Origin: Terriglobia bacterium | Lineage (GTDB): Bacteria; Acidobacteriota; Terriglobia; Bryobacterales; Bryobacteraceae | Assembly: GCA_010084195.1 (NCBI GenBank) | Contig: RGPS01000005.1 | Span: forward strand, 1 to 64,000 | DNA length: 64,000 nt | Direction of reading: 5' to 3' | Shown here: piece by piece, positions 1-64,000 of the stretch | Numbering within the stretch: the first letter of the stretch is position 1 | How the letters are laid out: each line of letters opens with the position of its first letter | Made by a program: the position numbers and the translations under genes | The notes under the pieces: generated by a model | What the model was told of the DNA's origin: nothing | Seen by the model: only the letters and a program-made list of their open reading frames with translations | The model's database searches: none

Positions 1-1045
1 CGCCCAGAGCTTTTACCCAGGCAGAAATCGCGTCTTCAGTCTGCGCCGCTGGTTGCGCGGTGCCCGGAGTCTTTGATTTTGGGGCAGCCGCCCCCACAAA
101 CCGAATCCGGATGCCCGGCACCGCCGCGCGCAAGGCTTCAATTCCGTTCGGTGTCACACTCGTATACCGAAGGTCAATGTCCGTCAGATTTTTCAGAACC
201 TGGAGCTTCGCCAGGCCTGAGTTCGTAATCGGGGTCCGGTAGAGATTCAGAACTTCCAGCTGCGGCATCCCTGCGAGGATCTCCATGGACGCGTCGGTAC
301 CCTGGCCCCCCAGCAAATTCAGGCGTTTCATGTTTTTCAACTGGCGAAGTCCATCCAGGCCCCGGTCGCCGACCCGCGTACCGGAAAGATCCAGTTCTTC
401 CAGATTTTCGAGGTCCTTCAGATTGCGCACACCTTCGTCGGTGACCAACGTGTCTTTCAGCAGCAAACGCTTCAGGTCCTTCATCTTCGCCAGCCCCGCC
501 ATGCCGGCATCTGTGAAGGGGTTGTAGCTCAAATCCAGATTGCGCAGTTTCGTAAAAGGGGACAGGTCCAGTTTCGACAACTTGCACTGTGTGCAGCGCA
601 GATCCTGCAGGTTCGTCCACGTAAAGAGGTCAGCTACGTCTTTGTCGGCTACTTCCATTTGAGCGTTGTAGTGCCAGCCGAATGCGACCTTCTGCACGCC
701 GGTATTCGCTCCGAGGGCTTTGAATACCCCCGCTTTGTCCTCGTTGCCCCCGCCAGGGTTCCAGATCGGGCCGGGCAGATAGAGCTCTTTCAGACCCGGC
801 AGGTCTTTCAGTCGCAGCAGTTCTGCCGGGCGCATGACGCCGGACGTGATGTCGATCGACCGGATGCGAACTTCGCCCGCCGGTAGCTGCGAAACATCGG
901 TGAGTGGCTGGGGGGATCCCTCCAGCAGGACATTGCCCTCCCACCGGAGAACCCACTCGGCAAGCTCGCGCTGTGTCGCTGCCTGAACTGCGGCTGGAGT
1001 TGCTCCGGCAGCAAAAATTAAAACGGACGTGATTACAAACCGCAT
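1..1045 (-). CDS. Secreted leucine-rich repeat protein (3' end cut by window edge)
   Basis: The minus strand is open from an ATG at 1045 to the left edge without a stop (348 codons visible). The first ~22 residues form a Sec signal peptide (MRFVITSVLIFAAGATPAAV...). From about residue 120 there are repeated L-x-x-L-x-L units of the ribonuclease-inhibitor type (LQDLRCTQCKLSKLDL, LRNLDLSYNPF, LEELDLSGTRV, LEVLNLYRTPI, LTDIDLRYTSV), about 23-24 residues each. After the repeats the protein continues with a low-complexity A/T/P linker and runs off the window, so a C-terminal domain is unseen. Secreted LRR proteins of this kind are common in Acidobacteria and Planctomycetes next to DUF1592-type cytochromes. 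The start lies only 18 bp from the divergent gene at 1064, so the promoters must be very compact or overlap coding DNA. Function unknown. Confidence 0.8.
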   Translation of the reverse strand, partial: MRFVITSVLIFAAGATPAAVQAATQRELAEWVLRWEGNVLLEGSPQPLTDVSQLPAGEVRIRSIDITSGVMRPAELLRLKDLPGLKELYLPGPIWNPGGGNEDKAGVFKALGANTGVQKVAFGWHYNAQMEVADKDVADLFTWTNLQDLRCTQCKLSKLDLSPFTKLRNLDLSYNPFTDAGMAGLAKMKDLKRLLLKDTLVTDEGVRNLKDLENLEELDLSGTRVGDRGLDGLRQLKNMKRLNLLGGQGTDASMEILAGMPQLEVLNLYRTPITNSGLAKLQVLKNLTDIDLRYTSVTPNGIEALRAAVPGIRIRFVGAAAPKSKTPGTAQPAAQTEDAISAWVKALG

Positions 1046-1063
1046 CACGCGTTATTCTAACGA

Positions 1064-3115
1064 ATGGACTGTTGCACCAATCCCGTGAGGACACGTTTGT
1101 TCAGACGCATCGCTTCAATCGGCCTTTTTGTCAGCACCCTTGTGGCGCAAACCCCGAACTTCGCAACCGGACTCTACCCGGTCCTCGAACAGGCCAAGTG
1201 CCGCATCTGCCACACCAGTGAAGGTGTCGCCTCCGCTACCCGCCTTCAGTTTCCCGAGGCAGATGCCAATGCTGCAAAGCTCGCCAGCTTCGGCAACTCC
1301 CTGGTCAATCTGGTGGATCGCGAGCATCCCGAAGCGTCTCTGCTGCTGCGCAAACCCACCGGTGCCGCGCCCCACGCAGGCGGCGAACGGATCAAGCGAG
1401 GTAGTCCCGAAGAGGCGACGCTCAAAGGCTGGGTCACCCAACTGAGCAAATTTTCGGGGACCGATCTCGCCAATGCATTGCGCTATCGCGAGTTTGAAAA
1501 TCGCGGCCTCGGCGCCAAATCGCAGGATGCCGAACTTCGCCGCCTCACCCACAGCCAGTACAACCACACCCTCCGCGACCTGCTGGGCGACCAGAGCAAC
1601 CCCGCGAACCAGTTTCCGCCCGAAGACTTTATCAACGGCTTTCGCAACCAAACTCAGGGCCAGAGCCTCTCGCCGCTTCTCATTGAGGCCTACTCCACCT
1701 CGGCGGAAAAGCTCGCCCGCTCCGCTTTTCGCGGTGGTGACACCCATGCTCTGATCCCCTGTAAAACCGCTGCAGCGAACGGCGCCTGCCGCAGTAAGTT
1801 TGTGAAAGATTTCGGCCTGCGGGCCTTCCGTCGGCCCCTTGATGCCGGTGAGCAGAAGCGCTACGAAGGTTTGATGGCGCGCGAAACCGACACCCTGAAG
1901 GCCGCACAGCTGGTGGTTGAGGCCATGCTCCAGTCCCCCAACTTCCTGTTCCGCCTGGACGTGGTTGCAGATCCCAAAATGAAGCCCTGGGCAGCAGCCA
2001 ATCGTCTGGCATATTCACTCGTCGACACCATGCCGGACGCGGAACTCTTCGCCGCTGCCGCCAAAGGCGATCTCTCTACCCGTGCTGGTCTCGAAAAACA
2101 AACCCGCCGTTTGCTGGCCGATGCCCGCGCCCGCGAGGCCCTCAATGAATTCACCGCACAGTGGCTTCGTTTTGACCGCCTCACCACCTCCAGCAAAGAT
2201 CGTCGCAAGTACCCCCTGTATACCCGCGACACCGCCTCCTCCATGATTGAAGAGGCCCGCACCTTCGTCTCGGACCTTGTCTGGAACAACGGCAACTTCA
2301 TGACGCTTTTCACGGCCGACTACGGCTACGTGAACCCCGATCTCGCCACCATCTACGGCGTGAAAGCTCCCGCCCGCGACTTCGACCGCGTCCCCTTTCC
2401 GTCCAACTCAGAACGCGCCGGTATCCTCGGCCAGGGCCTTTTCCTGACCCTTACAGCCAAACCCGACGATTCTTCGCCCACCGCCCGCGGGCTCTTTGTC
2501 CGCACCCAGTTCCTCTGCCAGCAGGTCCCCGACCCGCCCCCCGGTGTCAACACCAACCTGGCGGCGGTCAGCGAAGCGAAGCCCCAAACTAATCGCGACC
2601 GGATGTCCGAACATGCCAGCAATCCAACCTGCGCCAGTTGCCATAAGCTGATTGATCCCATCGGCTTCGGTATGGAGAAATTTGACGCCATCGGAGCCCG
2701 TCGCGACCAGCTTTCGCTTGAATTCCGTGGCGGCGGTCGTGGTGCGGGAGCCGGTCCCGGACGCGGCATGGCTCCCCGGATCGTAAAGCTCGACCTGAAC
2801 ACCAATGGCGAGGTGGCTGGTCTACCGGATGCCAACTTCTCCTCGCCTGCCCAACTCGGCGGAGTTCTGGCAAAGACGCCTCAGTGTCAGGAATGCGTGG
2901 TCAAGCAGTACTTTCGCTACACCGCCGGTCGCCTGGAAACTCTGGCTGACCGCCCGGTGATTCTAAAAGCCGTTCAAGATTTCCGCAACTCTCAGTTCAA
3001 ATTCCAAGAGATGATAGTGTCATTGACGCTGCTCCGGGAATTCCCCCCAACGTCAATAGCAATAACTAAGCCAGAGGGTACGACTCATGTCGCAAGTAAT
3101 TACAAACCGCGTTAG
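1064..3115 (+). CDS. DUF1592/DUF1588-family multi-domain cytochrome c-like protein
   Basis: 683 aa. The N-terminus is a signal peptide; a GTG at 1085 ([15 protein letters not shown]...) gives a cleaner leader than the ATG at 1064 and is a plausible alternative start. Residues 46-50 (CRICH) and 523-527 (CASCH) are c-type haem attachment motifs. Between them lie blocks typical of the DUF1587 ([17 protein letters not shown]), DUF1595 ([17 protein letters not shown]), DUF1592, DUF1588 ([20 protein letters not shown]) and DUF1585 (QYFRYTAGR) order. A Gly/Arg-rich insert sits near residue 557. The family is found mainly in Planctomycetes and Acidobacteria, usually paired with a DUF1552 protein, as here. 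It is predicted to be periplasmic and redox active; the substrate is not known. Its 3' end overlaps the DUF1552 start by 29 bp, so translation is probably coupled. Confidence 0.9.
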
Positions 3116-4421
3116 GACTTCACGCCGATCCCTGCTGAAGGGCATCACGGCCGCAGGCGCCCAGATCGTCGTTGGTCTGCCGCCACTTGTGTCGATGTTC
3201 AACACCGTCGGCACCGCCTACGCTGCCGCCACGCCTGCCGAAGGTGCGAAGGCCATCGAAACGCGCTTTGTCCTCTGGTTTAACGGCAACGGTATCCCCG
3301 AACGCTACTGGATCCCGACCGAAGAGGGCTCCGACTACGAACTCACCCCCTGCCTCGCGCCCCTCGCCGCCTGGCGTAAGGACGTCCACGTCCTCAGTGG
3401 TGTCGATAACGCCGCCGCCAACGGTAAAGGCAACGGCCACACTAATTCCATGTCCGGCCTGATGACCGGCACCGACTTTACCGGACGCGGCCCCTCCGGC
3501 CCGTCCATTGACCAGATCATTGCCGCCAAAATTGGGGCCGACTCCCGCTTCCGCTCCCTCCAGATTGGCGTCGCCCAGGAATCTTTCGGCGAAAGCATGC
3601 AGCGCAACATGAGTTGGGCGGGTTACGAACGGGCCCTGCCCCCCGAAATGATCCCGCACCGCCTGTTTGACCGGCTCTTCGGTAAGCAGGAAGAAGGCTG
3701 GGTCAACCGCAAGCGTTCGGTCCTCGATACCGTTCTCGCAGACGCAACCACGCTCCAGAAGCGACTCCCCACCGAGGACAAAGCGCGCGTGGAAGAGCAC
3801 CTCTCCGGGATCCGTGACCTCGAACGCGCCATCGCCGGCCTGCCCCCCGAATACCAGAAGGTGGAAGCGCCCGATTTCGACGGAGACATGAAGGACTGGC
3901 CCCGCATTGCCAAGCTCCAGACGGATCTTCTCGTTCAGGCTTTTGCCACCCGCCAGACCCGCGTCGCGTCCTACATGTTGACGAAGTGCCAGAGCATCAC
4001 CCGCTTCCCCTGGCTCGGCTACACATCCTCGCGCCACCACGACTACACCCACGCCGAAGGCAAGACAGCCGGGGCGGACGGAGTGGACGGGCAGCGCGTT
4101 CTCCGCGACATCTGCCGCTGGCACGTCGAAGAATTCGCCTACCTCATCTCCCGCCTGGAATCGATCCCGGAAGGTGACGGCAACCTCTTCGACCACACCA
4201 GCCTGATCTTCGCCCACGAACACGCCGAAGCTAACCCGCACAAGAACAGCGGCCTGGCCATGATTGTCGCGGGCGGCAGCAAGCGCCTGGCGAAGGGTGC
4301 CCACACCCGCGTCACCGGCACCGTTGGAGATGTCTATGTGACCGTAGCCGACGAAGTAGTGGGAGCCGGCGTCGGCAAGTTCCCGACAGCAAGCCGTAAA
4401 ATGGGCGCCTTGCTGGTTTAG
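3087..4421 (+). CDS. DUF1552 domain protein, Tat-exported
   Basis: 444 aa. The N-terminus carries a twin-arginine leader: SRRSLLKG near residues 12-19 followed by a hydrophobic stretch ending near AYAA (residue ~47). The rest matches the DUF1552 family: [11 protein letters not shown] near residue 70, the [11 protein letters not shown] segment and a C-terminal block with [19 protein letters not shown]1552 proteins resemble the alkaline-phosphatase/sulfatase-like DUF1501 proteins and are nearly always encoded just after a DUF1592 cytochrome, which is the arrangement here (29-bp overlap with the upstream gene). Export through Tat suggests that it folds, perhaps with a cofactor or metal, before leaving the cytoplasm. 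The substrate is unknown. Length is usual for the family. Confidence 0.9.
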
Positions 4422-4424
4422 CTT

Positions 4425-4436
4425 TGTAATATTACA
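4425..4436. promoter_or_regulatory. Perfect 12-bp palindrome, probable operator of XRE gene 1
   Basis: TGTAATATTACA is a perfect palindrome that lies 21 bp upstream of the XRE gene start at 4458. A further GTTAC half-site follows at 4439-4443. AT-rich palindromes just upstream of an XRE-type gene are the usual autoregulatory sites of toxin-antitoxin repressors. Similar TGTAA/TTACA half-sites recur upstream of the second nucleotidyltransferase (7902-7940). The sequence is certain; the function is inferred. Confidence 0.5.
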
Positions 4437-4457
4437 TGTTACGCTTGGGTTGGACCC

Positions 4458-5090
4458 ATGTCTCCCGACCTTCAACTCTGGCGCAACCGCAATGGCCTGA
4501 CCCAAGTGGAGGCCGCGACTCGCCTCGGCGTTTCGCAACCCTATCTCTCGCTGCTCGAAAAGGGAGCCCGCCCCCTTACTGAAGCGGTCCGCAAGCGCCT
4601 GACCGGTGTTAGCGCTGAAACACCACCGGAAACCCTGCGGGATGACCGGTTTCGTGCCGAACTGAGCGCTCTCGGCTATCCCGGCTTTGCCCACATTCCG
4701 CCCGCCAAAGGCGTGGTTCACCCGGATGTCCTCCTCAACTCCGTCCTCTCGCTGCCGGACGCCGATGCCAGAATCATTACGGCTCTGCCCTGGGTCGCTC
4801 GCAACTGCTGGGAACGCATGAACCTTCCCTGGCTGGTCCGGCAGGCCAAGCTTGCCAATTTGCAGAATCGCCTCGGGTTTATCCTTCAGCTCGGGGGGGC
4901 AGATTCGCCCCAAGTCGCCGCTTCTATTGCGGAACTGGCGCGTGCCAGGCTGCTGCATGAAGACACAATGTGCTGGGATTCCATGCAGCCCTTCACCAGA
5001 TCCGTGTTTCGCGAACGCCGAAGCCTGTTAGCAAAGAATTGGAACATCGTAACTCTTCTTACCGATGAGGCGGTGGAACATGTCGGCTGA
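4458..5090 (+). CDS. XRE-family regulator, copy 1 (putative antitoxin)
   Basis: 210 aa. Residues ~7-50 are an XRE helix-turn-helix (LTQVEAATRLGVSQPYLSLLE). The remaining ~150 residues form a domain also present in the regulator at 5719: ALGYPGFAHI, then LPW, LANLQNRLGF, EDTMCWDSM and NWNIVTLLTDE. I do not recognise a named Pfam family for this C-terminal part. It is followed, with an 11-bp overlap, by a DUF6036/AbiEii-like nucleotidyltransferase, so the pair resembles a bicistronic type IV-like toxin-antitoxin or abortive-infection module with the DNA-binding partner first. A palindrome lies directly upstream and suggests autorepression. It could instead be an ordinary transcription regulator of the neighbouring enzyme. 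Confidence 0.75.
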   Translation: MSPDLQLWRNRNGLTQVEAATRLGVSQPYLSLLEKGARPLTEAVRKRLTGVSAETPPETLRDDRFRAELSALGYPGFAHIPPAKGVVHPDVLLNSVLSLPDADARIITALPWVARNCWERMNLPWLVRQAKLANLQNRLGFILQLGGADSPQVAASIAELARARLLHEDTMCWDSMQPFTRSVFRERRSLLAKNWNIVTLLTDEAVEHVG

Positions 5091-5640
5091 ACGACCAGTG
5101 GAGCCCTGGTTTTCGTTCCTTACCGAACTGGATGCGGGACTTGAAGAACCAGTCGACCTGCATTGTATCGGGGGGTTCGTCGTCAGCCAAACCTACGGCT
5201 TCGCGCGTGAAACGAGAGATCTGGACGTACTCACCGTCGCCCCCCGCGATGCCGCGAACCGCCTGCTGGCGCTGGCCGGGCGAGGGTCGCCCCTTCAAAA
5301 GAAATACCTGGTCTACCTCGACTATGTTGGAGTCGCCAACTACCCCGCCGATTACGAAGACCGATTGACCCGCACGTTTCCAGTCTGGTCCAATGTGCGT
5401 ATCTGGGCGTTGGAGCCCCATGATCTCGCACTGACAAAGCTCGAGCGAAGCAACGACCGGGATGTTCAGGATGTTGTCTATCTCGCACGAACCGGACTCA
5501 TCAACCGTGAAACCCTCGTTTCCAGATTCGAGAACGAACTGGAGCCTTACATCACGGGTCCAACGCCCACCTGGCACCGAACGACCCTCAGCCTGTGGCT
5601 GGAACAATGCTGGCCGGACGACCCCGGTCCAGGTCTATAA
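5080..5640 (+). CDS. DUF6036/AbiEii-like nucleotidyltransferase, copy 1 (putative toxin)
   Basis: 186 aa from the ATG at 5080; an in-frame ATG at 5065 would add five residues. The 5080 start is preferred because GAGG lies about 10 bp upstream and the second copy at 8013 starts at the equivalent place. The minimal-nucleotidyltransferase signature is intact: GGF at residues 31-33, then R43-x-T45-x-D47-x-D49 with both metal-binding aspartates. The downstream block PHDLALTKLERSNDRDVQDV matches the D-L-x-x-x-K-L ... R-D-x-x-D pattern of AbiEii/MNT proteins. Predicted cytoplasmic; family members transfer nucleotides to tRNA or protein targets, but no target can be read from the sequence. The start overlaps the upstream XRE gene by 11 bp, so the two are probably translationally coupled. 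Confidence 0.75.
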   Translation: MSAERPVEPWFSFLTELDAGLEEPVDLHCIGGFVVSQTYGFARETRDLDVLTVAPRDAANRLLALAGRGSPLQKKYLVYLDYVGVANYPADYEDRLTRTFPVWSNVRIWALEPHDLALTKLERSNDRDVQDVVYLARTGLINRETLVSRFENELEPYITGPTPTWHRTTLSLWLEQCWPDDPGPGL

Positions 5641-5690
5641 CGACAGACCAAACGCTGCAATCTGCTCGTTCAGCGCAGCGATCGGCGTGC

Positions 5691-5709
5691 TATTGCAAAA
5701 TTTGCAATA
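5691..5709. promoter_or_regulatory. 19-bp inverted repeat, probable operator of XRE gene 2
   Basis: TATTGCAAAATTTGCAATA consists of two 9-bp arms around one central base and ends 9 bp before the ATG at 5719. Its position directly at the start of an XRE gene fits an autoregulatory operator that would also block ribosome access or transcription. The two XRE genes have different palindromes (compare 4425-4436), so they may not cross-regulate. Confidence 0.55.
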
Positions 5710-5718
5710 CTGTAAGCA

Positions 5719-6387
5719 ATGGAGCCAGGTCAGGTCAGGCAGAGTAGAGAACAATTGGGCTGGACACAGCAGCAAACTGCTCAGCGGCTTGGTGTCTCAC
5801 AGCCTTACTACTCTCAGCTGGAAAACGGTTCCCGCCCCATTCCCCGGAAGCTATCCGGCGTGCTGCAGCGCGTACTCAACCTGTCCCCCTCGTTGGTTGT
5901 TTTACCACCGTTATCGGCGGCTGTTCCCGCAGTGTCCCCCCGAGAATTGGCGGAGGGGCTCGGGTCGCTTGGCTATCCTGGGTTTGTTCATCTGAAAGCG
6001 ACAAAGGCAATTCCTCTCAATCCAGCCCAACTGGTGGTGTGCGCGTTAGCAAACGACGATCTCGATCCCCGGCTGGTCGAAGGCTTACCCTGGCTTTTGT
6101 CGCAATATGCCGACCTCGACTGGACCTGGCTGATCGGGCAATGCTGCGTGCTCAATCTGCAGAATCGACTGGGCTACCTGGTCGTCCTGGCGCAGGGGTA
6201 TGGGCGCACGGAATCCGCCGTACCCCTGACTCTCGCACGCCTCGCGCTGGAGCGTTCCCGCCTGGCGTCAGAAGATACCCTGTGCCGTTCGTCGATGCCT
6301 GAAGCGGAACGGAAGTGGGTTCGGAAATGGCGTCCGCCACATGCGACGCATTGGAATCTCCTCACAACGATGACAGTTGAGGATTGA
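5719..6387 (+). CDS. XRE-family regulator, copy 2
   Basis: 222 aa, a clear paralogue of the regulator at 4458. The N-terminal HTH (TQQQTAQRLGVSQPYYSQLE) is followed by the same C-terminal domain: LGSLGYPGFVHL, GLPWLLSQY, LNLQNRLGYL, SEDTLCRSSM and HWNLLTTMTVED. Unlike copy 1 it is not followed by a nucleotidyltransferase; the next gene, 3 bp away, is a frameshifted miaE homologue, and the second nucleotidyltransferase lies 1.6 kb downstream. This suggests an originally adjacent pair that was split, or a solitary regulator. A 19-bp inverted repeat precedes the start. Conservation of the C-terminal domain without its partner next door suggests that it may act on the distant copy or have another role. 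Confidence 0.75.
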   Translation: MEPGQVRQSREQLGWTQQQTAQRLGVSQPYYSQLENGSRPIPRKLSGVLQRVLNLSPSLVVLPPLSAAVPAVSPRELAEGLGSLGYPGFVHLKATKAIPLNPAQLVVCALANDDLDPRLVEGLPWLLSQYADLDWTWLIGQCCVLNLQNRLGYLVVLAQGYGRTESAVPLTLARLALERSRLASEDTLCRSSMPEAERKWVRKWRPPHATHWNLLTTMTVED

Positions 6388-6390
6388 ATA

Positions 6391-6851
6391 GTGCCCGACT
6401 TCACCCTCCCTCTCCACTCCCAAACCCTCGTCGAATGGGCTCGTCAGGTCCTGCATGACGCCATCGCGCTCCTCATGGACCACGCGTTTCTGGAAAAGAA
6501 GGGCCGCCAACAACGCCATGGCCCGGCGAATGGGTCCCAGGCTGGCTCGAAGCCATGACCTCAGTCGCCCGCGACGAAGCCAACCACCTCGCCCAGGTCA
6601 TCCGAATCCTGAACCGCTGCGGAGCCCGCCTCACCCGCCACAAGGACCCCTGTGCCAACGAACTCCGCGACCTCGTCCGCAAGGGAGTCACCGAAGAAAT
6701 CCTCGACCGCCTGATGGTCACCGCCCTGATCGAAGCCCGCTCCTGCGAGCGATTCAGACTCCTCGGAGAAATGACCGAAGACGAAGAAATCGGCAAACTC
6801 TATAAAGTCCGCTACTCCTCCGAATTCGGGCATTATAAGGACATCAAATGA
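6391..6851 (+). pseudogene. miaE: MiaE-like tRNA hydroxylase, broken by frameshifts
   Basis: A GTG at 6391 opens a frame that reads LLMDHAFLEKK and then goes out of register at 6495-6500. A second frame gives AANNAMA, and from about 6525 a third frame gives EWVPGWLEAMTSVARDEANH, IEARSCERF and SSEFGHYKD to a stop at 6851. Put together these match the MiaE family (tRNA 2-methylthio-N6-isopentenyl-A37 hydroxylase, a di-iron ferritin-like enzyme), including the expected iron ligands: the first-helix Glu, ExxH (EANH), the Glu in IEARSCE, and ExxH (EFGH). Some residues between AANNA and EWVPG appear to be missing, so there is at least one frameshift and a small deletion. As written no full-length enzyme can be made. 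It starts 3 bp after the XRE copy 2 stop. Either a real pseudogene or a base-calling problem. Confidence 0.7.
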
Positions 6852-6967
6852 AAGTTAATGTAACTGGTGGCTGTTCAAGGAAGTCATTTCCGAAGCCGAG
6901 GTTCTCATTCGCTTGGGGACGGGCAGCGTTCATGCCGAAGCCAGTAAGCGCTATAATCCACGGTGCA

Positions 6968-7216
6968 ATGTCACTACCCGCCAATCCGGACCCTGACGTG
7001 ATACTCGCGGCTACGGTCAGCCATATGCGTAGGCTGCCTCTGACGGAGATCGAGACAGTCCGACGTCTCTTGGAAAGTCGACCAGAGAACATCCGACAGA
7101 TTGCTGAGGCGGCAGTTGCTTACTGTGTTGACGGCAAAGAGCCCCTGAGTCCGGAATGGAAAAAACGCTTAACATGGTCCAAGATCGTGAGTGAATGGGA
7201 AAACCTCCAACAGTAA
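6968..7216 (+). CDS. Small hypothetical protein
   Basis: 82 aa from the ATG at 6968; the frame is open further upstream to 6848, but codon use there is poor and a perfect TATAAT (6952-6957) lies just before 6968. The product is soluble and helical (LPLTEIETVRRLLESRPENIRQIAEAAVAYC) with a charged, Trp-containing tail (WKKRLTWSKIVSEWENLQQ). No family recognised. It lies between the broken miaE and a membrane protein in a stretch with weaker codon bias than the flanking chromosome, which fits acquired DNA. If TATAAT is its -10 box the message would be almost leaderless. Confidence 0.45.
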   Translation: MSLPANPDPDVILAATVSHMRRLPLTEIETVRRLLESRPENIRQIAEAAVAYCVDGKEPLSPEWKKRLTWSKIVSEWENLQQ

Positions 7217-7274
7217 TGACGGGCGAATTGCAGTGGCTTGCTAAGGAGCTGCAAACGATGAGGGGCACTCGACA

Positions 7275-7733
7275 ATGTCGGCAGATATTCGGATTGATCC
7301 AGCAACCGGCGAATCTGTAAAAATTAAAGATGGGGTGCCCTATCATCGGCCGGACACGGGGCTTAGGGACATCGCTGTAATGCTTTGTGTCGTGGCGATT
7401 GTGCTTGGCCCTCTCGGACTAGCTATACACTTCCACAGAGAAGACCTCCTCGATCGTTATTTCCCTTACTTCGCTCCGCTCCTCGGCGTGACCATGGGTT
7501 GCTGCGTCGCCTATAGTTGCGTCAAAGCTAAGGCTTGGCGGTCGCTAATTTTGCTCACAATTGCCGGTCTCGGCTTGTGGCTCTTTCCGACTTTTGCCGT
7601 CGGCACGCTTTATGTCCTCGCGTTCCTCGCGTTCCTGGCGATAGCCATCTTTGCCCTATCAAAATGGTGGCGCGTTATCTTGCCGCTGTTAGGCTGTTAC
7701 ATCGTACTGCATTTCATCGTGAAGTACTGGTAG
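7275..7733 (+). CDS. Hypothetical integral membrane protein
   Basis: 152 aa. After a ~30-residue hydrophilic N-terminus (SADIRIDPATGESVKIKDG) there are four or five hydrophobic segments: residues ~32-52 (IAVMLCVVAIVLGPLGLAIH), ~65-80, ~90-110 (LILLTIAGLGLWLFPTFAVG), ~112-130 and ~133-150. No enzymatic motif is visible and I do not recognise a family. It sits in the accessory island between the two halves of the second XRE/nucleotidyltransferase set. Codon use is less GC-biased than that of the core genes. A role as the membrane partner of the small protein at 6968 is possible but unsupported. Confidence 0.5.
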   Translation: MSADIRIDPATGESVKIKDGVPYHRPDTGLRDIAVMLCVVAIVLGPLGLAIHFHREDLLDRYFPYFAPLLGVTMGCCVAYSCVKAKAWRSLILLTIAGLGLWLFPTFAVGTLYVLAFLAFLAIAIFALSKWWRVILPLLGCYIVLHFIVKYW

Positions 7734-7753
7734 CTCGGCGACTCGGTCCCTAT

Positions 7754-7909
7754 TCAACCAGCAAGCACCCGGTCGAGCGTCGAGCGGCCCGGGTTCAGAT
7801 GGGCCTCTGCGTACCGACGGGCTTCGCCTTTGTCGGTCAGCTTCCACGCATGGTGGACCTGTTCGGGAATCAGTTTTACTTTCCGACCAACTTTTTGCCG
7901 TTTGTAACG
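7754..7909 (-). pseudogene. Possible gene relic (open frame without a start)
   Basis: On the minus strand a stop-to-stop open frame of 51 codons reads like protein: GRKVKLIPEQVHHAWKLTDK, then GEARRYAEAHLNPGRSTLDR and a TGA. It has no ATG, GTG or TTG near its beginning and an in-frame TGA immediately upstream at 7910-7912. It looks like the C-terminal piece of a lost gene rather than a functional ORF, but could be chance. Confidence 0.25.
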
Positions 7910-7940
7910 TCAATTGGTCCGTCTGACCGTCCGGTTACAA
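7902..7940. promoter_or_regulatory. Spaced inverted repeat upstream of nucleotidyltransferase copy 2
   Basis: TTGTAAC at 7902-7908 and GTTACAA at 7934-7940 form an inverted repeat with a 25-bp spacer, 73 bp before the start at 8013. The half-sites resemble the TGTAAT/ATTACA palindrome in front of XRE copy 1, so XRE copy 1 may bind both places. Function inferred. Confidence 0.35.
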
Positions 7941-8012
7941 TCCACCGAAGCCACAACCGTAGCTCTGCATCGGACGATCGGACTTGGCCATAAGCTCGTA
8001 TGTCTCCGTCAT

Positions 8013-8549
8013 ATGGTTTCTCTGCGACATGACACCATTGCCTTTCTGGACGATCTCGACAAGGCGCTCACCCAGGAAACTACGTTGCACTGTATGGGTG
8101 GGTTTGCCATCGTACAGGCCTACGGTTTGGATAGAAGCACGGCGGACAAAGACGTTTTGTCAATAATTCCGGCCTCGCAGGATAACGAGGTGATTCGGAT
8201 TGCCGGTAAGCAGTCCGACCTCCGCCGCAAGCACGGTATTTACATCGACAACGTCACCATAGCAACTGCCCCGGATGGTTATGAACCGCGCCTGTTCGCG
8301 CTCTTTCCCGGGCATTGGACAAGACTGAGGCTCTACGGTCTGGAAGCGCACGACCTGGCCCTGAGCAAGCTCGAGCGGAACTCTGAGCGTGACAGGGCGG
8401 ACGTATTTCACCTTGCTCGCGCGGGGTTCCTGAACCCCGTCACCTTGCGGCAACGCTACTACGATGAAATGCGACCTTACGTGATTGGTCGCGAATCCTG
8501 GCATGACCAAACTCTGGAAATGTGGCTCGAAGCCTACTTCCCCAACTGA
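8013..8549 (+). CDS. DUF6036/AbiEii-like nucleotidyltransferase, copy 2
   Basis: 178 aa, paralogue of the protein at 5080. The frame is open upstream to a TTG at 7914, but the ATG at 8013 aligns with copy 1 and removes a non-conserved extension. The catalytic signature is intact: GGF at 29-31, R41-x-T43-x-D45-x-D47. The later block AHDLALSKLERNSERDRADV is also conserved. No XRE gene is adjacent; the nearest is copy 2 at 5719-6387. An orphan toxin-like gene with intact active site would need control by a distant regulator, or be weakly active. Its stop is adjacent to the convergent cytochrome c stop at 8550, leaving no room for a terminator. Confidence 0.75.
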   Translation: MVSLRHDTIAFLDDLDKALTQETTLHCMGGFAIVQAYGLDRSTADKDVLSIIPASQDNEVIRIAGKQSDLRRKHGIYIDNVTIATAPDGYEPRLFALFPGHWTRLRLYGLEAHDLALSKLERNSERDRADVFHLARAGFLNPVTLRQRYYDEMRPYVIGRESWHDQTLEMWLEAYFPN

Positions 8550-8882
8550 TTACAGAGTCAGCACAAAAGCAATAACGTCTTCCTTCTCCTGCTCCGTCAA
8601 ACGATCCTTCAGCTTCGGCATCTCCGCAGGACCGTCGTTCACGATATCCAGCAGCCGGTCATGCGTCGCCTTCCGCCCGGTCGGCAGTTGCCCGTTCTTA
8701 ATCCCCTGCAGCCCCGGCCCGACTTTTTCCTCGCGGCTGTAGGCCTCATGGCATTCCCCGCAGATATTCTCGAAAACGATCTTCCCCCGCTCGACATCGC
8801 CGGTTGGCCTTTTCGCCGCTGGTTCATCGGCAGCGAAAAGGCAAAACAGGGGTAGAAGTGCCAGGCCTGCAAGGGCTCTCAC
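8550..8882 (-). CDS. Small class I cytochrome c
   Basis: 110 aa. The first ~18 residues are a signal peptide ending after FAA. CGECH at residues 41-45 is the haem c attachment site, and a Met near residue 88 (AEMPKLKDRL) is the likely axial ligand. The fold continues to TEQEKEDVIAFVLTL, the usual C-terminal helix. It is the last gene of a three-gene minus-strand operon and overlaps the upstream FGE/sialidase fusion by 4 bp. It probably shuttles electrons in the periplasm, possibly for the molybdopterin enzyme encoded two genes upstream. Maturation would need the ccm system encoded at 28.7-35.5 kb. Confidence 0.85.
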   Translation of the reverse strand: MRALAGLALLPLFCLFAADEPAAKRPTGDVERGKIVFENICGECHEAYSREEKVGPGLQGIKNGQLPTGRKATHDRLLDIVNDGPAEMPKLKDRLTEQEKEDVIAFVLTL

Positions 8883-11167
8883 CGCACCACCGCACCCTTC
8901 ACAAACTCAAACCTCGCCACCGAATTGCCCTCACGGTCAAACGCCTCCGCCGGACCCTCAGCGACCCAGTTCTTCCACGTCGAAACATGCCGGGGCTTCC
9001 CATTCGCCCAGTACTGTTTCCACGTGCTGACGCCACCCTCATGGACCCACTCCCACCGAATCTGGCCAGCCTCATCCCGATAGACTTCCGACCCCACCTT
9101 CCGGCCGTTCTTCCACGTCACCTCGTACTGCTTCGAGCCATTCGGGTAGTACCAGGTCTCGGGACCATCCAGCAAATACTGCCCCGTAGCCGCCTGACCA
9201 CCACTCCACGAAGCCTCAGGTTTCAGGTCCTTGAACTTCTGCGCCGCAGGCACACGCCGCGCTACCGCCCCATCTGCTACGGCCGCACCGCCCGCCAGAA
9301 TCCAGGCCTCATTGAACTCAAACTCCTGGCTCGGGTGATTCATGCTCGTCAACACATGGATCAGCCCATCCTGACCCTCCACCACATTCACGTAACCAAA
9401 GGTGCCCCACTCGTGATAATCCGCCGCCCAGCCCTTTCGTTGCGGCGTCACATGAGCCTCGTGCGGCAATGCCTGCGAGATCGTCCGGATCTTCCACGTC
9501 TTGCCGTCATCCGCTGACAAAGCCACAAACGCACCATGTTCCTTCACGCCCTCCGGTTGCTTCCCCCGCCGATCCTGCCAGTCCGAGGCAAACAGCAAAT
9601 TCCCGCTGCGCAGTCGCAAAATCATCGGCCTCTGGTTCGAACCCAGCGCGGGAAATTGCGTCTTCGACACCGTCCACGTCTTCCCGCCATCCTTCGAAAT
9701 CGACTGAGGCATGAACCCGTCAATATTGGAGTTCTTGCCCCCCATCCCCAGAATCGAACCATCGCGCAGCGTGACGAACGTCGTATGCCGCCCACCGGTC
9801 CGACCCAGCGTATCCGCCCAGGTTTTCCCACCATCCTCGCTGGCCCAGAGCAATGACTCACCATCCACGCCATCCGAACTTACAAACATTCTGCCGCCAC
9901 GCCCCCGGAAAGCGTTCGTAATCGGCTGCGGCGTATAACCGCTCACGGGGCCACGCAGCAGCGGCAGTTCCGGCGCTGTCCACGTCCGCCCACTGTCAGC
10001 GGACTCCTGTGATCGAAACGGCACGCCATCCAGACCCGCCCCGCCCCCGAAGAACCGCACTTTCCCGCCATCGTTCCAGAGCAAGGCCGACTGATCATTT
10101 ACATCGGCGAAGTCATAGAACACCGTCGGCATATCCCACTGCTCACTCCCGAACCGTCGCCGATACGCCACAAAAGTCGTATTTGGCAGATACTCGGTGG
10201 AACTGGAATCTGCCGAAAAAGCGATCTCCAGGATATCCCCGTTTGGCATCACGGCCGCCCCCGCTGAGTGGTTGTGGCCCATCACCGCCGGATCAAGCCC
10301 GGCCGCGGCAAGGGTTGCCAGGTCGGCATTCTCGGGCGGAATCGGCAGCATCGCCCGCTGCTTGAACCAGGGCCTGGTCGGGTTAGGTCCAGTCACCACC
10401 GGCACCACCGCCTGCTTCACAAATTGTTGCCACAACTTCGGCTCCACCTTGCCCGGTGCCGTCTTCGGAAGTGCACCCATCACCAGGCGGAACCCAATTC
10501 CGTGACGCCCCGAGAACCCCGGAGCAATACTCGCCCGATTCGCTACGCGTCGGTACGCCGGCATCCACCCGGAAGGTCCTTTCGAGTAAGTGCCCATGAT
10601 GCCGCCGCCTCGCACCACGCGCGCCCATCCGCTGGCGGGCCCTACCGGATCGGTCTCCGCGTCGCCCGAGTACGGCCCATACCAGTCCGCCACCCACTCT
10701 GGTGCCGCCGAATCAAAGTTGAGAAGCTTGAACGAGCCCGCCCGTTTGGCCGCATACTCCCACTCGGCCTCCGTCGCCAGGCGATAAGGCAACTCTTCCT
10801 TTCGGCTCAGCCATTCGCAGAACAAGACCGCTTCCTGCCAGCTCATCCCGGTTGCGTAGGGCGAAAACAGGCCGATATCCTGGGCATCGGCGCGAAATTC
10901 CGCGAACTGTGCCACGGTGACCTCGGTCTGCGAAACAAAGAAATCCTGGGCGAGGGTGACCTCGTGCGCCGGCCTCTCGTCATACTCGCCACGCCGCCCA
11001 TCTTCGCCCATACGGAAGGCCCCGGCGGGTACGCGGATCATCTGGATACCGATGCTGTTTTTGTATTGCGTCGCATCCGGTGCAACCACTTGCTTTTTCG
11101 CGGCCAGCGCCACCAGAGCGGCAGTCCCTGCCAAAAGCACCAATACGGCACGCGTGAACCTGTTCAT
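8879..11167 (-). CDS. FGE-sulfatase domain / sialidase-like (BNR) / MORN-like fusion protein
   Basis: 762 aa. An N-terminal signal peptide (FTRAVLVLLAGTAALVALAA) is followed by a formylglycine-generating-enzyme (SUMF1/DUF323) domain at ~35-235: PAGAFRMGEDGRRGEYDERP, FFVSQTEVTVAQFAEF and a GFRLV end. Residues ~240-620 look like a six-bladed sialidase propeller with Asp boxes SADSGRTW, SEDGGKTW, SKDGGKTW and SADDGKTW. The last ~110 residues have repeated YxNG...W motifs (YYPNGSKQYEVTWKNG, QYWANGKPRHVSTWKN) like MORN_2 repeats. FGE-like domains without the active-site cysteines often act as binding modules; I did not see the catalytic Cys pair. Likely a secreted carbohydrate-active or binding protein. 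Between the molybdopterin oxidoreductase and cytochrome c genes. Confidence 0.75.
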   Translation of the reverse strand: MNRFTRAVLVLLAGTAALVALAAKKQVVAPDATQYKNSIGIQMIRVPAGAFRMGEDGRRGEYDERPAHEVTLAQDFFVSQTEVTVAQFAEFRADAQDIGLFSPYATGMSWQEAVLFCEWLSRKEELPYRLATEAEWEYAAKRAGSFKLLNFDSAAPEWVADWYGPYSGDAETDPVGPASGWARVVRGGGIMGTYSKGPSGWMPAYRRVANRASIAPGFSGRHGIGFRLVMGALPKTAPGKVEPKLWQQFVKQAVVPVVTGPNPTRPWFKQRAMLPIPPENADLATLAAAGLDPAVMGHNHSAGAAVMPNGDILEIAFSADSSSTEYLPNTTFVAYRRRFGSEQWDMPTVFYDFADVNDQSALLWNDGGKVRFFGGGAGLDGVPFRSQESADSGRTWTAPELPLLRGPVSGYTPQPITNAFRGRGGRMFVSSDGVDGESLLWASEDGGKTWADTLGRTGGRHTTFVTLRDGSILGMGGKNSNIDGFMPQSISKDGGKTWTVSKTQFPALGSNQRPMILRLRSGNLLFASDWQDRRGKQPEGVKEHGAFVALSADDGKTWKIRTISQALPHEAHVTPQRKGWAADYHEWGTFGYVNVVEGQDGLIHVLTSMNHPSQEFEFNEAWILAGGAAVADGAVARRVPAAQKFKDLKPEASWSGGQAATGQYLLDGPETWYYPNGSKQYEVTWKNGRKVGSEVYRDEAGQIRWEWVHEGGVSTWKQYWANGKPRHVSTWKNWVAEGPAEAFDREGNSVARFEFVKGAVVR

Positions 11168-11177
11168 TCCGACTAGT

Positions 11178-13238
11178 TTACTGCGCTTCAGTCAAAAGTT
11201 TTTCCGCTTCCACCAGACAGTTATAAAATGCCGGGCCACCGCCCAAATCCGTCAGCCGTTGACTCGTCAACATATTCACCGAATTGCCATCCGCTGCCCT
11301 CTTCGGCCACCGAACAGCGGTTGACGACACCACGCCGACCGCCACCCGCTCTCCTACCTCGGCCGTCAAAACGCAGGTGCCACGATCATTCCGCAGCCGG
11401 ACCTGGTCGCCCGACACAATGCCTCGCGGGGCGGCGTCGAGAGGATGCATCACCACCACTGCCGTCTGCGCATCCACCTCAGGCCTGTTGCCGAAGGTAC
11501 CGTTCATGCTGTCGTCGTTTTTGGGCGTAATTAACTCCAGCGGGAATCGGCGGGCCAGGTCCTTGTCACCAGCGCGAGACTCCACAGGGGCTTCGTAAGT
11601 TAAACTCTCGGCCCGAAACTCGCACTTGCCTGAAGGCGTTCCAAATCCACCCTTCGCAAACGGCAGGAATGTCTCCCCAATATTCAGCCGGACCGAATGT
11701 TCGGCCTCCAGCCTTTCCAGCGTGATCCCCTCCAGAAACGGGTGGCCGCCCGTCAGCAGGGTTCGGATCATATCGTCATCAGAATCCTGAAAACAGGGCT
11801 CATCGAAGCACATTCGAGCTGCTAATTGTCGGAAGACCTCCGTGTTTCGCTTGGTCTCACCCGGGGCCGACAGCGCTGGCCGCGCCAGTTGGAGGTAGTG
11901 GTGCCCGTAGGCGTAATACAAATCGGAATGTTCCAGAAAGGTGGTTGCCGGCAGAATCACATCCGCGAAGTCGGCTGTATCGGTCTGGAACTGCTCCAAA
12001 ACTACCGTAAACAGGTCTTCACGTCGCAGACCCTTCCGGATCGCATTCTGGTCAGGAGCAATCGCTGCCGGATTGGAGTTGTAAACCACCATCGCTTTCA
12101 CCGGGGGAGAATCCAGCTTCGTCAGGGCATCGCCCAACTGGCTCATGTTCACCAGACGGGCCTCTCGTCCCAACGGCGAAGTCATTTGCAGATCTGCCCG
12201 CTCCAGAGCGGCTCGGTTCAGCTGAAAGGCCGCAGAAGTGGAGAGCTGCAGGCCGCCACCCATATCCCGCCACGCCCCCACCAGCGCCGGCAACAACGCA
12301 ATGGCCCGTGCGGACATAGCACCACGTTCGGACCGCTGCACGCCATAATTCAGCCGGATGGCTGCGGGCCTGGTCGAGGCATACTCGCGCGCCAGTTCCA
12401 CAATATCCTCAGCTGGAATGCCGGTAGCTTCTGCGGCCCGTCGCGGATCCCACTCTTTCACTTTTTCTTTCAGTTCTGCGAAACCCAGCGTGTGTGCGGC
12501 GACGTAATCCTTGTCTTCAAGACCCTCCGCGGTAATCACATGCATCATGGCGAACGCCAGCGCCGCGTCAGTTCCAGGTCGAATTGCGTAGTACCGGTCG
12601 GCGAGCTTGCCGGTTCTGTTCTGCCGGGGATCAATCACGTAGAATTTCGCCCCGTTGCGACGCGCTTCCACCACGAACGGCCACAGATGGACGTTCGTGC
12701 CCAGAATGTTGGCACCCCACGCAATTATCAGCTTCGAATGCCGAAAGTGCTCCGTGTCCATTGCATACCGGACGCCCAGCGCCTCCGTCAACCCAGCCGC
12801 GCCGGCAGACGAACAAATGGTCCGATCCAGGCGCGACGCCCCCAATCGATGAAAAAAACGCCGGTCCATGCCGGAGCCATTCAGCAGGCCCATCGTGCCG
12901 GCGTAGCTATAGGGCAGAATTGCCTCCGGCCCAAACTCCCTGGCCACGGCCTGCAAGCGTTCCGCAATCAGGTCGAGGGCGGAATCCCATCCGAGCCGCT
13001 CGAACCGGCCTTCCCCCTTGGCCCCAACACGCCGCAGGGGATAGAGCAGCCTGTCGGGCGAGTACTCCCGCTCCAGGTAGCGCGCCACTTTACCGCAAAG
13101 AAACCCCTGGGTGATGGGGTGGTCCGGGTTCCCTCGCAGGCGCGAACCCCGGCCTGTTTCATCCACATTTATCAGCAGAGAACAGGCGTCCGGGCAATCG
13201 AGTGCGCAAACGGAGTGGAGCGTAGCGGCCATACCCAA
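11178..13238 (-). CDS. Molybdopterin-dependent oxidoreductase, formate-dehydrogenase-like
   Basis: 686 aa. The N-terminus has a C-x3-C-x3-C 4Fe-4S motif (CALDCPDAC, residues ~11-19) and the fourth cysteine in GFLCGKVARYLE. The body shows the molybdopterin oxidoreductase blocks (WDSALDLIAERL, SYAGTMGLLNGSGMDRRFFH, SGA...GVRYAMD, WGANILGTNVH) and the C-terminal dinucleotide-binding domain starts near residue 565 (LELITPKNDDSMNGTFGNRP). There is no Tat leader, so it is probably cytoplasmic; alternative start is Met3. It belongs to the soluble FdhF/BisC-like group; the substrate cannot be assigned. Followed after 9 bp by the FGE/sialidase fusion and then a cytochrome c, so an operon is likely. 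Divergent from the membrane protein at 13318. Confidence 0.85.
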   Translation of the reverse strand: MGMAATLHSVCALDCPDACSLLINVDETGRGSRLRGNPDHPITQGFLCGKVARYLEREYSPDRLLYPLRRVGAKGEGRFERLGWDSALDLIAERLQAVAREFGPEAILPYSYAGTMGLLNGSGMDRRFFHRLGASRLDRTICSSAGAAGLTEALGVRYAMDTEHFRHSKLIIAWGANILGTNVHLWPFVVEARRNGAKFYVIDPRQNRTGKLADRYYAIRPGTDAALAFAMMHVITAEGLEDKDYVAAHTLGFAELKEKVKEWDPRRAAEATGIPAEDIVELAREYASTRPAAIRLNYGVQRSERGAMSARAIALLPALVGAWRDMGGGLQLSTSAAFQLNRAALERADLQMTSPLGREARLVNMSQLGDALTKLDSPPVKAMVVYNSNPAAIAPDQNAIRKGLRREDLFTVVLEQFQTDTADFADVILPATTFLEHSDLYYAYGHHYLQLARPALSAPGETKRNTEVFRQLAARMCFDEPCFQDSDDDMIRTLLTGGHPFLEGITLERLEAEHSVRLNIGETFLPFAKGGFGTPSGKCEFRAESLTYEAPVESRAGDKDLARRFPLELITPKNDDSMNGTFGNRPEVDAQTAVVVMHPLDAAPRGIVSGDQVRLRNDRGTCVLTAEVGERVAVGVVSSTAVRWPKRAADGNSVNMLTSQRLTDLGGGPAFYNCLVEAEKLLTEAQ

Positions 13239-13317
13239 TTCTACCCGGCAATTCGAAAGTACGACGCCTCCGCCGAGCCGGGTATGGAAGTTTCGAAAAA
13301 GTTATAATCTAATTACT

Positions 13318-15486
13318 TTGACCCCTGAGAAGCGGCCTGCAATATCTGCAACGTCGGACTACCTGTATTGGTGGCTCTCGCCCATCCTGCTGCTTGTCCT
13401 GAGCGCCTTCTGCTGGTCAAACCACTTCTACTCCGGCTTCCACCGGGACGATTTCCCTAATATCGTCGAGAACCGGCATATCCGTAACGGCGAAACTCTG
13501 CCGCTGATCAGTTCTCCTGCGGCGTTCAGCAAAGACAGTGGTCTCGCCGACTACCGACCCCTTCTTGCCCTTCTTTTTGCTTTCGACAACAGCCTCAGAC
13601 AAGATGGCAAGCCGTCCATTTTCCAACTGACTTCTTTTTTCTGGTTCCTGCCGTTGCCGTTTCTGATCTACGGCCTCGCCCGCCTGATTCCGGATGCAAA
13701 ACACCATACCGCCCTGCTGACGGCAATGTTGTTCGCGGTCCACCCCATCGTTTCCGATACGTTGAACTACATTTCCAGAAGAGGAGAATTGATCGCGGCC
13801 TGTGCCGTTACGTCGGCTATGTTCCTTTGGATTGTCTGGCCCCAGAGGTCGCCCACCACCCTTGGCATTGACCTCTACAGCATCCCCAAGACCTGGACTC
13901 AGGAATTTCTGTTCGACCACGGTGCGAAGTTCGAAGCGCTGTACAAGAAAATTCGGCTTGGCCACGACTGGTTTTACTACCTGCCTCTGTTGGTTGGCCT
14001 GTTGTGTTCGCCCGCCGCAACCGCTTTCGCCGGAGTCGGGGTGGCCTGGCTCTGGGTCTATCCCGCCAACGGCACCCCCGGTCGATCCAATGCGACGCCA
14101 CAGGGCAACTGGCGCCGCCTGTATGGTGCTGTCGGCCTCTGTGTCTTTTGGCTGATTCTCCACACGGCCCTTACCTGGAAGTATGTGGCCCCCCAACGGG
14201 CTCCCGCGCTGCAATACTGGCTGGGGCAGCCCCGGGTCACGGTTCAATATTTCATTTGGTTCTTTACCCCTTTCAACATGAGCGCGGACGCGGGGCTGCT
14301 GCCGGAACTTCGTTTTTGGCCGCCCGACATTCTCCTCGGCATAGCAGGCACAGCCGCTCTGGTGGCTCTCGCCATTTTCGCCCGGCGGCGCGAACAGTGG
14401 CGCCCGGTCGCGTTCGGTATCGCCTGGTTCCTGGCCGCGCAGTTGCCGTTTGCGCTTGTGCCCCAAACTTCTGCGGATTCAGGAGCCCGGATGTTCATCC
14501 CCTCCATTGGCCTCGCACTTGCGGTCGGTCACACCCTCATCCGTGCAGTGGAACGCCTCCAGGAAGTTCCCCGTTATGGTGCCGGGGCCGCTTTTTCCCT
14601 CTCCATGGTTTCGTTTGTTCTCATCTGCTGTATGGGCTGGCTCACATTTGAGCGCAACGCGGTGTGGGCTGATGACCGTTCGCTTTGGGCCGACATTGTT
14701 AGGCACAGTCCAGGAAACCAGAGAGCTCTCGTCAACTACGCCTGGGAGATGATCCGCGATGAGGATATGGCCGCTGCGGTAGAGATCGCCCGCAGAGCGG
14801 ACAGGGCTGCGCCTCAGGACGCCCCCTCGGAAGTTTCGGTCGCGGAAGCCCTCGACCGCCTCGGGGCTGAAGAACGCTCGGAATTTCATTATTCCCGGGC
14901 AATCACGCTGTGGCCCAACTACGCGGCGGCGATGTCAAGCTACGGGAAATGGCTGCTGGCGCGGCAACGCTACGCCGAGTCTACCGACTGGTCTGTCAAG
15001 GCCCTGCGCCTGAATTTCCGGGATAACCTTGCACGTGCCAACCTGATGGAAATGCATTCTGCGGCCTTTGAATGGGATGCGATGCATCGCCTCGCACTCG
15101 AAGCCATCCAGGTGGATCCGGATAATGCCCAGGCAAAACTTGCCGTCGTTGTTTCAGAAGACGCGCTCAATCGAGTCGGGCGCGCGGAACATCGTGTGAA
15201 AGGCGACGCGACGTTCAATGACTACCTGACGCTGTCTGTGGCATATTTCCGCGCCAGGAAATACGAGGCCTGTATTACTGCGGCCCGGCAGGCGATCACC
15301 TTGAACCAGGACCTGGCCGAGGCGCACTCAAATATCTCGGCCTGTCAGCATGCTCTGGGGCGCGATGATGAAGCCATTGAGGAACTGCGGGAGGTAATCC
15401 GGCTGCGTCCCGATATGGCTGTGGCCCATTCCAATTTGGCGTTTCTGGAACAGGACAGGTTGAAGAAACGCACACAGATTAAGTGA
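13318..15486 (+). CDS. GT-C-like polytopic membrane protein with C-terminal TPR repeats
   Basis: 722 aa from a TTG at 13318; there is no nearby ATG and the longer open frame upstream overlaps the divergent gene. About ten transmembrane segments occupy residues ~15-440. The first loop has FHRDDFPNIVENRHI, an acidic DD pair at the place where GT-C glycosyltransferases (TMTC, ArnT) carry their catalytic acid. From ~500 to the end there are TPR units (AEDRLGAEERSEFHYSRA, AHSNISACQHALGRDDEA, AHSNLAFLEQDRL). This layout matches bacterial TMTC-like O-glycosyltransferase candidates. A perfect TATAAT at 13303-13308 lies so close that the message would be nearly leaderless. Donor and acceptor unknown. 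Confidence 0.7.
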   Translation: MTPEKRPAISATSDYLYWWLSPILLLVLSAFCWSNHFYSGFHRDDFPNIVENRHIRNGETLPLISSPAAFSKDSGLADYRPLLALLFAFDNSLRQDGKPSIFQLTSFFWFLPLPFLIYGLARLIPDAKHHTALLTAMLFAVHPIVSDTLNYISRRGELIAACAVTSAMFLWIVWPQRSPTTLGIDLYSIPKTWTQEFLFDHGAKFEALYKKIRLGHDWFYYLPLLVGLLCSPAATAFAGVGVAWLWVYPANGTPGRSNATPQGNWRRLYGAVGLCVFWLILHTALTWKYVAPQRAPALQYWLGQPRVTVQYFIWFFTPFNMSADAGLLPELRFWPPDILLGIAGTAALVALAIFARRREQWRPVAFGIAWFLAAQLPFALVPQTSADSGARMFIPSIGLALAVGHTLIRAVERLQEVPRYGAGAAFSLSMVSFVLICCMGWLTFERNAVWADDRSLWADIVRHSPGNQRALVNYAWEMIRDEDMAAAVEIARRADRAAPQDAPSEVSVAEALDRLGAEERSEFHYSRAITLWPNYAAAMSSYGKWLLARQRYAESTDWSVKALRLNFRDNLARANLMEMHSAAFEWDAMHRLALEAIQVDPDNAQAKLAVVVSEDALNRVGRAEHRVKGDATFNDYLTLSVAYFRARKYEACITAARQAITLNQDLAEAHSNISACQHALGRDDEAIEELREVIRLRPDMAVAHSNLAFLEQDRLKKRTQIK

Positions 15487-15517
15487 TCCTGCGGAGGAGG
15501 GCGATAAAGTATTTTAT

Positions 15518-16129
15518 ATGCGATTCCTCCGCTCCGGACTCTTTCTGACTATGCTTCTGGCTGTACCCTCTTACGCCCAAAAGGAAGCCGCTTTGTCGAT
15601 CGGGTCGTTTTCCGGCCCCAGTCGCACCACAACCTCACGTGCCGTTCTGTCGCTTTCCAATGCTGCGGCCATTCAGGGCAGCTATGGCAAGCTCGTCCGG
15701 ACGTACAAGTACGCAGAGCTCTACGGTGAGATTAATGGCATGTTCGCTCCCAAGCATTCAGTCACCAGCACTGCTACAGCCGCCTCGAAGGATATCTCTG
15801 CTCTGTACATCACGCCCGGTATTCGGCTGAAATTCTACCCGAAGGAAAAACTCTCTCCCTGGGTGGTTGGCGGCCTCGGCTATGCGCTCTACAGAGCAAG
15901 TTCGACGACCATTGCCGGGGGCGTGAACCCCTCCTCGGGTTCTTCCAGTACAGGTGCTTTTGAGTTTGGCGGCGGTCTGGATTTCCGCTTGACCCCCAAA
16001 ATGTCACTTCGTTTCGAAGTGCGAGACTTCTTCACCGGCAGTCCCCGGTACAACTACCCGATTTTTGGGAAGGGCCAGTACAACTTCCTTGCCGGCGGTG
16101 GCGTGATCTTCCACCTCGGAGCCAAATAG
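15518..16129 (+). CDS. Outer-membrane beta-barrel protein
   Basis: 203 aa. Signal peptide of ~20 residues (FLTMLLAVPSYAQ, cut after YAQ). The mature part alternates polar and hydrophobic residues in strands typical of an eight-stranded OmpA/OmpX-like barrel: YAELYGEINGMF, DISALYITPGIRLKFY, PWVVGGLGYALYRAS, GAFEFGGGLDFRLTP, MSLRFEVRDFF and the last strand NFLAGGGVIFHLGAK. It lies 31 bp after the TPR membrane protein with a GGAGG sequence 20-25 bp before the start. Function unknown; such small barrels are often adhesion or porin-like proteins. A decayed copy of its last 94 bp lies 135 bp downstream. Confidence 0.75.
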   Translation: MRFLRSGLFLTMLLAVPSYAQKEAALSIGSFSGPSRTTTSRAVLSLSNAAAIQGSYGKLVRTYKYAELYGEINGMFAPKHSVTSTATAASKDISALYITPGIRLKFYPKEKLSPWVVGGLGYALYRASSTTIAGGVNPSSGSSSTGAFEFGGGLDFRLTPKMSLRFEVRDFFTGSPRYNYPIFGKGQYNFLAGGGVIFHLGAK

Positions 16130-16264
16130 CCCGTTAGCCTGCGCAGGCATCACGGAGGCTGCGCAACACAGTCTCGGCACGTGTCCGGTGAGCTTGTTGG
16201 TCAGACCCAGGGCACTTCCGCCGCAGAGTGCCAGGCTTTGAAGTAAGAGGCTTCTTCGCTAGAC

Positions 16265-16358
16265 AATCCCCGGTACAACTACCCCATTTGGGGCGAGGGC
16301 CAGCACAACTTCCCTGTCGGCGGTGGCGTGTTCCTTGACCTCGGGGCCAAATAGCCCG
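16265..16358 (+). pseudogene. 94-bp relic of a second copy of the beta-barrel gene
   Basis: Bases 16265-16358 align without gaps to 16040-16133, the last ~30 codons of the gene at 15518, with about 80 of 94 identical by hand count. The frame ends in the same TAG and the identity extends 4 bp past it. Upstream of 16265 no homologous sequence remains. A tandem duplication followed by loss of most of the second copy explains this. Confidence 0.75.
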
Positions 16359-16422
16359 GAACCGACCCGGCGCGGCCAGCCGTTTGGCTTCCGCCGCAGG
16401 GTGTCAATCAAGCAGCAGGGTG

Positions 16423-16722
16423 TCAGCCCAGCGTCAGATTCGTGCTCGTCCCGCTCTTGTGGCATGCCGACCAGCCCGGGTGCGCACCTGGTCCCTGCTT
16501 CGTTGACCAACCCCTGGGAGCGGCCAGGGCAGGTACCATGGCCGCGGCTAGCAGGCCCCTCGCTTCTTTGTGTGCGAGCAGGGCAAGGTCTGCCTGTCGC
16601 ATTTCCACTTCTAACGCCGCGCGATCCGTTGATCCGGCGAGCTTGTGTTCTGCGCTGGTATGCCGGGAGAACGCCTCCCAGGTTTTGCGGTAGTCGTGCC
16701 GCAATGCTGACTGAATATCCAT
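16423..16722 (-). CDS. Small hypothetical protein, possibly decayed
   Basis: 99 aa from the ATG at 16722 (a GTG lies one codon upstream). The first ~60 residues look like genuine helical protein (MDIQSALRHDYRKTWEAFSR, then AALEVEMRQADLALLAHKEA). The last ~35 residues are proline- and glycine-rich and less protein-like, which could reflect a frameshift near 16530. I do not recognise a family. It stands alone in a 1.3-kb gap with few other coding signals. Confidence 0.4.
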   Translation of the reverse strand: MDIQSALRHDYRKTWEAFSRHTSAEHKLAGSTDRAALEVEMRQADLALLAHKEARGLLAAAMVPALAAPRGWSTKQGPGAHPGWSACHKSGTSTNLTLG

Positions 16723-17417
16723 CACCTGGTTAGACGGTTGACTTGCCCGGATCGTTCGTTACGGCTCAAACAATTCTCCATCGGGCCGATAAGTGCCTTA
16801 TGATGGACCCTTTTCGCGACCGAGCAGCTGCAATTCTCGAGCTGGCCCAGGTTGGCCACCTGGAACACTTGACCGTTCTGTTTCATGACAATGGTCCCGG
16901 AGTGCCTCCTGGCCTCCATCTGATCGTTGGAGGGCCGTCTGCAGTATCTCCGGCTGCCGCTTCCAGAGCCCCCCGCAACGCCGCCACGGCGTCGTATCAG
17001 GTTACCCGCGCGTCCGGCACGGTACTGGTCCGGGGAGATCAGGGTGCCCGTTCCTGCGAACTCAGCGCTCCGGTTCTCCGTGCCCTTCCTTCCCCCTTTC
17101 AGTTGAACAATCAGGCCCTCTATCATTTGGCCAGCCCTCTTCTGCCTGGGGTAAGTTGAGCCACCCGTTTTCTGAACAGAATCAAGGTGATCAATTTTTG
17201 GCGAAATCGACTTTTGGCGAAATCGACCATTTTCTGAAATTCACCCAAGGGCGCCTCGCCTGCGACACCGAGCTACCAGCGCCCGTGCCTCCCCCGCAAT
17301 ACCGTGCGTTTCCATGGCCCCAAGGTTTCCATGTCCTCTATGTTGGAAGAACGCTGCTGAAAGTTGCCGACCGGGGACGGTGGGCCTGGACCCGGCGGTC
17401 GGAGCTAAACTGGTTCT
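16723..17417. other. Gene-poor stretch, probable decayed DNA
   Basis: Several short open frames occur on both strands but none has a recognisable product, a convincing ribosome site or codon bias matching the neighbours. With the barrel relic at 16265 and the IS-like end at 17155 the whole 16.13-17.42 kb interval looks like a site of duplication, insertion and loss. Confidence 0.4.
17155..17245. mobile_element. Possible IS21-like terminal sequence remnant
   Basis: The stretch holds a direct repeat, TTTTGGCGAAATCGAC at 17196-17211 and again at 17212-17227, beside TTTTCTGAACAG and CATTTTCTGAAATTC. Short tandem repeats of this kind (cgaaattgacc-type units after a 'ttttctgaac' block) resemble the multiple terminal repeats at the ends of IS21-family elements. 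No istA or istB gene is nearby, so at most one end remains. Exact boundaries are uncertain. Confidence 0.3.
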
Positions 17418-17957
17418 GTGAAATCCCGCCCGAACCGTGCCTGCACTCTCCTCTTGCTCCTGCTGCTCACAACCGCCTGCCGCGGTCGGCACAGCCGTTC
17501 TGAGGTCCGGAACGAAGAGCCCGAGGGCACTCCCGGTATTGCTTCTGTTGTCAAAATGAGCAATTCGGCCGCCACCGTCCAGTTGCTGAAGGGGTTCCAC
17601 GCTCTTGAAGGGGGCGCATGGCGTTGGACCGCAGGAAAATTTCAGGTCCTGCTCAAGACGCCTCTTGGTGCCGCACAGCGCGGTGCCGTTCTCTCATTCG
17701 TATTCAGCGTTCCGGAAGTTGTGACCCAGAAGCTGAGTGTTATCACTCTTTCGGCCTCAATCGGCACTACCAAACTGAAGTCGGAGACGTATTCAAAGCC
17801 GGGGGCCTACACGTTTTCCGCAGATGTCGCCGCAGCCCTTCTCGCCGGCGAGGCCGTGACTTTGGATTTCGAATTCGACAAAAGTCTTGCCGCCGGGTCT
17901 GTGGACCAGCGCGAACTGGCGGTGGTGGCCACCTCGATCGGACTCGAAAGTAAGTGA
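17418..17957 (+). CDS. Putative lipoprotein of unknown function
   Basis: 179 aa from a GTG at 17418. The N-terminus is a lipoprotein signal: positive start (MKSRPNRAC), leucine-rich core and lipobox LTTAC near residues 17-21. The mature part looks like a beta-rich domain (AVLSFVFSVPEVVTQKLSVI, ITLSASIGTTKLKSETYSKP), possibly a jelly-roll. No family recognised. The stop overlaps the start of the GT-C-like protein at 17954 by 4 bp, and that protein's C-terminal ~120 residues have a similar beta-sandwich appearance, so the two may work together at the envelope. Confidence 0.65.
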   Translation: MKSRPNRACTLLLLLLLTTACRGRHSRSEVRNEEPEGTPGIASVVKMSNSAATVQLLKGFHALEGGAWRWTAGKFQVLLKTPLGAAQRGAVLSFVFSVPEVVTQKLSVITLSASIGTTKLKSETYSKPGAYTFSADVAAALLAGEAVTLDFEFDKSLAAGSVDQRELAVVATSIGLESK

Positions 17958-19879
17958 CCCCAGATCCTGCCCGTCTGGCGCAATCCCGATTCCTGCGCCC
18001 GCTTCTGGTGTTTGCTCCCGTCGTGTTCCTGTTATGGCTCTACCGGGAGGGGGTCGATATTTGGTTCATGCAGGACGATTTCGCCTGGCTCAGCCTCCTT
18101 CGCCAGGCACATAGCCCGGCAGATGTCTTTCGGATTCTGTTCGAGCCTGCCGCCCAGGGCACCATTCGCCCCTGGAGTGAGCGGGGCTTTTTTCTGCTTT
18201 TTCAGTACCTGTTCGGCGTGGACAATCTTCCGTTCCGGATAGCAGCTTTTGCCACTGCCGCCGCGGATATTCTGCTCATCGGCTGGATCGTCCGTCGTCT
18301 CACCGGTTCCCGGCTGGGCGGGGCGGTGGCCGGTGCCGCCTGGGCAGCCAACGCTTCCCTGGTTGTGGCTATGACGTGGAGTTCCGCCTGGAATGAAGTC
18401 CTCTGCCCCTTTTTCCTTCTCTCCTCGCTGGGTCTGTTCATCCGGTTTGCGGAATCGGGTCGGTCGGTCTTCTGGTGGCTCCAGGCTGCCGTCTTCGTGC
18501 TGGGTTTTGGCGTTCTGGAGATCAACGTCGTCTATCCGGCCATCGCCATTTCCTGGGTTCTGTTCGTGGTCTCGGGGGAGAACCGCAAACTTCTTTACTC
18601 GCAGATCCCGCTCTGCGCCGTTTCCATCGTCTATTTCCTGATCCATCGCGCCGTGGCACCGTTCCAGGCTACCGGAGCCTATGTGTTGCATTTCGACGCA
18701 GAAATCTTCAGGACACTTGCTTTGTACGTCAAATGGTCCCTGTTGCCTGCAGACTGGGTGGCCTGGAAGCACTCGGTAAGCACCGGGCGGATCATCCTGG
18801 CTATAGAGTTGCTCGGGATCCTGACCCTGATCGTCTTCGAGGTTCGCCGCCGCCGCCGCACCGCACTTTTCTTCGCGGCCTGGTTTCTCGCCACGCTGGG
18901 GCCCCTGCTGCCTTTGTCAGGTCACCGCAGCGATTACTACCTCACCATCCCCGTCGTAGGTGTCGGGATGTTGGCTGGGTGGAGCGTCGGCACGGCGTGG
19001 AAGACCGCCGCGCGGCCCACCGACAGGCGCTGGCAGCTGGTCCCCATCATATTTGTGCTGGTCTATTTTGCCGGCATGATCCCTGTCGCCCGCACGGCCA
19101 CTGCGTGGTGGTGGGGCCGAGCCGAGGCTGTCCGAGTGCTGGTACTCGGAGTGGATGCCGCACATCGCGCGCACCCGGATTCGGTGATCGTACTGGAGGG
19201 TGTCACCACGGAGCTCTTTAACAACGCCATTGGCCATTCTCCGTTCTATCCGCTCGGCATTGAGGGCGTCTATCTGACGCCCGGTTCCGAAGCAAATATT
19301 CAGCCGGCTCCGGAGTTGGCGGACTTCCGCGATGTAGTTCTGGAGCCAGCGGTGCTGCTGAAAGCGTTAGCCACCGATCGCGCCGTGATATATTCGAGTG
19401 CTGGCGATCATCTCCGCAATATCACGGAGGTCTACAAGCGATCTGCTCCGGATCGGCTTGGCGAGTATTTGCCGAATCGCGTCGACATCGGCAATTCGTT
19501 GTACTCCTGGCTGGTTGGCCCTGAATGGCTCCCACTGGAGACTGGCTTCCGCTGGATGCCGGCGCGCGCGACGGTCCGCCTGCGTGGACCGGACTCTGTT
19601 GGGAATAAGTTAAGTCTCAGCGGGTATTGTCCACTGGAGCAGTTGAAGCGTGCTCCTCGCAACATTACTGTTCTCGCGGACGGTATCGTACTGGGGCAGT
19701 CGCAGATTCTAGATCCGGAGAGCACTTTTCATCGTCTATTCTCTTTACCGGATTCTTTGGTTGGGAAGAACTCAGTGGAAGTAGAAATCCGGGTGGACCC
19801 GGTGGAACGTATCGGGAACAGGGATCTCGGTCTCATTGTTTCAAGAATCGAGATTGCAAAAATCCAGATTCTTCCCTGA
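17954..19879 (+). CDS. Large polytopic membrane protein, GT-C glycosyltransferase-like
   Basis: 641 aa from a GTG that overlaps the upstream stop by 4 bp. About ten to eleven transmembrane segments span residues ~12-390 (LLVFAPVVFLLWLY, ILLIGWIVRRL, LLSSLGLFIRF, VFVLGFGVLEINVVYPAIAI and others). The first extracytoplasmic loop contains WFMQDDFAWLSLL, with a DD pair where GT-C enzymes have the catalytic acid. The C-terminal ~230 residues are soluble and beta-rich and presumably periplasmic. It is probably co-transcribed with the lipoprotein at 17418. Donor and acceptor are unknown; assignment rests on topology and the DD loop only. Confidence 0.65.
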   Translation: MTPDPARLAQSRFLRPLLVFAPVVFLLWLYREGVDIWFMQDDFAWLSLLRQAHSPADVFRILFEPAAQGTIRPWSERGFFLLFQYLFGVDNLPFRIAAFATAAADILLIGWIVRRLTGSRLGGAVAGAAWAANASLVVAMTWSSAWNEVLCPFFLLSSLGLFIRFAESGRSVFWWLQAAVFVLGFGVLEINVVYPAIAISWVLFVVSGENRKLLYSQIPLCAVSIVYFLIHRAVAPFQATGAYVLHFDAEIFRTLALYVKWSLLPADWVAWKHSVSTGRIILAIELLGILTLIVFEVRRRRRTALFFAAWFLATLGPLLPLSGHRSDYYLTIPVVGVGMLAGWSVGTAWKTAARPTDRRWQLVPIIFVLVYFAGMIPVARTATAWWWGRAEAVRVLVLGVDAAHRAHPDSVIVLEGVTTELFNNAIGHSPFYPLGIEGVYLTPGSEANIQPAPELADFRDVVLEPAVLLKALATDRAVIYSSAGDHLRNITEVYKRSAPDRLGEYLPNRVDIGNSLYSWLVGPEWLPLETGFRWMPARATVRLRGPDSVGNKLSLSGYCPLEQLKRAPRNITVLADGIVLGQSQILDPESTFHRLFSLPDSLVGKNSVEVEIRVDPVERIGNRDLGLIVSRIEIAKIQILP

Positions 19880-20293
19880 GTTCGGGTAACGGTCGTAAAA
19901 AATCAGCGAACTATAGACCTGGACGGGATTTTGAGATAGGCTGGGCAAACCTGAAAGCCAAGCCGTTTGAGTTTGGCAGTTAAATTGCTTGCAGTTGTGA
20001 GCAATGGCGGGGTGCTGAAGCGCTTAGCCAGTCGGATTTACAAAGGTTAAGCTTTTGGTACTAAGATTTTTTGAAACTTTGGACTCACATGATCGTCTTA
20101 TCTTCTAACGAAACAAAAAGACGCTCAGTGACACAAAGCGCAGGGAAACAGTATTTTGACAATAGCCGCCCACAACTCGAATCAGTAAAAAGAGTTGGGC
20201 AGGCAGCAACAGCCGCTGGAGAGTCTGGCGGTAAGGCCCTGACAGGATTGCTTGGGGCAGGCGAAAGCCGAAGGAAAGACAGGTAACACTAAA
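19880..20293. other. Intergenic region before the DksA-type gene
   Basis: No coding sequence is supported here. The 414-bp stretch is more AT-rich than the flanks. A TTGACA at 20156-20161 could be a -35 box but the matching -10 (GAATCA or AATCAG) is weak. It probably holds the promoter and leader of the gene at 20294. Confidence 0.35.
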
Positions 20294-20671
20294 ATGACTA
20301 AGGTTGAATTGGAGAAGGCAAAAAACGTATTGGAGGTCAAGATGGCGGAACTGTCGGGTTCTCTCCGGAACCGCGACGAAATCGTCATCGAGAAAGCGCC
20401 GGACGCACTCGACGAAGTGCAGTTGGCAGGGGAACGTGAACTCGCGATCCGCAATTTGGACCGTGACTCGAACATGCTTCGGCAGATTCGCCGGGCACTG
20501 AACCGCATCGCGGACGGCTCCTACGGGATCTGCCTGCACTGTGAAGATGAGATTTCTCCCAAGCGCGTCGTCGCTGTACCGTGGGCTGCTTACTGTATTA
20601 AGTGCCAGGAGCAGCTCGACCGTCATGAGATCCACGTGGATGAATCCGCAGAGCTCTTCGCCGCCGCTTAA
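20294..20671 (+). CDS. DksA/TraR-family C4 zinc-finger protein
   Basis: 125 aa from the ATG at 20294, preceded by an AGG-type ribosome site at 20281-20284; an upstream in-frame start at 20252 is less likely. Residues ~2-80 form a long helical hairpin (coiled coil) and the C-terminal part has CLHCEDEISPKRVVAVPW followed by CIKC, the four-cysteine zinc finger of the DksA/TraR family. DksA-like proteins enter the RNA polymerase secondary channel and modulate initiation, often with ppGpp. The coiled-coil tip reads ...LRNRDEIVIEKAPDALDE, which retains acidic residues but not a clear DxxDxA motif, so it may be one of the CarD-independent paralogues rather than true DksA. A strong bidirectional terminator follows. 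Confidence 0.85.
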   Translation: MTKVELEKAKNVLEVKMAELSGSLRNRDEIVIEKAPDALDEVQLAGERELAIRNLDRDSNMLRQIRRALNRIADGSYGICLHCEDEISPKRVVAVPWAAYCIKCQEQLDRHEIHVDESAELFAAA

Positions 20672-20689
20672 CCTCCACTGAGAAGAAGC

Positions 20690-20729
20690 AAGGGCGGGCA
20701 GCTGACGACTTCGTCAGCTGCCCGCCCTT
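20690..20729. terminator. Strong bidirectional intrinsic terminator
   Basis: Two perfect 19-bp arms, 20690-20708 and 20711-20729, around a CT centre, beginning AAGGGCGGGCAGC and ending GCCCGCCCTT, with T-rich sequence after it and A-rich sequence before it. It sits between the convergent DksA-type gene and pgeF and can serve both. Confidence 0.85.
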
Positions 20730-20742
20730 TGTGTTTCTGCGG

Positions 20743-21369
20743 TCATGCCGTTCCGATGTACGAAATCATCCGGCCAGCCTGTTCCTTTTCGCGCCGAAAC
20801 GAGTAGAAATCGGAACAGCAGTATGTGCAGTTTTGGGACACCCAGACATTCTGCAGCCCCAGTTGCTCCAGCTGTAGTCGGTTTACCGTTTTCAAATCCA
20901 CTCGCGCCGGGGTGGCCGCCTGTTCCAAATCGGGTACCCATGTCCCAAAATGGCGCGCCACATCGGCTCCAACCTCATAGCAGCAGCCCCCGATTGACGG
21001 CCCGATGGCGGCGACGACGTCCTCTGGTAGGGTGCCGAACTTTTCCTGCATCCGCAAAACTGCTTCACCGGCAATTCCCGCCGCCGTCCCCCGCCACCCC
21101 GCGTGTACAGCTGAAACCACCCGGCGAACCCGATCCACCAATAAGATCGGCACGCAATCGGCCGTACGGACGCCCACCAGCATCCCGGGCTGGCCTGTAA
21201 CCAGACCATCTCCGTCAGCGATTCGGTCTCCCCCGGTACCGGCCAGTTCCAAAACTATACAGGAGTGAATCTGGTGCGCTGTCGTGATCTGCTCGGGATA
21301 GACCGAGTGGCGATCACCAAAGCCGTGGCGGAGCCAACTGAGTTCCGAGAGATTGGGGGCTGTGATCAT
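20743..21369 (-). CDS. pgeF: Laccase-domain purine nucleoside phosphorylase / peptidoglycan editing factor PgeF (YfiH)
   Basis: 208 aa, slightly short for the family (about 240) because the N-terminus is compact. The zinc-site residues are present: His in TTAHQIHS, Cys in GVRTADCVPILLVD and His in AVHAGWRGTAAGI. The GPSIGGCCYEVG block is also typical. YfiH/PgeF proteins are cytoplasmic zinc enzymes with adenosine deaminase and purine nucleoside phosphorylase activity and remove misincorporated L-Ser from peptidoglycan precursors. It is a single gene, convergent with the DksA-type gene and divergent from the glycosyltransferase at 21393 with only 23 bp between starts. Confidence 0.9.
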   Translation of the reverse strand: MITAPNLSELSWLRHGFGDRHSVYPEQITTAHQIHSCIVLELAGTGGDRIADGDGLVTGQPGMLVGVRTADCVPILLVDRVRRVVSAVHAGWRGTAAGIAGEAVLRMQEKFGTLPEDVVAAIGPSIGGCCYEVGADVARHFGTWVPDLEQAATPARVDLKTVNRLQLEQLGLQNVWVSQNCTYCCSDFYSFRREKEQAGRMISYIGTA

Positions 21370-21392
21370 GAAGTAAACTTCGATCTTAAGAC

Positions 21393-23012
21393 ATGCTCCA
21401 GAGGCTCAAACAATTCGCGGCTCCGATCCTGCCATGCCTGGTGTTTTTTCTAACCGGAATAGCGTTGCTTCCTTACCCGGGACCCCAAAACGACGAGTTA
21501 TTCTTTTCAGGCCCCCTCTACGCCCCGGATTCTTCATTTTTTCGCCTGGAGGTCTTCGGCTGGAAGATTCCGTTCATGGTGATGAGCTATTCCGGGGCTC
21601 TCAAGACCTGGCTTTACGCCGGAATCTTCCGTTTTCTGGCTGCTGACCAGTGGTCGCTGCGGCTTCCGGTCCTGCTGATGGGGCTCGGGACGATCTGGCT
21701 GACGTGGTGTCTCGTCAGGCGTCTGGCAGGAACCCGCGCTGCTGCGGTCACCGTCGCGCTTCTCGCCACAGACACCATGTTCCTGATGACCAACCTGTTT
21801 GACTGGGGGACGGTAGCCATCCAGCACCTCCTGCTGATGGCTGGCCTGCTGGCTGCACACCTGTGGTTGTCATCGCGCACCACCAAACACCTGGTGATTG
21901 CCGCTGCCTGCTGGGGTCTGGGGTTGTGGGACAAAGCCTTGCTGGTCTGGCCGCTGGTCGGCCTGGGCTTGGCTTCGTTTTTTCTCTATCCCCGGCTGGT
22001 AGCCCAGGCCCTCCGCCCCAGGGTGCTAGGGCTGGGTTTGGCTTCGTTTTTACTGGCTGCCGCCCCGCTCGTCTGGTACAACGTGGCCCGCCCCGGCGAA
22101 ACCGTCACGCAAAACACCCACCTCGAATTTTCAGAGCTGAAGGGAAAAATCGAGGTTCTGCGCCAGACCGTCAATGCAACCAGTCTCTACAACTACATGA
22201 TTTTTCAGGACCAGACGGCGTCGCCCCGCCCCCCGCGCACCAGCCTGGAGCGCCTCAGCGTCCGCCTTGCCAGTCTGGCCGGCGACCATTACTCCAACTG
22301 GATGCTGCCCGCGTGGCTCGTTGGCTTCGCTTTTTCACTGGCCCTGTGGCGCTCCAGCCACTTTCGGCTTCTCCTGTTTCTGTTGTTAGCTACCCTGGTC
22401 TGTTGGGTCCAGATGGCGCTGACGAAAGGCGCAGGTGGTGCTACCCACCACACAATTCTTCTCTGGCCGCTCCCGCCCATGATCCTCGGCATCGCTTTTT
22501 CTGAAGTTGCCGCGCGCATCCCCCGCTTCGGCGCTCCAGTCCTGTGGACCGCAGTCGGTGTGCTTTGCGCCCAGAATCTGCTCACCACCAACCAATACCT
22601 GGCCCGCTTCATCGTCAATGGCCCCGGTGCCGGATGGACGGACGCCGTCTATCGTCTGGCCGAAACAACCGATCACAAGACTGCCAGCTGGTATGGTTTG
22701 GTGGACTGGGGCTACCTGAACGCCCTCCGTCTCCTCCATGAAGGTGACCTGCCGATGTTCGTAACCACGGTACCGGCCGAGGGCCAGAGCCTGAACTCGG
22801 CTGAAAAGACGGAACTGACACGCCAGATCAGCAACCCCGACTTCCTGTTCATCCGGCACACCGCCGACAAAGAGATGTTCCGCGGCATCAACGAGCGTCT
22901 CCGCAAAGCCGCCGCCGACCTCGGCTATACAGAAGCCCTGGAAGGCACCGTCCCCGACCGCAACGGGCGGCCCGTCTTCGAACTCTTCCGCTTCCGGAAA
23001 GAAGGTACATAA
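21393..23012 (+). CDS. ArnT/PMT-like GT-C glycosyltransferase
   Basis: 539 aa with about eleven transmembrane helices in residues ~8-420 and a ~115-residue soluble tail. The first periplasmic loop begins PGPQNDELFFSGPL, the D-E pair expected for the ArnT/PMT_2 superfamily catalytic base. Other features of the family are SLRLPVLLMGLGTIWLTW and the WDKALLVWPLVGLGL segment. Such enzymes move sugars from polyprenyl phosphate donors to lipid A, proteins or other envelope acceptors. It is followed after 3 bp by sixA, though a functional link is not evident. Acceptor unknown. Confidence 0.75.
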   Translation: MLQRLKQFAAPILPCLVFFLTGIALLPYPGPQNDELFFSGPLYAPDSSFFRLEVFGWKIPFMVMSYSGALKTWLYAGIFRFLAADQWSLRLPVLLMGLGTIWLTWCLVRRLAGTRAAAVTVALLATDTMFLMTNLFDWGTVAIQHLLLMAGLLAAHLWLSSRTTKHLVIAAACWGLGLWDKALLVWPLVGLGLASFFLYPRLVAQALRPRVLGLGLASFLLAAAPLVWYNVARPGETVTQNTHLEFSELKGKIEVLRQTVNATSLYNYMIFQDQTASPRPPRTSLERLSVRLASLAGDHYSNWMLPAWLVGFAFSLALWRSSHFRLLLFLLLATLVCWVQMALTKGAGGATHHTILLWPLPPMILGIAFSEVAARIPRFGAPVLWTAVGVLCAQNLLTTNQYLARFIVNGPGAGWTDAVYRLAETTDHKTASWYGLVDWGYLNALRLLHEGDLPMFVTTVPAEGQSLNSAEKTELTRQISNPDFLFIRHTADKEMFRGINERLRKAAADLGYTEALEGTVPDRNGRPVFELFRFRKEGT

Positions 23013-23015
23013 CGC

Positions 23016-23498
23016 ATGGAACTCTACCTGATGCGCCACGGCATTGCCGAAGATGGCGAACCCGGCATGGCCGATTCCGAACGCCGCCTCACCCCGGAGG
23101 GAAAAACCCGGGCTGCGGCCACCCTGAAACTGGCCCGGCGAGCCGGGGTTCGCCCCGACCTGATCCTCTCCAGCCCCTATATCCGGGCTATGCAGACGGC
23201 CCGAATCGCCAAAGAAGAACTGTCGGTGGCCGAAGAAATCCTGGAACTCCCGACCCTGGTGCCGCACGGTGTCCCGGAAAATACGTGGAATGAGCTGCGC
23301 GATTATGCAAATCATGCCTCGCTCCTGCTGACCGGGCACGAGCCCCAAATCAGCCATCTGATCGCGTATTTGCTGAACTCTCCGGGGCTTATGGTCGAGG
23401 TGAAGAAGGCCTCCATCGTCCGAATTGAACTGGTTTCCACCGGGCCCGCGCCAAGAGGTGTGTTGCGCTGGATGATAGTACCTGCCATGGTTGATTAG
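23016..23498 (+). CDS. sixA: Phosphohistidine phosphatase SixA
   Basis: 160 aa, the usual length for SixA. The histidine phosphatase signature LMRHGIAED occurs at residues 5-13 with the nucleophilic His8; the second Arg/His sites are in SSPYIRAMQTA and LLTGHEPQ. SixA removes phosphate from histidine residues of phosphotransfer domains in the cytoplasm. The gene is tightly linked to its neighbours: 3 bp after the glycosyltransferase and just before the small conserved protein at 23512. Confidence 0.9.
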   Translation: MELYLMRHGIAEDGEPGMADSERRLTPEGKTRAAATLKLARRAGVRPDLILSSPYIRAMQTARIAKEELSVAEEILELPTLVPHGVPENTWNELRDYANHASLLLTGHEPQISHLIAYLLNSPGLMVEVKKASIVRIELVSTGPAPRGVLRWMIVPAMVD

Positions 23499-23511
23499 AG
23501 GATTCAACATA

Positions 23512-23766
23512 TTGGCACGCGGCTGGGAAAGTAAATCGGTTGAAATGCAGATGGAAGAACGCCAGGCACCGCCCGTGCCACGTGGCAATCATCTGCCTGG
23601 CGCGGCAGAGGCCCGGCAGCGGGAACTTCTGGAAAATACCCGGCGTCGGCTGCTGTTTGAACTGGATGCGGCTAAGCATCCGGCTCATCGCGCCCAGAAG
23701 CAAAAAGCCATTGATCACCTGGATGAACAATTGGCCCAACTCCTTCGGCAACAGGCTCCGGGTTAG
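23512..23766 (+). CDS. Small conserved hypothetical protein (MARGWESK type)
   Basis: 84 aa from the TTG at 23512, with GAGG about 12 bp upstream; this start gives the N-terminus MARGWESKSVEMQMEE, which I recall as characteristic of a small Acidobacteria protein family, so it is preferred over the longer frame from 23491. The rest is highly charged and helical (RQRELLENTRRRLLFELDAA, KQKAIDHLDEQLAQLLRQQ), likely a coiled coil. No catalytic motif. It lies between sixA and an MFS gene in a compact cluster. Function unknown. Confidence 0.6.
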   Translation: MARGWESKSVEMQMEERQAPPVPRGNHLPGAAEARQRELLENTRRRLLFELDAAKHPAHRAQKQKAIDHLDEQLAQLLRQQAPG

Positions 23767-23774
23767 CATAAAGA

Positions 23775-24959
23775 TTGTCCGGTTCCCCTCTTTTACCAAT
23801 ATTTTTGATAGTGCTGGTGGATGTGCTCGGTTTGAGCATCATCATCCCGCTGCTGCCGTTCTACGCTGAGCATTTCGGGGCTTCCGCAACGGTAGTGGGC
23901 ACTCTGGTTTCGTCCTTTGCCTTCTGCCAGCTCATTGCCGGCCCGATTCTGGGCAAACTGTCTGACCGAATGGGTCGCAAACCTCTGCTGATCGTCAGCC
24001 AGATCGGGACCTGTATTGGTTTTCTGATCCTGGCGGGGGCGCAATCGCTGTGGATGGTCTTCCTGTCACGGATTATTGACGGCGCTACGGCGGGCAACCT
24101 TTCACTAGCGCAGGCTTATATTGCAGATGTTACAAAGCCCGAGGAGCGCACCAAATCGTTCGCCGTCATCGGGATAGCCTTCGGCATCGGTTTCCTGATT
24201 GGACCCGCGCTGTCCGGCTGGCTGTCGCACTACAGCTATACGTACCCGATCCTGGTGGCCGCCGCCTTATCCGCCGGGAGCGTCATCTGCACCGCGACTC
24301 TGCTGCCGTCAGTGGAACCCCACACACTGAACCAGTCCGGCCCTGGCGGCAAACGTCTGGGTGTCCTGGACTGGAGGACCTACGGCCAGTATTTTACGCG
24401 CCCCGAACTCGGGCCTCTGCTGCTGCAGTTCTTCTTCTTCGCCTTTTCGTTCTCGATGTTCGTAAACGGTTTCGCCCTCTTTTCGGAGCGGCGGTTTACG
24501 TGGCATGGGAAACCTTTTGACGCGATGCAGGTGGGCTTCATCCTCGCGTGGGTAGGGTTTCTCAGCATTATTCTGCAGGGCGGCCTGATCGGGAAGCTGG
24601 TGAAGCGCTTTGGGGAACTGTCACTGGTTCGGAGTGGCTTTCTGGTCACGGCGGTGACCTCATTTTGGCTGGCGAGGGTGGATTCCATCGGGGAGCTGCT
24701 GGCCAACACCGGAGTCTCGTCCTACGGGTCGGGTGTGGTCCGCCCGGCGGTCACAGCACTGATTACGCAAAAAGCCTCGAAGCAGGAACAGGGCGTGGTG
24801 CTGGGCCTGACCCAGTCCCTGACTTCCGTTTCAGCCATCATTGCGCCAGTAGTTGCCGGCGCCCTGATTGATCGGGGCTGGCTGGCCGCATGGGCCATAG
24901 GCGTTGGGCTGGTGGCCCTGTGCGGCATGATCGCGGCGTATCGCTACAAACCGGCGTAA
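23775..24959 (+). CDS. MFS transporter, TetA/DHA1-like drug efflux family
   Basis: 394 aa from a TTG at 23775, 8 bp after the preceding gene. Twelve transmembrane helices. The loop 2-3 motif GKLSDRMGRKPLL near residue 60 is the MFS motif A (GxxxDxxGRR), and motif C-like glycine-rich sequence FGIGFLIGPALSGWLSHYSY occurs in helix 5, which marks antiporters of the DHA1/TetA group. The start LPIFLIVLVDVLGLSIIIPL is also TetA-like. Predicted inner-membrane proton antiporter for drugs or metabolites; true substrate unknown. Confidence 0.85.
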   Translation: MSGSPLLPIFLIVLVDVLGLSIIIPLLPFYAEHFGASATVVGTLVSSFAFCQLIAGPILGKLSDRMGRKPLLIVSQIGTCIGFLILAGAQSLWMVFLSRIIDGATAGNLSLAQAYIADVTKPEERTKSFAVIGIAFGIGFLIGPALSGWLSHYSYTYPILVAAALSAGSVICTATLLPSVEPHTLNQSGPGGKRLGVLDWRTYGQYFTRPELGPLLLQFFFFAFSFSMFVNGFALFSERRFTWHGKPFDAMQVGFILAWVGFLSIILQGGLIGKLVKRFGELSLVRSGFLVTAVTSFWLARVDSIGELLANTGVSSYGSGVVRPAVTALITQKASKQEQGVVLGLTQSLTSVSAIIAPVVAGALIDRGWLAAWAIGVGLVALCGMIAAYRYKPA

Positions 24960-25217
24960 TGCCGTCCCATGGGTGGCCCGCCTGGCTTCGCTGCCCGGAA
25001 AAGAAGCAACGCACGATCCCGCTGGCGACGTGGGCGGGGCATGATCTGCACCACGCGTACGGGACGAAGTTCCCGTGGACGGAAGCCGGCTACGTTCGTA
25101 CCCGGCTTCTGTTGAATTGAAGGGCATTCCGTTGCGGCAGACCGTTACGATTCGCGGGATGTTCCAGGTTGCTTTTGAATCCGCAGCCAGAACCGGGAGG
25201 TAAGAGGCAGAAACTGA
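24960..25217. other. Intergenic region with possible coding relic
   Basis: Between the MFS gene and the terminator there is no convincing gene. A short plus-strand frame (24959-25120) and another ending at 25202 (LRQTVTIRGMFQVAFESAAR) look protein-like but lack start sites, so this may be a decayed gene. Confidence 0.3.
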
Positions 25218-25255
25218 AAAGCCCGGCAGTCGGGAGTTTCCGACCGCCGGGCTTT
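25218..25255. terminator. Bidirectional intrinsic terminator
   Basis: AAAGCCCGGCAGTCGG at 25218-25233 pairs with CCGACCGCCGGGCTTT at 25240-25255 (one mismatch) with a six-base loop. It lies between the convergent MFS and SMP-30 genes and has A/T tails on both sides. Confidence 0.8.
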
Positions 25256-25271
25256 CACTGCAGACGGGTAA

Positions 25272-26324
25272 CTAACAGATATGCGCGCCGCGGGTTTCCA
25301 CGTAGACGGAGTAGAGCGACTGGCTGGCCGTCATGAACAGACGGTTTCTGTTGCGGCCTCCGAAGCACAGGTTGGCGCAGGTTTCGGGCAGCAGAATTTG
25401 GGCGATCAGGTCGCCGTTCGGGGCGAAGATGTGGACGCCGTCGTAGCCGGGTCCAACCCAGCCTAAACCGGCCCAGATATTGCCCTGTACGTCCGCCCGG
25501 ACGCCATCCGCGAAGCCTGTTCCTTTGCCTTTGATCGCCGTGTTGATGAAGACCTTGCTGTTCTTCACCTTCGTGCCGTCGATATCGTACTGCTGGATGA
25601 TGTTGGGCAGGCCGGGCTGGTGGCTGGAGCCGGTATCGCAAACGTAGAGTTTCTTGTAGTCGGGTGAGAAGCAGAGGCCGTTCGGTTTGTGGAGATCGTC
25701 AGCCAGTTTGGTGATCTGGCCGGTTTTGTCAACGCGGTAGATGGCTTCCTTGAGCTCCATTTTGGCGAGGTGGCCCTCGTACGCGACCAGGATGCCGTAG
25801 CCCGGGTCAGTGAACCAGATGCTGCCGTCAGGGTGGACGATAGCGTCGTTCGGCGCATTCAGGGGCTTGCCTTCGAACTTCTCGGCGATGACGGTGACCG
25901 CCCCGGAGGGTTCGTAGCGGACGAGGCGGCGCGTGTCATGTTCGCAGGAGAGCTGGCGACCTTCGTAATCGAAGGTATTGCCGTTGCTGTAGTTGGCATG
26001 CGGGCGGTACACGCTCACATGGCCATCTTCTTCATTGCGACGCATCTGGCGATTATTCGGGATGTCACTCCAAATCAGGCTTTGCGAGTTGCCATTCCAG
26101 GCGGGACCTTCGGCCCAGCGGCAGCCCACGTAGAGTCTCTCGATGACCGAATTCCCGACCTTGGCGGTGAAGCGTTTCGCGTCGTGGACGACGAAATCAG
26201 GGTCCGGGTACCCGATGGGGTCCTTGCCGGTCCAGTCGCGCTTTGTTTGCGCGGCGAGCGTGGTTACGGCGGCAGCTCCGAGAGCTGTAGTGAAGAGTGA
26301 GCGGCGTGTCAGATTCGTGGACAT
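25272..26324 (-). CDS. SMP-30/gluconolactonase-family protein, Tat-exported
   Basis: 350 aa from the ATG at 26324. The N-terminus is a Tat-like leader: TRRSLFTTALGAAAVTTLAA. The six-bladed propeller of the SMP-30/gluconolaconase/LRE family is clear: AEGPAWNGNSQSLIWSDI (metal-binding Glu), PLNAPNDAIVHPDGSIWFTD (Asn) and FADGVRADVQGNIWAG (Asp). These proteins are calcium- or zinc-dependent lactonases that hydrolyse aldonolactones. A periplasmic location is implied by the leader. The start is 31 bp from the divergent CapA gene. The precise lactone is unknown. Confidence 0.85.
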   Translation of the reverse strand: MSTNLTRRSLFTTALGAAAVTTLAAQTKRDWTGKDPIGYPDPDFVVHDAKRFTAKVGNSVIERLYVGCRWAEGPAWNGNSQSLIWSDIPNNRQMRRNEEDGHVSVYRPHANYSNGNTFDYEGRQLSCEHDTRRLVRYEPSGAVTVIAEKFEGKPLNAPNDAIVHPDGSIWFTDPGYGILVAYEGHLAKMELKEAIYRVDKTGQITKLADDLHKPNGLCFSPDYKKLYVCDTGSSHQPGLPNIIQQYDIDGTKVKNSKVFINTAIKGKGTGFADGVRADVQGNIWAGLGWVGPGYDGVHIFAPNGDLIAQILLPETCANLCFGGRNRNRLFMTASQSLYSVYVETRGAHIC

Positions 26325-26355
26325 CAAGTGAAGTATATCGCTGCCGTAGCGGACA

Positions 26356-27270
26356 ATGGTGGAGCGCATGACAAGACGGCACGCTCTGGCCCTGTTGGCC
26401 GCCGCACCCTCCCCGCAGGAGACCCGTATCCTGCTCGGGGGCGACGTGATGTTGGCCCGGGGTGTGGCGCAGGCGGCCCGTCTCCACAACGACTACTCCT
26501 GGCCGCTCCGCGAACTGGCCCCGGTCCTTCGCGAGGCTGATATCGCGTTCGTTAACCTGGAGGGTCCGTTTGCGGAGGTGCCGAAACCCTTCAGCACGAA
26601 TATGCTGTTCAAAGTTCAGCGAGAGATGGTGGCGGCCCTCGTAACCGCCGGTATCGACGTGGTTTCAACCGCAAATAACCACGCCCGGGACGCGGGTTCC
26701 AAAGGCGTGGAACTGACGCTTGCCAGCCTCCGGGAGCAGGGTATTGCCGTTGCGGGTACCGGAACAGCCTTCAACGAAGCGCACGCGGGCAGTGTCCTGC
26801 TGCGCCACGGCATCCGCTTTGGTTTTCTGGCCTACACGTACGACGCGAATAACGGCAACTACACGGACACTGACCCTCGAATTGCCGTGGCGGAGATCCC
26901 GCAGATGCGTGTGGATGTGGCGAGCCTTCGACAGCGTGCCGATGTTGCCATTGTGTCCATGCACCATGGCTGGGAGTACTCCACGACTCCCAATCCGTAC
27001 CAGAAAGCCTTCGCGAGGGCTGCGATTGACGCCGGGGCGGCGGTGGTAGTCGGGCACCATCCCCATGTGGTCCAGCCGATGGAGCGCTATCGCACGGGAG
27101 TCATCTTCTACTCGCTGGGAAATCTGGTCTTCGACCAAAGTGAACCGGCGGGCACGAAAAAAGGGCTGCTCGCGGAAGTAACCTTCCAGGGAGCAGCCCT
27201 TAAAGATGCAAAAGTAATGCCGATTGAGATCGTCGGAGAGTCTCCCCGGCTATCAAAACCTACTGCCTGA
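26356..27270 (+). CDS. CapA/PgsA-family metallophosphatase-like protein
   Basis: 304 aa; Met5 at 26368 (MTRRHALALLAAAPS) is an alternative start and would place the TRR leader at the N-terminus. Calcineurin-like motifs of the CapA family follow in order: GGDVMLARG, FVNLEGPF, STANNHARDAGS, VSMHHGWEYS, VGHHPHVVQPME and YSLGNLVFDQ. CapA/PgsA proteins take part in poly-gamma-glutamate or related capsule synthesis, but many members stand alone as exported phosphoesterases, as here: no capB or capC homologue is near. Convergent with the ManD-like gene, stop codons 4 bp apart. Confidence 0.85.
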   Translation: MVERMTRRHALALLAAAPSPQETRILLGGDVMLARGVAQAARLHNDYSWPLRELAPVLREADIAFVNLEGPFAEVPKPFSTNMLFKVQREMVAALVTAGIDVVSTANNHARDAGSKGVELTLASLREQGIAVAGTGTAFNEAHAGSVLLRHGIRFGFLAYTYDANNGNYTDTDPRIAVAEIPQMRVDVASLRQRADVAIVSMHHGWEYSTTPNPYQKAFARAAIDAGAAVVVGHHPHVVQPMERYRTGVIFYSLGNLVFDQSEPAGTKKGLLAEVTFQGAALKDAKVMPIEIVGESPRLSKPTA

Positions 27271-27274
27271 TGGC

Positions 27275-28657
27275 CTACTGCTTGATGATTTGGCCGTCGC
27301 GCTTCCGCACTTCGCCCCAACCGCCGTTCAGACCGCTGCGGGGATTACTGGTGTTGCTGCTGGGGGCTGCGCCGCTGCCGGGCGTACCCTGGAACGGGAA
27401 TTTCGCGGCTGCCTTTTCATCGATTTCGATGCCCCAACCGGGCTTCGTGCTGGGCCAGACATAGCCGTCTTCGAGGACGGGAACGCCGTGAAAGACTTCG
27501 CGGGTGTTGGCGTTGAATTCGGAGTATTCCTGGACGCCAAAGTTGTAGCTGACGACATCCAGGGTTACGTTGGCCATGTGGCCGATGGGCGAAACGTCGC
27601 CGGGCCCATGCCATGCGGTGCGGACGCCGAAGAGTTCGCCCAGAATCGCCACCTTGCGGCAGGGCGTGAATCCACCGGCCTGGGAGACGTGGATGCGGAT
27701 GTAGTCGATCAGGCGCTCGCTCATGAGGGGGAGCCACTCGTGGGGGCTGTTGAAGAGCTCGCCCATGGCGATCGGGGTGGAGCACTGCTGGCGGATGAGG
27801 CGGAAGTAAGCAATATCTTCCGGTGAGAGCGGATCTTCCAGGAAGAAGAGCTTGAACTTCTCGCAGTCCTTGGCGAACTGCACTGCCTGGCTCGGGGTGA
27901 CGCGTTCGTGCACGTCGTGCAGGAGTTCAATTTCTTCACCCAGTTGCTTTCGGCATTCTTCGAACAGCTTCAGGGCGCGGCGGATGTAGGGGGCGGGCTC
28001 AAACACGGCCCCGGTGTCGCGCAGGCCCTTGACCATAGCGCCGCCGCGGCCACCTGCACCGTAGCCTTCGTAGCCGGGCGTGCCAACCTGCACGCGGACA
28101 TGGCGAATCCCCTGTTCCTTGAACTGTTTCGCCATATCGACGCACTGCTGAATTTCAGAACCTGAGGCGTGGCGATACACATCGGCCGCTTCCCGGCACT
28201 TGCCGCCGACAAGATCGTAGACGGGCATCCGAGCCATTTTACCCTTGATATCCCACAGCGCCTGGTCGACGCCACTGATGGCGTTGTTCAGCACCGGGCC
28301 GTTTTTCCAATACGAGCTGTCGTAGCACATTTGCCACGTGTCTTCGATCCGGTCTACCGGGTGGTTGAGGAGCAGCGGCTTGAGGTAGCGCTCCACGGCA
28401 GGCTTCACCAGGTCGGCACGCTGGGTGAAGGTGGCGCAACCGTAGCCGAAGAGGCCGTCTTGGTCGGTGACGATCTTGACGACGGTGAGACGGACGCCGG
28501 CGGGGGCGGTCTCAATCACCTGGACGTCTTTGATCTTCGGGGCGGGCAAGCCACGGATGGCCTTTTCGACGGCGGTCTGGGCCTTCTGTTCGCGGGGGGT
28601 AATCAGGCCACCAATTCCGGCGGCGGCTATGGACTTCAGCAGATTGCGGCGTTGCAT
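27275..28657 (-). CDS. Enolase-superfamily dehydratase, D-mannonate dehydratase (ManD)-like
   Basis: 460 aa. A leader-like start (MQRRNLLKSIAAAGIGGLI) with a QRRNLLK twin-arginine motif suggests export, unusual for ManD. The MLE/MR fold shows the three metal ligands: D in LLHDVHERVTP, E in LFFLEDPLSPED and E in IAMGELFNSPHEW. The catalytic His region AWHGPGDVSPIGHMAN and the C-terminal GVPVLEDGYVWPSTKPGWGI are characteristic of the ManD subgroup. A Gly-rich insert lies near residue 200. ManD enzymes dehydrate D-mannonate or D-gluconate to 2-keto-3-deoxygluconate. It begins 4 bp after ccmD and may be read through from the ccm operon, although no functional link is apparent. Confidence 0.8.
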   Translation of the reverse strand: MQRRNLLKSIAAAGIGGLITPREQKAQTAVEKAIRGLPAPKIKDVQVIETAPAGVRLTVVKIVTDQDGLFGYGCATFTQRADLVKPAVERYLKPLLLNHPVDRIEDTWQMCYDSSYWKNGPVLNNAISGVDQALWDIKGKMARMPVYDLVGGKCREAADVYRHASGSEIQQCVDMAKQFKEQGIRHVRVQVGTPGYEGYGAGGRGGAMVKGLRDTGAVFEPAPYIRRALKLFEECRKQLGEEIELLHDVHERVTPSQAVQFAKDCEKFKLFFLEDPLSPEDIAYFRLIRQQCSTPIAMGELFNSPHEWLPLMSERLIDYIRIHVSQAGGFTPCRKVAILGELFGVRTAWHGPGDVSPIGHMANVTLDVVSYNFGVQEYSEFNANTREVFHGVPVLEDGYVWPSTKPGWGIEIDEKAAAKFPFQGTPGSGAAPSSNTSNPRSGLNGGWGEVRKRDGQIIKQ

Positions 28658-28661
28658 CAGC

Positions 28662-28817
28662 TTATCTTCTCTCCTTGTCAGCGACGAGGGACTTCAGGCG
28701 TGCGAGTTCGCCATCAATGCGGCGTCCCCGCGAAACCAGCAGGAAGACAAACGCCGTGATGATGATCCACGCGGCTGAGTAGCCGTAAAACAGATATGTG
28801 AGGTTCGTAATGTCCAT
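28662..28817 (-). CDS. ccmD: CcmD-like small membrane protein
   Basis: 51 aa, not easily noticed because of its size. It has one transmembrane helix (AAWIIITAFVFLLVS) after a short N-terminus with YLFYGYSA, then a positive and helical tail (RGRRIDGELARLKSLVADKE). Size, topology and position right after ccmC match CcmD, which in System I bridges CcmC/CcmE and the CcmAB ABC complex and helps release holo-CcmE. Last ccm gene of the operon; its stop is 4 bp from the start of the ManD-like gene. Confidence 0.8.
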   Translation of the reverse strand: MDITNLTYLFYGYSAAWIIITAFVFLLVSRGRRIDGELARLKSLVADKERR

Positions 28818-28853
28818 CGTCGTGAAACCTTCTGATTCTATAACGGTCTGGTC

Positions 28854-29534
28854 TTAGATTGAGTGAAGTTCGCGCCGGAGCGAGTCGATTTCGCGTTGGG
28901 CGGTTTCCTGATGTTGGCGGATCAGGATGAGGGCGGTGCAGATCAGGAATACCGCCAGAACGCCGAGGCCGAAAGGTGCGCGGAATTCCGGGGCCATGGT
29001 GCCGGTTTCGAGAACCGGACCAGGGTGCTGCGTCCGCACGTTGGGCAAACGGATGGCCATGAGGACGAGCGGAATATCGGCGTAAGCAAAGATGGCGACA
29101 AAGGCTGATATGGAGGCACGCTGGGTTGGTTCGGCGATGGCGGGGCGGACCAGCAGGTAGCCGAGGTAGAGCAGGAAGCACATCAACTGGCTGGTCATGC
29201 GGAGGTCCCAGGCCCACCAGATGCCCCACTGATTGCGGCCCCAGATGCTGCCGGTGACCAGGTTGACCAGCACCAGCATGGTGCCGACCTCGATGCAGGA
29301 GACCGAGATGGAATCCCACAGGAAGTTCTTCTTTACCAGAAAGAGAATGCTGGTGACGAGGGAGACGGTAAAGAAAATTTGGGCGTTGATTGCAGCCGGA
29401 ACGTGGATGAAAATGATGCGGTAGATGGCCCCCTGCATGGCTTCATCGGGCAGGCCCATGAAAACCGTTTTCAGGTTGGGGATCATCACCAGGGCGGCCA
29501 GGATGGCCAGAATGTAGATCGCTTTTTCTCGCAT
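28854..29534 (-). CDS. ccmC: Haem exporter/haem-handling protein CcmC
   Basis: 226 aa with six transmembrane helices. The tryptophan-rich haem-handling WWD signature is in WGRNQWGIWWAWDLRMTSQL near residue 100, flanked by the periplasmic histidines HVPAA and (in the weaker second loop) the R/H-containing segment. CcmC transfers haem to apo-CcmE in the periplasm. It is 36 bp upstream of ccmD and 9 bp downstream of ccmB, in the order A-B-C-D normal for System I. The C-terminus (QHQETAQREIDSLRRELHSI) is more charged than in E. coli. Confidence 0.9.
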   Translation of the reverse strand: MREKAIYILAILAALVMIPNLKTVFMGLPDEAMQGAIYRIIFIHVPAAINAQIFFTVSLVTSILFLVKKNFLWDSISVSCIEVGTMLVLVNLVTGSIWGRNQWGIWWAWDLRMTSQLMCFLLYLGYLLVRPAIAEPTQRASISAFVAIFAYADIPLVLMAIRLPNVRTQHPGPVLETGTMAPEFRAPFGLGVLAVFLICTALILIRQHQETAQREIDSLRRELHSI

Positions 29535-29543
29535 TCGTTTTCC

Positions 29544-30242
29544 TCAGACTATCAGGATGAACTCAATCATATACAGAGCCAGGGACGTGTAGATCACGTC
29601 GAACCCGACCAGAAGCCGCAGGGAGGCCAGGGCCTCTCCACTCGCCGCCTGACCAAACATCGGCTCGCCGCCCAGCAGCGCCGTCGTGGTGCCCATGGCA
29701 CCAATCAGCAACGGGATCAAAATTGGGTAGAGCAGCACGGGCAACATCAGTTCGCGGAGCCGGATATTCACAGTGACGGCTGAAAATGCGGTGCCGACCA
29801 CGGTGATACCCCAGGTCGCCAACGCCATCACCAGCAGCAGCCCCCCGAACCTGTCCGTCCAGTGAATGTTGTAAAACAGGCCGAAGACCGGCAGGGAGAT
29901 CAGTTCCACGATGAACAGCAGGAGGAACGCCGCCACGGATTTTCCCAGGAAGATGGCCCAGGCGGGAGCCGGGGAGGCGATCAGGACGTCCAGGCAGTCG
30001 TTGGGGAGTTCGCGGGCAAAGCTGCGGTTGACGATCAGGGCGCCGGCGAAGGAGAAGACCAGCCAGAGCATGCCGCCCGAGATCGCATAGAGTTCTTCAC
30101 GCCCCAGGTCGAACGCGAAGCTGAACAGGACCAGGATGACGAGCGCGAAACTGGCACTTGCGTTGATGGACTCCTTGGTGCGGAGTTCGGTTTGGAGGTC
30201 TTTCTTCGCGATGGCGAGTGCGGTAATCAGGCCTCGTTTCAT
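29544..30242 (-). CDS. ccmB: CcmB, membrane subunit of the Ccm ABC transporter
   Basis: 232 aa with six transmembrane helices. The N-terminus IAKKDLQTELRTKESINASA and segments FAGALIVNRSFARELPNDCL, LIASPAPAWAIFLGKSVAAF and LPVLLYPILIPLLIGAM are characteristic of CcmB. With CcmA it forms the ABC complex that uses ATP to release holo-CcmE from CcmC. It follows ccmA after 16 bp. Confidence 0.9.
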   Translation of the reverse strand: MKRGLITALAIAKKDLQTELRTKESINASASFALVILVLFSFAFDLGREELYAISGGMLWLVFSFAGALIVNRSFARELPNDCLDVLIASPAPAWAIFLGKSVAAFLLLFIVELISLPVFGLFYNIHWTDRFGGLLLVMALATWGITVVGTAFSAVTVNIRLRELMLPVLLYPILIPLLIGAMGTTTALLGGEPMFGQAASGEALASLRLLVGFDVIYTSLALYMIEFILIV

Positions 30243-30258
30243 GCTTGATTTTGCCTCA

Positions 30259-30969
30259 TTATTCCGCCACCGGCCCGTCGCCGTAGGTTCGGTAGAGCCA
30301 GCCGGGGTCGGCTAACATTTCAGGCGTTTGGGGACCGGTATGGACGATCTTGCCGCGTTCGAGGAGGGCCACGTTGGTGGCGAGTTCCATGGCTTCGCGG
30401 ATCTGGTGAGTGGACATGACGATGGTGGAGCCACGGGACAGGGCGTCTTTCAGAAGAGACTGGAGGACGTTAATGGCTCGGTCGTCGAGCGAGGTAAACG
30501 GTTCGTCGAGGAGCAGCAGTTCGGGTTGGTGGATGAAGGCTCTGGCGACGGCGAGGCGCTGCCGCATGCCTCTGGAGAATTCCCTGGCCATGCCGTCTTT
30601 CACGCGTTCCAGACCTACCCGTTCCAGGGCCTCCATGGCGGCCTTTTCGGGGTTGTCGACGCCGAGGAGGCGCCCGAAGAGCATCAGATTCTCGAGAGCG
30701 GAAAGGTCGTCATACACGCCGATTCCGTGGCCCAGATAGCCGGTCTTGCGGCGGACGATGTCGCTGCGGGAACCATCACCAAAGATCTTCACGTCGCCCT
30801 TTGTGGCTCGAGAGAGATTGGCCAGGATTCGAAGCATGGTTGTTTTGCCTGCCCCATTGCGTCCGAGCAGGGCCATGCACGCGCCCTGGGGTACCTGGAG
30901 ACTGGCCCCACGCAGGGCCGGGTAGTCCCCGAAGTACTTCCAGACGCGATCAGCTTCGACCGCGAGCAT
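30259..30969 (-). CDS. ccmA: CcmA, ATPase subunit of the Ccm ABC transporter
   Basis: 236 aa. Walker A is GRNGAGKT near residue 36, the signature motif is FSRGMRQRLAVARAF, Walker B is LLLLDEPFTSLD and the switch His is in STHQIREAME. The size and neighbourhood (ccmB next) identify CcmA. It overlaps the preceding gene (30950-32062) by 20 bp, so the non-canonical membrane protein is translationally coupled to the transporter. Confidence 0.9.
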   Translation of the reverse strand: MLAVEADRVWKYFGDYPALRGASLQVPQGACMALLGRNGAGKTTMLRILANLSRATKGDVKIFGDGSRSDIVRRKTGYLGHGIGVYDDLSALENLMLFGRLLGVDNPEKAAMEALERVGLERVKDGMAREFSRGMRQRLAVARAFIHQPELLLLDEPFTSLDDRAINVLQSLLKDALSRGSTIVMSTHQIREAMELATNVALLERGKIVHTGPQTPEMLADPGWLYRTYGDGPVAE

Positions 30970-32062
30970 TCTTAGAGGCCTTTTTTACCGCTGCGGCTTC
31001 GACGGCTGCTTCTTTCTGGTCGGCTGGTACAGACTTTCGATAGAGCAGGACAAAGCTGAGGGTCAGCATGGAGAGGACGCTCAGCAAGACCCACTTCACT
31101 GCCAGAACTGTAGACCAGAGCTCGGAGGAGCCGAGGGTCAGGCCGTAGAGTCTGGGCAGGTTCATGGTGAGGGCCGGCTGGCCACTGCCGCCTTCGCCTC
31201 TACCTTCCCCGCCACTGGCTGTTGCGGAATCGGCGAGGGCGCCTGTGCCTTCCACTGTGAAATGAATAGCAGGTCCGTCAACGCCCCAGATGGTGGCCTT
31301 CGTTCGGGGTTCCTGGCCGAGATTCTTCAGGCCGTCGCCTTTGAATTCGACGCCGACCGGAGCAATCATCCTGGTTTGACCACCTTTACTGAGGATTTGG
31401 TCGTCGAAGACGCCAGGGGTCTGGAAGGGCATGCTCCATTGCAGATCGACGCGGGATTCGCCGGGTTTGATGGGGAAATCGAGCTTGAAGGTATTGGGTT
31501 TGGGGCCGGGATCCGGAGCTTTCCGAAGAGGCAGGCCACCGGGCGCGAGCGCATTGACTTCCACTTTGCCCTGTGCGCCGGCAGGGAGCGCGAACTGCAG
31601 CGTTCCGGCAGTGGGGTTGTTCCAGGTTGTTTTGCCTTCGTTGCGGAAGACATAGCTCTCGCTGACGGTCAGGATGCCATTGGCTCCAGGTTCCAGCAGG
31701 ATCATGTGCTGGTCAATCCGGGCCTCGCCGGGCGTACTGGTTGACTCGAAGACAGGAATGACAACTGCTGTGAGGGGGGAACCCGGGGGCAGCATTTTGT
31801 TGTACTGGACGCCGCCGTAAACTGCCTGGAGAAGCAGTGGGCCACCGCCGCGACCGGGGGCGACATCTTCGGTGAAGAGGAACTTACCCTGCGCGTCGGT
31901 CTTGATGCTGTTGAGGAATTGGGGGCCCTGCTGACTGGTCTGGAACAACGTGACGGTGACGCCGGCGGCTGGCTTGCCGGAAGTGGTGTTGGTCACCAGG
32001 CCATCCACGCCGGCCAGAGCAAGGGGGCAGCACAGGAGAAATGTCGTTATGGTGCGCTTCAC
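30950..32062 (-). CDS. Exported membrane-anchored protein with carboxypeptidase-regulatory-like domain
   Basis: 370 aa. Signal peptide (TITTFLLCCPLALAG), then a carboxypeptidase-regulatory-like beta-sandwich at ~18-75 (VDGLVTNTTSGKPAAGVTVT, TDAQGKFLFTEDVAPG). The central ~220 residues are beta-rich with no recognised family. A single transmembrane helix lies at ~325-345 (WVLLSVLSMLTLSFVLLY), followed by a basic Lys/Ala-rich cytoplasmic tail. It lies inside the ccm operon, overlapping ccmA by 20 bp and the zinc-ribbon gene by 4 bp. It is not a standard System I component. A periplasmic scaffold or chaperone for apocytochromes or CcmE is possible; this is inference from position. Confidence 0.65.
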   Translation of the reverse strand: MKRTITTFLLCCPLALAGVDGLVTNTTSGKPAAGVTVTLFQTSQQGPQFLNSIKTDAQGKFLFTEDVAPGRGGGPLLLQAVYGGVQYNKMLPPGSPLTAVVIPVFESTSTPGEARIDQHMILLEPGANGILTVSESYVFRNEGKTTWNNPTAGTLQFALPAGAQGKVEVNALAPGGLPLRKAPDPGPKPNTFKLDFPIKPGESRVDLQWSMPFQTPGVFDDQILSKGGQTRMIAPVGVEFKGDGLKNLGQEPRTKATIWGVDGPAIHFTVEGTGALADSATASGGEGRGEGGSGQPALTMNLPRLYGLTLGSSELWSTVLAVKWVLLSVLSMLTLSFVLLYRKSVPADQKEAAVEAAAVKKASKNARGRS

Positions 32063-32517
32063 TGCTTGATCTCCGCGTCATGCTTTTTCTCCGGATCAGC
32101 GGACATAGGCTTGCCGCATTCGCCGCAGAACTTCAGGGCTTTTTCGAAGCGGGCTCCGCAACCGGGGCAAACATTTTGTTTTGGGGCTACCACCACTTCA
32201 GGTGCCCTGGGCGGGGGAGGAGTTTTACCGGTGATTTGACCCAACTCCACTTTCAGCCGGTCTTCTTCGGCCCGAACGCGGGCAAGCTCCTTCTGGAGCT
32301 CAACTTTTGTGGCGGCGTAATCGTCATCAGAAAGCTTGTCGAGGCGATATTCAAACTGGAGGTCGCGAAGGTTCTCGTAGATTGCCGCCTTCCGCTCGTC
32401 CAGATGGCGGAACGGAGAAACAGGGGCCACCTTCGGGAGATCAGAAGGGCGAATAAACACGAGGAAGCCGACCATTGCGGCTCCGAGTAAAGCTCCAAAA
32501 ATCAGGCCCGGATCCAC
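32059..32517 (-). CDS. CcmI-like helical protein with C-terminal zinc ribbon
   Basis: 152 aa. One N-terminal transmembrane helix (LIFGALLGAAMVGFLVF), then a helical segment YENLRDLQFEYRLDKLSDDD that resembles the short N-terminal coiled region of CcmI, the apocytochrome-binding factor of System I. After a Pro-rich linker there is a two-knuckle zinc ribbon, CPGCGARFEKALKFCGECG. Canonical CcmI has TPRs instead, so this is a different architecture. It starts 1 bp after ccmH ends and overlaps the next gene by 4 bp. It may be a reduced CcmI whose TPR part is replaced by another carrier. Confidence 0.6.
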   Translation of the reverse strand: MDPGLIFGALLGAAMVGFLVFIRPSDLPKVAPVSPFRHLDERKAAIYENLRDLQFEYRLDKLSDDDYAATKVELQKELARVRAEEDRLKVELGQITGKTPPPPRAPEVVVAPKQNVCPGCGARFEKALKFCGECGKPMSADPEKKHDAEIKQ

Positions 32518-33003
32518 TTATTCGAGCCCTTCCGTATCGCGTTCGATCTCAGCGCGGTACTTCGCAAAAACGGGGTCGTCCGAGGCTGCGGGGGCATGCC
32601 CGGCAGTGGCGGGTTTCAGAGTTTTCGGGCCCTGCATTTTCTTAATTGCGATCCAGATAACTCCGCCGCCGGCCAGCAGGGAGAGATAGGGGATCATCCA
32701 GAAGAAGGAATTGGGATCCTGCCGGAAGATTTTCTCGCCGTATTCCTTCACAAACGAGGCGACGATGGCCGCGTCGCTCTGGCCTTCACGCTGCATCTTG
32801 TAGATCTTGCCCCGAGCGGGTTTGCAGAAGTGACACTGGCCAGACGACATGTTGCAATTCAGATTTTCCATGCAGGAACCGCACTGGCAGGAAAGCTTGT
32901 TGCCGATGCGTTTGACCTCGTCGCTCTCCAACTGCGCTGCAGTTTGGGCAAAAGAAGCGACGGCCACGAACAGCAGGAGGAAACTAAACTTCAACCGGGG
33001 CAT
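32518..33003 (-). CDS. ccmH: CcmH-like thioreductase with atypical cysteine cluster
   Basis: 161 aa. Signal peptide (KFSFLLLFVAVASFAQ), then the CcmH three-helix domain. The canonical LRCxxC motif is replaced by LSCQCGSCMENLNCN followed by GQCHFC, i.e. six cysteines in about 25 residues. The following IYKMQREGQSDAAIVASFVK and EYGEKI match CcmH. One transmembrane helix (IPYLSLLAGGGVIWIAIKK) and a tail with KYRAEIERDTEGLE follow. CcmH keeps the CxxCH thiols of apocytochromes reduced for haem ligation. The extra cysteines suggest a different redox relay or metal binding. The start overlaps ccmF by 20 bp. Confidence 0.8.
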   Translation of the reverse strand: MPRLKFSFLLLFVAVASFAQTAAQLESDEVKRIGNKLSCQCGSCMENLNCNMSSGQCHFCKPARGKIYKMQREGQSDAAIVASFVKEYGEKIFRQDPNSFFWMIPYLSLLAGGGVIWIAIKKMQGPKTLKPATAGHAPAASDDPVFAKYRAEIERDTEGLE

Positions 33004-34990
33004 TTTCTTTGGCCACTCCTACGACTTCAGTGCGCGTGTAGGTACGCGCTACTTTACTTGGCACCAGACAGACCAGGGTACCGCCGATCAGGACGACGAC
33101 ACCAATCCAGATCCATTCGACGAGCGGGAACACGTACGCCTGCAGGGTGGCTTTGTCGCCGGCACGGGCCGCGTAATTGATGTAGAGATCTTCGTTGAGG
33201 CGGCTGCGAAGAGCCACGACGGCTGTCGCCTGCTGGGCAGCCTTATAGAAGCGCCGGGTGGGTTCCACAATTTCGAGGAACTCGCCGTTCTTCGTGACTT
33301 CCAGTTTGGCCGTTTCCCACGTGTAGTTCGAGAGTTCACCTTCGGTAAGATCAAGTACCTTCAGGTTGTATGCGCCGACCTTCATGGTGGAGCCTTTGGC
33401 TACTTCGCCAACTGAGGTTTCGTTGAAGGGGTGCCCGCTCCAGCCAATGAACATAAGGACCATGCCCATGTGGACCAAATAGCCACCGTAGCGGCGTGTA
33501 TTGCGGTGGGTCAATTCGATAACGGCCGGGATAAAGCCGGATTGGGTCTTTTCGCTGATGGCGTTCGCGCCGCGGAAGAATTCCAGCACGATGGTGGCGG
33601 TAACGAAGAAGCAGAGGCTGAGCGAAATGATGGAGTACGGATACCGCATGCCGCCCGCGAAAAGGGCCGCTGCGGTGATGAGGGTGCCGATACCGGGCCA
33701 CTGGAAGTTCTTCCGGAGGCTGTCGATGGAGGTTCTTCGCCAGGCAAACAGAGGTCCGACGCCGGTCAGGAACAGCAGGAACAGACCGATGGGAACCATC
33801 AGGCGGTTGAACCAGACGGCATCAAGGCTGATTTTTTCGTTCGAGAGCTTTTCGGTGATGACCGGGAAGAGGGTGCCCCAGAGGACAGCGAAGCAACTGG
33901 CGAGCAGGACCAGGTTATTAAACAGGAAGCTTGATTCGCGGGAGACGACGCTTTCGAGGTCCGATTCGCTGCGGAGGTAGTTGAGGCGGTCCAGAATCAG
34001 CCATACCGTGGCGGCGATACCGAGGGCGAGGAAGGCGACGAAGTACTTGCCGATGGGGGATTCCGCGAAGGCATGGACCGAACTCACGATGCCTGAGCGG
34101 GTCAGGAAGGTGCCGAAGATGCAGAGGAAGAAGGTGGAGGCAATCAGCACCATGTTCCAGACCTTCATCATGCCCTTCTTTTCCTGCATCATGACGGAGT
34201 GGAGGAAAGCGGTGGCGGCCAGCCAGGGGAGCAGGGAGGCATTTTCCACTGGATCCCACATCCAGTAACCGCCCCAGCCGAGAACGTGGTAGGCCCATGC
34301 GGAACCGAGCGCGATGCCCATCCCCTGGAACAGCCAGGTCACGATGGACCAGCGGCGAGTGGTGTGAATCCAGCTTTCGCCGGGGGCTTTCTCGATGAGC
34401 GAGGCCATTGCGAAGGCGAACGGTACGGCGAAGCCCACATATCCCAGGTACAGCATGGGGGGGTGAATCACCATCGCCCAGTACTGCAGCAGGGGGTTCA
34501 GGCCCATGCCGTCAGCGACCGAGGTGACTACTTTGTCTACCGCCAGAACCTGGAACGGGCTGGCAATAAAGGCATTAAAATTCAGGAAGAACAACTGGAT
34601 GGTGGACAGGATGGCAACTACCCAGGGCAGAAGGTTTCGGTGCGTTTTCCTTGAAGTCAGGACGGCAACGGCGGCGTAGGTGGAAAGCAGCCAGCTCCAA
34701 AAAAGGAGTGAGCCTTCCTGTCCGCCCCACCATGCCGCGAACTTGTAGAACGACGGCATGTCGCGATTGGTGTGGCTCGCCACGTAGGCCATGCGGTAGT
34801 CGCTGGTCATCAAGCCATATACGAGGATGCCGGCGGCGGTGGAGACCAGTGCCCAAACTGCCAGCACGGCTCTTTCGCCGCTCAGCGTCAGGAACGGCTT
34901 GCCTTTCAGCCGCCCCACAACACTTGCAATGATCGAGTACAGCGAGATACAGAACGCCAGCAGAAGCGCGAGAGCGCCTACGTTTTCCAT
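32984..34990 (-). CDS. ccmF: CcmF, haem lyase subunit
   Basis: 668 aa with about fifteen transmembrane helices. The WWD signature is complete: LGWGGYWMWDPVENASLLPW near residue 230, flanked by conserved histidines (MVIHPPMLYLGYVG, HTTRRW, FLHSVMM). The later periplasmic loop GMVLMFIGWSGHPFNETSVG is also family-typical. CcmF takes haem from holo-CcmE and, with CcmH, joins it to apocytochrome CxxCH motifs. The gene follows ccmE after 46 bp and overlaps ccmH by 20 bp. Confidence 0.92.
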   Translation of the reverse strand: MENVGALALLLAFCISLYSIIASVVGRLKGKPFLTLSGERAVLAVWALVSTAAGILVYGLMTSDYRMAYVASHTNRDMPSFYKFAAWWGGQEGSLLFWSWLLSTYAAVAVLTSRKTHRNLLPWVVAILSTIQLFFLNFNAFIASPFQVLAVDKVVTSVADGMGLNPLLQYWAMVIHPPMLYLGYVGFAVPFAFAMASLIEKAPGESWIHTTRRWSIVTWLFQGMGIALGSAWAYHVLGWGGYWMWDPVENASLLPWLAATAFLHSVMMQEKKGMMKVWNMVLIASTFFLCIFGTFLTRSGIVSSVHAFAESPIGKYFVAFLALGIAATVWLILDRLNYLRSESDLESVVSRESSFLFNNLVLLASCFAVLWGTLFPVITEKLSNEKISLDAVWFNRLMVPIGLFLLFLTGVGPLFAWRRTSIDSLRKNFQWPGIGTLITAAALFAGGMRYPYSIISLSLCFFVTATIVLEFFRGANAISEKTQSGFIPAVIELTHRNTRRYGGYLVHMGMVLMFIGWSGHPFNETSVGEVAKGSTMKVGAYNLKVLDLTEGELSNYTWETAKLEVTKNGEFLEIVEPTRRFYKAAQQATAVVALRSRLNEDLYINYAARAGDKATLQAYVFPLVEWIWIGVVVLIGGTLVCLVPSKVARTYTRTEVVGVAKENAPVEV

Positions 34991-35036
34991 GATTGTTTTG
35001 GACCCAGCTCTTTAAATAAAGTTACGGACTTGAGAT

Positions 35037-35498
35037 TTACAGACTTGAACGGTAGGAGGAACTCTGTCCCTCAGTGGTGATTTTCTTCTGCAGGCCATCC
35101 GGAGCCATACCCGGCTTGGGAGCATACTTCGAGGCACATTTCGCCTGTACTTCCTGCGCGTGAAAGACACCGGAATCATCCAGGCGACCGCCGGCAAGGG
35201 CCTGTGCGCCATCTTTGAAGGTATCCGGCAGCGGGTCCCGACCTTCGTAAACCACCGAGAGGACTTTGGTTTCCTGCACCAGGTTGAACTTGACGACGCC
35301 CGCCGTGCGGACAATGGAGTTTTCCTGAACGTCGCCGCCGACGCGAACTCTCTTCGAAGACGCCTGGTGGCCCATCTGATTTAGTTCCGTGATGGTGACG
35401 TAATAGGTCTTCGAACTTTGGATCGACGCAGTGGCGACCCAGGTGATTGAACCAACAATCAGCGCGATCAAAATTCCGAACTTCGCGTATTTGCGCAT
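35037..35498 (-). CDS. ccmE: CcmE haem chaperone, CxxxY variant
   Basis: 153 aa from the ATG at 35498, with AAGGGG 5-10 bp upstream; a longer frame from 35537 lacks a ribosome site. One N-terminal signal-anchor (FGILIALIVGSITWVATASI), then an OB-fold (YYVTITELNQMG, RVRVGGDVQENSI). The haem-binding segment reads GVFHAQEVQAKCASKYAPK: the canonical H-x-x-x-Y is replaced by C-x-x-x-Y. CxxxY CcmE proteins are known from archaea and Desulfovibrio-type bacteria. It is the first ccm gene, 70 bp after the anti-sigma gene in the same direction. Confidence 0.9.
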   Translation of the reverse strand: MRKYAKFGILIALIVGSITWVATASIQSSKTYYVTITELNQMGHQASSKRVRVGGDVQENSIVRTAGVVKFNLVQETKVLSVVYEGRDPLPDTFKDGAQALAGGRLDDSGVFHAQEVQAKCASKYAPKPGMAPDGLQKKITTEGQSSSYRSSL

Positions 35499-35568
35499 AG
35501 CCCCTTCTTTCCGTGCCTTACAGGCCGCAGTTCGCACTGCGCACCTCTAACCTTTTAGTATACCGCCG

Positions 35569-36276
35569 CTAAATCCCATGAGTACCCTCGGGATGACACA
35601 ATAAGCATGCCTCCCGGGCCGAGGCACCCTCTGCTGCAACCGCTGCGAACACATTCTCACCCTGCGACCACGAAACCATCTCGAGGCTTGCACCCTTTGA
35701 ACCAAACACACCCATTGAGGCTCCATGTCGACTGACCGGGGACTTCCCACTCTTCCAGACGAGCACGGTTCCCCGCTCGGAGCGATCATTGGCGGCCTCA
35801 AATTTCAATGATGCAACCATGGTGCCACGAACGGTTGCCACCCGTGCTCCCGTAATCCGAACTGCCGAAGAATGCGCAGGCAGCTCTATCTCTATGCCGC
35901 TGCGGGACTTAACCCATTTTTGGAGACGAGCCGGGTCACTGGAGTAAAGGTCGCAAGCTTCCGGCGAAGCGGCGAGCGCGGCCAGTTCTGCGGGGTTCGG
36001 CTGCGTGGTTTGGCGCAAACCACCTCGCGCCTTGCTGAACTCCCAGAGCAAATCAACCGATGCCAGCAGCATGAGGACTGCGATCACTGGCCACAAAAGC
36101 CGGGTCGGGCCAGAGTCCGCACGCCGGACTGCGCCGGGTGACTGAATTTTGGTCCAGAGTCCGGCAGGTGCCGAAACTGGTCGGAGTTGCGCACGAAGTT
36201 CTGCTTCCAGCCAATTATCTTTCCCCATGTTGCCTTCCCCGATATTGCCTTCTGCCATGTTGCCATCCGCCATCAT
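35569..36276 (-). CDS. Membrane anti-sigma factor with C-terminal CxxCH haem-attachment motif
   Basis: 235 aa; the ATG at 36276 overlaps the sigma gene stop (ATGA), so translation is coupled. Residues 1-20 are made of 5-residue repeats (GNMAE, GNIGE, GNMGK). Residues 21-59 are the cytoplasmic sigma-binding part, a single transmembrane helix lies at ~60-80 (LLWPVIAVLMLLASVDLLW), and the periplasmic domain (~85-235) resembles the RskA/zf-less anti-sigma ectodomain (LQKWVKSRSGIEIELPAHSS). The last residues are EACLLCHPEGTHGI: C224-L-L-C-H228, a c-type haem attachment site, which would face the periplasm. The ccm genes follow 70 bp downstream. Haem binding is inferred; the motif itself is certain. 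Confidence 0.75.
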   Translation of the reverse strand: MMADGNMAEGNIGEGNMGKDNWLEAELRAQLRPVSAPAGLWTKIQSPGAVRRADSGPTRLLWPVIAVLMLLASVDLLWEFSKARGGLRQTTQPNPAELAALAASPEACDLYSSDPARLQKWVKSRSGIEIELPAHSSAVRITGARVATVRGTMVASLKFEAANDRSERGTVLVWKSGKSPVSRHGASMGVFGSKGASLEMVSWSQGENVFAAVAAEGASAREACLLCHPEGTHGI

Positions 36277-36279
36277 GCC
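36220..36279. repeat. Four 15-bp tandem repeats across the sigma/anti-sigma junction
   Basis: Units at 36220-36234, 36235-36249, 36250-36264 and 36265-36279 share the pattern (plus strand) TTCCCCATGTTGCC with changes. On the coding strand they include the sigma stop and anti-sigma start and encode the pentads ...MAD, GNMAE, GNIGE, GNMGK. Units are divisible by three, so copy-number change would lengthen the anti-sigma N-terminus in 5-residue steps. Confidence 0.75.
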
Positions 36280-36836
36280 AGTCGCCTCCCCATTTTCCCC
36301 TTGAGTCGTCGTTCCAAAATACTGTGTGCCCGGTTGAGCCGGGAGGCCACGGTTCCCGCAGGGCAATCGAGAATCGTGGCAATTTCGTCGTAAGGCAGCC
36401 CCAGTGAGTAGCGGAGGACGACAACCATTCGGTATTCGGGGTCGAGTCTGGCGATGCTGTCGCGCAGCAGGCTGCTCTGCTCGGTTTGCAGGAGATCTTC
36501 CAGCGGACTTCGCCCCGGACCCTTCAGGAAAGCTACTACCGCGGCCACAAGGGGCAACAGGCGGCGGGTTTTCCTTTTCTGGTCGAAGCAGGCATTTACA
36601 ACGAGGCGGTACAGCCAGGATTCGAAACCGGACTCCCCTCGAAACTTGCCGATCGCGGCGAAGAGCTTCACGAAACTCTCCTGGGTGACATCTTCTGCGG
36701 TTGCTGCGTCGCCTGAGTAGCGGAGGGCTATGGTGTAGACCCGGTCTTTATGAAGATTGAACAGGGACCGCTGCGCATCGGTCTCGCCGCGGCGGCAGGC
36801 CTCGATCAGGGCGGACTGTGTGTCTTCGAGCAGCAA
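36273..36836 (-). CDS. ECF RNA polymerase sigma factor
   Basis: 187 aa from a TTG at 36836, with GAGGG just upstream. Region 2 is at ~25-95 (LFNLHKDRVYTIALRYSGDA, AEDVTQESFVKLFAAIGKFR, FESWLYRLVVNACFDQKRK) and region 4 at ~130-180 (LDPEYRMVVVLRYSLGLPYD, TVASRLNRAHSILERRL). An ECF-type promoter lies 18 bp upstream of the start (36854-36882), so it probably activates itself. Its partner is the anti-sigma factor at 36276 (ATGA overlap). The gene order sigma, anti-sigma, ccmE-F-H...A-B-C-D, all minus strand, suggests that the sigma factor controls cytochrome c maturation. Confidence 0.9.
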   Translation of the reverse strand: MLLEDTQSALIEACRRGETDAQRSLFNLHKDRVYTIALRYSGDAATAEDVTQESFVKLFAAIGKFRGESGFESWLYRLVVNACFDQKRKTRRLLPLVAAVVAFLKGPGRSPLEDLLQTEQSSLLRDSIARLDPEYRMVVVLRYSLGLPYDEIATILDCPAGTVASRLNRAHSILERRLKGKMGRRLA

Positions 36837-36853
36837 ATTCCCTCAGCACTAAT

Positions 36854-36882
36854 TTAGACGTGGCCGACACCGGAAATCTTCC
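36854..36882 (-). promoter_or_regulatory. ECF-type promoter of the sigma/anti-sigma(/ccm) unit
   Basis: On the minus strand GGAAGATTTCC (36882-36872) is followed by CGTCTAA (36860-36854). The distance from GGAA to CGTC (22 bp between first bases) fits the common ECF promoter form GGAAC-N16/17-CGTC. Transcription would start near 36847, about 10 bp before the TTG at 36836. Autoregulation through such promoters is common for ECF factors. Confidence 0.55.
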
Positions 36883-36901
36883 AGAAGTTTTTAGAGGAAA
36901 A

Positions 36902-37588
36902 TCAGGCGCGGGCTTTGTGACGGCGTCCCAGAAGCCAACCCAGGCCGACCACCCCGAGGGCGCAGCCCACTTCAAACCCGTAGTGCAGGGTTCGCGAGGG
37001 ATGAAATGTGTCGTGGAACCAGGGGTCGCCGGCGATCATGTCGCCGCCAACGCGGCCCAGAATCGCAGAGCCGATCCAGATGATGATGGGGTACTTGTCC
37101 ATCAGCTTCGCCAGCAGGGTGCTGGTGAAAGCGACGAACGTGATGGACAGGATGAGGCCGAAGATCAGCAGACTGAGGCTGCCCTTTGACGCGCCGGCAA
37201 CGGCCAGAACATTATCGACCGACATTGTGACATCGGCGACCAAAATCAGCCACACCGCATGTTTGAGAGATTGCACATGGTGTTCTTTGCTGGTTGCCTC
37301 TTCGGCTTCGGTCAACAGCTTGACTGCAATCCAAAGGATCACGAGGCCGCCGCCCAGCTTCAGGAACTGAATCTGTAAGAGTTGCGAGGCGAAGAATGTG
37401 AGGATGATTCGGAGAACAACAGCGGCACTGGTCCCGAACAGAATGCCCAGCTTGCGTTGCTTTTCCGGGAGGGATTTGACGGCCAGGGCGATGACGACTG
37501 CGTTATCGCCGCCCAGCAGGATGTCGATCAGGATAATCGAGAGCGCATCCAGAAGGAATGTTGAGGTGATGGCAGGGAGCGCAGGCAC
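36902..37588 (-). CDS. TerC-family integral membrane protein (YjbE/YkoY type)
   Basis: 228 aa with seven or eight transmembrane helices. The TerC signature acidic residues are in the membrane: SIILIDILLGGDNAVVIALA in helix 1 and VADVTMSVDNVLAVAGASKG in the second half. The family exports manganese or other metals and helps metalate exoenzymes; TerC members also appear in tellurite resistance. No yybP-ykoY riboswitch could be recognised in the 120 bp upstream. It is 65 bp upstream of the sigma gene in the same orientation and divergent from the sigma fusion at 37710. Confidence 0.88.
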   Translation of the reverse strand: MPALPAITSTFLLDALSIILIDILLGGDNAVVIALAVKSLPEKQRKLGILFGTSAAVVLRIILTFFASQLLQIQFLKLGGGLVILWIAVKLLTEAEEATSKEHHVQSLKHAVWLILVADVTMSVDNVLAVAGASKGSLSLLIFGLILSITFVAFTSTLLAKLMDKYPIIIWIGSAILGRVGGDMIAGDPWFHDTFHPSRTLHYGFEVGCALGVVGLGWLLGRRHKARA

Positions 37589-37709
37589 TCCTCTGATGAT
37601 CCCACCAGGGGTCTGCGCGTCGTGAAAACGTTTTGATGGATACCTTTGTAACTTTCTGACGGCCTCCGCATATCCTCTGTGTCAGCCGCTCCGGTTCACC
37701 GCCAACGCC

Positions 37710-38615
37710 ATGTCCCTCTTTCACGAAATCTACGAAGCGCATGCAAAGGATGTTCACCGCTTCGTGCTGTACCTTTCGGGGGATCGGGCTTTGGCTGATG
37801 ACATTACCTCGGAGACGTTTATCCGGGTCTGGACCGCGCCGGAGCCGGTAAGGCTGGCGACGGTGAAGGCCTGGTTGTTCACCATCGCCCGCAACCTGTT
37901 TCTGATGGACCGGCGCAGCATTTCGCGGCGGGAAGCCCTGGATGAGGCGGTGCCCGATCTCCATCGAAGTGCCTTGGCGGCTTCGGAGGCGAAGCAGGAA
38001 CTGGAGCGGGTGCTGGAAGCGCTTCGGCATTTGCCGGAGATCGACCGGGCGGCGCTCCTGATGAGGGCAAATGATGGCCTGGCTTATGAGGAAATCGCCG
38101 TGGCGCTGGGGCTTTCGCTATCCGCCGTAAAGGTAAAGATCCACCGGGCCAGGCTCAAACTGAGCAAGTTTCGTAACGAAGGAGTTTTTTTTCAAATGAC
38201 CGTTACCCGCGATGTAATTAACGATCTTCTGCCGCTCTATGCAGCCGGCGAAGCCAGTCCTGACACGGTTGCGCTGGTGGATGAGTACCTGGTTCACCAC
38301 CCCGACCTTGCCGAGGCTATTGAAGCACTCCGCATGGACCCCCTGTCGGAGCTTGCTGTCCAACTTCAACCAAACAAGGAAAAGGAAACACTGAATATGA
38401 CTAAGAAACTGTTACGCCTCCGTGGCACGCTGATGGGTCTGGGGATCTTTCTCACCTGCACGCTCGCCAGCTTCGGCGGCCGCGACGGCCATATCACGTG
38501 GACGTTCATTCAGGTGACTTCCACGCCGGTGATCGGGCTGGTGGTGGTGGCTGCTCTGGCATCGTGGGTGGGGTTCTTTGCGGTGCGCCGGCGTCTGGAA
38601 CACACCGGGCTTTAG
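37710..38615 (+). CDS. ECF sigma factor fused in frame to a membrane anti-sigma-like domain
   Basis: 301 aa. Residues 1-160 are an ECF sigma factor: region 2 (YLSGDRALADDITSETFIRV, VKAWLFTIARNLFLMDRR) and region 4 (LEALRHLPEIDRAALLMRAN, LSAVKVKIHRARLKLSKF). Residues 163-301 begin MTVTRDVINDLLPLYAAGEA, the usual start of a separate anti-sigma factor, and end with two transmembrane helices (GTLMGLGIFLTCTLASF, VIGLVVVAALASWVGFFAV). The junction contains a perfect AAGGAG and a run of eight T before an internal ATG at 38196. With seven T the sigma frame would stop at the TGA overlapping that ATG. TGTAACTTT at 37647-37655 could be an ECF-type -35 box. See the separate site entry. Confidence 0.75.
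   Translation: MSLFHEIYEAHAKDVHRFVLYLSGDRALADDITSETFIRVWTAPEPVRLATVKAWLFTIARNLFLMDRRSISRREALDEAVPDLHRSALAASEAKQELERVLEALRHLPEIDRAALLMRANDGLAYEEIAVALGLSLSAVKVKIHRARLKLSKFRNEGVFFQMTVTRDVINDLLPLYAAGEASPDTVALVDEYLVHHPDLAEAIEALRMDPLSELAVQLQPNKEKETLNMTKKLLRLRGTLMGLGIFLTCTLASFGGRDGHITWTFIQVTSTPVIGLVVVAALASWVGFFAVRRRLEHTGL
38179..38198 (+). promoter_or_regulatory. Internal Shine-Dalgarno, T8 run and ATG at the sigma/anti-sigma junction
   Basis: AAGGAG at 38179-38184, eight T at 38185-38192 and ATG at 38196-38198. The spacing (11 bp from SD to ATG) suits independent translation of a 139-aa anti-sigma protein. Loss of one T puts the sigma frame on TGA at 38197, giving the standard ATGA overlap; the present T8 fuses the two. 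Homopolymers of this length can slip in transcription or be miscalled. Confidence 0.6.
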
Positions 38616-38627
38616 CCTCGATCCAGC

Positions 38628-39740
38628 CTAGGCTTTGCCCATAAAGAAGAATGCCAGTTCGATCACCAGGATGATGACAACGGTCAGCTCAAGCACGAAG
38701 CCCCGGCTGGTGTTGAATTGGTCCATCAGGAACGTGTACAGGTCGCCGGCCGTATGGAGTTTGCTCTCTACGAGCCGGCGGTAGTCGTCTACACCGATTC
38801 TGGTGGCGGCCATGCGGTACTGGCGGGCGGAGAACATATCGCTGAGGAACTTGATGGAGGTATCCATCTTTTCGGTCAGGTCGCGGATGTCGAGGCGGAG
38901 GCGATTCAGGCCTTGCGCTTCTCGTGCCAGACGCCAGCGCTTCAGGGGCCCCCGGCGTCCCAGCGTTCCATGGACCTTTTCCAGAACACGACTCAGGATT
39001 GTGTCGTAGTAGCGGAACTCCAGGAGTTGGGTGTTGGCGTATTCGAGGATCTGGACGCTGGGGAGGGCTCCGGCGTCTGTGTCGCACAGAAAGGCTGCGT
39101 TCCAGCCCGCGACCATCAGGTCGTGGGGGTAGTAGGACATGGGGGAGTTGAGAACTTCGCGCTGTTCTTCAGTGGAGAGTTCCGCGAGTTCGCCACGGAC
39201 GATTTTGGCGATATCACCGCCGTGTTCCGCGATCAGGCCTGCTCCGGAAAAGCGATAGGTGCCGTCCGGCGAGGGTTCATTGCGGAGGTGAATGATGTAA
39301 TAATCCTCCGTGAGCCATTCCTCGTTGGGGCGGATGAGGGCGGGGCCTGCCTTGCGCACTGAGTCGCGGGCGAGCCTCAGGGCGGCAGCTTCTAATGGCT
39401 GAGAGGCGATCCAGCGCCCGGAGAGGGCGACGAGTTCGGGCCAGTCGAGCGAGAACGGGACTTCCAGCTTGACGCTGACCGCGCCGTATTCGTAGTAGTT
39501 GAGTTCTGCGGAGAAGGTGCCGCCGCCGGGGAGGGTGGAGTCGGAGACGGTGATCTGGCCCAGGGGCTGGACGAGCGGGGGGCGTTCGAAGCGGATGTAT
39601 TCGGGGGAGGCAGGGCGAGCCGGGGGAAGACGCTTCAAGTCGCGACCGACAAGGCCACGGAGTTGGTCGAGGCGGATTTCCTCGCAGACGTCGTAGAGAA
39701 ACAGGATGCGGAATGAGCCCTGCAGTGTGGGGTCAGGCAT
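38628..39740 (-). CDS. DUF155 (RMD1/Sif2-like) family protein, tail-anchored
   Basis: 370 aa. No signal peptide; a single hydrophobic helix at the extreme C-terminus (LTVVIILVIELAFFFMGKA) would anchor it in the membrane with the bulk in the cytoplasm. Helical region ~265-340 contains LNRLRLDIRDLTEKMDTSIK and YRRLVESKLHTAGDLYTFLM, similar to the C-terminal half of the DUF155/RMD1 family known from mitochondria and fungi. The N-terminal half (LYDVCEEIRLDQLRGLVG) is not one I can place. Function in bacteria unknown. Convergent with the sigma fusion, 12 bp between stops. Confidence 0.55.
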   Translation of the reverse strand: MPDPTLQGSFRILFLYDVCEEIRLDQLRGLVGRDLKRLPPARPASPEYIRFERPPLVQPLGQITVSDSTLPGGGTFSAELNYYEYGAVSVKLEVPFSLDWPELVALSGRWIASQPLEAAALRLARDSVRKAGPALIRPNEEWLTEDYYIIHLRNEPSPDGTYRFSGAGLIAEHGGDIAKIVRGELAELSTEEQREVLNSPMSYYPHDLMVAGWNAAFLCDTDAGALPSVQILEYANTQLLEFRYYDTILSRVLEKVHGTLGRRGPLKRWRLAREAQGLNRLRLDIRDLTEKMDTSIKFLSDMFSARQYRMAATRIGVDDYRRLVESKLHTAGDLYTFLMDQFNTSRGFVLELTVVIILVIELAFFFMGKA

Positions 39741-39750
39741 GGCGTGCCGA

Positions 39751-39966
39751 TTATAGCGAGTCGGTCGGCTTTTCGGCGAATGGCAACGTCAAATTGGTAG
39801 AGATGCTCAAGCTACTGCCTTCCAGGAAAAGCGCAGGTTTCCTGGGGTCGAGAATGCCTCGCGCCCGAAGCGCTTCACGGACTGCGGGAACTCTTGGCGC
39901 GCGCTGGTACCCCAGGACGCTTCGCGAAGAACCGGGAACGGCCGCCCCCTGGGTTGCGAGTGCCAC
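39751..39966 (-). CDS. Doubtful small ORF downstream of nagB
   Basis: 71 aa from a GTG at 39966, with GGGAGAA just upstream. It is in the same frame as nagB, directly after the nagB stop. The composition (VPAVREALRARGILDPRKPA, LPFAEKPTDSL) is protein-like but matches no family known to me. It could be a small gene co-transcribed with nagB or a non-coding tail. Confidence 0.25.
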   Translation of the reverse strand: MALATQGAAVPGSSRSVLGYQRAPRVPAVREALRARGILDPRKPALFLEGSSLSISTNLTLPFAEKPTDSL

Positions 39967-39987
39967 TTCTCCCTCGGGCTGTTCAAG

Positions 39988-40731
39988 TCAGCCGAGCAGG
40001 GAGGCGGCCGCGGGGTCGAGGAACAGGGTCGCATCCGTGTGGCGGCGTAGAACTGACGCAGGGCAGGACTCGGTAATCGGGCCCTCGATCGCCGCCTGAA
40101 CGGCTGCCGCTTTGTGGGTGCCGTTGACGAAGACGAGAGCTTTCGGGACGCTTAGAAACAGGGTCGTGGTCAGAGACAGAGCCTGCTTTGGGACGTCAGC
40201 GAGAGTGGCGAACGCGCCGTCGTGGACCTGTTGCATGCGGCAGATGTCGTCGAGGTCGACGGGTCTGGCGAGGCGAGGTTCCTTGAAATCGCAAACGGGC
40301 GGATCGATAAAGGCGAGGTGCCCGTTTTCGCCGATTCCCATGATGGTCAGATCCGGCTTCGCCTCGGCCAGCAGGGCGGAATAGCGGGCACATTCGGCGT
40401 CCGGATCCGTTGCCTCGCCGTCCAGTTGGTGGAAGGCTGCAACGGGGACATGGTCAAAAAGACGCTCCCGCAGGAAGCGACGGAAGCTGGCGGGATGGTT
40501 GGTGGACATCCCTGCGTATTCGTCCATGTGGAAAGCGGTGATCTTCGGCCAGGCAATACCCTCTGTGTTGCGAAGAGCTTCGAGAAAGGCATCCTGAGAA
40601 ACGGCTGAGGCGAAAACAATCGCCATCTTTTCCTTGTGGGCAAGAGTCTCCCGGATGACTTCTGCAGCACAGGCCGCGCCTGCGACTCCGGCGGCAGCCT
40701 TGTCCGGAAACACGCGAACTTCAAACTTCAT
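39988..40731 (-). CDS. nagB: Glucosamine-6-phosphate deaminase
   Basis: 247 aa, usual length. Family motifs are present: ITAFHMDEYAGMSTNHPASF (active-site Asp and Glu), IMGIGENGHLAFIDPP and the loop near LTTTLFLSVPKALVFVNGTH. NagB converts glucosamine 6-phosphate to fructose 6-phosphate and ammonia in the cytoplasm, the last step of amino-sugar catabolism. The start overlaps the DUF1080 stop by one base, so both are probably one operon. This fits use of chitin, mucin or peptidoglycan sugars. Confidence 0.9.
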   Translation of the reverse strand: MKFEVRVFPDKAAAGVAGAACAAEVIRETLAHKEKMAIVFASAVSQDAFLEALRNTEGIAWPKITAFHMDEYAGMSTNHPASFRRFLRERLFDHVPVAAFHQLDGEATDPDAECARYSALLAEAKPDLTIMGIGENGHLAFIDPPVCDFKEPRLARPVDLDDICRMQQVHDGAFATLADVPKQALSLTTTLFLSVPKALVFVNGTHKAAAVQAAIEGPITESCPASVLRRHTDATLFLDPAAASLLG

Positions 40732-41684
40732 TATTTGGGCACCGAAACCGTAACGTTGCGGAACTTCAGACCGCCGGTGTGGTCGCCCTGGATGTAGAAA
40801 GAGCCGGGGTCGCCTTCGTTGGCATCGAGCGCTCCGCCCGTGAGACCCTCAATTTCCTTGCCGCTGATGGTGGTGACGCCGTTCCGAACCACGGTGACGG
40901 TGCGGCCTACGAGGGTGATGTCGAAGACGTCGTAATCGCCCTTCTTCGGGGCGTCTTTCTCTGGTGCCAGGCGACCGTAGACTGCGCCCATCAGACGGTT
41001 GGGCGGGGCGCTGGAACCTTCGCCGCGCTCAATCTGAACTTCATACCGACCCCGGAGATAAAAGCCGCTGTTGGCATGATCCGGGCAGCTGACTTCGAAG
41101 TGCAGCTTAAAATCAGTGAATTTTTTGGTGCTCATCAGGTTTGCGCCGTGGTCCTCGTTGACGAGCAGGCCTTCCTTCACCACCCACTTGCTCTTCGTCG
41201 GGTCGCCCATGGGTTCCCAGCCGGTGAGGTCTTTTCCATTGAATAGCGACTCGGGGGTGGACCAGGCTTTTGGAGCCGCACGCTTAAGCTCGGGAGCGCG
41301 GGTGCCGACGAGGGGGATGACCTTGTCACCTCGCTTCTGCACCCCGGTGAGCTTACCGTCAACGGCGTCCAGGTCCCAGGTGGTGGCGGGGCCCTTGTCG
41401 TTCGCCGCTGCGATGGTGAAGGACAGATGATTGCCCACAACCTTGGCGTCGGGTCTGATCTCCACGTGGCCGCCCGTGGGCTGGAACCAGACCTCGAAAG
41501 CGCTGCTTTTTTCAGTGACTCCGACCCAGTTGGACTTCAGCGTCCCGGGGCCAGGAAGATTGAAATCCCACCGACCAACGAGAGGGTTTCCTTTCTGACT
41601 GAACGCCGACGGCGTCGTCTGACTAAACGCCGAGAGAGCGGCAAGCGACATAATGAACAGGCTACGACCAAAAGATTGCATCAT
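40731..41684 (-). CDS. Secreted DUF1080 (3-keto-disaccharide hydrolase-like) protein
   Basis: 317 aa from the ATG-ATG pair at 41684-41679 region. Signal peptide SFGRSLFIMSLAALSAFSQ. Residues ~20-130 are a lipocalin-like beta domain; from ~140 the DUF1080 domain (WSTPESLFNGKDLTGWEPMG, FKLHFEVSCPDHANSGFYLR, YEVQIERGEG, YDVFDITLVGRTVTVVRNGV). DUF1080 proteins have a concanavalin-like fold and are common in Planctomycetes, Bacteroidetes and Acidobacteria; some act on 3-keto-glycosides. Upstream of nagB in the same operon, 20 bp from the divergent carrier gene at 41705. Confidence 0.85.
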   Translation of the reverse strand: MMQSFGRSLFIMSLAALSAFSQTTPSAFSQKGNPLVGRWDFNLPGPGTLKSNWVGVTEKSSAFEVWFQPTGGHVEIRPDAKVVGNHLSFTIAAANDKGPATTWDLDAVDGKLTGVQKRGDKVIPLVGTRAPELKRAAPKAWSTPESLFNGKDLTGWEPMGDPTKSKWVVKEGLLVNEDHGANLMSTKKFTDFKLHFEVSCPDHANSGFYLRGRYEVQIERGEGSSAPPNRLMGAVYGRLAPEKDAPKKGDYDVFDITLVGRTVTVVRNGVTTISGKEIEGLTGGALDANEGDPGSFYIQGDHTGGLKFRNVTVSVPK

Positions 41685-41704
41685 GGAAAGTTTACCCCAT
41701 CGCG

Positions 41705-42919
41705 ATGAAGCCAAGCACTGACACAACAAGCCGCAGAAGATGGCTGATGATCTCGTTCGCGTTTCTGGCGACGCTGATCAACTACCTGGATCGACAGACT
41801 CTGTCCGTGGCAGCCCCGGTTTTGCGGGAGCAGTTCCACATGTCCGCTGTCACGTACTCGCGGGTGGTGTTCTGTTTCCTGTTCGCCTACACAATCATGA
41901 ACGGTGTTTCGGGGCCGCTGATTGATCGGCTCGGAACACGCCTCGGCTATGCGCTCTGTATTGCCTGGTGGTCCGCCGCAGCGATTCTGCATGCATTCTC
42001 CAGGGGAGCCTTGAGCCTGGGGATTTTTCGATTCCTGCTGGGCGCTGGTGAGGCAGGCAACTGGCCGGCAGCCATTCGCATCGTGGCGGAGTGGTTCCCG
42101 AAGAATGAGCGCGCGATGGCATCGGGGATCTTCAATTCGGGGTCGGCTGCAGGGTCGATCATCGCGCCTCCGCTGGTCGCCTTCATCCTGCTGCGGTATG
42201 GCTGGGAGTATGCGTTTGTGGTGGTTGGAGTGCTGGGCTTTGTCTGGCTGGCGTTCTGGTGGCCGACGTATCAGAGTCCGCCGGAAGTTGTCGGCGAGGT
42301 ACAGGTTCCGGTTCCTGGTGCGTGGAAGCTCTTCAAGACGCGTTTTGTGTGGAGTTTCACTTTTGCCAAGATCTTTCTGGATCCGGTCTGGTATTTCTAC
42401 ACGTTCTGGTTCCCGGAGTATCTGAAAACGGCGCGGCATTTCGATATGGCGCAGATTGGCAAGTTCGCCTGGATCCCGTTTCTGGTGGCGGGGTCGGGCA
42501 ACATTGTCGGGGGATGGTTTTCGGGTTGGCTGATCCGTCGTGGTCTGGAAGTAACGGTTGCACGCAAGACATCGATAACACTGTTCGCCATCCTGATGAT
42601 GGCCGCGATTCCGGCCGTCCTGGCCCCCAGTGCAGCGATGTCGATCGCCTGGGTTTCGGTCGCGATGACAGGTTACACCGGCGCGCTCGCCAGTATGTTG
42701 ACGCTCCCGGCTGATGTCTTCCCGAAGAATGCCGTGGCCAGTGTTTATGGGCTGGCAAGTATGGGCTCCGGCTTTGGCGGTATGCTCTTCACCCTCATCA
42801 CCGGATGGGCGGTGGAGCACTACTCGTACACACCTGTCTTCATCGGCTTCGGCCTGATCCCGTTGCTATGCGCCACTATCCTTTGGACCCTGACAAAAAG
42901 CCCGGAACAAGCCATATAA
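41705..42919 (+). CDS. MFS transporter, hexuronate (ExuT/anion:cation symporter) type
   Basis: 404 aa with twelve transmembrane helices. The start FAFLATLINYLDRQTLSVAA is the hallmark of the ACS family (ExuT, GudP, SauU), as is GAGEAGNWPAAIRIVAEWFP in helix 4. Likely proton symport of a hexuronate or similar sugar acid. It is divergent from DUF1080/nagB, with which it may share a carbohydrate role, and overlaps the next gene by one base (TAATG). Confidence 0.85.
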   Translation: MKPSTDTTSRRRWLMISFAFLATLINYLDRQTLSVAAPVLREQFHMSAVTYSRVVFCFLFAYTIMNGVSGPLIDRLGTRLGYALCIAWWSAAAILHAFSRGALSLGIFRFLLGAGEAGNWPAAIRIVAEWFPKNERAMASGIFNSGSAAGSIIAPPLVAFILLRYGWEYAFVVVGVLGFVWLAFWWPTYQSPPEVVGEVQVPVPGAWKLFKTRFVWSFTFAKIFLDPVWYFYTFWFPEYLKTARHFDMAQIGKFAWIPFLVAGSGNIVGGWFSGWLIRRGLEVTVARKTSITLFAILMMAAIPAVLAPSAAMSIAWVSVAMTGYTGALASMLTLPADVFPKNAVASVYGLASMGSGFGGMLFTLITGWAVEHYSYTPVFIGFGLIPLLCATILWTLTKSPEQAI

Positions 42920-44862
42920 TGACCACTATGCCGTTTTCCAGAATCCTCGCCGCTGCACTGCTGTGCACCGTTGCCGCTGATGCCCGGGTGACCCGGCTCA
43001 ATATCGAGAAGCGCGAGGCAACCGCCACGCACGAAACCCTCAGTGGTCACGTCAGCGGTGAGTTAGATCCGAAGGACCCGCACAACGCGATCATCACGGA
43101 TATTCAACTGGCACCGCGCAACGCCAGAGGCATGGTGGAATACACGGCAACTTTCGCGATCTCGAAGCCTCTCGACATGTCAAAGGCGAGTGGTTTCCTG
43201 CTCTATTCCGTGCCGAATCGCGGCAACGGGGCGGCGACTCCGGATGCCGACGGCCATGTGTCGGTGGTCAGCGGCTGGCAGGGGGATGTTCGGCCGGGTG
43301 CCAATGTGCAGTCGATTGAAGTGCCCATTGTGCCTGGTATCACGGGCCCGGTAGTCGAGCGGTTTGTTGATATGCCGACGCTGTCATCCACGCTTGACAT
43401 TACCCGGACGCGCTATGTGGGCCTTGCTTACCAGAAGCCGGTGACACTCGACACCACAAAGGCGTCGCTGATACGGCGCACGCGCAGCGGGGAATCGCTG
43501 CCGGTCGCGAGCAATGCCTGGGCCTTTGCCGATTGCGCAAAGACAGCTTTTCCCGGCACACCGGATGCGACTAAGATCTGTGTGAAAGACGGCTTCAATC
43601 CCGAGTACGAATACATTCTCAGTTTTACGGCGAAAGACGCGCTGGTCCTTGGTATCGGCTACGCAGCAACTCGGGATCTGAACTCGTTCCTGCGTTACGA
43701 CACGTCCGCTGAGAACCCGGTTGCAGGCAAGATCAAATGGGCCATTTCGCGGGGCAGTTCGCAGTCGGGTAACTTCATCCGCAGCTTCATTCACCTCGGC
43801 TTTAATCAGGACGAGCAGAAGCGCATCGTTTGGGACGGAACGAACCCGCAGATTGCGGCGCGACAGTTAGTCCTGAACCTCCGCTTTTCGAACCCGGGCG
43901 GTGCAGCCGGGCTGAATGAGCCGGGCAGTGAAGCGGTTCTCTGGTGGAATGAGTATGCGGACAAGACACGGAACCGCCCCACGTCCAGCCTGCTGGCGCG
44001 CTGCAAAGCGACGAATACCTGCCCGAAAATCTTCGAAACCTTTGGTGCTTTGGAGTTTTGGTATCTGCGGGAGTCCCCGAACCTGGTCGGTACCGACGCG
44101 AAGGCGGATATTCCATTGCCTGCCAATGTTCGTCGGTACTTCTTTCCAGGGACTTCGCATGGTGGCGGACGGGGAGGTTTCACGACTAAGGTTGCCGCGC
44201 CTCCGGCCGGTTGCCTGTTGCCCGCAAATCCGAACCCGGAGGTGGATCAAAACCGAGCTCTGCTGAAAGCCCTGGCCGAGTGGGTCAGCAATGGCACTGA
44301 GCCTCCGGCCAGCCGGTATCCTCGGCTGGACCGGGGCGAACTGGCAGAAGGCACCGCGAAGGCAATTGGCTTTCCGTCGATCCCTGGCGCACCGAGTCCG
44401 GATGGGTTAGTGAACAAAGTTCTGGACCATGACTTCGGTGGCGACATGAACTATAACGATGTCTCGGGTTCGATGGCGAAGAATCCGCCGACGATTCGGG
44501 GAGTGATTCCCACGCTGGTGCCGAAAGTAAATGCGGACGGTTCTGATGTGAGTGGCGTGCCTTCGGTCCTGCGCGAGGCGCCGTTGGGTACTTACCTGGG
44601 ATGGAATCCGACGGCTGCAGGCTTTGACAAAGGCAAGCAGTGTACGCTGAGCGGCGGGTTTATTCCGTTTGCGGCGACAAAGGCCGCGCGGACGGCTAGT
44701 GGTGATCCGAGATTGTCATTGGAAGAGCGATACAAGGACCATTCCGGTTACGTCGCCGCTGTGAAGGCCGCTGCCGACAAAGCAGTAAAGGAACGCTTTC
44801 TTCTGCCTGACGACGCAAAGCGCCTGATTGGCGAAGCAGAAGCCAGCGACGTTCTGAAATAA
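42919..44862 (+). CDS. Alpha/beta-hydrolase-domain (Abhydrolase_10-like) exported protein
   Basis: 647 aa from the ATG at 42919, which overlaps the MFS stop by one base; Met4 at 42928 is an alternative. Signal peptide (FSRILAAALLCTVAADA). The protein matches the large secreted family called alpha/beta hydrolase domain (PF20091): VPNRGNGAATPDADGHVSV, GIGYAATRDLNSFLRYD, WAISRGSSQSGNFIRSFIHL (candidate Ser in a G-x-S-x-S context) and FFPGTSHGGGRG (candidate His). Substrates are not established; ester or polymer hydrolysis is plausible. Operonic with the sugar-acid carrier. Confidence 0.75.
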   Translation: MTTMPFSRILAAALLCTVAADARVTRLNIEKREATATHETLSGHVSGELDPKDPHNAIITDIQLAPRNARGMVEYTATFAISKPLDMSKASGFLLYSVPNRGNGAATPDADGHVSVVSGWQGDVRPGANVQSIEVPIVPGITGPVVERFVDMPTLSSTLDITRTRYVGLAYQKPVTLDTTKASLIRRTRSGESLPVASNAWAFADCAKTAFPGTPDATKICVKDGFNPEYEYILSFTAKDALVLGIGYAATRDLNSFLRYDTSAENPVAGKIKWAISRGSSQSGNFIRSFIHLGFNQDEQKRIVWDGTNPQIAARQLVLNLRFSNPGGAAGLNEPGSEAVLWWNEYADKTRNRPTSSLLARCKATNTCPKIFETFGALEFWYLRESPNLVGTDAKADIPLPANVRRYFFPGTSHGGGRGGFTTKVAAPPAGCLLPANPNPEVDQNRALLKALAEWVSNGTEPPASRYPRLDRGELAEGTAKAIGFPSIPGAPSPDGLVNKVLDHDFGGDMNYNDVSGSMAKNPPTIRGVIPTLVPKVNADGSDVSGVPSVLREAPLGTYLGWNPTAAGFDKGKQCTLSGGFIPFAATKAARTASGDPRLSLEERYKDHSGYVAAVKAAADKAVKERFLLPDDAKRLIGEAEASDVLK

Positions 44863-44902
44863 ATCGATCAACACTTCTGATGTACCTCACGTCAACAGGT
44901 GC

Positions 44903-45564
44903 GTGAGACTTACTGTTCTGCTGTTGGTTGCTGCGGCTTCGCTGAGTGCAGAGGAACGCGTGTATCCGTTGGCGAACGCCCTCACGCCCCAGGGCCGGGC
45001 AGGAAGTGGCCACCATTCTGCGGACCGTTCTGTCACTGCGGGAGGTGAAGCAGGAAGCCGGACCTCAGTTTCGGATCGGCGGTCCCGGAGCGGATTTCGG
45101 GGCTTCGGAGTGGCTCCTGCATCGACTGGATCGTCCCGTTGGGTGGCGCCCGTCGGAGCAGGAAATGAAGAACCCGGCGACTCGGGATTACCAGGGTGCC
45201 GTGCGCGTTTACTATCTTCCCGCAGAAACGTCGGTTCAGTCGATTCAGGAGACGCTCACCATTCTGGGCCCTGGTCGTGGGTGACACAAAAGCGCAGCTC
45301 GAAGCTATTGAGTGGTTGCTGGGGGCGATGAGCGGGACAGTTCCGTCCGCGCCGTACAAGCTGGAAGGCAAGTCCGATGACATGCTCCGGGTGTTCGCTC
45401 TCCCGCATGGCGGAGCCACTGAAGTCCAGAACCTGATCAAGGATTTGCGCGGGAAACTGAGGATACAGAAAGTCTTCAACCGGACGAATCCCGCGCTGGT
45501 AGTGGTCCGCGGCAAGGCGACGGATTTAGATGCTGCAGACAAACTTATCGGCAGCCTGAAATAA
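44903..45564 (+). pseudogene. Secretin N-domain-like exported protein, frameshifted twice
   Basis: A GTG at 44903 opens a signal peptide (RLTVLLLVAAASLSAEERVY). Near 44985-44995 the meaningful frame changes to QEVATILRTVLSLREVKQ and VRVYYLPAETSVQSIQETL, then changes again near 45265-45275 to LVVGDTKAQLEAIEWLLGAM, FALPHGGATEVQNLIKDLRG and NPALVVVRGKATDLDAADKL, ending at 45564. The repeated beta-alpha-beta units look like secretin N1-type domains. Two frameshifts prevent a full product as written. Follows the hydrolase gene after 40 bp. Confidence 0.55.
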
Positions 45565-45565
45565 C

Positions 45566-47134
45566 TTACTGGGAGCAGGAGACTCCCGCAGGAGCACCGG
45601 TGGGTGCCCCCATGCGGACCTTTTCCGACGCCAGTTTGCGGAGTTCCAGGTGCTGCAGTGCCGGGGGCTGGGTTGGAGCGAGGGTAAAGAAGGCCCCGAT
45701 CGTACCTTTGGCGCAGCTGATGTTGAATTGACCTCGCAGCCAGTTTTCTGCGGTCACCGGGCCGGCGGCTTTGCACTCACCCATTTCGTCCTTCAGCTTC
45801 TGCATGTCGCCTTTGCGTTGGGCGACAGGGGTATCGAGGAAGAAGTTCATCGCGGCAATCTGTTGCGCTTTCGCCTCATCCCACTTGTTCCAGAGACCGG
45901 CGAGGTGGTCGCGCATTTGGGTTAGTGCGGGCGACGGGGGGAGTTCCCGCTTCTGCAATCCACCCGTCTTCAACAAAACATCCCACGTAAGGTTAATAGG
46001 TTCGGCAGGCCCCACATAGGTCTGGTTCGCCATCGCAAACATGCCGACCCCGTACTCGGGCAGCCACGCCATGTAGGAGCCAAAACCCGGGAGGCCACCA
46101 CCGTGCGCCGCGATGTGTTCGAAGCGGCAATCGGTGCTGATACGGAGGCCGTAACCATAACCGGATTCGGTTGCCTGTGTCCCCTTGACCGTTAGATTCG
46201 AAGGGGTCCACAAGTGAGCCATTTCACGGACCGAAGCCCTGCGCACGGGGCCGGTTTCGGCGTCATCGCGTGGCGGCCAGGCGGCCAGATGAAAAGCCAC
46301 ATATTTACCCAGATCATTGGCTGTAGTGAGGAGTCCGCCCATGGCTCCGAAGGCTCCATGCGGCAGTGGCGCTTCCGCAAGATAGCTGCCGTCCGGCTGC
46401 AGGCGGTACCCGGTGGCGCGCGTGGCGGCAGGAACCTGAGAAAACTCGAAGGTCGAATTGTTCATCTGGAGCTTCGCCAGAATCTGAGTCTGAACATATT
46501 TTTCGTACGCCATTCCCGAAGCCTTCGTAACGATGCGACCCAGAAGCCCGAAGGCGTAGTTCGAATACTCGTAGCGCGTGCCGGGGGCGGTCGAAAACGG
46601 GATGCCCTTTTGCAGCCACTTCGTGAGATCAGCTTCGGTAGCTGCCAGCTGCTGGTCGCCCCATGGATTGTCTTCCGGGAAACCGGCGGAATGGCTCATG
46701 ATATTGCGGATACGCAGGGGAGCACTGTCGCGGGTGGGCAGTTCCATCTTTGCGAACTCGGGGATCCACTTCGCAACCGGATCTTCCAGCGAAAGTTTCC
46801 CCTCGTCGCGGAGTTTAAGAATAGCCAGCGCCGTGAAGCTCTTGGTCATGGAGGCGACGCGAAACACAGTGTCGGCAGTGACGGGGGAATTGGCAGCGCG
46901 GTCCCGCACGCCCGTCGCGTCAACATGTGCCAGTTTGCCGTCGATGACGACACCCCAGACCATGCCGGAGATTTTTCGATCCGTGGCGTAGCGCTGGAAG
47001 ATGCGGTCGATTTCCGGCATGGCGGCAGCAAGTTTCGCGGCGCGCGTGGTATCAGTGAAAGCCGGGAGAGGATAGGTATCGCTGGCGAAAAGCAGGGTTG
47101 CTGCCAGCAGTCCGGACACAGGTATGAAGCGCAT
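45566..47134 (-). CDS. Secreted serine hydrolase, beta-lactamase class C/DD-peptidase-like
   Basis: 522 aa from the ATG at 47134 with signal peptide RFIPVSGLLAATLLFASDT. The class C motifs are present: SxxK as FRVASMTKSFTAL, YxN as YEYSNYAFGLLG and HGG near residue 360 (HIAAHGGGLPGF). The last ~130 residues are a separate domain (MRDHLAGLWNKWDEAKAQQI) of unknown role. Such proteins are esterases, amidases or peptidases in the periplasm. Its start overlaps the start of the divergent GDPD gene by about 11 bp, which is unusual. Confidence 0.85.
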   Translation of the reverse strand: MRFIPVSGLLAATLLFASDTYPLPAFTDTTRAAKLAAAMPEIDRIFQRYATDRKISGMVWGVVIDGKLAHVDATGVRDRAANSPVTADTVFRVASMTKSFTALAILKLRDEGKLSLEDPVAKWIPEFAKMELPTRDSAPLRIRNIMSHSAGFPEDNPWGDQQLAATEADLTKWLQKGIPFSTAPGTRYEYSNYAFGLLGRIVTKASGMAYEKYVQTQILAKLQMNNSTFEFSQVPAATRATGYRLQPDGSYLAEAPLPHGAFGAMGGLLTTANDLGKYVAFHLAAWPPRDDAETGPVRRASVREMAHLWTPSNLTVKGTQATESGYGYGLRISTDCRFEHIAAHGGGLPGFGSYMAWLPEYGVGMFAMANQTYVGPAEPINLTWDVLLKTGGLQKRELPPSPALTQMRDHLAGLWNKWDEAKAQQIAAMNFFLDTPVAQRKGDMQKLKDEMGECKAAGPVTAENWLRGQFNISCAKGTIGAFFTLAPTQPPALQHLELRKLASEKVRMGAPTGAPAGVSCSQ

Positions 47135-47891
47135 GTATGTCAGATTCGCACAGGTAGCGTTGGCTGTGGTTTTGGGCATGGCCACAATGCTGGCCCAAGG
47201 CCGGTTTGTCGCCGTGATCGCGCATCGGGGTGAGCACCTGAGAAATCCCGAAAATACGTTGGCCGCATTCCGGGAGGCGGTGCGGGTGGGCTCGGATTTC
47301 ATTGAGGTGGATGTCCGAACAACCGTAGACGGGAAGCTGGTCTTGATGCACGACGCAACGGTGGACCGGACCACGAACGGTAAGGGAGAAGTGGCGAAGA
47401 TGACCTTCGCGGCGATTCGGGCTTTGCAACCACCAGTACCCACCTTCGCGGAAGCTCTGGCCTTCGCGCGTGGCAAGATCGGCGTCTATGTGGATGCCAA
47501 GGATGTTTCCGCGGCAGACGTTGTGTCGCATTTGGTGGACCATGGCATGACCAACGAAGTCGTCATCTATTCGGGCCGACTTTTACAGGAAGTCCAGAGG
47601 CTGGAGCCGCGCCTGAAGGTGATGCCCGCGGCGCGAAGCGTCGCGGTTTCTGAGCAGTTGGTGAAGGACCTGCAACCAAAAGTATTCGCATTTGACGCGG
47701 CAGATTTCAGGCCCGAGGTAGTTGCAGTGGTGAAGAAGGCCGGAGCCCTGCTGTACGTTGATCGCCTGGGCCCGGCAGACAACCCCGCAGCCTGGCAGGA
47801 GGCCATTGACATGGGGGCCGATGGCATCCAGACGGACCATCCGGAGGAGTTAGTGAAGTATTTGCGGGAACACCGCTATCGGAGGCGTTAA
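47124..47891 (+). CDS. Glycerophosphodiester phosphodiesterase
   Basis: 255 aa; the ATG at 47133 is an alternative start and would shorten the overlap with the divergent hydrolase. Signal peptide (FAQVALAVVLGMATMLAQG). GDPD motifs: VAVIAHRGEHLRNPENTLAA, DFIEVDVRTTVDGKLVLMHD, the catalytic HRG and the HDxxxDRTT element, and GADGIQTDHPEELVKYL at the end. The enzyme cleaves glycerophosphodiesters to glycerol 3-phosphate and an alcohol; export implies that it feeds on lipid headgroups outside the inner membrane. Confidence 0.88.
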   Translation: MKRMYVRFAQVALAVVLGMATMLAQGRFVAVIAHRGEHLRNPENTLAAFREAVRVGSDFIEVDVRTTVDGKLVLMHDATVDRTTNGKGEVAKMTFAAIRALQPPVPTFAEALAFARGKIGVYVDAKDVSAADVVSHLVDHGMTNEVVIYSGRLLQEVQRLEPRLKVMPAARSVAVSEQLVKDLQPKVFAFDAADFRPEVVAVVKKAGALLYVDRLGPADNPAAWQEAIDMGADGIQTDHPEELVKYLREHRYRRR

Positions 47892-47931
47892 GTCGCACCC
47901 AGCCGCCCTCGGCCTGCATCCAAGCAGATTC

Positions 47932-48984
47932 ATGGATCTTTTCTCACCTCTCACGCTGGGCGACTATTCACTCAGCAACCGGATTGTAATGGCACCAATG
48001 ACGCGTTCGCGCTCCAATACGGAGGCGGTGCAATCCGAACTCGCTGTTGAATATTATGAGTCGCGAGCTGACGGGGGACTTTTGATCACCGAGGGCACCG
48101 GGCCTTCTGCCATGGGCATGGGCTATGCCCGGACACCCGGAATCTACAACGACGAACAGATCGCGGCCTGGCGCAAAGTTACCGATGCCGTCCACGCAAA
48201 GGGCGGGAAGATTTTCCTGCAGATCATGCACGTTGGTCGGATTGCGCACTCGGCGAACCGCACCATTGCTGCTGCACCCATTGCGCCATCGTCCATTCGC
48301 GCGGCGGGACAGATGTGGACGGATTCGCAAGGGATGCAACCGAACGACCTGCCGCGCGCGTTGGAGACTGCAGAGATTCCAGGGGTGATTGCGGAGTTTG
48401 CATCCGCAACCACAAACGCGTTGGCTGCGGGTTTTGATGGCGTGGAGTTGCACGCCGCGTCGGGGTATCTGCCGAATCAATTTCTGAGCGCGGGCGCTAA
48501 CCAGCGTACCGATGCCTATGGTGGTTCGCTTGAGAACCGGATTCGGTTTGTGGTGGAGACGCTGCAGGCGATGGTGGCAGCGGCGGGTTCGGCGGGGAAG
48601 GTCGGAATCAAGGTCAGTCCCGGCATGAAGTTCAATGACATTGCGGATGCGGACCCGATGCCGACGTTTATTGCGCTGGCAAATGCGATTTCGCCGATTG
48701 GCCTGGCCTATCTGCATCTGATGCGGACCGGGATCGGTTCGGAGGCGGCTCTGCGGGCCGCGTACAACGGCACGCTGCTGGTGGGTGGCGGGTACGGCAA
48801 AGCTGAGGCGAACCAGGTCCTGGCGGCCGGCGCAGCAGAGGGCGTGGTGTTTGGGACCAGCTATCTGGCGAATTCGGATCTGGTAAAACGGTTCGCAACC
48901 GATGCACCCCTGAATACGCCGGAGGCTTCGACATTCTATACACCGGGGCCGAAAGGTTATACAGACTACCCAACCCTGGGTTAG
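47932..48984 (+). CDS. Old yellow enzyme family alkene reductase (NemA-like)
   Basis: 350 aa TIM barrel. Family motifs: LSNRIVMAPMTRSRSN at the N-terminus, GKIFLQIMHVGRIAH, GFDGVELHAASGYLPNQFLS with the His/Asn pair, AYGGSLENRIRFVVE and the FMN phosphate-binding end GVVFGTSYLANSDLVKR. FMN-dependent enzyme that reduces activated alkenes (enones) or nitro compounds with NAD(P)H in the cytoplasm. It is convergent with the carotenoid oxygenase (one base between stops). Physiological substrate unknown. Confidence 0.9.
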   Translation: MDLFSPLTLGDYSLSNRIVMAPMTRSRSNTEAVQSELAVEYYESRADGGLLITEGTGPSAMGMGYARTPGIYNDEQIAAWRKVTDAVHAKGGKIFLQIMHVGRIAHSANRTIAAAPIAPSSIRAAGQMWTDSQGMQPNDLPRALETAEIPGVIAEFASATTNALAAGFDGVELHAASGYLPNQFLSAGANQRTDAYGGSLENRIRFVVETLQAMVAAAGSAGKVGIKVSPGMKFNDIADADPMPTFIALANAISPIGLAYLHLMRTGIGSEAALRAAYNGTLLVGGGYGKAEANQVLAAGAAEGVVFGTSYLANSDLVKRFATDAPLNTPEASTFYTPGPKGYTDYPTLG

Positions 48985-48985
48985 T

Positions 48986-50428
48986 CTACTCGAATTCGAA
49001 GCTGGTGTGGAAGCCGGCGTGAATCATGTGCTTCAGGGGCAGCCGTGCAATCGGGCCCTGGGGGATATTAAAGGCGTCGAAGATGAGGAATTCCACTCGG
49101 CCGTCGGCAGGGAGGAAGTGTTGGCAGATAATGACCGCTTCCTCCTTGTTCGCCGGGTTGCAGACGCAGACTGGCTCGCCGCCCAGGTACTCCTGGCGTG
49201 GCACCCGGTAGACCTCAGAGATGGAGTGGGTCTTCCAGCTGCCACGGATTAGTTCGTCGAAGAATTTCCGGCCACTGGCGTGGAATTCTCCTATTCCCAG
49301 GGCCCAGAAGTCGTCGAGCTCGGTACCGGCGCGGGCGGCATCAACGGCGGGGAAATCGGGCGATTTGTCATACTCCATCGCGATTCGCTCGCGGAGAGCC
49401 TGGGTGTCCAGATCGATCACGTAGCGCACCGGACGGCAGGCGGGCGCAGTCCCGAACAGATCAGGGATGGGCTGATACTCGCCGTAAATGGGCCGTTCCA
49501 TTTCAAAAACGTCCACAAACAGGAGGCGCCCGTTGTCGCTGGTGTCTTCGTGGCAGTTGATCACGTGGAGGCAGTAGCCCGGTTCCACATCCACACGGAA
49601 AGCAGGTTCGGTTTTGGCCGAACGCTGGGCGACGAGAATGGTGGAGCCCTTGTCGGGTTCCCAATTCAGGGACTCCATCACGGAAACCCCATCGTTGACG
49701 AAGCGATTGAAGTCCATGATGAGGGGACTGAGATAGAACGCCACGTAGTTGGGCGTCATGCCCATGTCGTGGAGAGAATGCTGGTACTTCAGAGGATGAC
49801 GGCGGCGGCGGAGCATCTCGCCGGCTGCGTCGAACTCATAGACATTGAGCATGGGCTCAGTGGCTGAAAAGGAGACGCCGAAGTTCAGCAGGTGGCCGTT
49901 GGCGGGATCTGTCTTGGCGTGAGCAGCGAAGGGAGTGATGTCACTGATGGAGCCATTGAAATCGTAGTCCCCCTGAGACTCCAGGGTGATGGGGTCCATG
50001 GCGACCGGCATGGACTGTTCGCCGAATGCGAGAAGCCGGTTGGCATAGCGGTAGACGCTGACGTTGACCGGAGGCTCCAGCATCACGTTCCGCCGGGTCT
50101 TATCGCCCGGGAAAGAAGTGCCGAAACCGCGGTAGACGAACCGACCAGCGGCATCTTCCTCCTTCAGCTTCGCGGTTTGGATGAAGCGGTTCGCGAAGTG
50201 GACCCCCTCACCGGTAAAGCGAAGTGTGCAGATCATACCGTCGCCATCCAGCCAGTGCTTGTAACGCATTCCGGCTCGCTCGAAACGGGCAGGCCCATTT
50301 ACGTAGTACGAACCGCGAAGCCAGCCAGGGATTTCACCCTGAATACCGGTGACTTCGTAAGAGTCCTCGGTGGCGTCGAAGAGAAAACAGCGTTCCAGAA
50401 GGGGGGCGGCGTCGGTATGGTCTGACAT
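48986..50428 (-). CDS. Carotenoid oxygenase (RPE65/CCD) family protein
   Basis: 480 aa, the usual length. The four iron-binding histidines are expected in DITPFAAHAKTDP, QHSLHDMGMT, CLHVINCHED and HAGFHTSFEF (the last at the extreme C-terminus), and the N-terminal block GEIPGWLRGSYYVNGPARFE, HWLDGDGMICTLRF is typical. These non-haem Fe(II) enzymes cleave carotenoids, stilbenes or related C=C bonds with O2. Third gene of an operon after a thioredoxin-like and a flavin halogenase-like gene (4 bp gap), so its substrate may be a specialised metabolite made by that pair rather than a housekeeping carotenoid. Confidence 0.88.
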   Translation of the reverse strand: MSDHTDAAPLLERCFLFDATEDSYEVTGIQGEIPGWLRGSYYVNGPARFERAGMRYKHWLDGDGMICTLRFTGEGVHFANRFIQTAKLKEEDAAGRFVYRGFGTSFPGDKTRRNVMLEPPVNVSVYRYANRLLAFGEQSMPVAMDPITLESQGDYDFNGSISDITPFAAHAKTDPANGHLLNFGVSFSATEPMLNVYEFDAAGEMLRRRRHPLKYQHSLHDMGMTPNYVAFYLSPLIMDFNRFVNDGVSVMESLNWEPDKGSTILVAQRSAKTEPAFRVDVEPGYCLHVINCHEDTSDNGRLLFVDVFEMERPIYGEYQPIPDLFGTAPACRPVRYVIDLDTQALRERIAMEYDKSPDFPAVDAARAGTELDDFWALGIGEFHASGRKFFDELIRGSWKTHSISEVYRVPRQEYLGGEPVCVCNPANKEEAVIICQHFLPADGRVEFLIFDAFNIPQGPIARLPLKHMIHAGFHTSFEFE

Positions 50429-50432
50429 GGTT

Positions 50433-52208
50433 TTAAGAAGTGACAGCGGACTCCATTGCTTTTTCCTCCATGGATTTGGAGGTCATGGGCATGGAGGCGG
50501 TGTTGACGAAGTTTTCCAGTGCGAACGGGTTCAGGTTCCACTGGTGGACATCTTCGCAGTCGGCGTGTCTGGCGTAGTGTTCGCGCATTTTTTCAGCATC
50601 AAACATAGCGTCGCGCAGCTTGATGCTGTTAATGAAGGCCGCGTTCACAAGCACTCGCTTATCACCGACCACTGAGGCATAAACCTGGGCGATGATCCAG
50701 CGGGCAAACTCGCGGAGGCGTTCGACGTGCATGTCGAGTTTGTCTTCGGCCTGTTCGGTGGTGATTCCGACCTCATAGAAGAGCTTTTCCGACATGCGGA
50801 GAGGTTCGATGGAGTAGAACTCGACGTGTTCCGGTTCGGCGCGGCCAAGGAGGTCATTGGCCTTCTTCCAGTCGAAATAGTCGTGGAGAAGTTTCTGGAC
50901 TGTGCGGTTGATGGGGCCGAAGATGGCGAAGCGGCGGAGGTAGGCCGTCATGAACTTTCGATCCGCAAAGAGCTGATTCACGAAGGGCATGACGTAGAAA
51001 CCAAAGTAGATGGCCAGTTCCCAGGTGTATTTCAGGGTGAGGGTTTCCTGGTCGCCAAGACAGTTGTAGCTGAGCTGGTAGGACGGGATGTACGCGTCGT
51101 ACATGACGCGCATGATCTGTTCAAAGAAGCTGCATTTGGCTTCGAGGTCACCGGCCTCCTTCGTCTGGATAGCGTCTACGATGAGGGTGTTATAGATGGC
51201 GATGAGGTCGCTGCCGGGGCTGTAGAGGGGGTCGGAGAATCGCCCGGCCTCGCCGGTGATGGCCCACTTCGAGGCATCAATGGTTTGGCGCGCGTCGTAA
51301 GAGTAATTCACGAAGCGGCCTTCGTCGAGGATCTTGCGTTTGGCGAAGTCTTCGGCGAAAAGGGGCCAGTCTTTGGCGACCCAATCGAGCATTTTACGCC
51401 CATTCGAGACTTCTTCGGGATTGACTATGGAGTGGTCATAGACGAGACCCAGGCTGGTCTTGCCATGGAGCGGAATGACCCAGAACCAGCGTCCTTCGCC
51501 GCAGAAGTGGCCGGTACCGAGGAAGAAGGGGAAGTTGCCGAGTTCCTGACGCTTGGGGTGGTTAATCATCTCCTTGTGGGAGAAGTGGGTGAACCGTTCA
51601 TAGTTCACAATGCCATCAACCCAGGCCCAGGTGGAGCCGTGCTGAATCTGGTTCTTTTTCTCTAAAGCCAGTGATCTCTTGAGGATACCGGGACGCCCCG
51701 AAGCGTCAACCACCCACGGACCAGCGGCAGCTCCGGTCGCCCACGTGACCTTGTGGTCCGTGCCATCTGTTGCAAGATCGATCTTAATGTTCCGGGCTCC
51801 GCCTATGAAAGTGAACCGGGGATTCTCTTTGTGCACCTTCATGAGGTGTTCTTCGAGCAAGTTTCGGTCCAACTGGAAGGTGGCGATGTTGGAAAGGGTC
51901 CGGATAGCGGACGAGGACACATCTTCCCAATAATCGTGGCGTCCGCTGGTGGTTTTCCAGTGGAAGCGGAGGTTGTATTTCAGGAAATGGCTGGTGAGCA
52001 GATGCTCTTCGAGATCCAGCGTCCGGTAGAGGTAGTAGCCGGCGAGTTGCACCAGCGACTCACCAACTTTCATCGACTTTCCGGGCGGATTCTCCTGCTT
52101 ATCCAGAAGGAGGACGGTCTTGTCTGTTTCGAGCAGCAGTTGGCGGGCCAGGGTTAGGCCGGCCAGACCCGCGCCAGTAATAATGACGTCGGCTTGCACA
52201 GGGTTCAT
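50433..52208 (-). CDS. FAD-dependent oxidoreductase, tryptophan-halogenase-like
   Basis: 591 aa. FAD-binding GAGLAGLTLARQLL at residues ~12-25, then VGESLVQLAGYYLYRTLDLE with the GES motif shared by flavin halogenases, and WFWVIPLHGKTSLGLVYD near residue 245, the WxWxIP motif characteristic of flavin-dependent halogenases. The second GG-like segment is EAGRFSDPLYSPGSDLIAIY. The long C-terminal part (from ~400) is helical and not like PrnA. The halogenase catalytic lysine cannot be placed with certainty, so it may be a halogenase or a related monooxygenase. It overlaps the thioredoxin-like gene by 4 bp. Confidence 0.75.
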   Translation of the reverse strand: MNPVQADVIITGAGLAGLTLARQLLLETDKTVLLLDKQENPPGKSMKVGESLVQLAGYYLYRTLDLEEHLLTSHFLKYNLRFHWKTTSGRHDYWEDVSSSAIRTLSNIATFQLDRNLLEEHLMKVHKENPRFTFIGGARNIKIDLATDGTDHKVTWATGAAAGPWVVDASGRPGILKRSLALEKKNQIQHGSTWAWVDGIVNYERFTHFSHKEMINHPKRQELGNFPFFLGTGHFCGEGRWFWVIPLHGKTSLGLVYDHSIVNPEEVSNGRKMLDWVAKDWPLFAEDFAKRKILDEGRFVNYSYDARQTIDASKWAITGEAGRFSDPLYSPGSDLIAIYNTLIVDAIQTKEAGDLEAKCSFFEQIMRVMYDAYIPSYQLSYNCLGDQETLTLKYTWELAIYFGFYVMPFVNQLFADRKFMTAYLRRFAIFGPINRTVQKLLHDYFDWKKANDLLGRAEPEHVEFYSIEPLRMSEKLFYEVGITTEQAEDKLDMHVERLREFARWIIAQVYASVVGDKRVLVNAAFINSIKLRDAMFDAEKMREHYARHADCEDVHQWNLNPFALENFVNTASMPMTSKSMEEKAMESAVTS

Positions 52209-52771
52209 AGGGATCTCGGAAGGATGTAGTAGACGGACTGGATGGCGCAGCCGAAGCTGGCGGTTTCGTTGCGAGTGAGGGGTTCACCGGCCTCGAAGCT
52301 TTCGATGGCCGGTTCCAGATACCCGAGAAATTCGGGATCTTCGGGGTACTTGAAGTTATCGATAGCGCCACGGTAGAGGAGCCTGCCTTCACTATCCATC
52401 AGGAAGGCACGGGGAGTCTGGTGGGTGTACCATTTGGCCGCAACTTTGCCCATGGGGTCGAGGATGATGGGGTAGGTGATTTTGCGCTCTTTGGCTGCCT
52501 TCTTCACGTCATCGGCGGTTTCGCCGTGGCGGGAGGCGAGGACGAAGAAAGCGAGATCGGGGTGTCGCTCGGCGAAGGTGTTCAGAATCTTGTCGTAACG
52601 CACGCAGTGGGAGCAGGTGCTGGACCAGAAAACGACAACCGCGCCCTTTTTTTCCGTGAGAGCGACGGAGAGTGTGACTTCCTTACCGTCGAGACCCGTG
52701 AGGGTGAAGTCGGGCAGAGGCGCTCCGAAATCCTGTATTACGTTTACTGTTTCCAAGGTGTATGTCTCCAA
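52205..52771 (-). CDS. Thioredoxin-like/peroxiredoxin-type protein
   Basis: 188 aa from a TTG at 52771. No signal peptide. AhpC/TSA-type fold: PLPDFTLTGLDGKEVTLSVA, VVVFWSSTCSHCVRYDKILN with the active CSHC, YPIILDPMGKVAAKWYTHQT and PRAFLMDSEGRLLYRGAIDN. The redox pair is thioredoxin-like rather than peroxiredoxin-like. First gene of the three-gene operon, overlapping the halogenase-like gene by 4 bp; it could reduce or deliver a cofactor or substrate for that enzyme. A final C-terminal Cys (FGCAIQSVY) is unusual. Confidence 0.85.
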   Translation of the reverse strand: METYTLETVNVIQDFGAPLPDFTLTGLDGKEVTLSVALTEKKGAVVVFWSSTCSHCVRYDKILNTFAERHPDLAFFVLASRHGETADDVKKAAKERKITYPIILDPMGKVAAKWYTHQTPRAFLMDSEGRLLYRGAIDNFKYPEDPEFLGYLEPAIESFEAGEPLTRNETASFGCAIQSVYYILPRSL

Positions 52772-52800
52772 AGATTCGGCGTGCCATGCGGTGGCGTTAA

Positions 52801-54105
52801 TTACTGCGCGGGACGGGGGCAGGATTCGTCATTTTCCATTGTGTCACCCGAGTTATTGAGTGTCAGCCCGAAGACAGATGTGTCATGCAATTGCCAACTA
52901 ACGAGGTAAGAAATTCCTCCGGCGATGATGCCCGGGAGGAGGAGCTGGTGGTAGCAACCGCTCATGTCGGCGATCATGAGCAGGCCGCTGAGGTAGCCCT
53001 TGACGATGGACCCGAACATGACGATCATGCCGAGCAGCACAAAAAGTTCGGGCTGAGGGGCCGCTTCGGGCCAGATGGCGTGGAGTCCGAAGCCGAAAGC
53101 ACCACCGAACAGGGAGCCCATCACGAGAGTGGGTGCGAAGAGGCCACCGACGGCTCCGGAGCCGAAGGTGACCGAGGTTGCGAACATCTTGAGGAGCAGC
53201 AGGACGACGAAAAGGGTGACAGTGAACTGTCCATGGAGTCCGGCAAGGATGGTGGGGTAACCGGCGGAGAGGACCTGGGGGAACCAGACGCCGAGAATGC
53301 CGACGATGAGGCCTCCCAGCGTGACGCGGGCCCACAGGGGGACCGATTGGGGGAATAGCCGGGGCATGGCACGGAACATCGAGATAAAGAGATGGCCGGC
53401 GGGAGCGGCGAGCAGTCCCATGAGAGGGACGGCGGTCAGGAGGGTGAGTGTGGGCAGCGAGTTCTGCGGGAGAGTGGGGCGGAAGGGGTAGGCGTCGCCG
53501 AGGAGGGTGGTTCGCAGGAGGTAACCAAGGCCTGCTGCGGTGGCGATGGCGGCGAGGTCGCGGTCGAGTTTGGCCCCGAAGATTTCGAGGACCAGAAGGA
53601 CACCGCCTGCGGGGGAACGGAAGGCTGCTGCGACGCCTGCGGCGGTACCGGCACGGACAAGGGTGCGCAGGTGGCGTCCGGACAGGCCGAAGAGTTGTCC
53701 GGCCTGGCTTCCGGCGACGGCTCCGAGCTGGACCATGGGGCCTTCCGGACCGACGGAGCCGCCGACGGCGAGGACGAGACCGCTGGCAATTACGTTCAGG
53801 AGGCGAACGAGGCCGACTTTTCCGGAGTCGGGGCCACGGCGATGGAGAACTTCGAGGACTTCCCGGACACCACCGAGCCGGGTTTCCGGACTGAAGTGGA
53901 GCCAGAGGCCGATGCCAAAGAGGCCGAGGGTGGGGATGCCGATGACGAAGAGTGGGCGCTCCGCGGCCCAGGCGAAGAGAACCTCGTCGAAGTGGTTGGC
54001 GATGAAGTGGAACCCGATGGCTCCGAGGCCAGCCAAAATACCGGCAAGAAGTGTGGCCCCCAACAAACTGTGGACTCTGGTTCCTGGGGGGTGACTGGGG
54101 TCCAT
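52801..54105 (-). CDS. ClC-family chloride channel/antiporter
   Basis: 434 aa from the ATG at 54105; a longer frame would run through the tRNA gene and is rejected. About ten membrane helices. ClC signatures: GSVGPEGPMVQLGAVAGS (GxEGP with gating Glu), GSGAVGGLFAPTLVMGSLFG (GGLFAP) and GIIAGGISYL near the end. Members move Cl- or F- with or without H+. No CBS domain. It ends 29 bp from the thioredoxin-like gene start. Confidence 0.9.
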   Translation of the reverse strand: MDPSHPPGTRVHSLLGATLLAGILAGLGAIGFHFIANHFDEVLFAWAAERPLFVIGIPTLGLFGIGLWLHFSPETRLGGVREVLEVLHRRGPDSGKVGLVRLLNVIASGLVLAVGGSVGPEGPMVQLGAVAGSQAGQLFGLSGRHLRTLVRAGTAAGVAAAFRSPAGGVLLVLEIFGAKLDRDLAAIATAAGLGYLLRTTLLGDAYPFRPTLPQNSLPTLTLLTAVPLMGLLAAPAGHLFISMFRAMPRLFPQSVPLWARVTLGGLIVGILGVWFPQVLSAGYPTILAGLHGQFTVTLFVVLLLLKMFATSVTFGSGAVGGLFAPTLVMGSLFGGAFGFGLHAIWPEAAPQPELFVLLGMIVMFGSIVKGYLSGLLMIADMSGCYHQLLLPGIIAGGISYLVSWQLHDTSVFGLTLNNSGDTMENDESCPRPAQ

Positions 54106-54167
54106 GTAAGGAAGGGTAGCGTACCGGAATGTTGGTTGGGGGATGTGGGGGTGTAGACTAGAGAAAT

Positions 54168-54245
54168 CGGGCTGTAGCGCAGCCTGGCTAGCGCGCTTGC
54201 TTGGGGTGCAAGAGGTCCCGGGTTCGAATCCCGGCAGCCCGACCA
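54168..54245 (+). tRNA. tRNA-Pro (GGG)
   Basis: CGGGCTG at 54168-54174 pairs with CAGCCCG at 54235-54241, followed by ACCA so the CCA end is encoded. The anticodon arm CTTGC-TTGGGGT-GCAAG gives anticodon GGG, for proline. The T arm GGTTCGAATC is standard. A terminator follows at 54281. Confidence 0.93.
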
Positions 54246-54280
54246 TTAACCCCAGTTTTAAACATTATCGATAGCCAGAT

Positions 54281-54301
54281 GGGCCCCTCGGGGCCCTTTT
54301 T
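54281..54301 (+). terminator. Intrinsic terminator after tRNA-Pro
   Basis: GGGCCCC-TC-GGGGCCC (54281-54296) is followed by TTTTT. It lies 35 bp after the tRNA and probably ends its transcript. Confidence 0.85.
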
Positions 54302-54494
54302 GTTTGCTGCGAACCAAATCATCGGCTCGGTATCTTCATTGAGTCTCGCGAGATATCCGGCATAAATTTTCCTTCTGTTGGTCAGCGCCGCCCACTATAC
54401 AGGCCAGCCCAACCGAGCGGGTTTCTGTTGCGGCGACCGTCGTGTTTCAGGTAGTGGATGTGAAACATGGATCAATTCGCGATAGGATAGACCC

Positions 54495-55103
54495 ATGCGA
54501 TTTCGACTTGCCGGCCTGGCCCTGGTGCCTACGATAATTATTTCAATGACCTCCATCGTTTCTGCGCAAAATACCGGGCGGGGGGGAACGCCCACTCCCC
54601 CCATGATCCTCACGATCCCAGGCTTTCCGGACTTTGGGGTAATTCCTGTCAAGTTCAGTCAGGCCGCTCCGGGCGCTGCCCCTGGCGAGGGAACTTCTCC
54701 TGCGATGTCCTGGGCGAATGCTCCGGCGGGCACCCAGAGCTTTTTCCTCCACTTTCACGACCTTGATCTGGCACGAAATAAGACAACCGACGACCAGGCT
54801 CACTGGGTACTCTGGAACGTTCCCGCAACCGCTACCGGCTTGCCGGAAGGCGTACCCAAGGGCTTGCAATTACCCGACGGCAGCTACCAGATGAGCGCCA
54901 CGGGGCCCATGTATCGCGGGCCAGGCGCAGCCGCCAGTGGTCCGCTGCATCACTATATCTTCGAGCTCTATGCGCTCGACATCAAACTCGACGTGAAACC
55001 GGCGGCAGATGCTTTCGAGACGCGCGCCCTGGTGATGAAAGCGATTCAGGGCCACATTATCGGCAAAGCCGCCTATGGTGGTCTGTTCCGACGTCCCCAG
55101 TAG
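54495..55103 (+). CDS. YbhB/YbcL-type phosphatidylethanolamine-binding protein
   Basis: 202 aa. Signal peptide (LAGLALVPTIIISMTSIVSA). The PEBP fold is shown by GTSPAMSWANAPAGTQSFFL, DDQAHWVLWNVPATATGLPE, and HHYIFELYALDIKLDV. Bacterial YbhB/YbcL-like proteins resemble Raf kinase inhibitor protein; biochemical roles are unclear. Single gene with its own upstream region; the preceding 190 bp after the terminator hold nothing else that I can name. Confidence 0.88.
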   Translation: MRFRLAGLALVPTIIISMTSIVSAQNTGRGGTPTPPMILTIPGFPDFGVIPVKFSQAAPGAAPGEGTSPAMSWANAPAGTQSFFLHFHDLDLARNKTTDDQAHWVLWNVPATATGLPEGVPKGLQLPDGSYQMSATGPMYRGPGAAASGPLHHYIFELYALDIKLDVKPAADAFETRALVMKAIQGHIIGKAAYGGLFRRPQ

Positions 55104-55148
55104 GCGGATGAGATCACGCGCTGCGGCAGGAGCGCTAAACTACGGGTG

Positions 55149-55517
55149 ATGAAAAAACTCCTGTTAACACTCGTTGCCGCAGTCGTATTGGCTACCGGCT
55201 CTCTGCAGGCTGCCGCCGAAAAGCCCACCAGCGTGATCCATGTGGTCACCATTAAGTGGAAGGTCGGCACAACACCGGCCCAGATCGCCTCCGCGCTCAA
55301 AGGTGCCGAGACTATCGCGAACACCTATGCGGGAATCAGCCGCGTGTGGACGCGCTCCATCAAAGTCCAGGGCGACGGCTACACGCATGCGCTGGTGATG
55401 GAATTCAAGAGCGAAAAGACTCTGAAGGAATACGTCGACAGCCCCGCGCAGAAGGAATGGTACAAGATCTACCTGCCCCTCCGCGAGGAAAGCACGACGC
55501 ACGACATCACAAATTAA
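55149..55517 (+). CDS. Exported Dabb (stress-responsive A/B barrel) protein
   Basis: 122 aa from the ATG at 55149 (a GTG lies one codon upstream). Signal peptide (KKLLLTLVAAVVLATGSLQA). The mature part matches the Dabb ferredoxin-like domain: SVIHVVTIKWKVGTTPAQIA, GYTHALVMEFKSEKTLKEYV, SPAQKEWYKIYLPLREEST. Dabb proteins form dimeric barrels; exported members are common in Acidobacteria. Function unknown. Convergent with the small repeat peptide, 2 bp between stops. Confidence 0.8.
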   Translation: MKKLLLTLVAAVVLATGSLQAAAEKPTSVIHVVTIKWKVGTTPAQIASALKGAETIANTYAGISRVWTRSIKVQGDGYTHALVMEFKSEKTLKEYVDSPAQKEWYKIYLPLREESTTHDITN

Positions 55518-55519
55518 GA

Positions 55520-55660
55520 TTAGTCCTGAACGGGCTGGTCACCAACTCCATCAAAGTTCGGGAGCTTGGGGTTCGTGTTGAAATCCTGGACGGGCTGGTC
55601 GCCGACGCCAAAGTTTCCTTCTGCCAGGCCATCTTCGGTGGGGTCAATCTGTGGGCTCAT
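55520..55660 (-). CDS. 46-aa peptide with GVGDQPVQDF repeat
   Basis: The ATG at 55660 is preceded by a perfect AAGGAG (55667-55672 on the plus strand read backwards), so it is likely translated. The 46 residues contain two copies of GVGDQPVQD (residues ~18-26 and ~38-46, the second ending the protein), separated by FNTNPKLPNFD. It is acidic, has no signal peptide and no cysteine. It lies 31 bp after the kinase-TPR gene on the same strand and is probably in its transcript. It could be a kinase substrate, a peptide precursor or a small binding protein; nothing identifies which. Confidence 0.6.
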   Translation of the reverse strand: MSPQIDPTEDGLAEGNFGVGDQPVQDFNTNPKLPNFDGVGDQPVQD

Positions 55661-55691
55661 GAAAGTCTCCTTGAGATACGTCGAGAAATAA

Positions 55692-58277
55692 TCAGCGTCC
55701 CTGGGGCGGTGGAAACCGGAAGCGGGGATCGGCACGAAGCTTACTGAAATCGGGGCTCAGCCGGACCAGGTCCGCTGAAAACCCACGCTCCAGGGCTCGC
55801 ATCACCAGGGGGAGTGCTTGCTCTCGTTGACCGAGTATCTCATAACCTTCACCCACGCGGCCCTGAACGTTCGGGTTTTCGGGGTCCAGCGCCAAAGCCT
55901 GCCGCAGAATCGGCAGGCTTTTCTTTTTCTCCCCCAGGCTGGCGTAATAGCTGCCGAGCTGCGCCAACAGCTCAGCATCGGTGGGGGTCACTTTTCGGAG
56001 GCCTTCGGCAAGGTCGATAGCTTTTTGATACGCGGGCAAGGCGCGCTCCATGCCACCCTTGCCCCACTGCCAGACAGAAGCGAGATTGGCCCAGGTGAGG
56101 TAATTCGAAGGGTTGATCTTCACCGCTTTCTCATAGGACGCGGCAGCCTGTTCGAAGTCTCCCAGTTGTTCATGGAGACTGCCCAGCGCGACCAGTGCCG
56201 CGTAGTTGTCGGGGGCAAAACGCAGAGCCTTTTCATATGCCTCGCGGGCGGCGGGAAGTTGATTCTGCCGCGCCCGGACGACCCCGAAATTGCTCCAGAC
56301 GCGGGGATTGTCCGGCGTCGCCTCCAGCGCTTTGGTAAGTTGCTCAGCCGCCTCGCGGAGTTTGCCGGCAGCCAGAAAGTGCAGAGCCAGAGAATTGGGA
56401 TTTCGCCAGTCATTCGGGTTCAGATCCAGAGCTTTTTGCAGGGCTGTTTCCGCTTCACTGCTGCGGCCTTCGGCATCGTAGACCTGGGCGAGTTCGCGGT
56501 AGAGATCGGCATTTCGCGGATCCAGCTGGCGGGCGCGTCCGAAATTCTGCATGGCAAGGCTGCGCTGGCCAGTGCCGTTGTGAATTCTGCCGAGGACAAC
56601 GTAGACGGGTGCAAGGTCCTTGTCGAGAGCCAGCGCCTTTTCGGCATTCGAGAGGGCAAGGTCGCGGTAGCGGACCTCGGTGGTGCGGCGAAACTCTTCC
56701 CATTGCGCGTCGGCTAGTTCCGCCCAGGCGAGCGCGAATTTTGGATCTCGCTGGATGGTCCTTTCGTACAAACTGATGGCACGGGCAACATTGCCGGACT
56801 GATCTCTTCGGAGCAGGAACGCGTGCGCCTGGCGGTAAAGTTCATTCGCACCACCACGGGTTCCGTTACCGGCGTACGTTTTCCAATAGACGAAGAGTGC
56901 CAGCCCCAGAACTGCAACCGCAACTGCGACGACCGGAAATGAGAACTTTGACCGCGTGGCGACCGGCGGACCGGTCTCCACACGTTCACCCGCCAGAAAG
57001 TCCTCCAGGGCCTGAAGCATCGCTTCGGGAGTTGCGAAGCGCTCCTCCGGACGAATTGCTGTGGCGCGATCAACCACGGCCAGGAAAGGCGCCGCAAGAT
57101 CCGGCCGGATTGCGCTGAGGGAGCGATGCGTCCCCTGGTCGGCCGCGGCCCGCAGTTCCCGAAGTGTGCCCTGCACCGGAAAGGCTCCGCTGGCCAGAAA
57201 ATGCAGGAGCGCACCCAAGGCATAGACGTCGGACGCAACCGAGGGCTCACCACCCAGGAACAGCTCTGGGGCCATATATTGAGGTGTTCCACCGAGTTCA
57301 CGCCCGGCACCCGACTCATGACTGAGGCCGAAGTCCATCAGGAGGATTCGATTACCTGCAGTCTCACGAATCGCGTTGTCGGCCTTGATATCCCGATGAA
57401 GCATGCCGGCTGTGTGTACGGCAGCCGTGGCCCTGCAGAGTTCGGCGACGATTCCAGCCCCTTCCCGCGGGGGCAGGGGCCCCGACTCCCGAACGATAGC
57501 CGACAGGGTGGACCCCTCTATGAATTCGCTCCAGAAACCGACACGGCCATCATGCGTCTCAACGCCATAAACCGGCACGATATTCGGATGCCGGACGCGG
57601 GCCATCATGCGGGCTTCGTGGAGTGCCGCAGCCTGGTTCTCTTCCGTGCTGTCACCGACGGGCCGCAGCAGTTTGAGCGCAACATCCCGCAGCAGTTGCG
57701 TATCCCAGGCCCGATACACCCACCCGAAGCCACCGCCCCCGACGGGCTGCAGATTCTCAAATCGGCCCCATTCCCGGGGATGCCACAGTCCCTCGCTGCG
57801 GCTGATGGCCGCCAGCGCCTTGCTGTCCATTACGACGGTTTCCTCGGCTGCTTCCCGGGCAGCGAGTGAGCGCAGGCGTTGCAGGAACTCCAGGCGGCGA
57901 GTGGCCACGGGGTCGGCAACAAAAAGGAGGGGCTCGGCGCGCACCACGCTGCGGGCGGCGGGCAGCAGGCTTTCAGGACTCAGCGGCGTTTTCCAGGTCA
58001 CCAGGCGTGCCAGGGCCAGGGACACTTCGGCGTTGAGGTCAGCTGGAATCGGGAACGCAAGTTCGATGGCAGCAACTACCCGGGCCTGATCTTCCGGGCC
58101 GAGTATTCCAAGCGCCTCAGAGTAGTCGGACAACTCCTCCTCATTGGTGCCGGCTCTGAGGCGGAGGGACAAGGATGCGCCCTCGCACCTCATCCGCAAC
58201 GCGAGGGCCCAACGTCTGCCTTCCTCTCCGGATCGCACACCCGAACAAAGCCAGCCGTAGTCCGGGAGTGAGTTCAC
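55692..58277 (-). CDS. Membrane Ser/Thr protein kinase with C-terminal TPR array
   Basis: 861 aa. Residues ~1-160 are an uncharacterised helical domain. The Hanks-type kinase domain (~170-430) has the glycine loop GGGGFGWVYRAWDTQ, the VALK lysine in DVALKLLRPVGD, LHRDIKADNAIRE, DFG as LLMDFGLSHESGAG and APE as MAPELFLGGEPS. A transmembrane helix follows (FPVVAVAVAVLGLALFVYW, ~445-465), then about nine TPR units to the end (FALAWAELADAQWEEF, NADLYRELAQVYDAEGRSSE, YAALVALGSLHEQLGD). The TPRs would be outside the membrane and may sense a ligand. Acidobacteria have many such kinases. Followed after 31 bp by the 46-aa peptide. Confidence 0.88.
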   Translation of the reverse strand: MNSLPDYGWLCSGVRSGEEGRRWALALRMRCEGASLSLRLRAGTNEEELSDYSEALGILGPEDQARVVAAIELAFPIPADLNAEVSLALARLVTWKTPLSPESLLPAARSVVRAEPLLFVADPVATRRLEFLQRLRSLAAREAAEETVVMDSKALAAISRSEGLWHPREWGRFENLQPVGGGGFGWVYRAWDTQLLRDVALKLLRPVGDSTEENQAAALHEARMMARVRHPNIVPVYGVETHDGRVGFWSEFIEGSTLSAIVRESGPLPPREGAGIVAELCRATAAVHTAGMLHRDIKADNAIRETAGNRILLMDFGLSHESGAGRELGGTPQYMAPELFLGGEPSVASDVYALGALLHFLASGAFPVQGTLRELRAAADQGTHRSLSAIRPDLAAPFLAVVDRATAIRPEERFATPEAMLQALEDFLAGERVETGPPVATRSKFSFPVVAVAVAVLGLALFVYWKTYAGNGTRGGANELYRQAHAFLLRRDQSGNVARAISLYERTIQRDPKFALAWAELADAQWEEFRRTTEVRYRDLALSNAEKALALDKDLAPVYVVLGRIHNGTGQRSLAMQNFGRARQLDPRNADLYRELAQVYDAEGRSSEAETALQKALDLNPNDWRNPNSLALHFLAAGKLREAAEQLTKALEATPDNPRVWSNFGVVRARQNQLPAAREAYEKALRFAPDNYAALVALGSLHEQLGDFEQAAASYEKAVKINPSNYLTWANLASVWQWGKGGMERALPAYQKAIDLAEGLRKVTPTDAELLAQLGSYYASLGEKKKSLPILRQALALDPENPNVQGRVGEGYEILGQREQALPLVMRALERGFSADLVRLSPDFSKLRADPRFRFPPPQGR

Positions 58278-58477
58278 AAGTGTGTCACATTATAGCGGAG
58301 CGCGGATGGCTTTCCCCGGGGCGAGGGCGGAACAGCTCTGCACAAAGAACGCACATAAACACACAGCCGAGAAGCCATGTCCGATAGTCGGAAGATATTA
58401 TCGCGGCCCGGATGGGCAAAAAACAGATTGCATTTTTATTTTTTCGCCACATACTGTCGTTGGAGGCGTATTTAAGG

Positions 58478-59293
58478 ATGAGCTTTCTAACTTCGGGTAC
58501 TCTGCTTTTACTGACCGGCTTGACAACCTTGCTTCCTGCCGCGTCGATTAATTACAACCCTGCTGCTACCACCGATACAGGCTGGAGCACATGCGCCAAT
58601 TTAGCCGGTCTCCATTGCCGTACGACGGCTTACTTTGACGCGATGACGCTCAGCGATCAGAACGACACCTCGCTCAGCGCTCTGTTTCAGTCGGCTTTCA
58701 CCGCCTGGAACGCCACGGGGGGAGGCCAGGGCTGGACTTTGAACTTTGGTGGTGATCTGAATGGCACTTATGATGTCACCACCGCGACGGCACTTCAGTT
58801 CGCGGCAGGCGGAGTTGTCGCGAACGCCAATGTTGTTTCGGGAGGTCTGGAAATCGAGGTCAGTGTGGCGAATGTGACGGCGCCGGCACTAGGCGCGAAC
58901 GAGGACCTTGTCTGGATACAGGGTTTGTACGACAACTACCTGCTGGACGGCAGCATTGTCACCAGCTTCTATGAAATGGATGTCTCCACTGATCCATGCG
59001 GCGGAGTTACCGGTATCACTTGTCCTCCCGCCTATCCTTTTCAATATGGCGACAAGAAGTTCTACGATCGCCCGCGAGCATCTTACGTTGCCGGAAATAC
59101 CCAGGCGTTCTTTGACGCCAATGCATATTTCGCGGTCCGGAACACCACAACGTCGACAATTACGGTCTACGACGGCATCTCTTACGGTTTCCAAAACTAT
59201 GTTAGTCCGGAACCGGGTACCTGGGTCCTGTTATGCAGTGGCCTTGGCCTCATCCTCGTAAAGGCTCGCCGCCGTCGTCAGGAAGTACTGTAA
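58478..59293 (+). CDS. PEP-CTERM sorting-domain protein
   Basis: 271 aa from the ATG at 58478 (AAGG 4-7 bp and GGAGG 15-19 bp upstream). Signal peptide (FLTSGTLLLLTGLTTLLPA). The mature domain is of unknown type (WSTCANLAGLHCRTTAYFDA, NEDLVWIQGLYDNYLLDGS, four conserved-looking cysteines). The C-terminus SPEPGTWVLLCSGLGLILVK followed by ARRRR is a PEP-CTERM tripartite signal: PEP motif, helix, basic tail. Such proteins are processed by exosortase and go to the extracellular matrix. An 18-bp inverted repeat follows the gene. Confidence 0.8.
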   Translation: MSFLTSGTLLLLTGLTTLLPAASINYNPAATTDTGWSTCANLAGLHCRTTAYFDAMTLSDQNDTSLSALFQSAFTAWNATGGGQGWTLNFGGDLNGTYDVTTATALQFAAGGVVANANVVSGGLEIEVSVANVTAPALGANEDLVWIQGLYDNYLLDGSIVTSFYEMDVSTDPCGGVTGITCPPAYPFQYGDKKFYDRPRASYVAGNTQAFFDANAYFAVRNTTTSTITVYDGISYGFQNYVSPEPGTWVLLCSGLGLILVKARRRRQEVL

Positions 59294-59321
59294 GAACGCC
59301 TCAGGCTCGGGATGGTATCCT

Positions 59322-59363
59322 CACCCTGACAGCGCAACCTGGCTTGGTTGCGCTGTCAGGGTG
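59322..59363. terminator. 18-bp perfect inverted repeat, probable terminator
   Basis: CACCCTGACAGCGCAACC at 59322-59339 pairs with its complement at 59346-59363 around a six-base loop. It lies 28 bp after the PEP-CTERM stop. The T stretch after it is poor, so it is either a rho-aided terminator or the trace of an inserted element at the breakpoint of the damaged regulator that follows. Confidence 0.6.
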
Positions 59364-60114
59364 TTTGCGTTGCAAACGGCGGGGAAACGATGCAGGCTGC
59401 GGTTTGGCAGGGTGAAACCTTTGTCGATTTTGACCCCGGCCTGAACTTCTGTACCGCGCAGATCCGTTCCGCGTTCGGGGATTCGGCGGAGACGCCGAGG
59501 TATATCCGCACGGTTCCTAAAAAGGGCTATCAGTTTATTGCACCTGTAAGAGTCATAGGTGCATTGCCAGTGGTTATTGCAACACCCCACCTCCGGTCCG
59601 TTGGCGGCACCTGGTGTTAGCTGGCGTTGTTGGCCTGGCGGCAGCGCTCTCTGTTACTGGGTGGTTTACCTTTCGTGAGGTGCAGGTTCGGGTAGCGATA
59701 GCGCGCCCCGACAGTCAACTCCCGGATACGGGATCGCAACTGATGGCGGATCAACCGACCGATTCGCTGATTGCGGAATTGGTGGTTGCCTCCCGTGGGC
59801 GCTATGCGGTGATCGGCAACGCGGCATCCCTGCGCGTTGCGAGGGCACAGCGAGATCCGCAGGCGACCGCTGCGGCATTGGGAGCAAGGTACTTTGTGGT
59901 CGGCCAGGTGCAACCGGGACCGCAGGGCGATGTCGTGGTGGCTTCGCCGTTGAGAATGCCGCAGCAGACCCACATCGCCGTCGGGAGATTTCCTGTGGGG
60001 CGCGGCGGCCTGGGCCAGGCAGAGGCGGCACGGCGTATTGCGGAGAGATTCCGTAAGGTTCTGTCGGCTGAAACCACCGAAACAACGTCCTCACAAGTGC
60101 CCGCAACCCGTTGA
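59348..60114 (+). pseudogene. CadC/OmpR-type winged-helix regulator, truncated and frameshifted
   Basis: The frame from 59348 has only the second half of a winged-helix Trans_reg_C domain: TFVDFDPGLNFCTAQIRSAF, GDSAETPRYIRTVPKKGYQF, IAPV. The first ~60 residues of the domain are missing and the coding similarity begins just after the 18-bp hairpin. After a stop at 59620 the reading continues in another frame from 59614: a transmembrane segment (LAGVVGLAAALSVTGWF) and a periplasmic-like domain (LIAELVVASRGRYAVIGNAA, ARYFVVGQVQPGPQGDV). Intact family members are ToxR/CadC-like membrane regulators. A deletion plus a frameshift makes this a probable pseudogene. Confidence 0.6.
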
Positions 60115-60194
60115 GCGGGAAGCAGATAACGCCTGTCATCGAATTCACCCGAAAAAACTTGCGGGCGCCGGGGGCGGACGGCTACCATCGCGGA

Positions 60195-60971
60195 ATGAAC
60201 CCGATTTCACGCCGCACGCTGGCACAGGCTGGTACAGTCCTGCTGACCAAAAATGCCTTCGCCGAAACCGCACCCTCTCCGATACCCGAGCAATGGCCGG
60301 TTCAACCCTCTGCCCTCGCCATTGAAATGGTGGGAGTTTCCCACCTCAATTTCAAGCGTACGAAGGAATTGGTGGAGGCATGGCCGACGCTCGTCAATGC
60401 GGCCATTGACTGGGGCTTCGGCGACTGGGAATCGGCGCTCGGAGCGGCCTCGCATGTCGGCAGCCAGGATATTGCGGAGTATTTGATCGCGAACGGGGCA
60501 CGACCGACGTTGTTTTCCGCAGCGATGCTGGGGCAACTGGAGGTGGTGAAGGCCATGCTGGAGGCCCAGCCCGGGGTGCAGAAGATACGCGGTCCGCACA
60601 GCATCAGCCTGCTGGCCCACGCGCGGGCCGGCGGACCTCAGGCCGAGCGTGTTCTGAAGTATCTCGAATCGCTGGGTGATGCCGGCTCGCCCCCGCAGCC
60701 CCCCCTTACTGCGGAGGAGAAAGCGGCGCTCGAGGGCACCTGGATCTTCGGGAAAGGCGCGAAGGACCGGCTCGAAGTCAAAACAAATCGGAATGGAGTT
60801 CTGACGATGACCCATCCGGGTAACGAGGCGCGGAACCTCCTGCACCTCGGCAGTCTGGACTTCCATCCGGCGGGAGTGCCCACGGTACGTGTGCGCTTTG
60901 CAGGGCAGGGTCGGGACATGGTGCTGACCGTACACGACAAAGATATTCTCGTCACCGCAAAGCGGGATTGA
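60195..60971 (+). CDS. Tat-exported ankyrin-repeat protein
   Basis: 258 aa from the ATG at 60195. Leader PISRRTLAQAGTVLLTKNAFA with SRRTLAQ resembles a Tat signal. Ankyrin-like helices follow (DWESALGAASHVGSQDIAEY, TLFSAAMLGQLEVVKAMLEA, ISLLAHARAGGPQAERVLKY). The last ~70 residues form a small beta domain (LEGTWIFGKGAKDRLEVKTN, DILVTAKRD). Exported ankyrin proteins usually bind other proteins. No operon partner is evident. Confidence 0.7.
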   Translation: MNPISRRTLAQAGTVLLTKNAFAETAPSPIPEQWPVQPSALAIEMVGVSHLNFKRTKELVEAWPTLVNAAIDWGFGDWESALGAASHVGSQDIAEYLIANGARPTLFSAAMLGQLEVVKAMLEAQPGVQKIRGPHSISLLAHARAGGPQAERVLKYLESLGDAGSPPQPPLTAEEKAALEGTWIFGKGAKDRLEVKTNRNGVLTMTHPGNEARNLLHLGSLDFHPAGVPTVRVRFAGQGRDMVLTVHDKDILVTAKRD

Positions 60972-61062
60972 ACGACTACCGGCTCGACAGCCCGGAGTCG
61001 CCCGGGGGCAGGTGTGCCGCTCCCCTTTGCGGTTGCGGCGGCGCGCCCCGCTTTACCCCGGC

Positions 61063-62322
61063 TCAGAGGCTTTTCAGTTCCTGTTCCACGGCTGTAGCGA
61101 AATAGTCGACTTCGGCTACCGTAGTGTAGACGCTCGGCGTGATGCGAATGCCTGTGTATTCGTCGTGACGGACGGCCACGGTATAGATGGCATGGTTGGC
61201 CTGCAGGGCGGCAACCAGCTTGAAAGCGTCCGCGCCCTTCAGCCCCAGCATTCCAATGCCACACGACATCGCGGGGTCAGGATTGTGCAGGATCCGGACT
61301 TTGGGGTGCTTCGCCAACTGGTTTGCCCAGCGGTCTTTCAGCTAGCGAAGACGCGCGGCCTTCCGTTCGATCCCGATGTTCTGGTTAAAGGTGAGCGCTT
61401 CGCAAATGGCATCAAAATTTGCCGCCGGGTGGGTGCCGACTTCTTCGAACTTACGAATGTTGTCGTCTTGCCGCTCGCTCGACGCCATCATGGCCCACGT
61501 CTCTTTAATGCGCGATTTGCGGACGTAGAGAAAGCCGGTGCCGATGGGGGCAAAAGTCCATTTATGCAGGCTGACCCCGTAGTAGTCACAGTTGAGGTCG
61601 GAGATCTTATAGGGAAATTGATTGAAGGCGTGGGCACCATCAACAATCACGGGAATACCTCGCTCATGAGCCATGTCGCAGATCCGCCGCACCGGGAAGA
61701 TCTGGCCCGTTCGATTGGTGATGTGGCAGAGCAGAATCAGCTTCGTTTGCGGCCTGATGGCCTGTTCGAAACGCTGGTAGAGATCATCCATACTGACCAC
61801 CGGAACCGGGATCGAGATCATCTTCAGCTTGATTCCTTCGCGCCGGACACGCTGGCGGAAGGTGGTCAGCATGCGGGGATAATCCTGGTTCGTGGTGAGG
61901 ACTTCGTCGCCGGGTTTCAGCGTGACGCCAAGCTGGGCAATTTCCAGAGCCTCACTGGAATTGCGGGTTATGGCGATTTCTTCCGGGTCGCAACCAGCAG
62001 CGTCGGCGATCATGCGGCGGGCGCGTTCAATCTTTGGGTCCAACTGCATCACCATCGTGTGATACGGGCCCATATTCGTGAAGTCGAGATAGCGCTTCAT
62101 AGCATCCTGCACGGTGCGCGGTGCCGGACTCGCGTAGCCGTTATTCATGTTGATGACGGTCCGGTCCGTGGTGAACTCGTTACGGATCGTCATCCAGAAA
62201 TCTTCGTCTGTGGCCATCTCCTCGGCGGATTTGCCCTTCGTGGCGGCCGCGAGGGCAGAAAAGGACACTTGCGTAGCGAGAGCGGCTGTGGCAGTGCTCT
62301 GGAAAAAGCTGCGGCGGTTCAT
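61063..62322 (-). pseudogene. Class V aminotransferase (isopenicillin N epimerase-like) with in-frame amber stop
   Basis: The gene starts at 62322 with a leader (NRRSFFQSTATAALATQVSF) of the Tat type. PLP-binding features are intact: GYASPAPRTVQDAM, ITRNSSEALEIAQLG, VDGAHAFNQFPYKI and the lysine in VSLHKWTFAPIGTGFLYVR. At codon 327 (TAG, 61342-61344) the frame is interrupted, reading ...KAARLR-stop-LKDRWANQL, and continues in the same frame for 92 more codons to a TGA at 61063. A single base change from a Tyr codon explains it. The truncated protein would lack the C-terminal small domain. Either a recent pseudogene or a base error. Confidence 0.8.
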
Positions 62323-62410
62323 AAAGGAGGCTCCAGGTCGTGTCAAGGTTGCAGGTATTGCAGAGACAGACGGGGAACTCTCGGCGCAGCGGGGCGTTTC
62401 TGTGATTCTA

Positions 62411-63025
62411 TCAGCGTTTGGTGCGGATCGTAATACTGCGGACGTAAACCGGCGTTTTCGGGCGCTCCCCTTCAACAGGCACGGTAGAGATGGCGACTGC
62501 AACCTGGTAGCCTTCCAGAACCTGCCCGAAGATGGTGTGGCGACCATCGAGATGGGTGGAACGGCCCACCGTAATGAAAAACTGGCAGGAACCTGAATTG
62601 GGTCGGCCGGTGTTGGCCATGCCGAGAGACCCGGGGTTATCGAAGCTGATTTTCTTCGTGATCTCGTCGGGGATGGTGGGGATGCCGCAGTCGCCTGCGC
62701 CGGTGCCTTTCACGTCGCCGGTTTGGATCATGAAGCCTTTGATGACGCGGTGGAAGAACAGGCCGTCGTAGTAGCGTTGCCGAACGTCCTTACCCTTCCT
62801 GTCTTTGGTGATTTTGTTGCCCTCAGCGAGGTCAATGAAGTTCTTCACGGCAACAGGTGCCAGGTCGTCATAGAGCAGCGCGACCATCCTGCCCAGTGAG
62901 GTTTCGATGATGGCGTAGATGCCTGCGGGCTCGGGGAGTTCGATTTCTGGTGCAGGCGGAGTTGGGGTCTGGCCGAAGCTGAGTGCGGCGGTGGCCAGAA
63001 CGACGAGGAGTTTGTGAAAGCCCAC
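62411..63025 (-). CDS. Exported cyclophilin-type peptidyl-prolyl isomerase
   Basis: 204 aa. Signal peptide (FHKLLVVLATAALSFGQ), then a Pro-rich linker and the cyclophilin domain: AVKNFIDLAEGNK, YYDGLFFHRVIKGFMIQTGD (catalytic Arg in FHRV), GSLGMANTGRPNSGSCQFFI and LDGRHTIFGQVLEGYQVA. Function: cis-trans isomerisation of prolyl bonds during folding in the periplasm. 88 bp upstream of the aminotransferase in the same direction; divergent from the TonB-type receptor. Confidence 0.9.
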   Translation of the reverse strand: MGFHKLLVVLATAALSFGQTPTPPAPEIELPEPAGIYAIIETSLGRMVALLYDDLAPVAVKNFIDLAEGNKITKDRKGKDVRQRYYDGLFFHRVIKGFMIQTGDVKGTGAGDCGIPTIPDEITKKISFDNPGSLGMANTGRPNSGSCQFFITVGRSTHLDGRHTIFGQVLEGYQVAVAISTVPVEGERPKTPVYVRSITIRTKR

Positions 63026-63082
63026 AGGCTCATTTTATGACAGTTCTGTTTTGCGCCTTGGTACCCTGACCATTAGCCTCCC

Positions 63083-64000
63083 GTGCCCACGTCTTTGCTG
63101 CTTGTCGCGCTCCTATGCTCTGCACAGAGTCAGGACGCAACTGTGCCAAAGCCCAACGGCCCCGGATCCGAGGTCGTGGCTGCGCCTGCTGCGGGTCCGG
63201 CCAACCTGCTGGGCAATGTGAACAGCCAGGTCGGCGAAAGCCGGCGGAACGAGAACCTTCAGTTCAATCAGATTGATAATAACGGCCAAAAGGAAATACA
63301 GAACCGGATGGGGACTGCGGCCACAGCCGTGACTGAGTTCAGGCCGGAACAGAACTACTTCGGGGCTGAGTTCGGCAACAAGCCAACGGGACAAATCCAT
63401 CTGACCCCAGCCGGGAAGGCCCTCTCCAGACCGCATTTCTCCCTATATGAGACGCATGGAAACAGCGCTTTCACGGCTCGTTCATTCTTTCAGTCGGGCG
63501 CGGTAAGAGCTTCGCGAAGCAACCAGTACGGCTTCCAGGCGGAGATGGGTCTCTGGAAGAACGCATTCCTTTCGCTTTCGGGTTCGCAGGACAAGAACAG
63601 CGGGTTTGTAAATGGGAATGTGCAGGTGCCGTTGCCTTCGGAGCGTTCGATTTTGGCAAAGAACCCGGCAGCAGCTCAGATCATGCAGCGGTTCCTGAAT
63701 GCCTATCCGGCTGAGCTGCCCAACCGAACCGACATTGACCCACGCGCCCTGAATACCAATGCGAAGCAGACGCTTGGCACGAATTCCACTTCAGAGAAAC
63801 TGGACCAGAAGCTAAGTGCCCGCGACCGTTTTGTTTTTCAACATACGCTGCTGATGCAGAAGGTGGACGCTTTTCAGTTGATAGCCGGGCAGAATCCGGA
63901 TACAACAACGAAGAGCCACGACGCCCGGATTACGTGGCTTCGGACCGTTAGCCCCCGGATGCAACTGCAGGCGTCGACCGGGTTCGACCGGAACCATACG
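63083..64000 (+). CDS. TonB-dependent receptor-like outer-membrane protein (5' part only)
   Basis: The frame opens at a GTG at 63083 and stays open to the right edge (306 codons). A signal peptide (PTSLLLVALLCSAQSQD) is followed by an Asn/Gln-rich linker (NVNSQVGESRRNENLQFNQI, DNNGQKEIQNRMG) and then beta-strand-like sequence with alternating residues (FQAEMGLWKNAFLSLSGSQD, RFVFQHTLLMQKVDAFQLIA). It resembles the barrel region of Oar-like/TonB-type proteins abundant in Bryobacterales, here without a visible carboxypeptidase-like domain or plug. No ATG start is close; the ribosome site is weak. Confidence 0.55.
   Translation, partial: MPTSLLLVALLCSAQSQDATVPKPNGPGSEVVAAPAAGPANLLGNVNSQVGESRRNENLQFNQIDNNGQKEIQNRMGTAATAVTEFRPEQNYFGAEFGNKPTGQIHLTPAGKALSRPHFSLYETHGNSAFTARSFFQSGAVRASRSNQYGFQAEMGLWKNAFLSLSGSQDKNSGFVNGNVQVPLPSERSILAKNPAAAQIMQRFLNAYPAELPNRTDIDPRALNTNAKQTLGTNSTSEKLDQKLSARDRFVFQHTLLMQKVDAFQLIAGQNPDTTTKSHDARITWLRTVSPRMQLQASTGFDRNHT

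Follow-up and report, generated by a model that had tools for sequence, protein, structure and literature searches.

Why should an ECF sigma factor and its anti-sigma factor be encoded directly ahead of the genes for cytochrome c maturation (ccm), and why should the anti-sigma protein end in CxxCH, the motif of Ccm substrates? Both questions are raised by a locus in a 64,000-nucleotide stretch of DNA, here called the window, from a member of the Acidobacteriota (Table 1). The preliminary description had reported an ECF sigma gene coupled to a gene for a one-pass anti-sigma protein ending in CLLCH, 70 bp before ccm, and this arrangement is borne out by the coordinates, by Pfam, by the sequence itself and by an AlphaFold model. 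The 70 bp run from the anti-sigma stop codon to the ccmE ATG (35498); the ccmE reading frame as listed opens earlier, with a GTG at 35537.

Table 1. Features of the sigma/anti-sigma/ccm locus, in window coordinates
Feature	Position	Strand	Basis or remarks
ECF-type promoter GGAAG-N17-CGTCTAA ahead of sigma gene (putative)	36854..36882	(-)	Pattern scan, own genome
ECF sigma factor	36273..36836	(-)	187 aa, TTG start; Sigma70_r2 8e-20 and Sigma70_r4_2 3e-14 (Pfam)
One-pass anti-sigma protein	35569..36276	(-)	235 aa; 4-bp overlap with sigma gene; without Pfam match
Transmembrane helix, residues about 57-85 (predicted)	36022..36108	(-)	One long helix, AlphaFold model m4b402c2e791f
Periplasmic domain, residues about 95-214 (predicted)	35635..35994	(-)	Two helices, then strands (AlphaFold model)
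CxxCH (CLLCH) codons, C-terminal tail	35593..35607	(-)	Read from sequence
ccmE, Cys-type (KCASKY where haem-binding His expected)	35037..35537	(-)	Pfam CcmE 6e-25
ccmF	32984..34990	(-)	CcmF_C 9e-55, Cytochrom_C_asm
ccmH	32518..33003	(-)	Pfam CcmH 1.6e-11
Small zinc-ribbon protein at CcmI position	32059..32517	(-)	Sub-cut-off matches, mostly zinc ribbons, also a few other families
Exported protein of operon	30950..32062	(-)	CarboxypepD_reg below cut-off
ccmA	30259..30969	(-)	ABC_tran 3.5e-28
ccmB	29544..30242	(-)	CcmB 9e-31
ccmC	28854..29534	(-)	Cytochrom_C_asm 1.2e-23
Putative ccmD, by position and size only	28662..28817	(-)	51-aa ORF, hydrophobic stretch

The sigma protein exceeds the cut-offs for PF04542 and PF08281 and falls among the ECF factors, which have regions 2 and 4 only. 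It is matched at E ≤ 1e-30 in 35 of 150 genomes of the family, paralogues included. A promoter motif similar to its own precedes the sigma gene by no more than 130 bases at 39 of 42 loci, paralogues again included; a scan of the window's own genome with the promoter pattern showed no excess, with 7 sites as compared with 17 in the reversed control.

Class I anti-sigma factors are marked by a recognisable N-terminal anti-sigma domain (ASD) or Hx3Cx2C motif. The partner protein has no match in Pfam or NCBIfam; one homologue (L025) has an NCBIfam match to 'anti-sigma factor' that is below the cut-off. The two genes are coupled, in the window through their overlap, and the anti-sigma homologue likewise adjoins the same sigma gene at 17 of 17 loci (L025–L041). 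The C-terminus of the window protein, as read from its sequence, is CLLCHPEGTHGI (given also as EACLLCHPEGTHGI). The single predicted helix would put CxxCH on the periplasmic side of the membrane, and family knowledge likewise suggests an N-terminus inside and a periplasmic tail. A Pfam search at E ≤ 0.1 found no cytochrome domain in any of the 17 anti-sigma homologues.

On the same strand the pair is followed by ccmE, ccmF, ccmH, a gene for a small zinc-ribbon protein, one for an exported protein, ccmA, ccmB, ccmC and a putative ccmD. The order first proposed for the operon thus holds for E, F, H, A, B and C, which have Pfam support, and D is placed by position and size; the gene first called CcmI-like has matches below the cut-off, chiefly to zinc ribbons. 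The products constitute a System I set, with B, E, F and H above their Pfam cut-offs and A and C recognised through generic families. The zinc-ribbon gene is retained in place in six other ccm operons, as is the exported-protein gene. The putative ccmD, whose single Pfam match (DUF3311) is below the cut-off, recurs in the same place at L025, L026 and L035. The histidine haem ligand of CcmE is absent, its place being taken by cysteine, as in 90 of 90 CcmE matches from 87 genomes of the family; a Cys variant of CcmE is known.

Conservation of CxxCH in close homologues had been named beforehand as a test of the idea that the anti-sigma factor is a Ccm substrate. At the loci of close sigma orthologues (sigma identity ≥ 47%), all 27 partners that could be read end in the motif. 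The sample is free of bias because partners were taken as sigma neighbours, by gene order alone; one locus (L052, in G049), truncated or shifted in frame, was left out as unreadable, its apparent CxxCH lying in the wrong frame. Eight of the CxxCH partners are just 80–113 residues long (G058, G147, G053, G102, G030, G059, G111 and G071), so that almost nothing besides the tail is left for sensing. Among 672 heuristically called reading frames around such pairs, 27 have CxxCH within 20 residues of the end, namely 26 anti-sigma proteins and one multihaem cytochrome; the caller overlooked some anti-sigma genes in this count. Together with the conservation in all 27 partners, these figures rule out a tail that bears CxxCH by chance. 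Nor is the motif a peculiarity of the ccm-linked copies, since copies that stand alone have it too, as does the phylum's longer, zinc-finger branch.

Other samples were less evenly drawn. Alignment A1 has 17 rows preselected by a CxxCH screen, so that its two cysteines and histidine are invariant by construction, and alignment A2 is also restricted to motif-bearing proteins. At 23 places examined there were 17 CxxCH homologues, the window's included, one protein cut by a contig end (L013) and five proteins without the motif. Two of these five, L019 and L022, resemble anti-sigma proteins of another sort, and three (L021, L023 and L024) appear unrelated. A further 28 loci, outside two known genomes, gave CxxCH in 18, and the motif was absent from 10 weaker ones.

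The sigma factor of the pair appears to control the ccm genes, a conclusion that is well supported because evidence in cis and in trans agrees. In nine genomes, distributed over several branches, the pair adjoins ccm genes, and cis and trans cases are interleaved in the sigma tree. Where the pair lies elsewhere, ccmE has a predicted sigma-type promoter of at least 10 bits ahead of it in 11 of 18 genomes, as against 0 of 61 genomes that lack the pair (Fisher 3.5e-9); it is found in 0 of 4 genomes in which ccm is already downstream of the pair. These upstream regions were scored with a weight matrix at three thresholds set after the scores were known; the counts at 12 and 14 bits are 10 and 7 of 18, and the pair-less genomes remain at 0 of 61. 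Transcription of ccm independent of the sigma factor is thus disfavoured by the promoter predictions. A ccm link could be assessed in 26 pair genomes, and six of them (G112, G062, G076, G139, G009 and G049) had none by these tests; G049 has a 22-bit site just beyond the scanned span.

A stricter pattern gave 35 sites in 27 further pair genomes, compared with 22 in the control. The pair, its paralogue or ccmE account for 17 of these, including one within ccmE itself. The remaining 18 are no more than chance would give and do not establish further targets of the sigma factor, and so the protein with a haem motif that follows one of them (G024, L288) is not claimed.

Gene order, the conservation of CxxCH and candidate sigma-type promoters ahead of both the sigma gene and ccm can be read from the DNA. 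The explanation that we favour, and to which we give somewhat better than an even chance, is that an anti-sigma factor with the tail of a Ccm substrate restrains a sigma factor that drives ccm, with maturation capacity as the preferred input. The CxxCH tail would be a substrate of the cell's own System I machinery, and family knowledge makes it likely that it carries covalent haem. The sigma factor would transcribe its own operon and ccm, in cis here and, in many relatives, through a matching promoter at a distance, and the state of the tail would determine how tightly it is held. Were Ccm to fail or to be swamped, the tail would remain haem-free, the sigma factor would be released and more Ccm would be made. 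On this view it would be the haem-free tail that lets the sigma factor go; the signal might cross the membrane by proteolysis, the usual route. The feedback on cytochrome c maturation first suggested for this locus is supported in part: the promoters argue for sigma control of ccm, and as for the signal, maturation is plausible and is one of two live readings, the candidates being failed haem attachment, redox state and peroxide.

The second reading also has a haem-loaded tail, here responding to periplasmic redox state or to hydrogen peroxide. The haem peptide would then behave as a microperoxidase does, and ccm would be one member of a regulon for peroxide or respiration. This reading draws on the longer zinc-finger branch, whose proteins retain an N-terminal H and CxxC. 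Peroxidase-type genes, di-haem or KatG-like, face the pair at 14 of 28 distinct loci of this branch: at 12 a gene with two CxxCH motifs diverges from the pair (CCP_MauG in 4 of 5 tested), and at two there is a catalase-peroxidase-like gene, with Pfam peroxidase confirmed for one. Promoters resembling GGAATAA-N14-GTGTTAT point in one or both directions at 15 of 26 distinct loci, a count that is not blind, the pattern having been set after the sequences were inspected. No ccm genes were matched at 15 loci searched. Di-haem peroxidases need Ccm. The wider branch keeps CxxCH, yet half its loci face peroxidase-type genes, which supports a haem-c tail generally and fits a redox or peroxide signal as well as failed haem attachment. 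In the branch of the window, however, the strict promoter matches that can be assigned belong to the pair, its paralogue and ccmE, and 17 loci behind the remaining sites, read by eye, revealed no peroxidase (a gene directly follows the site in six). The missing peroxidase is a weak counter-argument, since those sites are not commoner than in the control (35 in total against 22). On balance we regard a redox or peroxide input as less likely than maturation capacity.

It is improbable that the cysteine pair is a thiol switch or metal site, never loaded with haem, with the histidine as a metal ligand. It is common for anti-sigma factors to carry zinc motifs or to sense redox state (PMC7406223). 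In the near relatives in G014 and G084 the residue after CxxC is Thr or Ser, not His. The histidine nevertheless stands immediately after the second cysteine in 29 of 31 short-type partners; CcmE is encoded in 26 of the 30 genomes that have the pair and CcmF in the other 4, CxxCH being the motif of Ccm substrates; and the shortest proteins offer few other residues to complete a metal site. That the pair is unspecific to ccm and co-transcribed with it in the window by chance is very improbable and already hard to hold: although the neighbours of some relatives are unrelated, for example a phenylalanine-hydroxylase-like gene (identified by eye), mere coincidence is rejected by the nine cis cases and by the contrast between 11 of 18 and 0 of 61 trans promoters.

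In having one operon, a one-pass anti-sigma factor and a promoter on its own gene, the pair resembles ECF factors with class I transmembrane anti-sigma factors (RpoE/RseA, SigW/RsiW); it differs in that the window branch is without a zinc motif or Pfam match and has the CxxCH tail as its sensory end. The HasI/HasS and HxuI/HxuR systems likewise convey a haem-related signal to an ECF sigma factor, but they detect haem outside the cell by way of an outer-membrane receptor, whereas here the haem-attachment motif lies within the anti-sigma factor itself and the targets are ccm genes. The modelled periplasmic domain of longer relatives has a weak fold resemblance to RseB/MucB of the RpoE/AlgU pathway (Foldseek ranks 2–5), with no match at E ≤ 0.001 and TM-scores of only about 0.2; RseB and MucB are separate proteins, unlike this domain. 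Sensors such as DcrA and the Geobacter haem-c chemotaxis sensors do signal by covalent haem, through PAS-type or other folds on chemoreceptors or kinases rather than on anti-sigma factors. Among the matches listed in the literature searched, none describes a CxxCH anti-sigma factor, a sigma factor controlling ccm or a dedicated sensor that fits Ccm capacity to need, in keeping with the original impression that no such pair had been described. Among the papers listed, PMC13393422 concerns methionine and MetR in Shewanella and mentions 'ccm genes' and 'cytochrome c maturation'; neither PMC10024687, which deals with a different kind of haem tag, nor PMC3601427, which contains none of the terms sought, bears on the question.

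A regulator that is itself a Ccm substrate would be a simple way to fit Ccm capacity to need, and may be how these Acidobacteriota cells detect failing cytochrome c assembly. If so, covalent haem would be an added sensory principle for ECF/anti-sigma switches. More tentatively, with a little less than an even chance, there may be an Acidobacteriota-wide family of anti-sigma factors with a haem tag of their own, in which, in the branch of the window, a haem-free tag frees the sigma factor and so raises the production of Ccm, perhaps along with that of the cytochrome-c-independent bd oxidase in one relative or more. The versions of 80–113 residues would represent a minimal and readily testable switch.

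A single sigma-type site of 15.4 bits was also noted in G076, about 45 bases ahead of cydA, which encodes an oxidase that needs no cytochrome c.

The pairing of an ECF sigma gene with a coupled one-pass anti-sigma gene directly ahead of the ccm operon, described for the window from sequence alone, is borne out in gene order, overlap and gap. The contig (C335) belongs to a 6.5-Mb assembly. The anti-sigma protein ends in EACLLCHPEGTHGI and matches no Pfam family. No sigma-70-type promoter was found within 35300-37000, and the single terminator-like site in that interval falls within the anti-sigma gene and is no better than chance.

Features of the window around the sigma/anti-sigma pair
Feature	Position	Strand	Remarks
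TerC-family gene		-	precedes ECF sigma gene
ECF sigma gene	36273-36836	-	
Anti-sigma gene	35569-36276	-	overlaps sigma gene by 4 bp
ccm operon		-	starts 70 bp past anti-sigma gene: ccmE, F, H, zinc-ribbon gene, exported protein, ccmA, B, C, ccmD-sized ORF
ccmE	35037-35537	-	
Exported protein	30950-32062	-	370 aa
Second ECF sigma ORF	37710-38615	+	301 aa

With the window anti-sigma as query, matches are found in 20 of 150 family genomes (E<=0.01), and 17 of the 23 places matched are CxxCH homologues. A motif-independent test used the sigma factor as query and read the neighbouring next gene; it returned 42 places in 35 of the 150 genomes (E<=1e-30). At sigma identities of at least 47% (28 places), the partner ends in CxxCH in 27 of 27 readable cases, the 28th being a cut gene in G049. 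The tail taken in the preliminary description for a Ccm target is therefore kept in close homologues selected without regard to the motif. The 14 places below 47% comprise two CxxCH partners (G071, G111), ten copies of a paralogous pair whose partner mostly ends in LAWTW or LAWKW, and two partners with CxxC but no histidine (G014, G084). The CxxCH partners include eight short ones, of just 80-113 aa. In a midpoint-rooted tree of the 42 sigma sequences, one clade holds 27 CxxCH rows (support 100/97); G014 and G084 adjoin it (94/76), and G052, G071 and G111 are placed elsewhere. The tails at L071 (G084) and L112 (G014), where Ser or Thr replaces the His after CxxC, are natural variants on which the haem idea can be tested.

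The pair's sigma very probably controls ccm; the case draws on both gene order and promoters in trans. ccm genes follow the pair in nine genomes: from ccmE onwards in G000, G124, G024, G119, G121, G140 and G093, and as a lone ccmF in G053 (L117) and G102 (L118). G053 has an additional ccmE-ccmF locus elsewhere. The motif [GC]GAAG-N17-CGTC lies upstream of the sigma gene in 34 of 42 rows; with a looser pattern the count rises to 39 of 42. The 350 bases upstream of ccmE were scored with a weight matrix built from 23 sigma-gene promoters, leaving out G130 and G039 as too short. Where the pair is separate, 11 of 18 genomes (8 of 14 genera) score at least 10 bits; the corresponding counts are 0 of 61 without the pair (fetched genomes lacking a sigma match, a subset of all such genomes), 0 of 4 with the pair in cis and 0 of 2 with a mere relative of it (Fisher 3.5e-9, Mann-Whitney 1e-4; the genomes are kin, so these p-values overstate independence).

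In pair-genome loci the 11-bit level is reached by 1.7% of 4830 windows scored. Seven of 48 sites there are neither sigma or paralogue promoters nor upstream of ccmE: four fall within ccmE itself, and one each ahead of cydA, close to a contig end and elsewhere. The cydA site (G076, L033 10833, +) is about 45 bases ahead of the start and divergent from the pair. The paralogous LAWTW/LAWKW pair (L103-L111, L072) carries a nearly identical promoter and is also present in three of the 11 trans genomes (G034, G067, G134); cross-talk between the two pairs is possible. Four pair genomes (G102, G105, G108, G147) have no ccmE match; CcmF is found in all four, at or near a contig edge in three, and in G102 the sole copy found is the one adjoining the pair.

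Covalent attachment of haem to the anti-sigma tail is likely. For a protein whose sigma partner probably regulates the CxxCH-loading machinery or, in a longer branch, adjoins haem-c enzymes, a haem-c tail would be the simplest account of why the protein keeps CxxCH at its outer end. System I and the bacterial synthase CcsBA are comparably lax in what they require of a substrate. CcsBA appears to need only CXXCH, according to PMC11727520. In the AlphaFold model of the window's anti-sigma (mean pLDDT 75), a helix and one long membrane-type helix (57-85) precede a domain built from two helices plus strands; a short helix of moderate confidence (about 70) spans CxxCH before a loose end.

A profile from 17 homologues, themselves selected with a CxxCH screen, matches in 32 of 396 genomes of the phylum, Acidobacteriota. 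Outside the window's family, the stronger matches are to longer proteins. N-terminal H...CxxC is found in most of them, and every aligned one combines CxxCH with a membrane-type stretch and a periplasmic domain. CxxCH is present in 18 of 28 loci read and absent from the 10 weaker ones. The records of 15 loci are labelled Blastocatellia, Pyrinomonadaceae, Chloracidobacterium, other Acidobacteria, 'Bacterium HR10', a Deltaproteobacteria-labelled MAG and a Tectomicrobia MAG. A divergent gene bearing two CxxCH is found at 12 of 28 distinct loci (CCP_MauG in four of five tested) and a KatG-like gene at two (confirmed for one), while L165 adjoins FixO and COX1 genes; at the corresponding place in the remainder no peroxidase-type or oxidase gene was found. 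GGAATAA-N14-GTGTTAT-like sites occur in 15 of 26 distinct loci (32 scanned, six duplicates), in both directions in six, against a shuffled-sequence rate of 0.0025 per strand. A longer-branch model (pLDDT 82) gave no structural match at E 0.001; its top match is 1vr8 (E 0.0035), and RseB/MucB matches weakly at ranks 2-5 (E 0.025-0.041, TM about 0.2).

That maturation itself is the signal is a tentative reading, to which we give slightly less than an even chance; haem absence and haem redox state are both candidates. In the window's branch, maturation or respiration is somewhat favoured by the shortest proteins and by the lone cydA site; in the longer one, the peroxidase-type neighbours tend to favour peroxide. 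HasI/HasS (PMC11442138, PMC12670364; haem-regulation reviews) and HxuI/HxuR (PMC12670364) are described as sensing outside haem; of two ECF papers, passages of PMC7406223 and term counts for PMC8103513 show no cytochrome, heme or CXXCH entry.

CcmE is of the Cys type (KCASKY) in the window and in all 90 matches from 87 family genomes; ccmH is nonetheless present in the window. The exported protein lies between the zinc-ribbon gene and the place of ccmA in six other ccm operons. The second ECF sigma ORF continues in frame into an apparent anti-sigma as one polypeptide, with its Pfam match confined to the sigma part; its counterparts in G053 and G102 are separate genes adjoining the lone ccmF.

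Follow-up and report, generated by a model that had tools for sequence, protein, structure and literature searches.

In the ishigamide-type (highly reducing, polyene) type II PKS, chain building follows the logic of a ketosynthase-chain-length-factor (KS-CLF) heterodimer (Iga11-Iga12, PDB 6KXD) acting with an acyl carrier protein (ACP) and a ketoreductase; to our knowledge, halogenase-type flavoprotein, CCO, HMGR-like, CrtI-like, and ASPIC genes are not known in such clusters. On the oxidative side, the phenolic, pyrrolic, and aliphatic flavin-dependent halogenases (FDHs; PltM, PltA, RadH, CndH, and CmlS) share one fold with the GxGxxG, GES, and WxWxIP motifs and a catalytic lysine (K79 in PrnA), while an activating Glu (E346 of PrnA) is a feature of the tryptophan/indole halogenases. 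Monooxygenases also belong to this fold. Apocarotenoid oxygenases cut C=C bonds of carotenoids. The anammox ladderane-candidate clusters (e.g., kuste3603-3608) and the syntenic cluster of Desulfotalea psychrophila combine an ACP, a FabF, a non-canonical FabF devoid of active-site residues, and a phytoene-desaturase-like flavoprotein (PMC2649909, PMC4790861).

We analysed a stretch of 64,000 nucleotides (the window) from the genome of a lake acidobacterium. Three genes of its minus strand (48986-52771, Table 1) form a tight operon in the order redoxin, HAL, and CCO, with a 4-bp overlap between redoxin and HAL and a 4-bp gap between HAL and CCO. An earlier note had described here three overlapping or adjacent genes encoding a CxxC redox protein, a flavin-halogenase-like protein with WxWxIP and GES motifs, and a carotenoid-cleavage-type oxygenase; we confirmed the three ORFs, the redoxin CSHC motif, both HAL motifs, and the family name of CCO, each protein matching its Pfam family. 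The trio recurs in the same order in other species of the genus (61-90% identity), and the HAL-CCO pair in unrelated Acidobacteriota families (38-48% identity), so that this arrangement goes beyond chance. The earlier view of the trio as a coherent and undescribed pathway unit is borne out, and we found no described gene cluster with HAL, CCO, and the KS-CLF set. We consider it probable (around 0.6) that HAL, CCO, and the redoxin provide the tailoring steps of a type II polyketide pathway split over two contigs in the window genome.

Table 1. Features of the trio, of the adjoining ClC gene (window positions), and of the chain-building locus (L086 positions).
Feature	Position	Strand	Evidence
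CCO, carotenoid-cleavage-oxygenase/RPE65 family protein, 480 aa	48986..50428	-	PF03055 2.5e-92
His474, iron ligand 4 of CCO	49007..49009	-	15/15
His288, iron ligand 3 of CCO	49565..49567	-	15/15
His220, iron ligand 2 of CCO	49769..49771	-	15/15
His170, iron ligand 1 of CCO	49919..49921	-	15/15; aligns with ACO ligand
HAL, FAD-dependent halogenase-superfamily protein, 591 aa	50433..52208	-	PF04820 Trp_halogenase 1.5e-07
DPLYSPG loop of HAL	51213..51233	-	Tyr329, Ser330, Gly332 in 23/23
WFWVIP (WxWxIP) of HAL, residues 241-246	51471..51488	-	Read directly
K77 of HAL	51978..51980	-	Lys in 22/22 aligned sequences covering the column; aligns with Lys of RadH
GES motif of HAL, residues 49-51	52056..52064	-	Glu50 in all aligned sequences spanning the site
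Redoxin/AhpC-TSA family protein, 184-188 aa	52205..52771	-	PF08534 2.4e-14, PF00578 2.7e-14
CSHC redox motif of redoxin	52604..52615	-	Invariant in 5 orthologues, as is C175
ClC-family chloride channel/antiporter	52801..54246	-	PF00654 5.4e-66
CLF (KS2)	L086:14589-15761		Without catalytic Cys and both His
KS, active, Cys-His-His present	L086:15791-17038		PTACAAG, SAHGTGTP, MLGHTMG
ACP beside KS	L086:17035-17292

The other contig, C557, carries genes for an ACP, a KS, a CLF, an HMG-CoA-reductase-like enzyme (HMGR), a ketoreductase, a CrtI-like flavoprotein, and an ASPIC/UnbV protein. A dedicated ACP adjoins the KS in the genus loci as well as in L054, L057, L059, L060, and L061. In the PDB, the KS and CLF best match chains B and C of 9S5H, and the ACP matches 7AUF and chain E of 9S5I. 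By E-value, the KS resembles ishigamide Iga11 (6kxd, 2.9e-104) more than the aromatic actinorhodin KS (1tqy, 5.5e-74), which points to a polyene product; since the conserved block contains no identified dehydratase, polyene formation would depend on the FabZ of the fatty-acid pathway. KS and CLF are stand-alone proteins, with no type I PKS among the annotated neighbours, and no radical SAM enzyme was found among these neighbours, which represent part of the flanking ORFs. Ammonia lyase/aryl starter or other APE-type genes were not seen among them either. C557 follows the KS-CLF heterodimer logic of the ishigamide type, including its ACP and ketoreductase, and has in common with the anammox and D. 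psychrophila clusters an ACP, a KS, a CLF without catalytic residues, and a CrtI-like flavoprotein. However, the latter clusters have radical SAM enzymes and FabZ, neither of which was seen at our loci, and we know of no description of them with HAL, CCO, HMGR-like, or ASPIC genes. ASPIC/UnbV proteins stand beside a polyketide system both here and in the comparison set of the enediyne cassette (UnbV) and CRTAC1-like ASPIC proteins, but our loci have no enediyne-type PKS.

The earlier note had asked whether the genes co-occur in other genomes, and they do so very strongly. Across 396 Acidobacteriota genomes, searched as one set with cut-offs of E<1e-160 for HAL, E<1e-120 for CCO, and E<1e-90 for CLF, HAL was found in 12 and CCO in 11, all 11 lying within these 12 (Fisher 1.5e-20), which makes HAL and CCO obligate partners; the HAL genome without CCO (G286) is 77% complete. 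CLF was found in 13 genomes, 11 of them in common with HAL (Fisher 1.1e-18); G068 has HAL-CCO and no CLF match, and G306 has two copies of each of the three genes. CCO directly follows HAL in 14 of 18 HAL loci, and the divergence of the two proteins is parallel (r=0.96). The link with chain building is also physical. Indeed, in distant Acidobacteriota, at loci whose GC-rich genes were called by codon composition, ACP-KS-CLF is followed by HAL-CCO (L054 and L060), an HMGR-like gene lies between these two blocks (L057), the order is KS-CLF-HAL-CCO (L058), or HMGR and CrtI come after CCO (L059). In G007, CCO lies inside the KS-CLF/ASPIC cluster itself. Within the genus, CLF, CCO, and HMGR coincide perfectly: seven of the 19 genomes have all three and the others have none, and six of the seven have HAL. 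A confinement of HMGR to the cluster, true within the genus, was rejected for the phylum, where 71/396 genomes carry some HMGR. That HAL, CCO, and KS-CLF are linked in these genomes is close to certain.

HAL scores 31 bits against PF04820 by hmmscan (cut-off 21), although a search of its own genome with this profile gave no match; this family-level search was therefore replaced by a subfamily alignment. A contig scan with the HAL protein alone gave only two close relatives, and plasmid matches (Janthinobacterium, Gloeothece, and Methylorubrum; 22-28% identity), having other neighbours and no CCO annotated alongside, were set aside as distant members. The closest solved sequences are RadH, CndH, 3nix, ChlB4, and PltM. 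The AlphaFold model (pLDDT 89.6) adopts the FDH superfamily fold, with PltM, CtcP, FasV, 3nix, PltA, and RadH as best folds (target TM 0.52-0.72). As in PltM, PltA, RadH, CndH, and CmlS, we find the FAD-binding GxGxxG (GAGLAG, residues 12-17), GES (Ser51 being replaced by Ala in two aligned sequences), WxWxIP (W243 and I245 in 23/23, W241 and P246 in 22/23), and K77, which aligns with the catalytic lysine of FDHs. HAL differs from these five by its low identity in fold alignments (13-20%), a distinct helical C-terminal region (about residues 352-570), and its genomic partners CCO and KS-CLF. A check of the halogenase Lys and Glu had been proposed: the Lys is invariant, whereas the Glu is absent, Tyr329 occupying its site in 23/23. 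RadH (DPFFSSG) and CndH (DPVFSSG) also lack this Glu, so that Tyr329 speaks against a Trp-type halogenase and not against an FDH.

CCO has the beta-propeller fold of its family (pLDDT 86) and, among solved structures, is nearest to an apocarotenoid oxygenase, that of Synechocystis (ACO; 1.3e-42 for the best ACO variant, TM 0.88); TM values to lignostilbene/stilbene dioxygenases are 0.80-0.84. It shares its propeller and four His with the Synechocystis apocarotenoid 15,15'-oxygenase and the lignostilbene dioxygenases, but with about 24% identity in fold alignment. Among second-shell positions, E137 and E418 are kept and the third, aligned with a Glu of ACO, is Asp358 in 15/15. CCO differs further in that its HAL-bearing hosts in this genus appear to make no carotenoids.

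As the FDH fold includes monooxygenases, the HAL motifs do not prove halogenation, and HAL could be, though this is the less likely option, a hydroxylase or epoxidase of halogenase fold working with CCO in the same polyketide pathway. Weak matches to the LodB maturase and the QhpG monooxygenase, a Trp_halogenase score of only 31 bits, the Tyr in place of the Trp-halogenase Glu, and an operon without a flavin reductase gene would fit such a role. Against it stand the invariant halogenase Lys, nearest solved folds that are almost all halogenases, a ClC gene adjoining the trio in four species, and the nearly invariant WxWxIP, a motif suggested to prevent monooxygenase function (PMC5945002). That the neighbours are unrelated genes brought together by chance in one lineage is highly improbable: the contiguity of HAL and CCO, kept at identities as low as about 45%, their coupled presence/absence (p 1e-20), and their parallel divergence have already refuted it for this pair. 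Redoxin and ClC are not kept beside the majority of distant HAL-CCO pairs; for ClC, and in part for the redoxin, a chance placement is conceivable.

A carotenoid or stilbene derivative, the substrate first suggested, is not supported. The making or degradation of a carotenoid (a halogenated apocarotenoid) is improbable, even if CCO is closest to ACO in sequence and fold, a CrtI-like flavoprotein lies in the linked locus, and an exogenous carotenoid could serve as substrate. Indeed, a phytoene-synthase-type gene (crtB-type PF00494) is absent from 6/6 HAL genomes of the genus, which are mutually related and have for PF00494 only an adjacent HpnC/HpnD-like pair, and is present in 8/13 others (Fisher 0.018). 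Taken alone, the crtB absence in the window genome, a MAG (94.4% complete, 628 contigs), is weak; G016 has CCO, PKS genes, and a carotenoid cluster. Moreover, HAL-CCO follows KS-CLF across the phylum, and no phytoene desaturation was seen with the CrtI-like genes of the comparable clusters of anammox bacteria (PMC4790861). Plant phenolic/stilbene catabolism, with CCO as a lignostilbene-type dioxygenase and HAL as a phenol monooxygenase, appears less probable still: lignostilbene dioxygenase models give the top NCBIfam scores of CCO, though far below cut-off, and LSD folds lie at a TM of about 0.8, but no aromatic-catabolism genes were recognised beside the annotated loci and the KS-CLF co-occurrence is left unexplained.

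For the polyketide pathway that we favor, we infer the following product and order of steps. The ACP, the KS, the CLF as catalytically dead partner, and the FabG-type ketoreductase of C557 would assemble an acyl chain that is reduced and probably a polyene, and the CrtI-like flavoprotein may desaturate or isomerise it. HAL, which would use FADH2 and O2 and has the halogenase lysine, would halogenate the chain (hydroxylation being less likely), and CCO, which would use Fe(II) and O2, would cleave a C=C bond of the chain, yielding an aldehyde. The HMGR-like enzyme would reduce the chain or release it as an alcohol, the redoxin and ASPIC/UnbV proteins being putative accessories. We tentatively suggest that halogenation, followed by oxidative cleavage through a carotenoid-cleavage-type dioxygenase, acts on a polyketide polyene instead of a carotenoid. 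The resulting truncated (apo-type) halogenated polyenes would form a new product class in Acidobacteriota, a phylum abundant in soil and freshwater whose metabolites are little known. The analysis places three loosely annotated genes in a defined pathway that can be tested enzyme by enzyme and whose presence/absence signature is almost perfect across the phylum. If CCO truly cuts the KS-CLF polyene, this would add a natural substrate of non-isoprenoid origin to those of carotenoid-cleavage enzymes. The resemblance of the KS-CLF-ACP set to the anammox ladderane-candidate clusters, whose ring-forming chemistry is still open, also offers a relative with different tailoring enzymes for comparison.

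The redoxin resembles ResA/StoA in the PDB comparison, has a third conserved Cys (C175), and shows no signal peptide. Its orthologues (61-86% identity in G002, G003, G010, and G015) start at METVNV, a position occupied in the window by a TTG codon. The true start thus possibly lies at about 52756, 15 bp inside the ORF that opens with the TTG at 52771. It is absent from distant PKS-linked loci. The coordinates of the earlier note leave out the ClC-type gene, located 29 bp upstream of the trio on the same strand. This gene has the same position in G003, G015, and G002 (66-88% identity) and is missing at the G010 locus and at distant loci; it is a possible halide link, not core to the trio. An enediyne-type iodination link, through UnbV and a weak 'deiodinase' match of the redoxin, found no support in the sources consulted and is not claimed. 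These genomes are rich in ASPIC genes (as many as 33 in one genome), and the linked orthologue shows about 34% identity to other ASPICs. The same orthologue (61-71% identity) is found in the PKS locus of G000, G003, G015, and G016, but separates redoxin from HAL in G002 and G010. A mere background of ASPIC genes was rejected as explanation: with 26 in the 6.5 Mb of G000, 0.1 is expected per 25 kb, and at least four are observed.

The three gene families that the earlier note had placed close together, i.e., a redoxin, a flavin-dependent-halogenase superfamily protein (HAL), and a carotenoid-cleavage-oxygenase family protein (CCO), were confirmed by Pfam; the genes lie on the minus strand, with a 4-bp overlap between redoxin and HAL and a 4-bp gap between HAL and CCO. 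Contig C335, the window, belongs to a draft genome (6.5 Mb, 94.4% complete) whose close relatives are Bryobacterales/Acidobacteriia MAGs. The neighboring ClC-type gene would suit a halide-using enzyme, though it is not conserved at distant loci. The old-yellow-enzyme-type gene, retained in two genomes of the genus (G003, G015), is not core because it is missing in two others (G002, G010).

Genes of the trio, its neighbors, and the polyketide locus in the window's genome
Feature	Contig	Position	Strand	Remark
Old-yellow-enzyme-type	C335	47932-48984		convergent with CCO, ends 1 bp away
CCO	C335	48986-50428	minus	family confirmed by Pfam
HAL	C335	50433-52208	minus	family confirmed by Pfam
Redoxin	C335	52205-52771	minus	family confirmed by Pfam
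ClC-type	C335	52801-54246	minus	upstream of trio, same strand
ASPIC	C557	20678-22807
CrtI-like	C557	23040-24644
Ketoreductase (KR)	C557	24662-25378
HMGR-like	C557	25375-26601
CLF	C557	26589-27761
KS	C557	27791-29038
ACP	C557	29035-29292

Among 19 genomes of the genus, HAL is found in 6 and CCO in 7; G003 and G015 share the syntenic order redoxin-HAL-CCO, and G002 and G010 have redoxin-ASPIC-HAL-CCO, with an ASPIC/UnbV domain gene in between. When genes were called by a method that copes with high GC content, CCO directly followed HAL in 14 of 18 HAL loci (the window, L015-L018, L053-L060, L062). For L019 (G007), L052, and L061, CCO is located elsewhere in the respective genomes, and the fourth exception, L063, comes from an incomplete genome. 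Distances among HAL proteins track those among CCO proteins (r = 0.96, Mantel p = 2e-4). Redoxins of a second subfamily turn up repeatedly, close either to HAL or to the PKS/ASPIC locus (L053:1379-1876, L062:4240-4743, L089:3040-3537, L091:3988-4500).

A ketosynthase pair lies upstream of HAL in L054 and L057-L060, accompanied by an acyl carrier protein (ACP) in all of these but L058; L059 and L061 carry HMG-CoA-reductase-like (HMGR-like) and CrtI-like genes in addition. In the second ketosynthase of the pair, the active-site Cys is missing, as are both His, which makes it a chain-length factor (CLF). Its orthologues occur in the window's genome (G000), G002, G003, G007, G010, G015, and G016, exactly the seven CCO genomes (Fisher p = 2e-5), and the HMGR-like gene in the same 7/19, the phylum having other HMGRs too. 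More ASPIC and TPR genes lie upstream of the C557 chain-building block, whose core order is repeated in the remaining six CLF genomes. The two loci are tied together because the G007 CCO lies within the PKS/ASPIC cluster and because one ASPIC orthologue (61-71% identity; ~34% to other ASPICs) sits at the PKS locus in four species, while in two it separates redoxin from HAL.

A single draw of 396 Acidobacteriota genomes served for the phylum-wide counts. Members of the HAL subfamily are few and dispersed, occurring in 12 genomes, the carriers being drawn from nine families with absence as the rule in between. Co-occurrence in other genomes, which the earlier note had proposed as a check on the trio, was found for HAL and CCO: all 11 CCO genomes also carry HAL, the odd HAL genome being 77% complete. 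For the CLF, 11 of the 13 genomes are HAL genomes (Fisher p, ignoring shared ancestry: HAL-CCO 1.5e-20, HAL-CLF 1.1e-18, CCO-CLF 1.3e-16). One genome, G306, has two copies each of HAL, CCO, and CLF. The genomic linkage of HAL, CCO, and KS-CLF is near certain.

HAL contains GAGLAG as well as the GES and WxWxIP (WFWVIP) motifs noticed earlier. The catalytic Lys and Glu that the earlier note had proposed to check fared differently: K77 aligns with the lysine of the halogenases RadH and CndH and is Lys in every covering sequence, relatives at 24-30% identity included, but Tyr329 occupies the tryptophan-halogenase glutamate position (23/23 sequences), RadH and CndH also lacking this Glu. The nearest folds to its AlphaFold model (pLDDT 89.6) are PltM, CtcP, FasV, 3nix, CmlS, PltA, RadH, and CndH. 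Because of this predicted fold and the motifs, HAL belongs with the non-tryptophan halogenases; halogenation itself is only predicted, and the main rival is that HAL hydroxylates instead. Distant HAL relatives (24-30% identity) adjoin NRPS/adenylation genes (L021:3694-15463, L020:7584-10912, L022:5408-10105; G006, G018), and another, on a Janthinobacterium lividum plasmid (L012:9890-21224), has a type I PKS, an alpha/beta hydrolase, and a gene of the Asp/Asn beta-hydroxylase type as neighbors.

The four His that bind iron are all conserved in CCO (15/15 sequences). Its model (pLDDT 86) resembles Synechocystis apocarotenoid oxygenase (TM 0.88) and stilbene dioxygenases (0.80-0.84), and the substrate cannot be picked from this predicted fold alone. 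The case for a carotenoid, suggested by the earlier note as substrate or product, loses strength because, within the genus, the six genomes with HAL have only an adjacent PF00494 pair, in a hopanoid-type locus in G000, where it was inspected, whereas 8/13 other genus genomes have a further phytoene-synthase-type gene (Fisher p = 0.018), which stands beside CrtI-type or prenyltransferase-type genes in all four genomes inspected. G016 possesses both a carotenoid cluster and CCO. In other species of the genus, a phytoene-synthase-type gene, a prenyltransferase-type gene, and CrtI-type flavoproteins make up clusters of carotenoid type at L097 (G018), L098 (G006), L099 (G009), and L100 (G016).

KS is much nearer ishigamide Iga11 (6kxd) than the actinorhodin KS. 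The best structure matches are 9S5H chain B for KS, 9S5H chain C for CLF and, for ACP, 7AUF, which we take to be an anammox ACP, with 9S5I chain E third. Ladderane-candidate clusters combine ACP, FabF, a FabF devoid of catalytic residues, and a phytoene-desaturase-like flavoprotein (Rattray et al. PMC2649909; Javidpour et al. PMC4790861) that failed to desaturate phytoene (Javidpour et al. PMC4790861); likewise, the HAL/CCO-linked PKS has ACP, KS, a KS partner devoid of catalytic residues, and a CrtI-like flavoprotein. Judging from these matches and this comparison, the product is most likely a reduced chain of polyene type.

We propose, with a probability of about 0.6 for the mechanism as a whole, that ACP-KS-CLF-KR, whose key residues are documented, would build and reduce such a chain, that the CrtI-like flavoprotein may desaturate or isomerise it, and that the HMGR-like enzyme, judging from its family's chemistry, would convert the thioester to an alcohol. 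HAL would then form a flavin hydroperoxide and deliver halogen via K77, and CCO, with its residues for Fe(II)/O2 in place, would cleave a C=C bond of a putative substrate. That a polyketide polyene is halogenated and then cleaved to an apo-polyene is a tentative reading.

The individual parts are of known kinds, and KS-CLF pairs have been catalogued in 14 phyla, Acidobacteria among them (PMC10132072); for KS-CLF combined with a halogenase-type flavoprotein, CCO, HMGR-like, CrtI-like, and ASPIC proteins, no description was found in the searchable literature, most subscription journals being outside it. The chain-building locus (G000:C557:20678-29292, L086, with L087) holds at least four ASPIC/UnbV genes plus TPR proteins in ~25 kb. 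At L088, L090, and L092 (G007, G010, G002), the PKS locus is extended by genes for a TetR regulator and for a PlsC-type acyltransferase that has an additional N-terminal region, along with DinB-type and unknown genes, candidates for lipid attachment and regulation.
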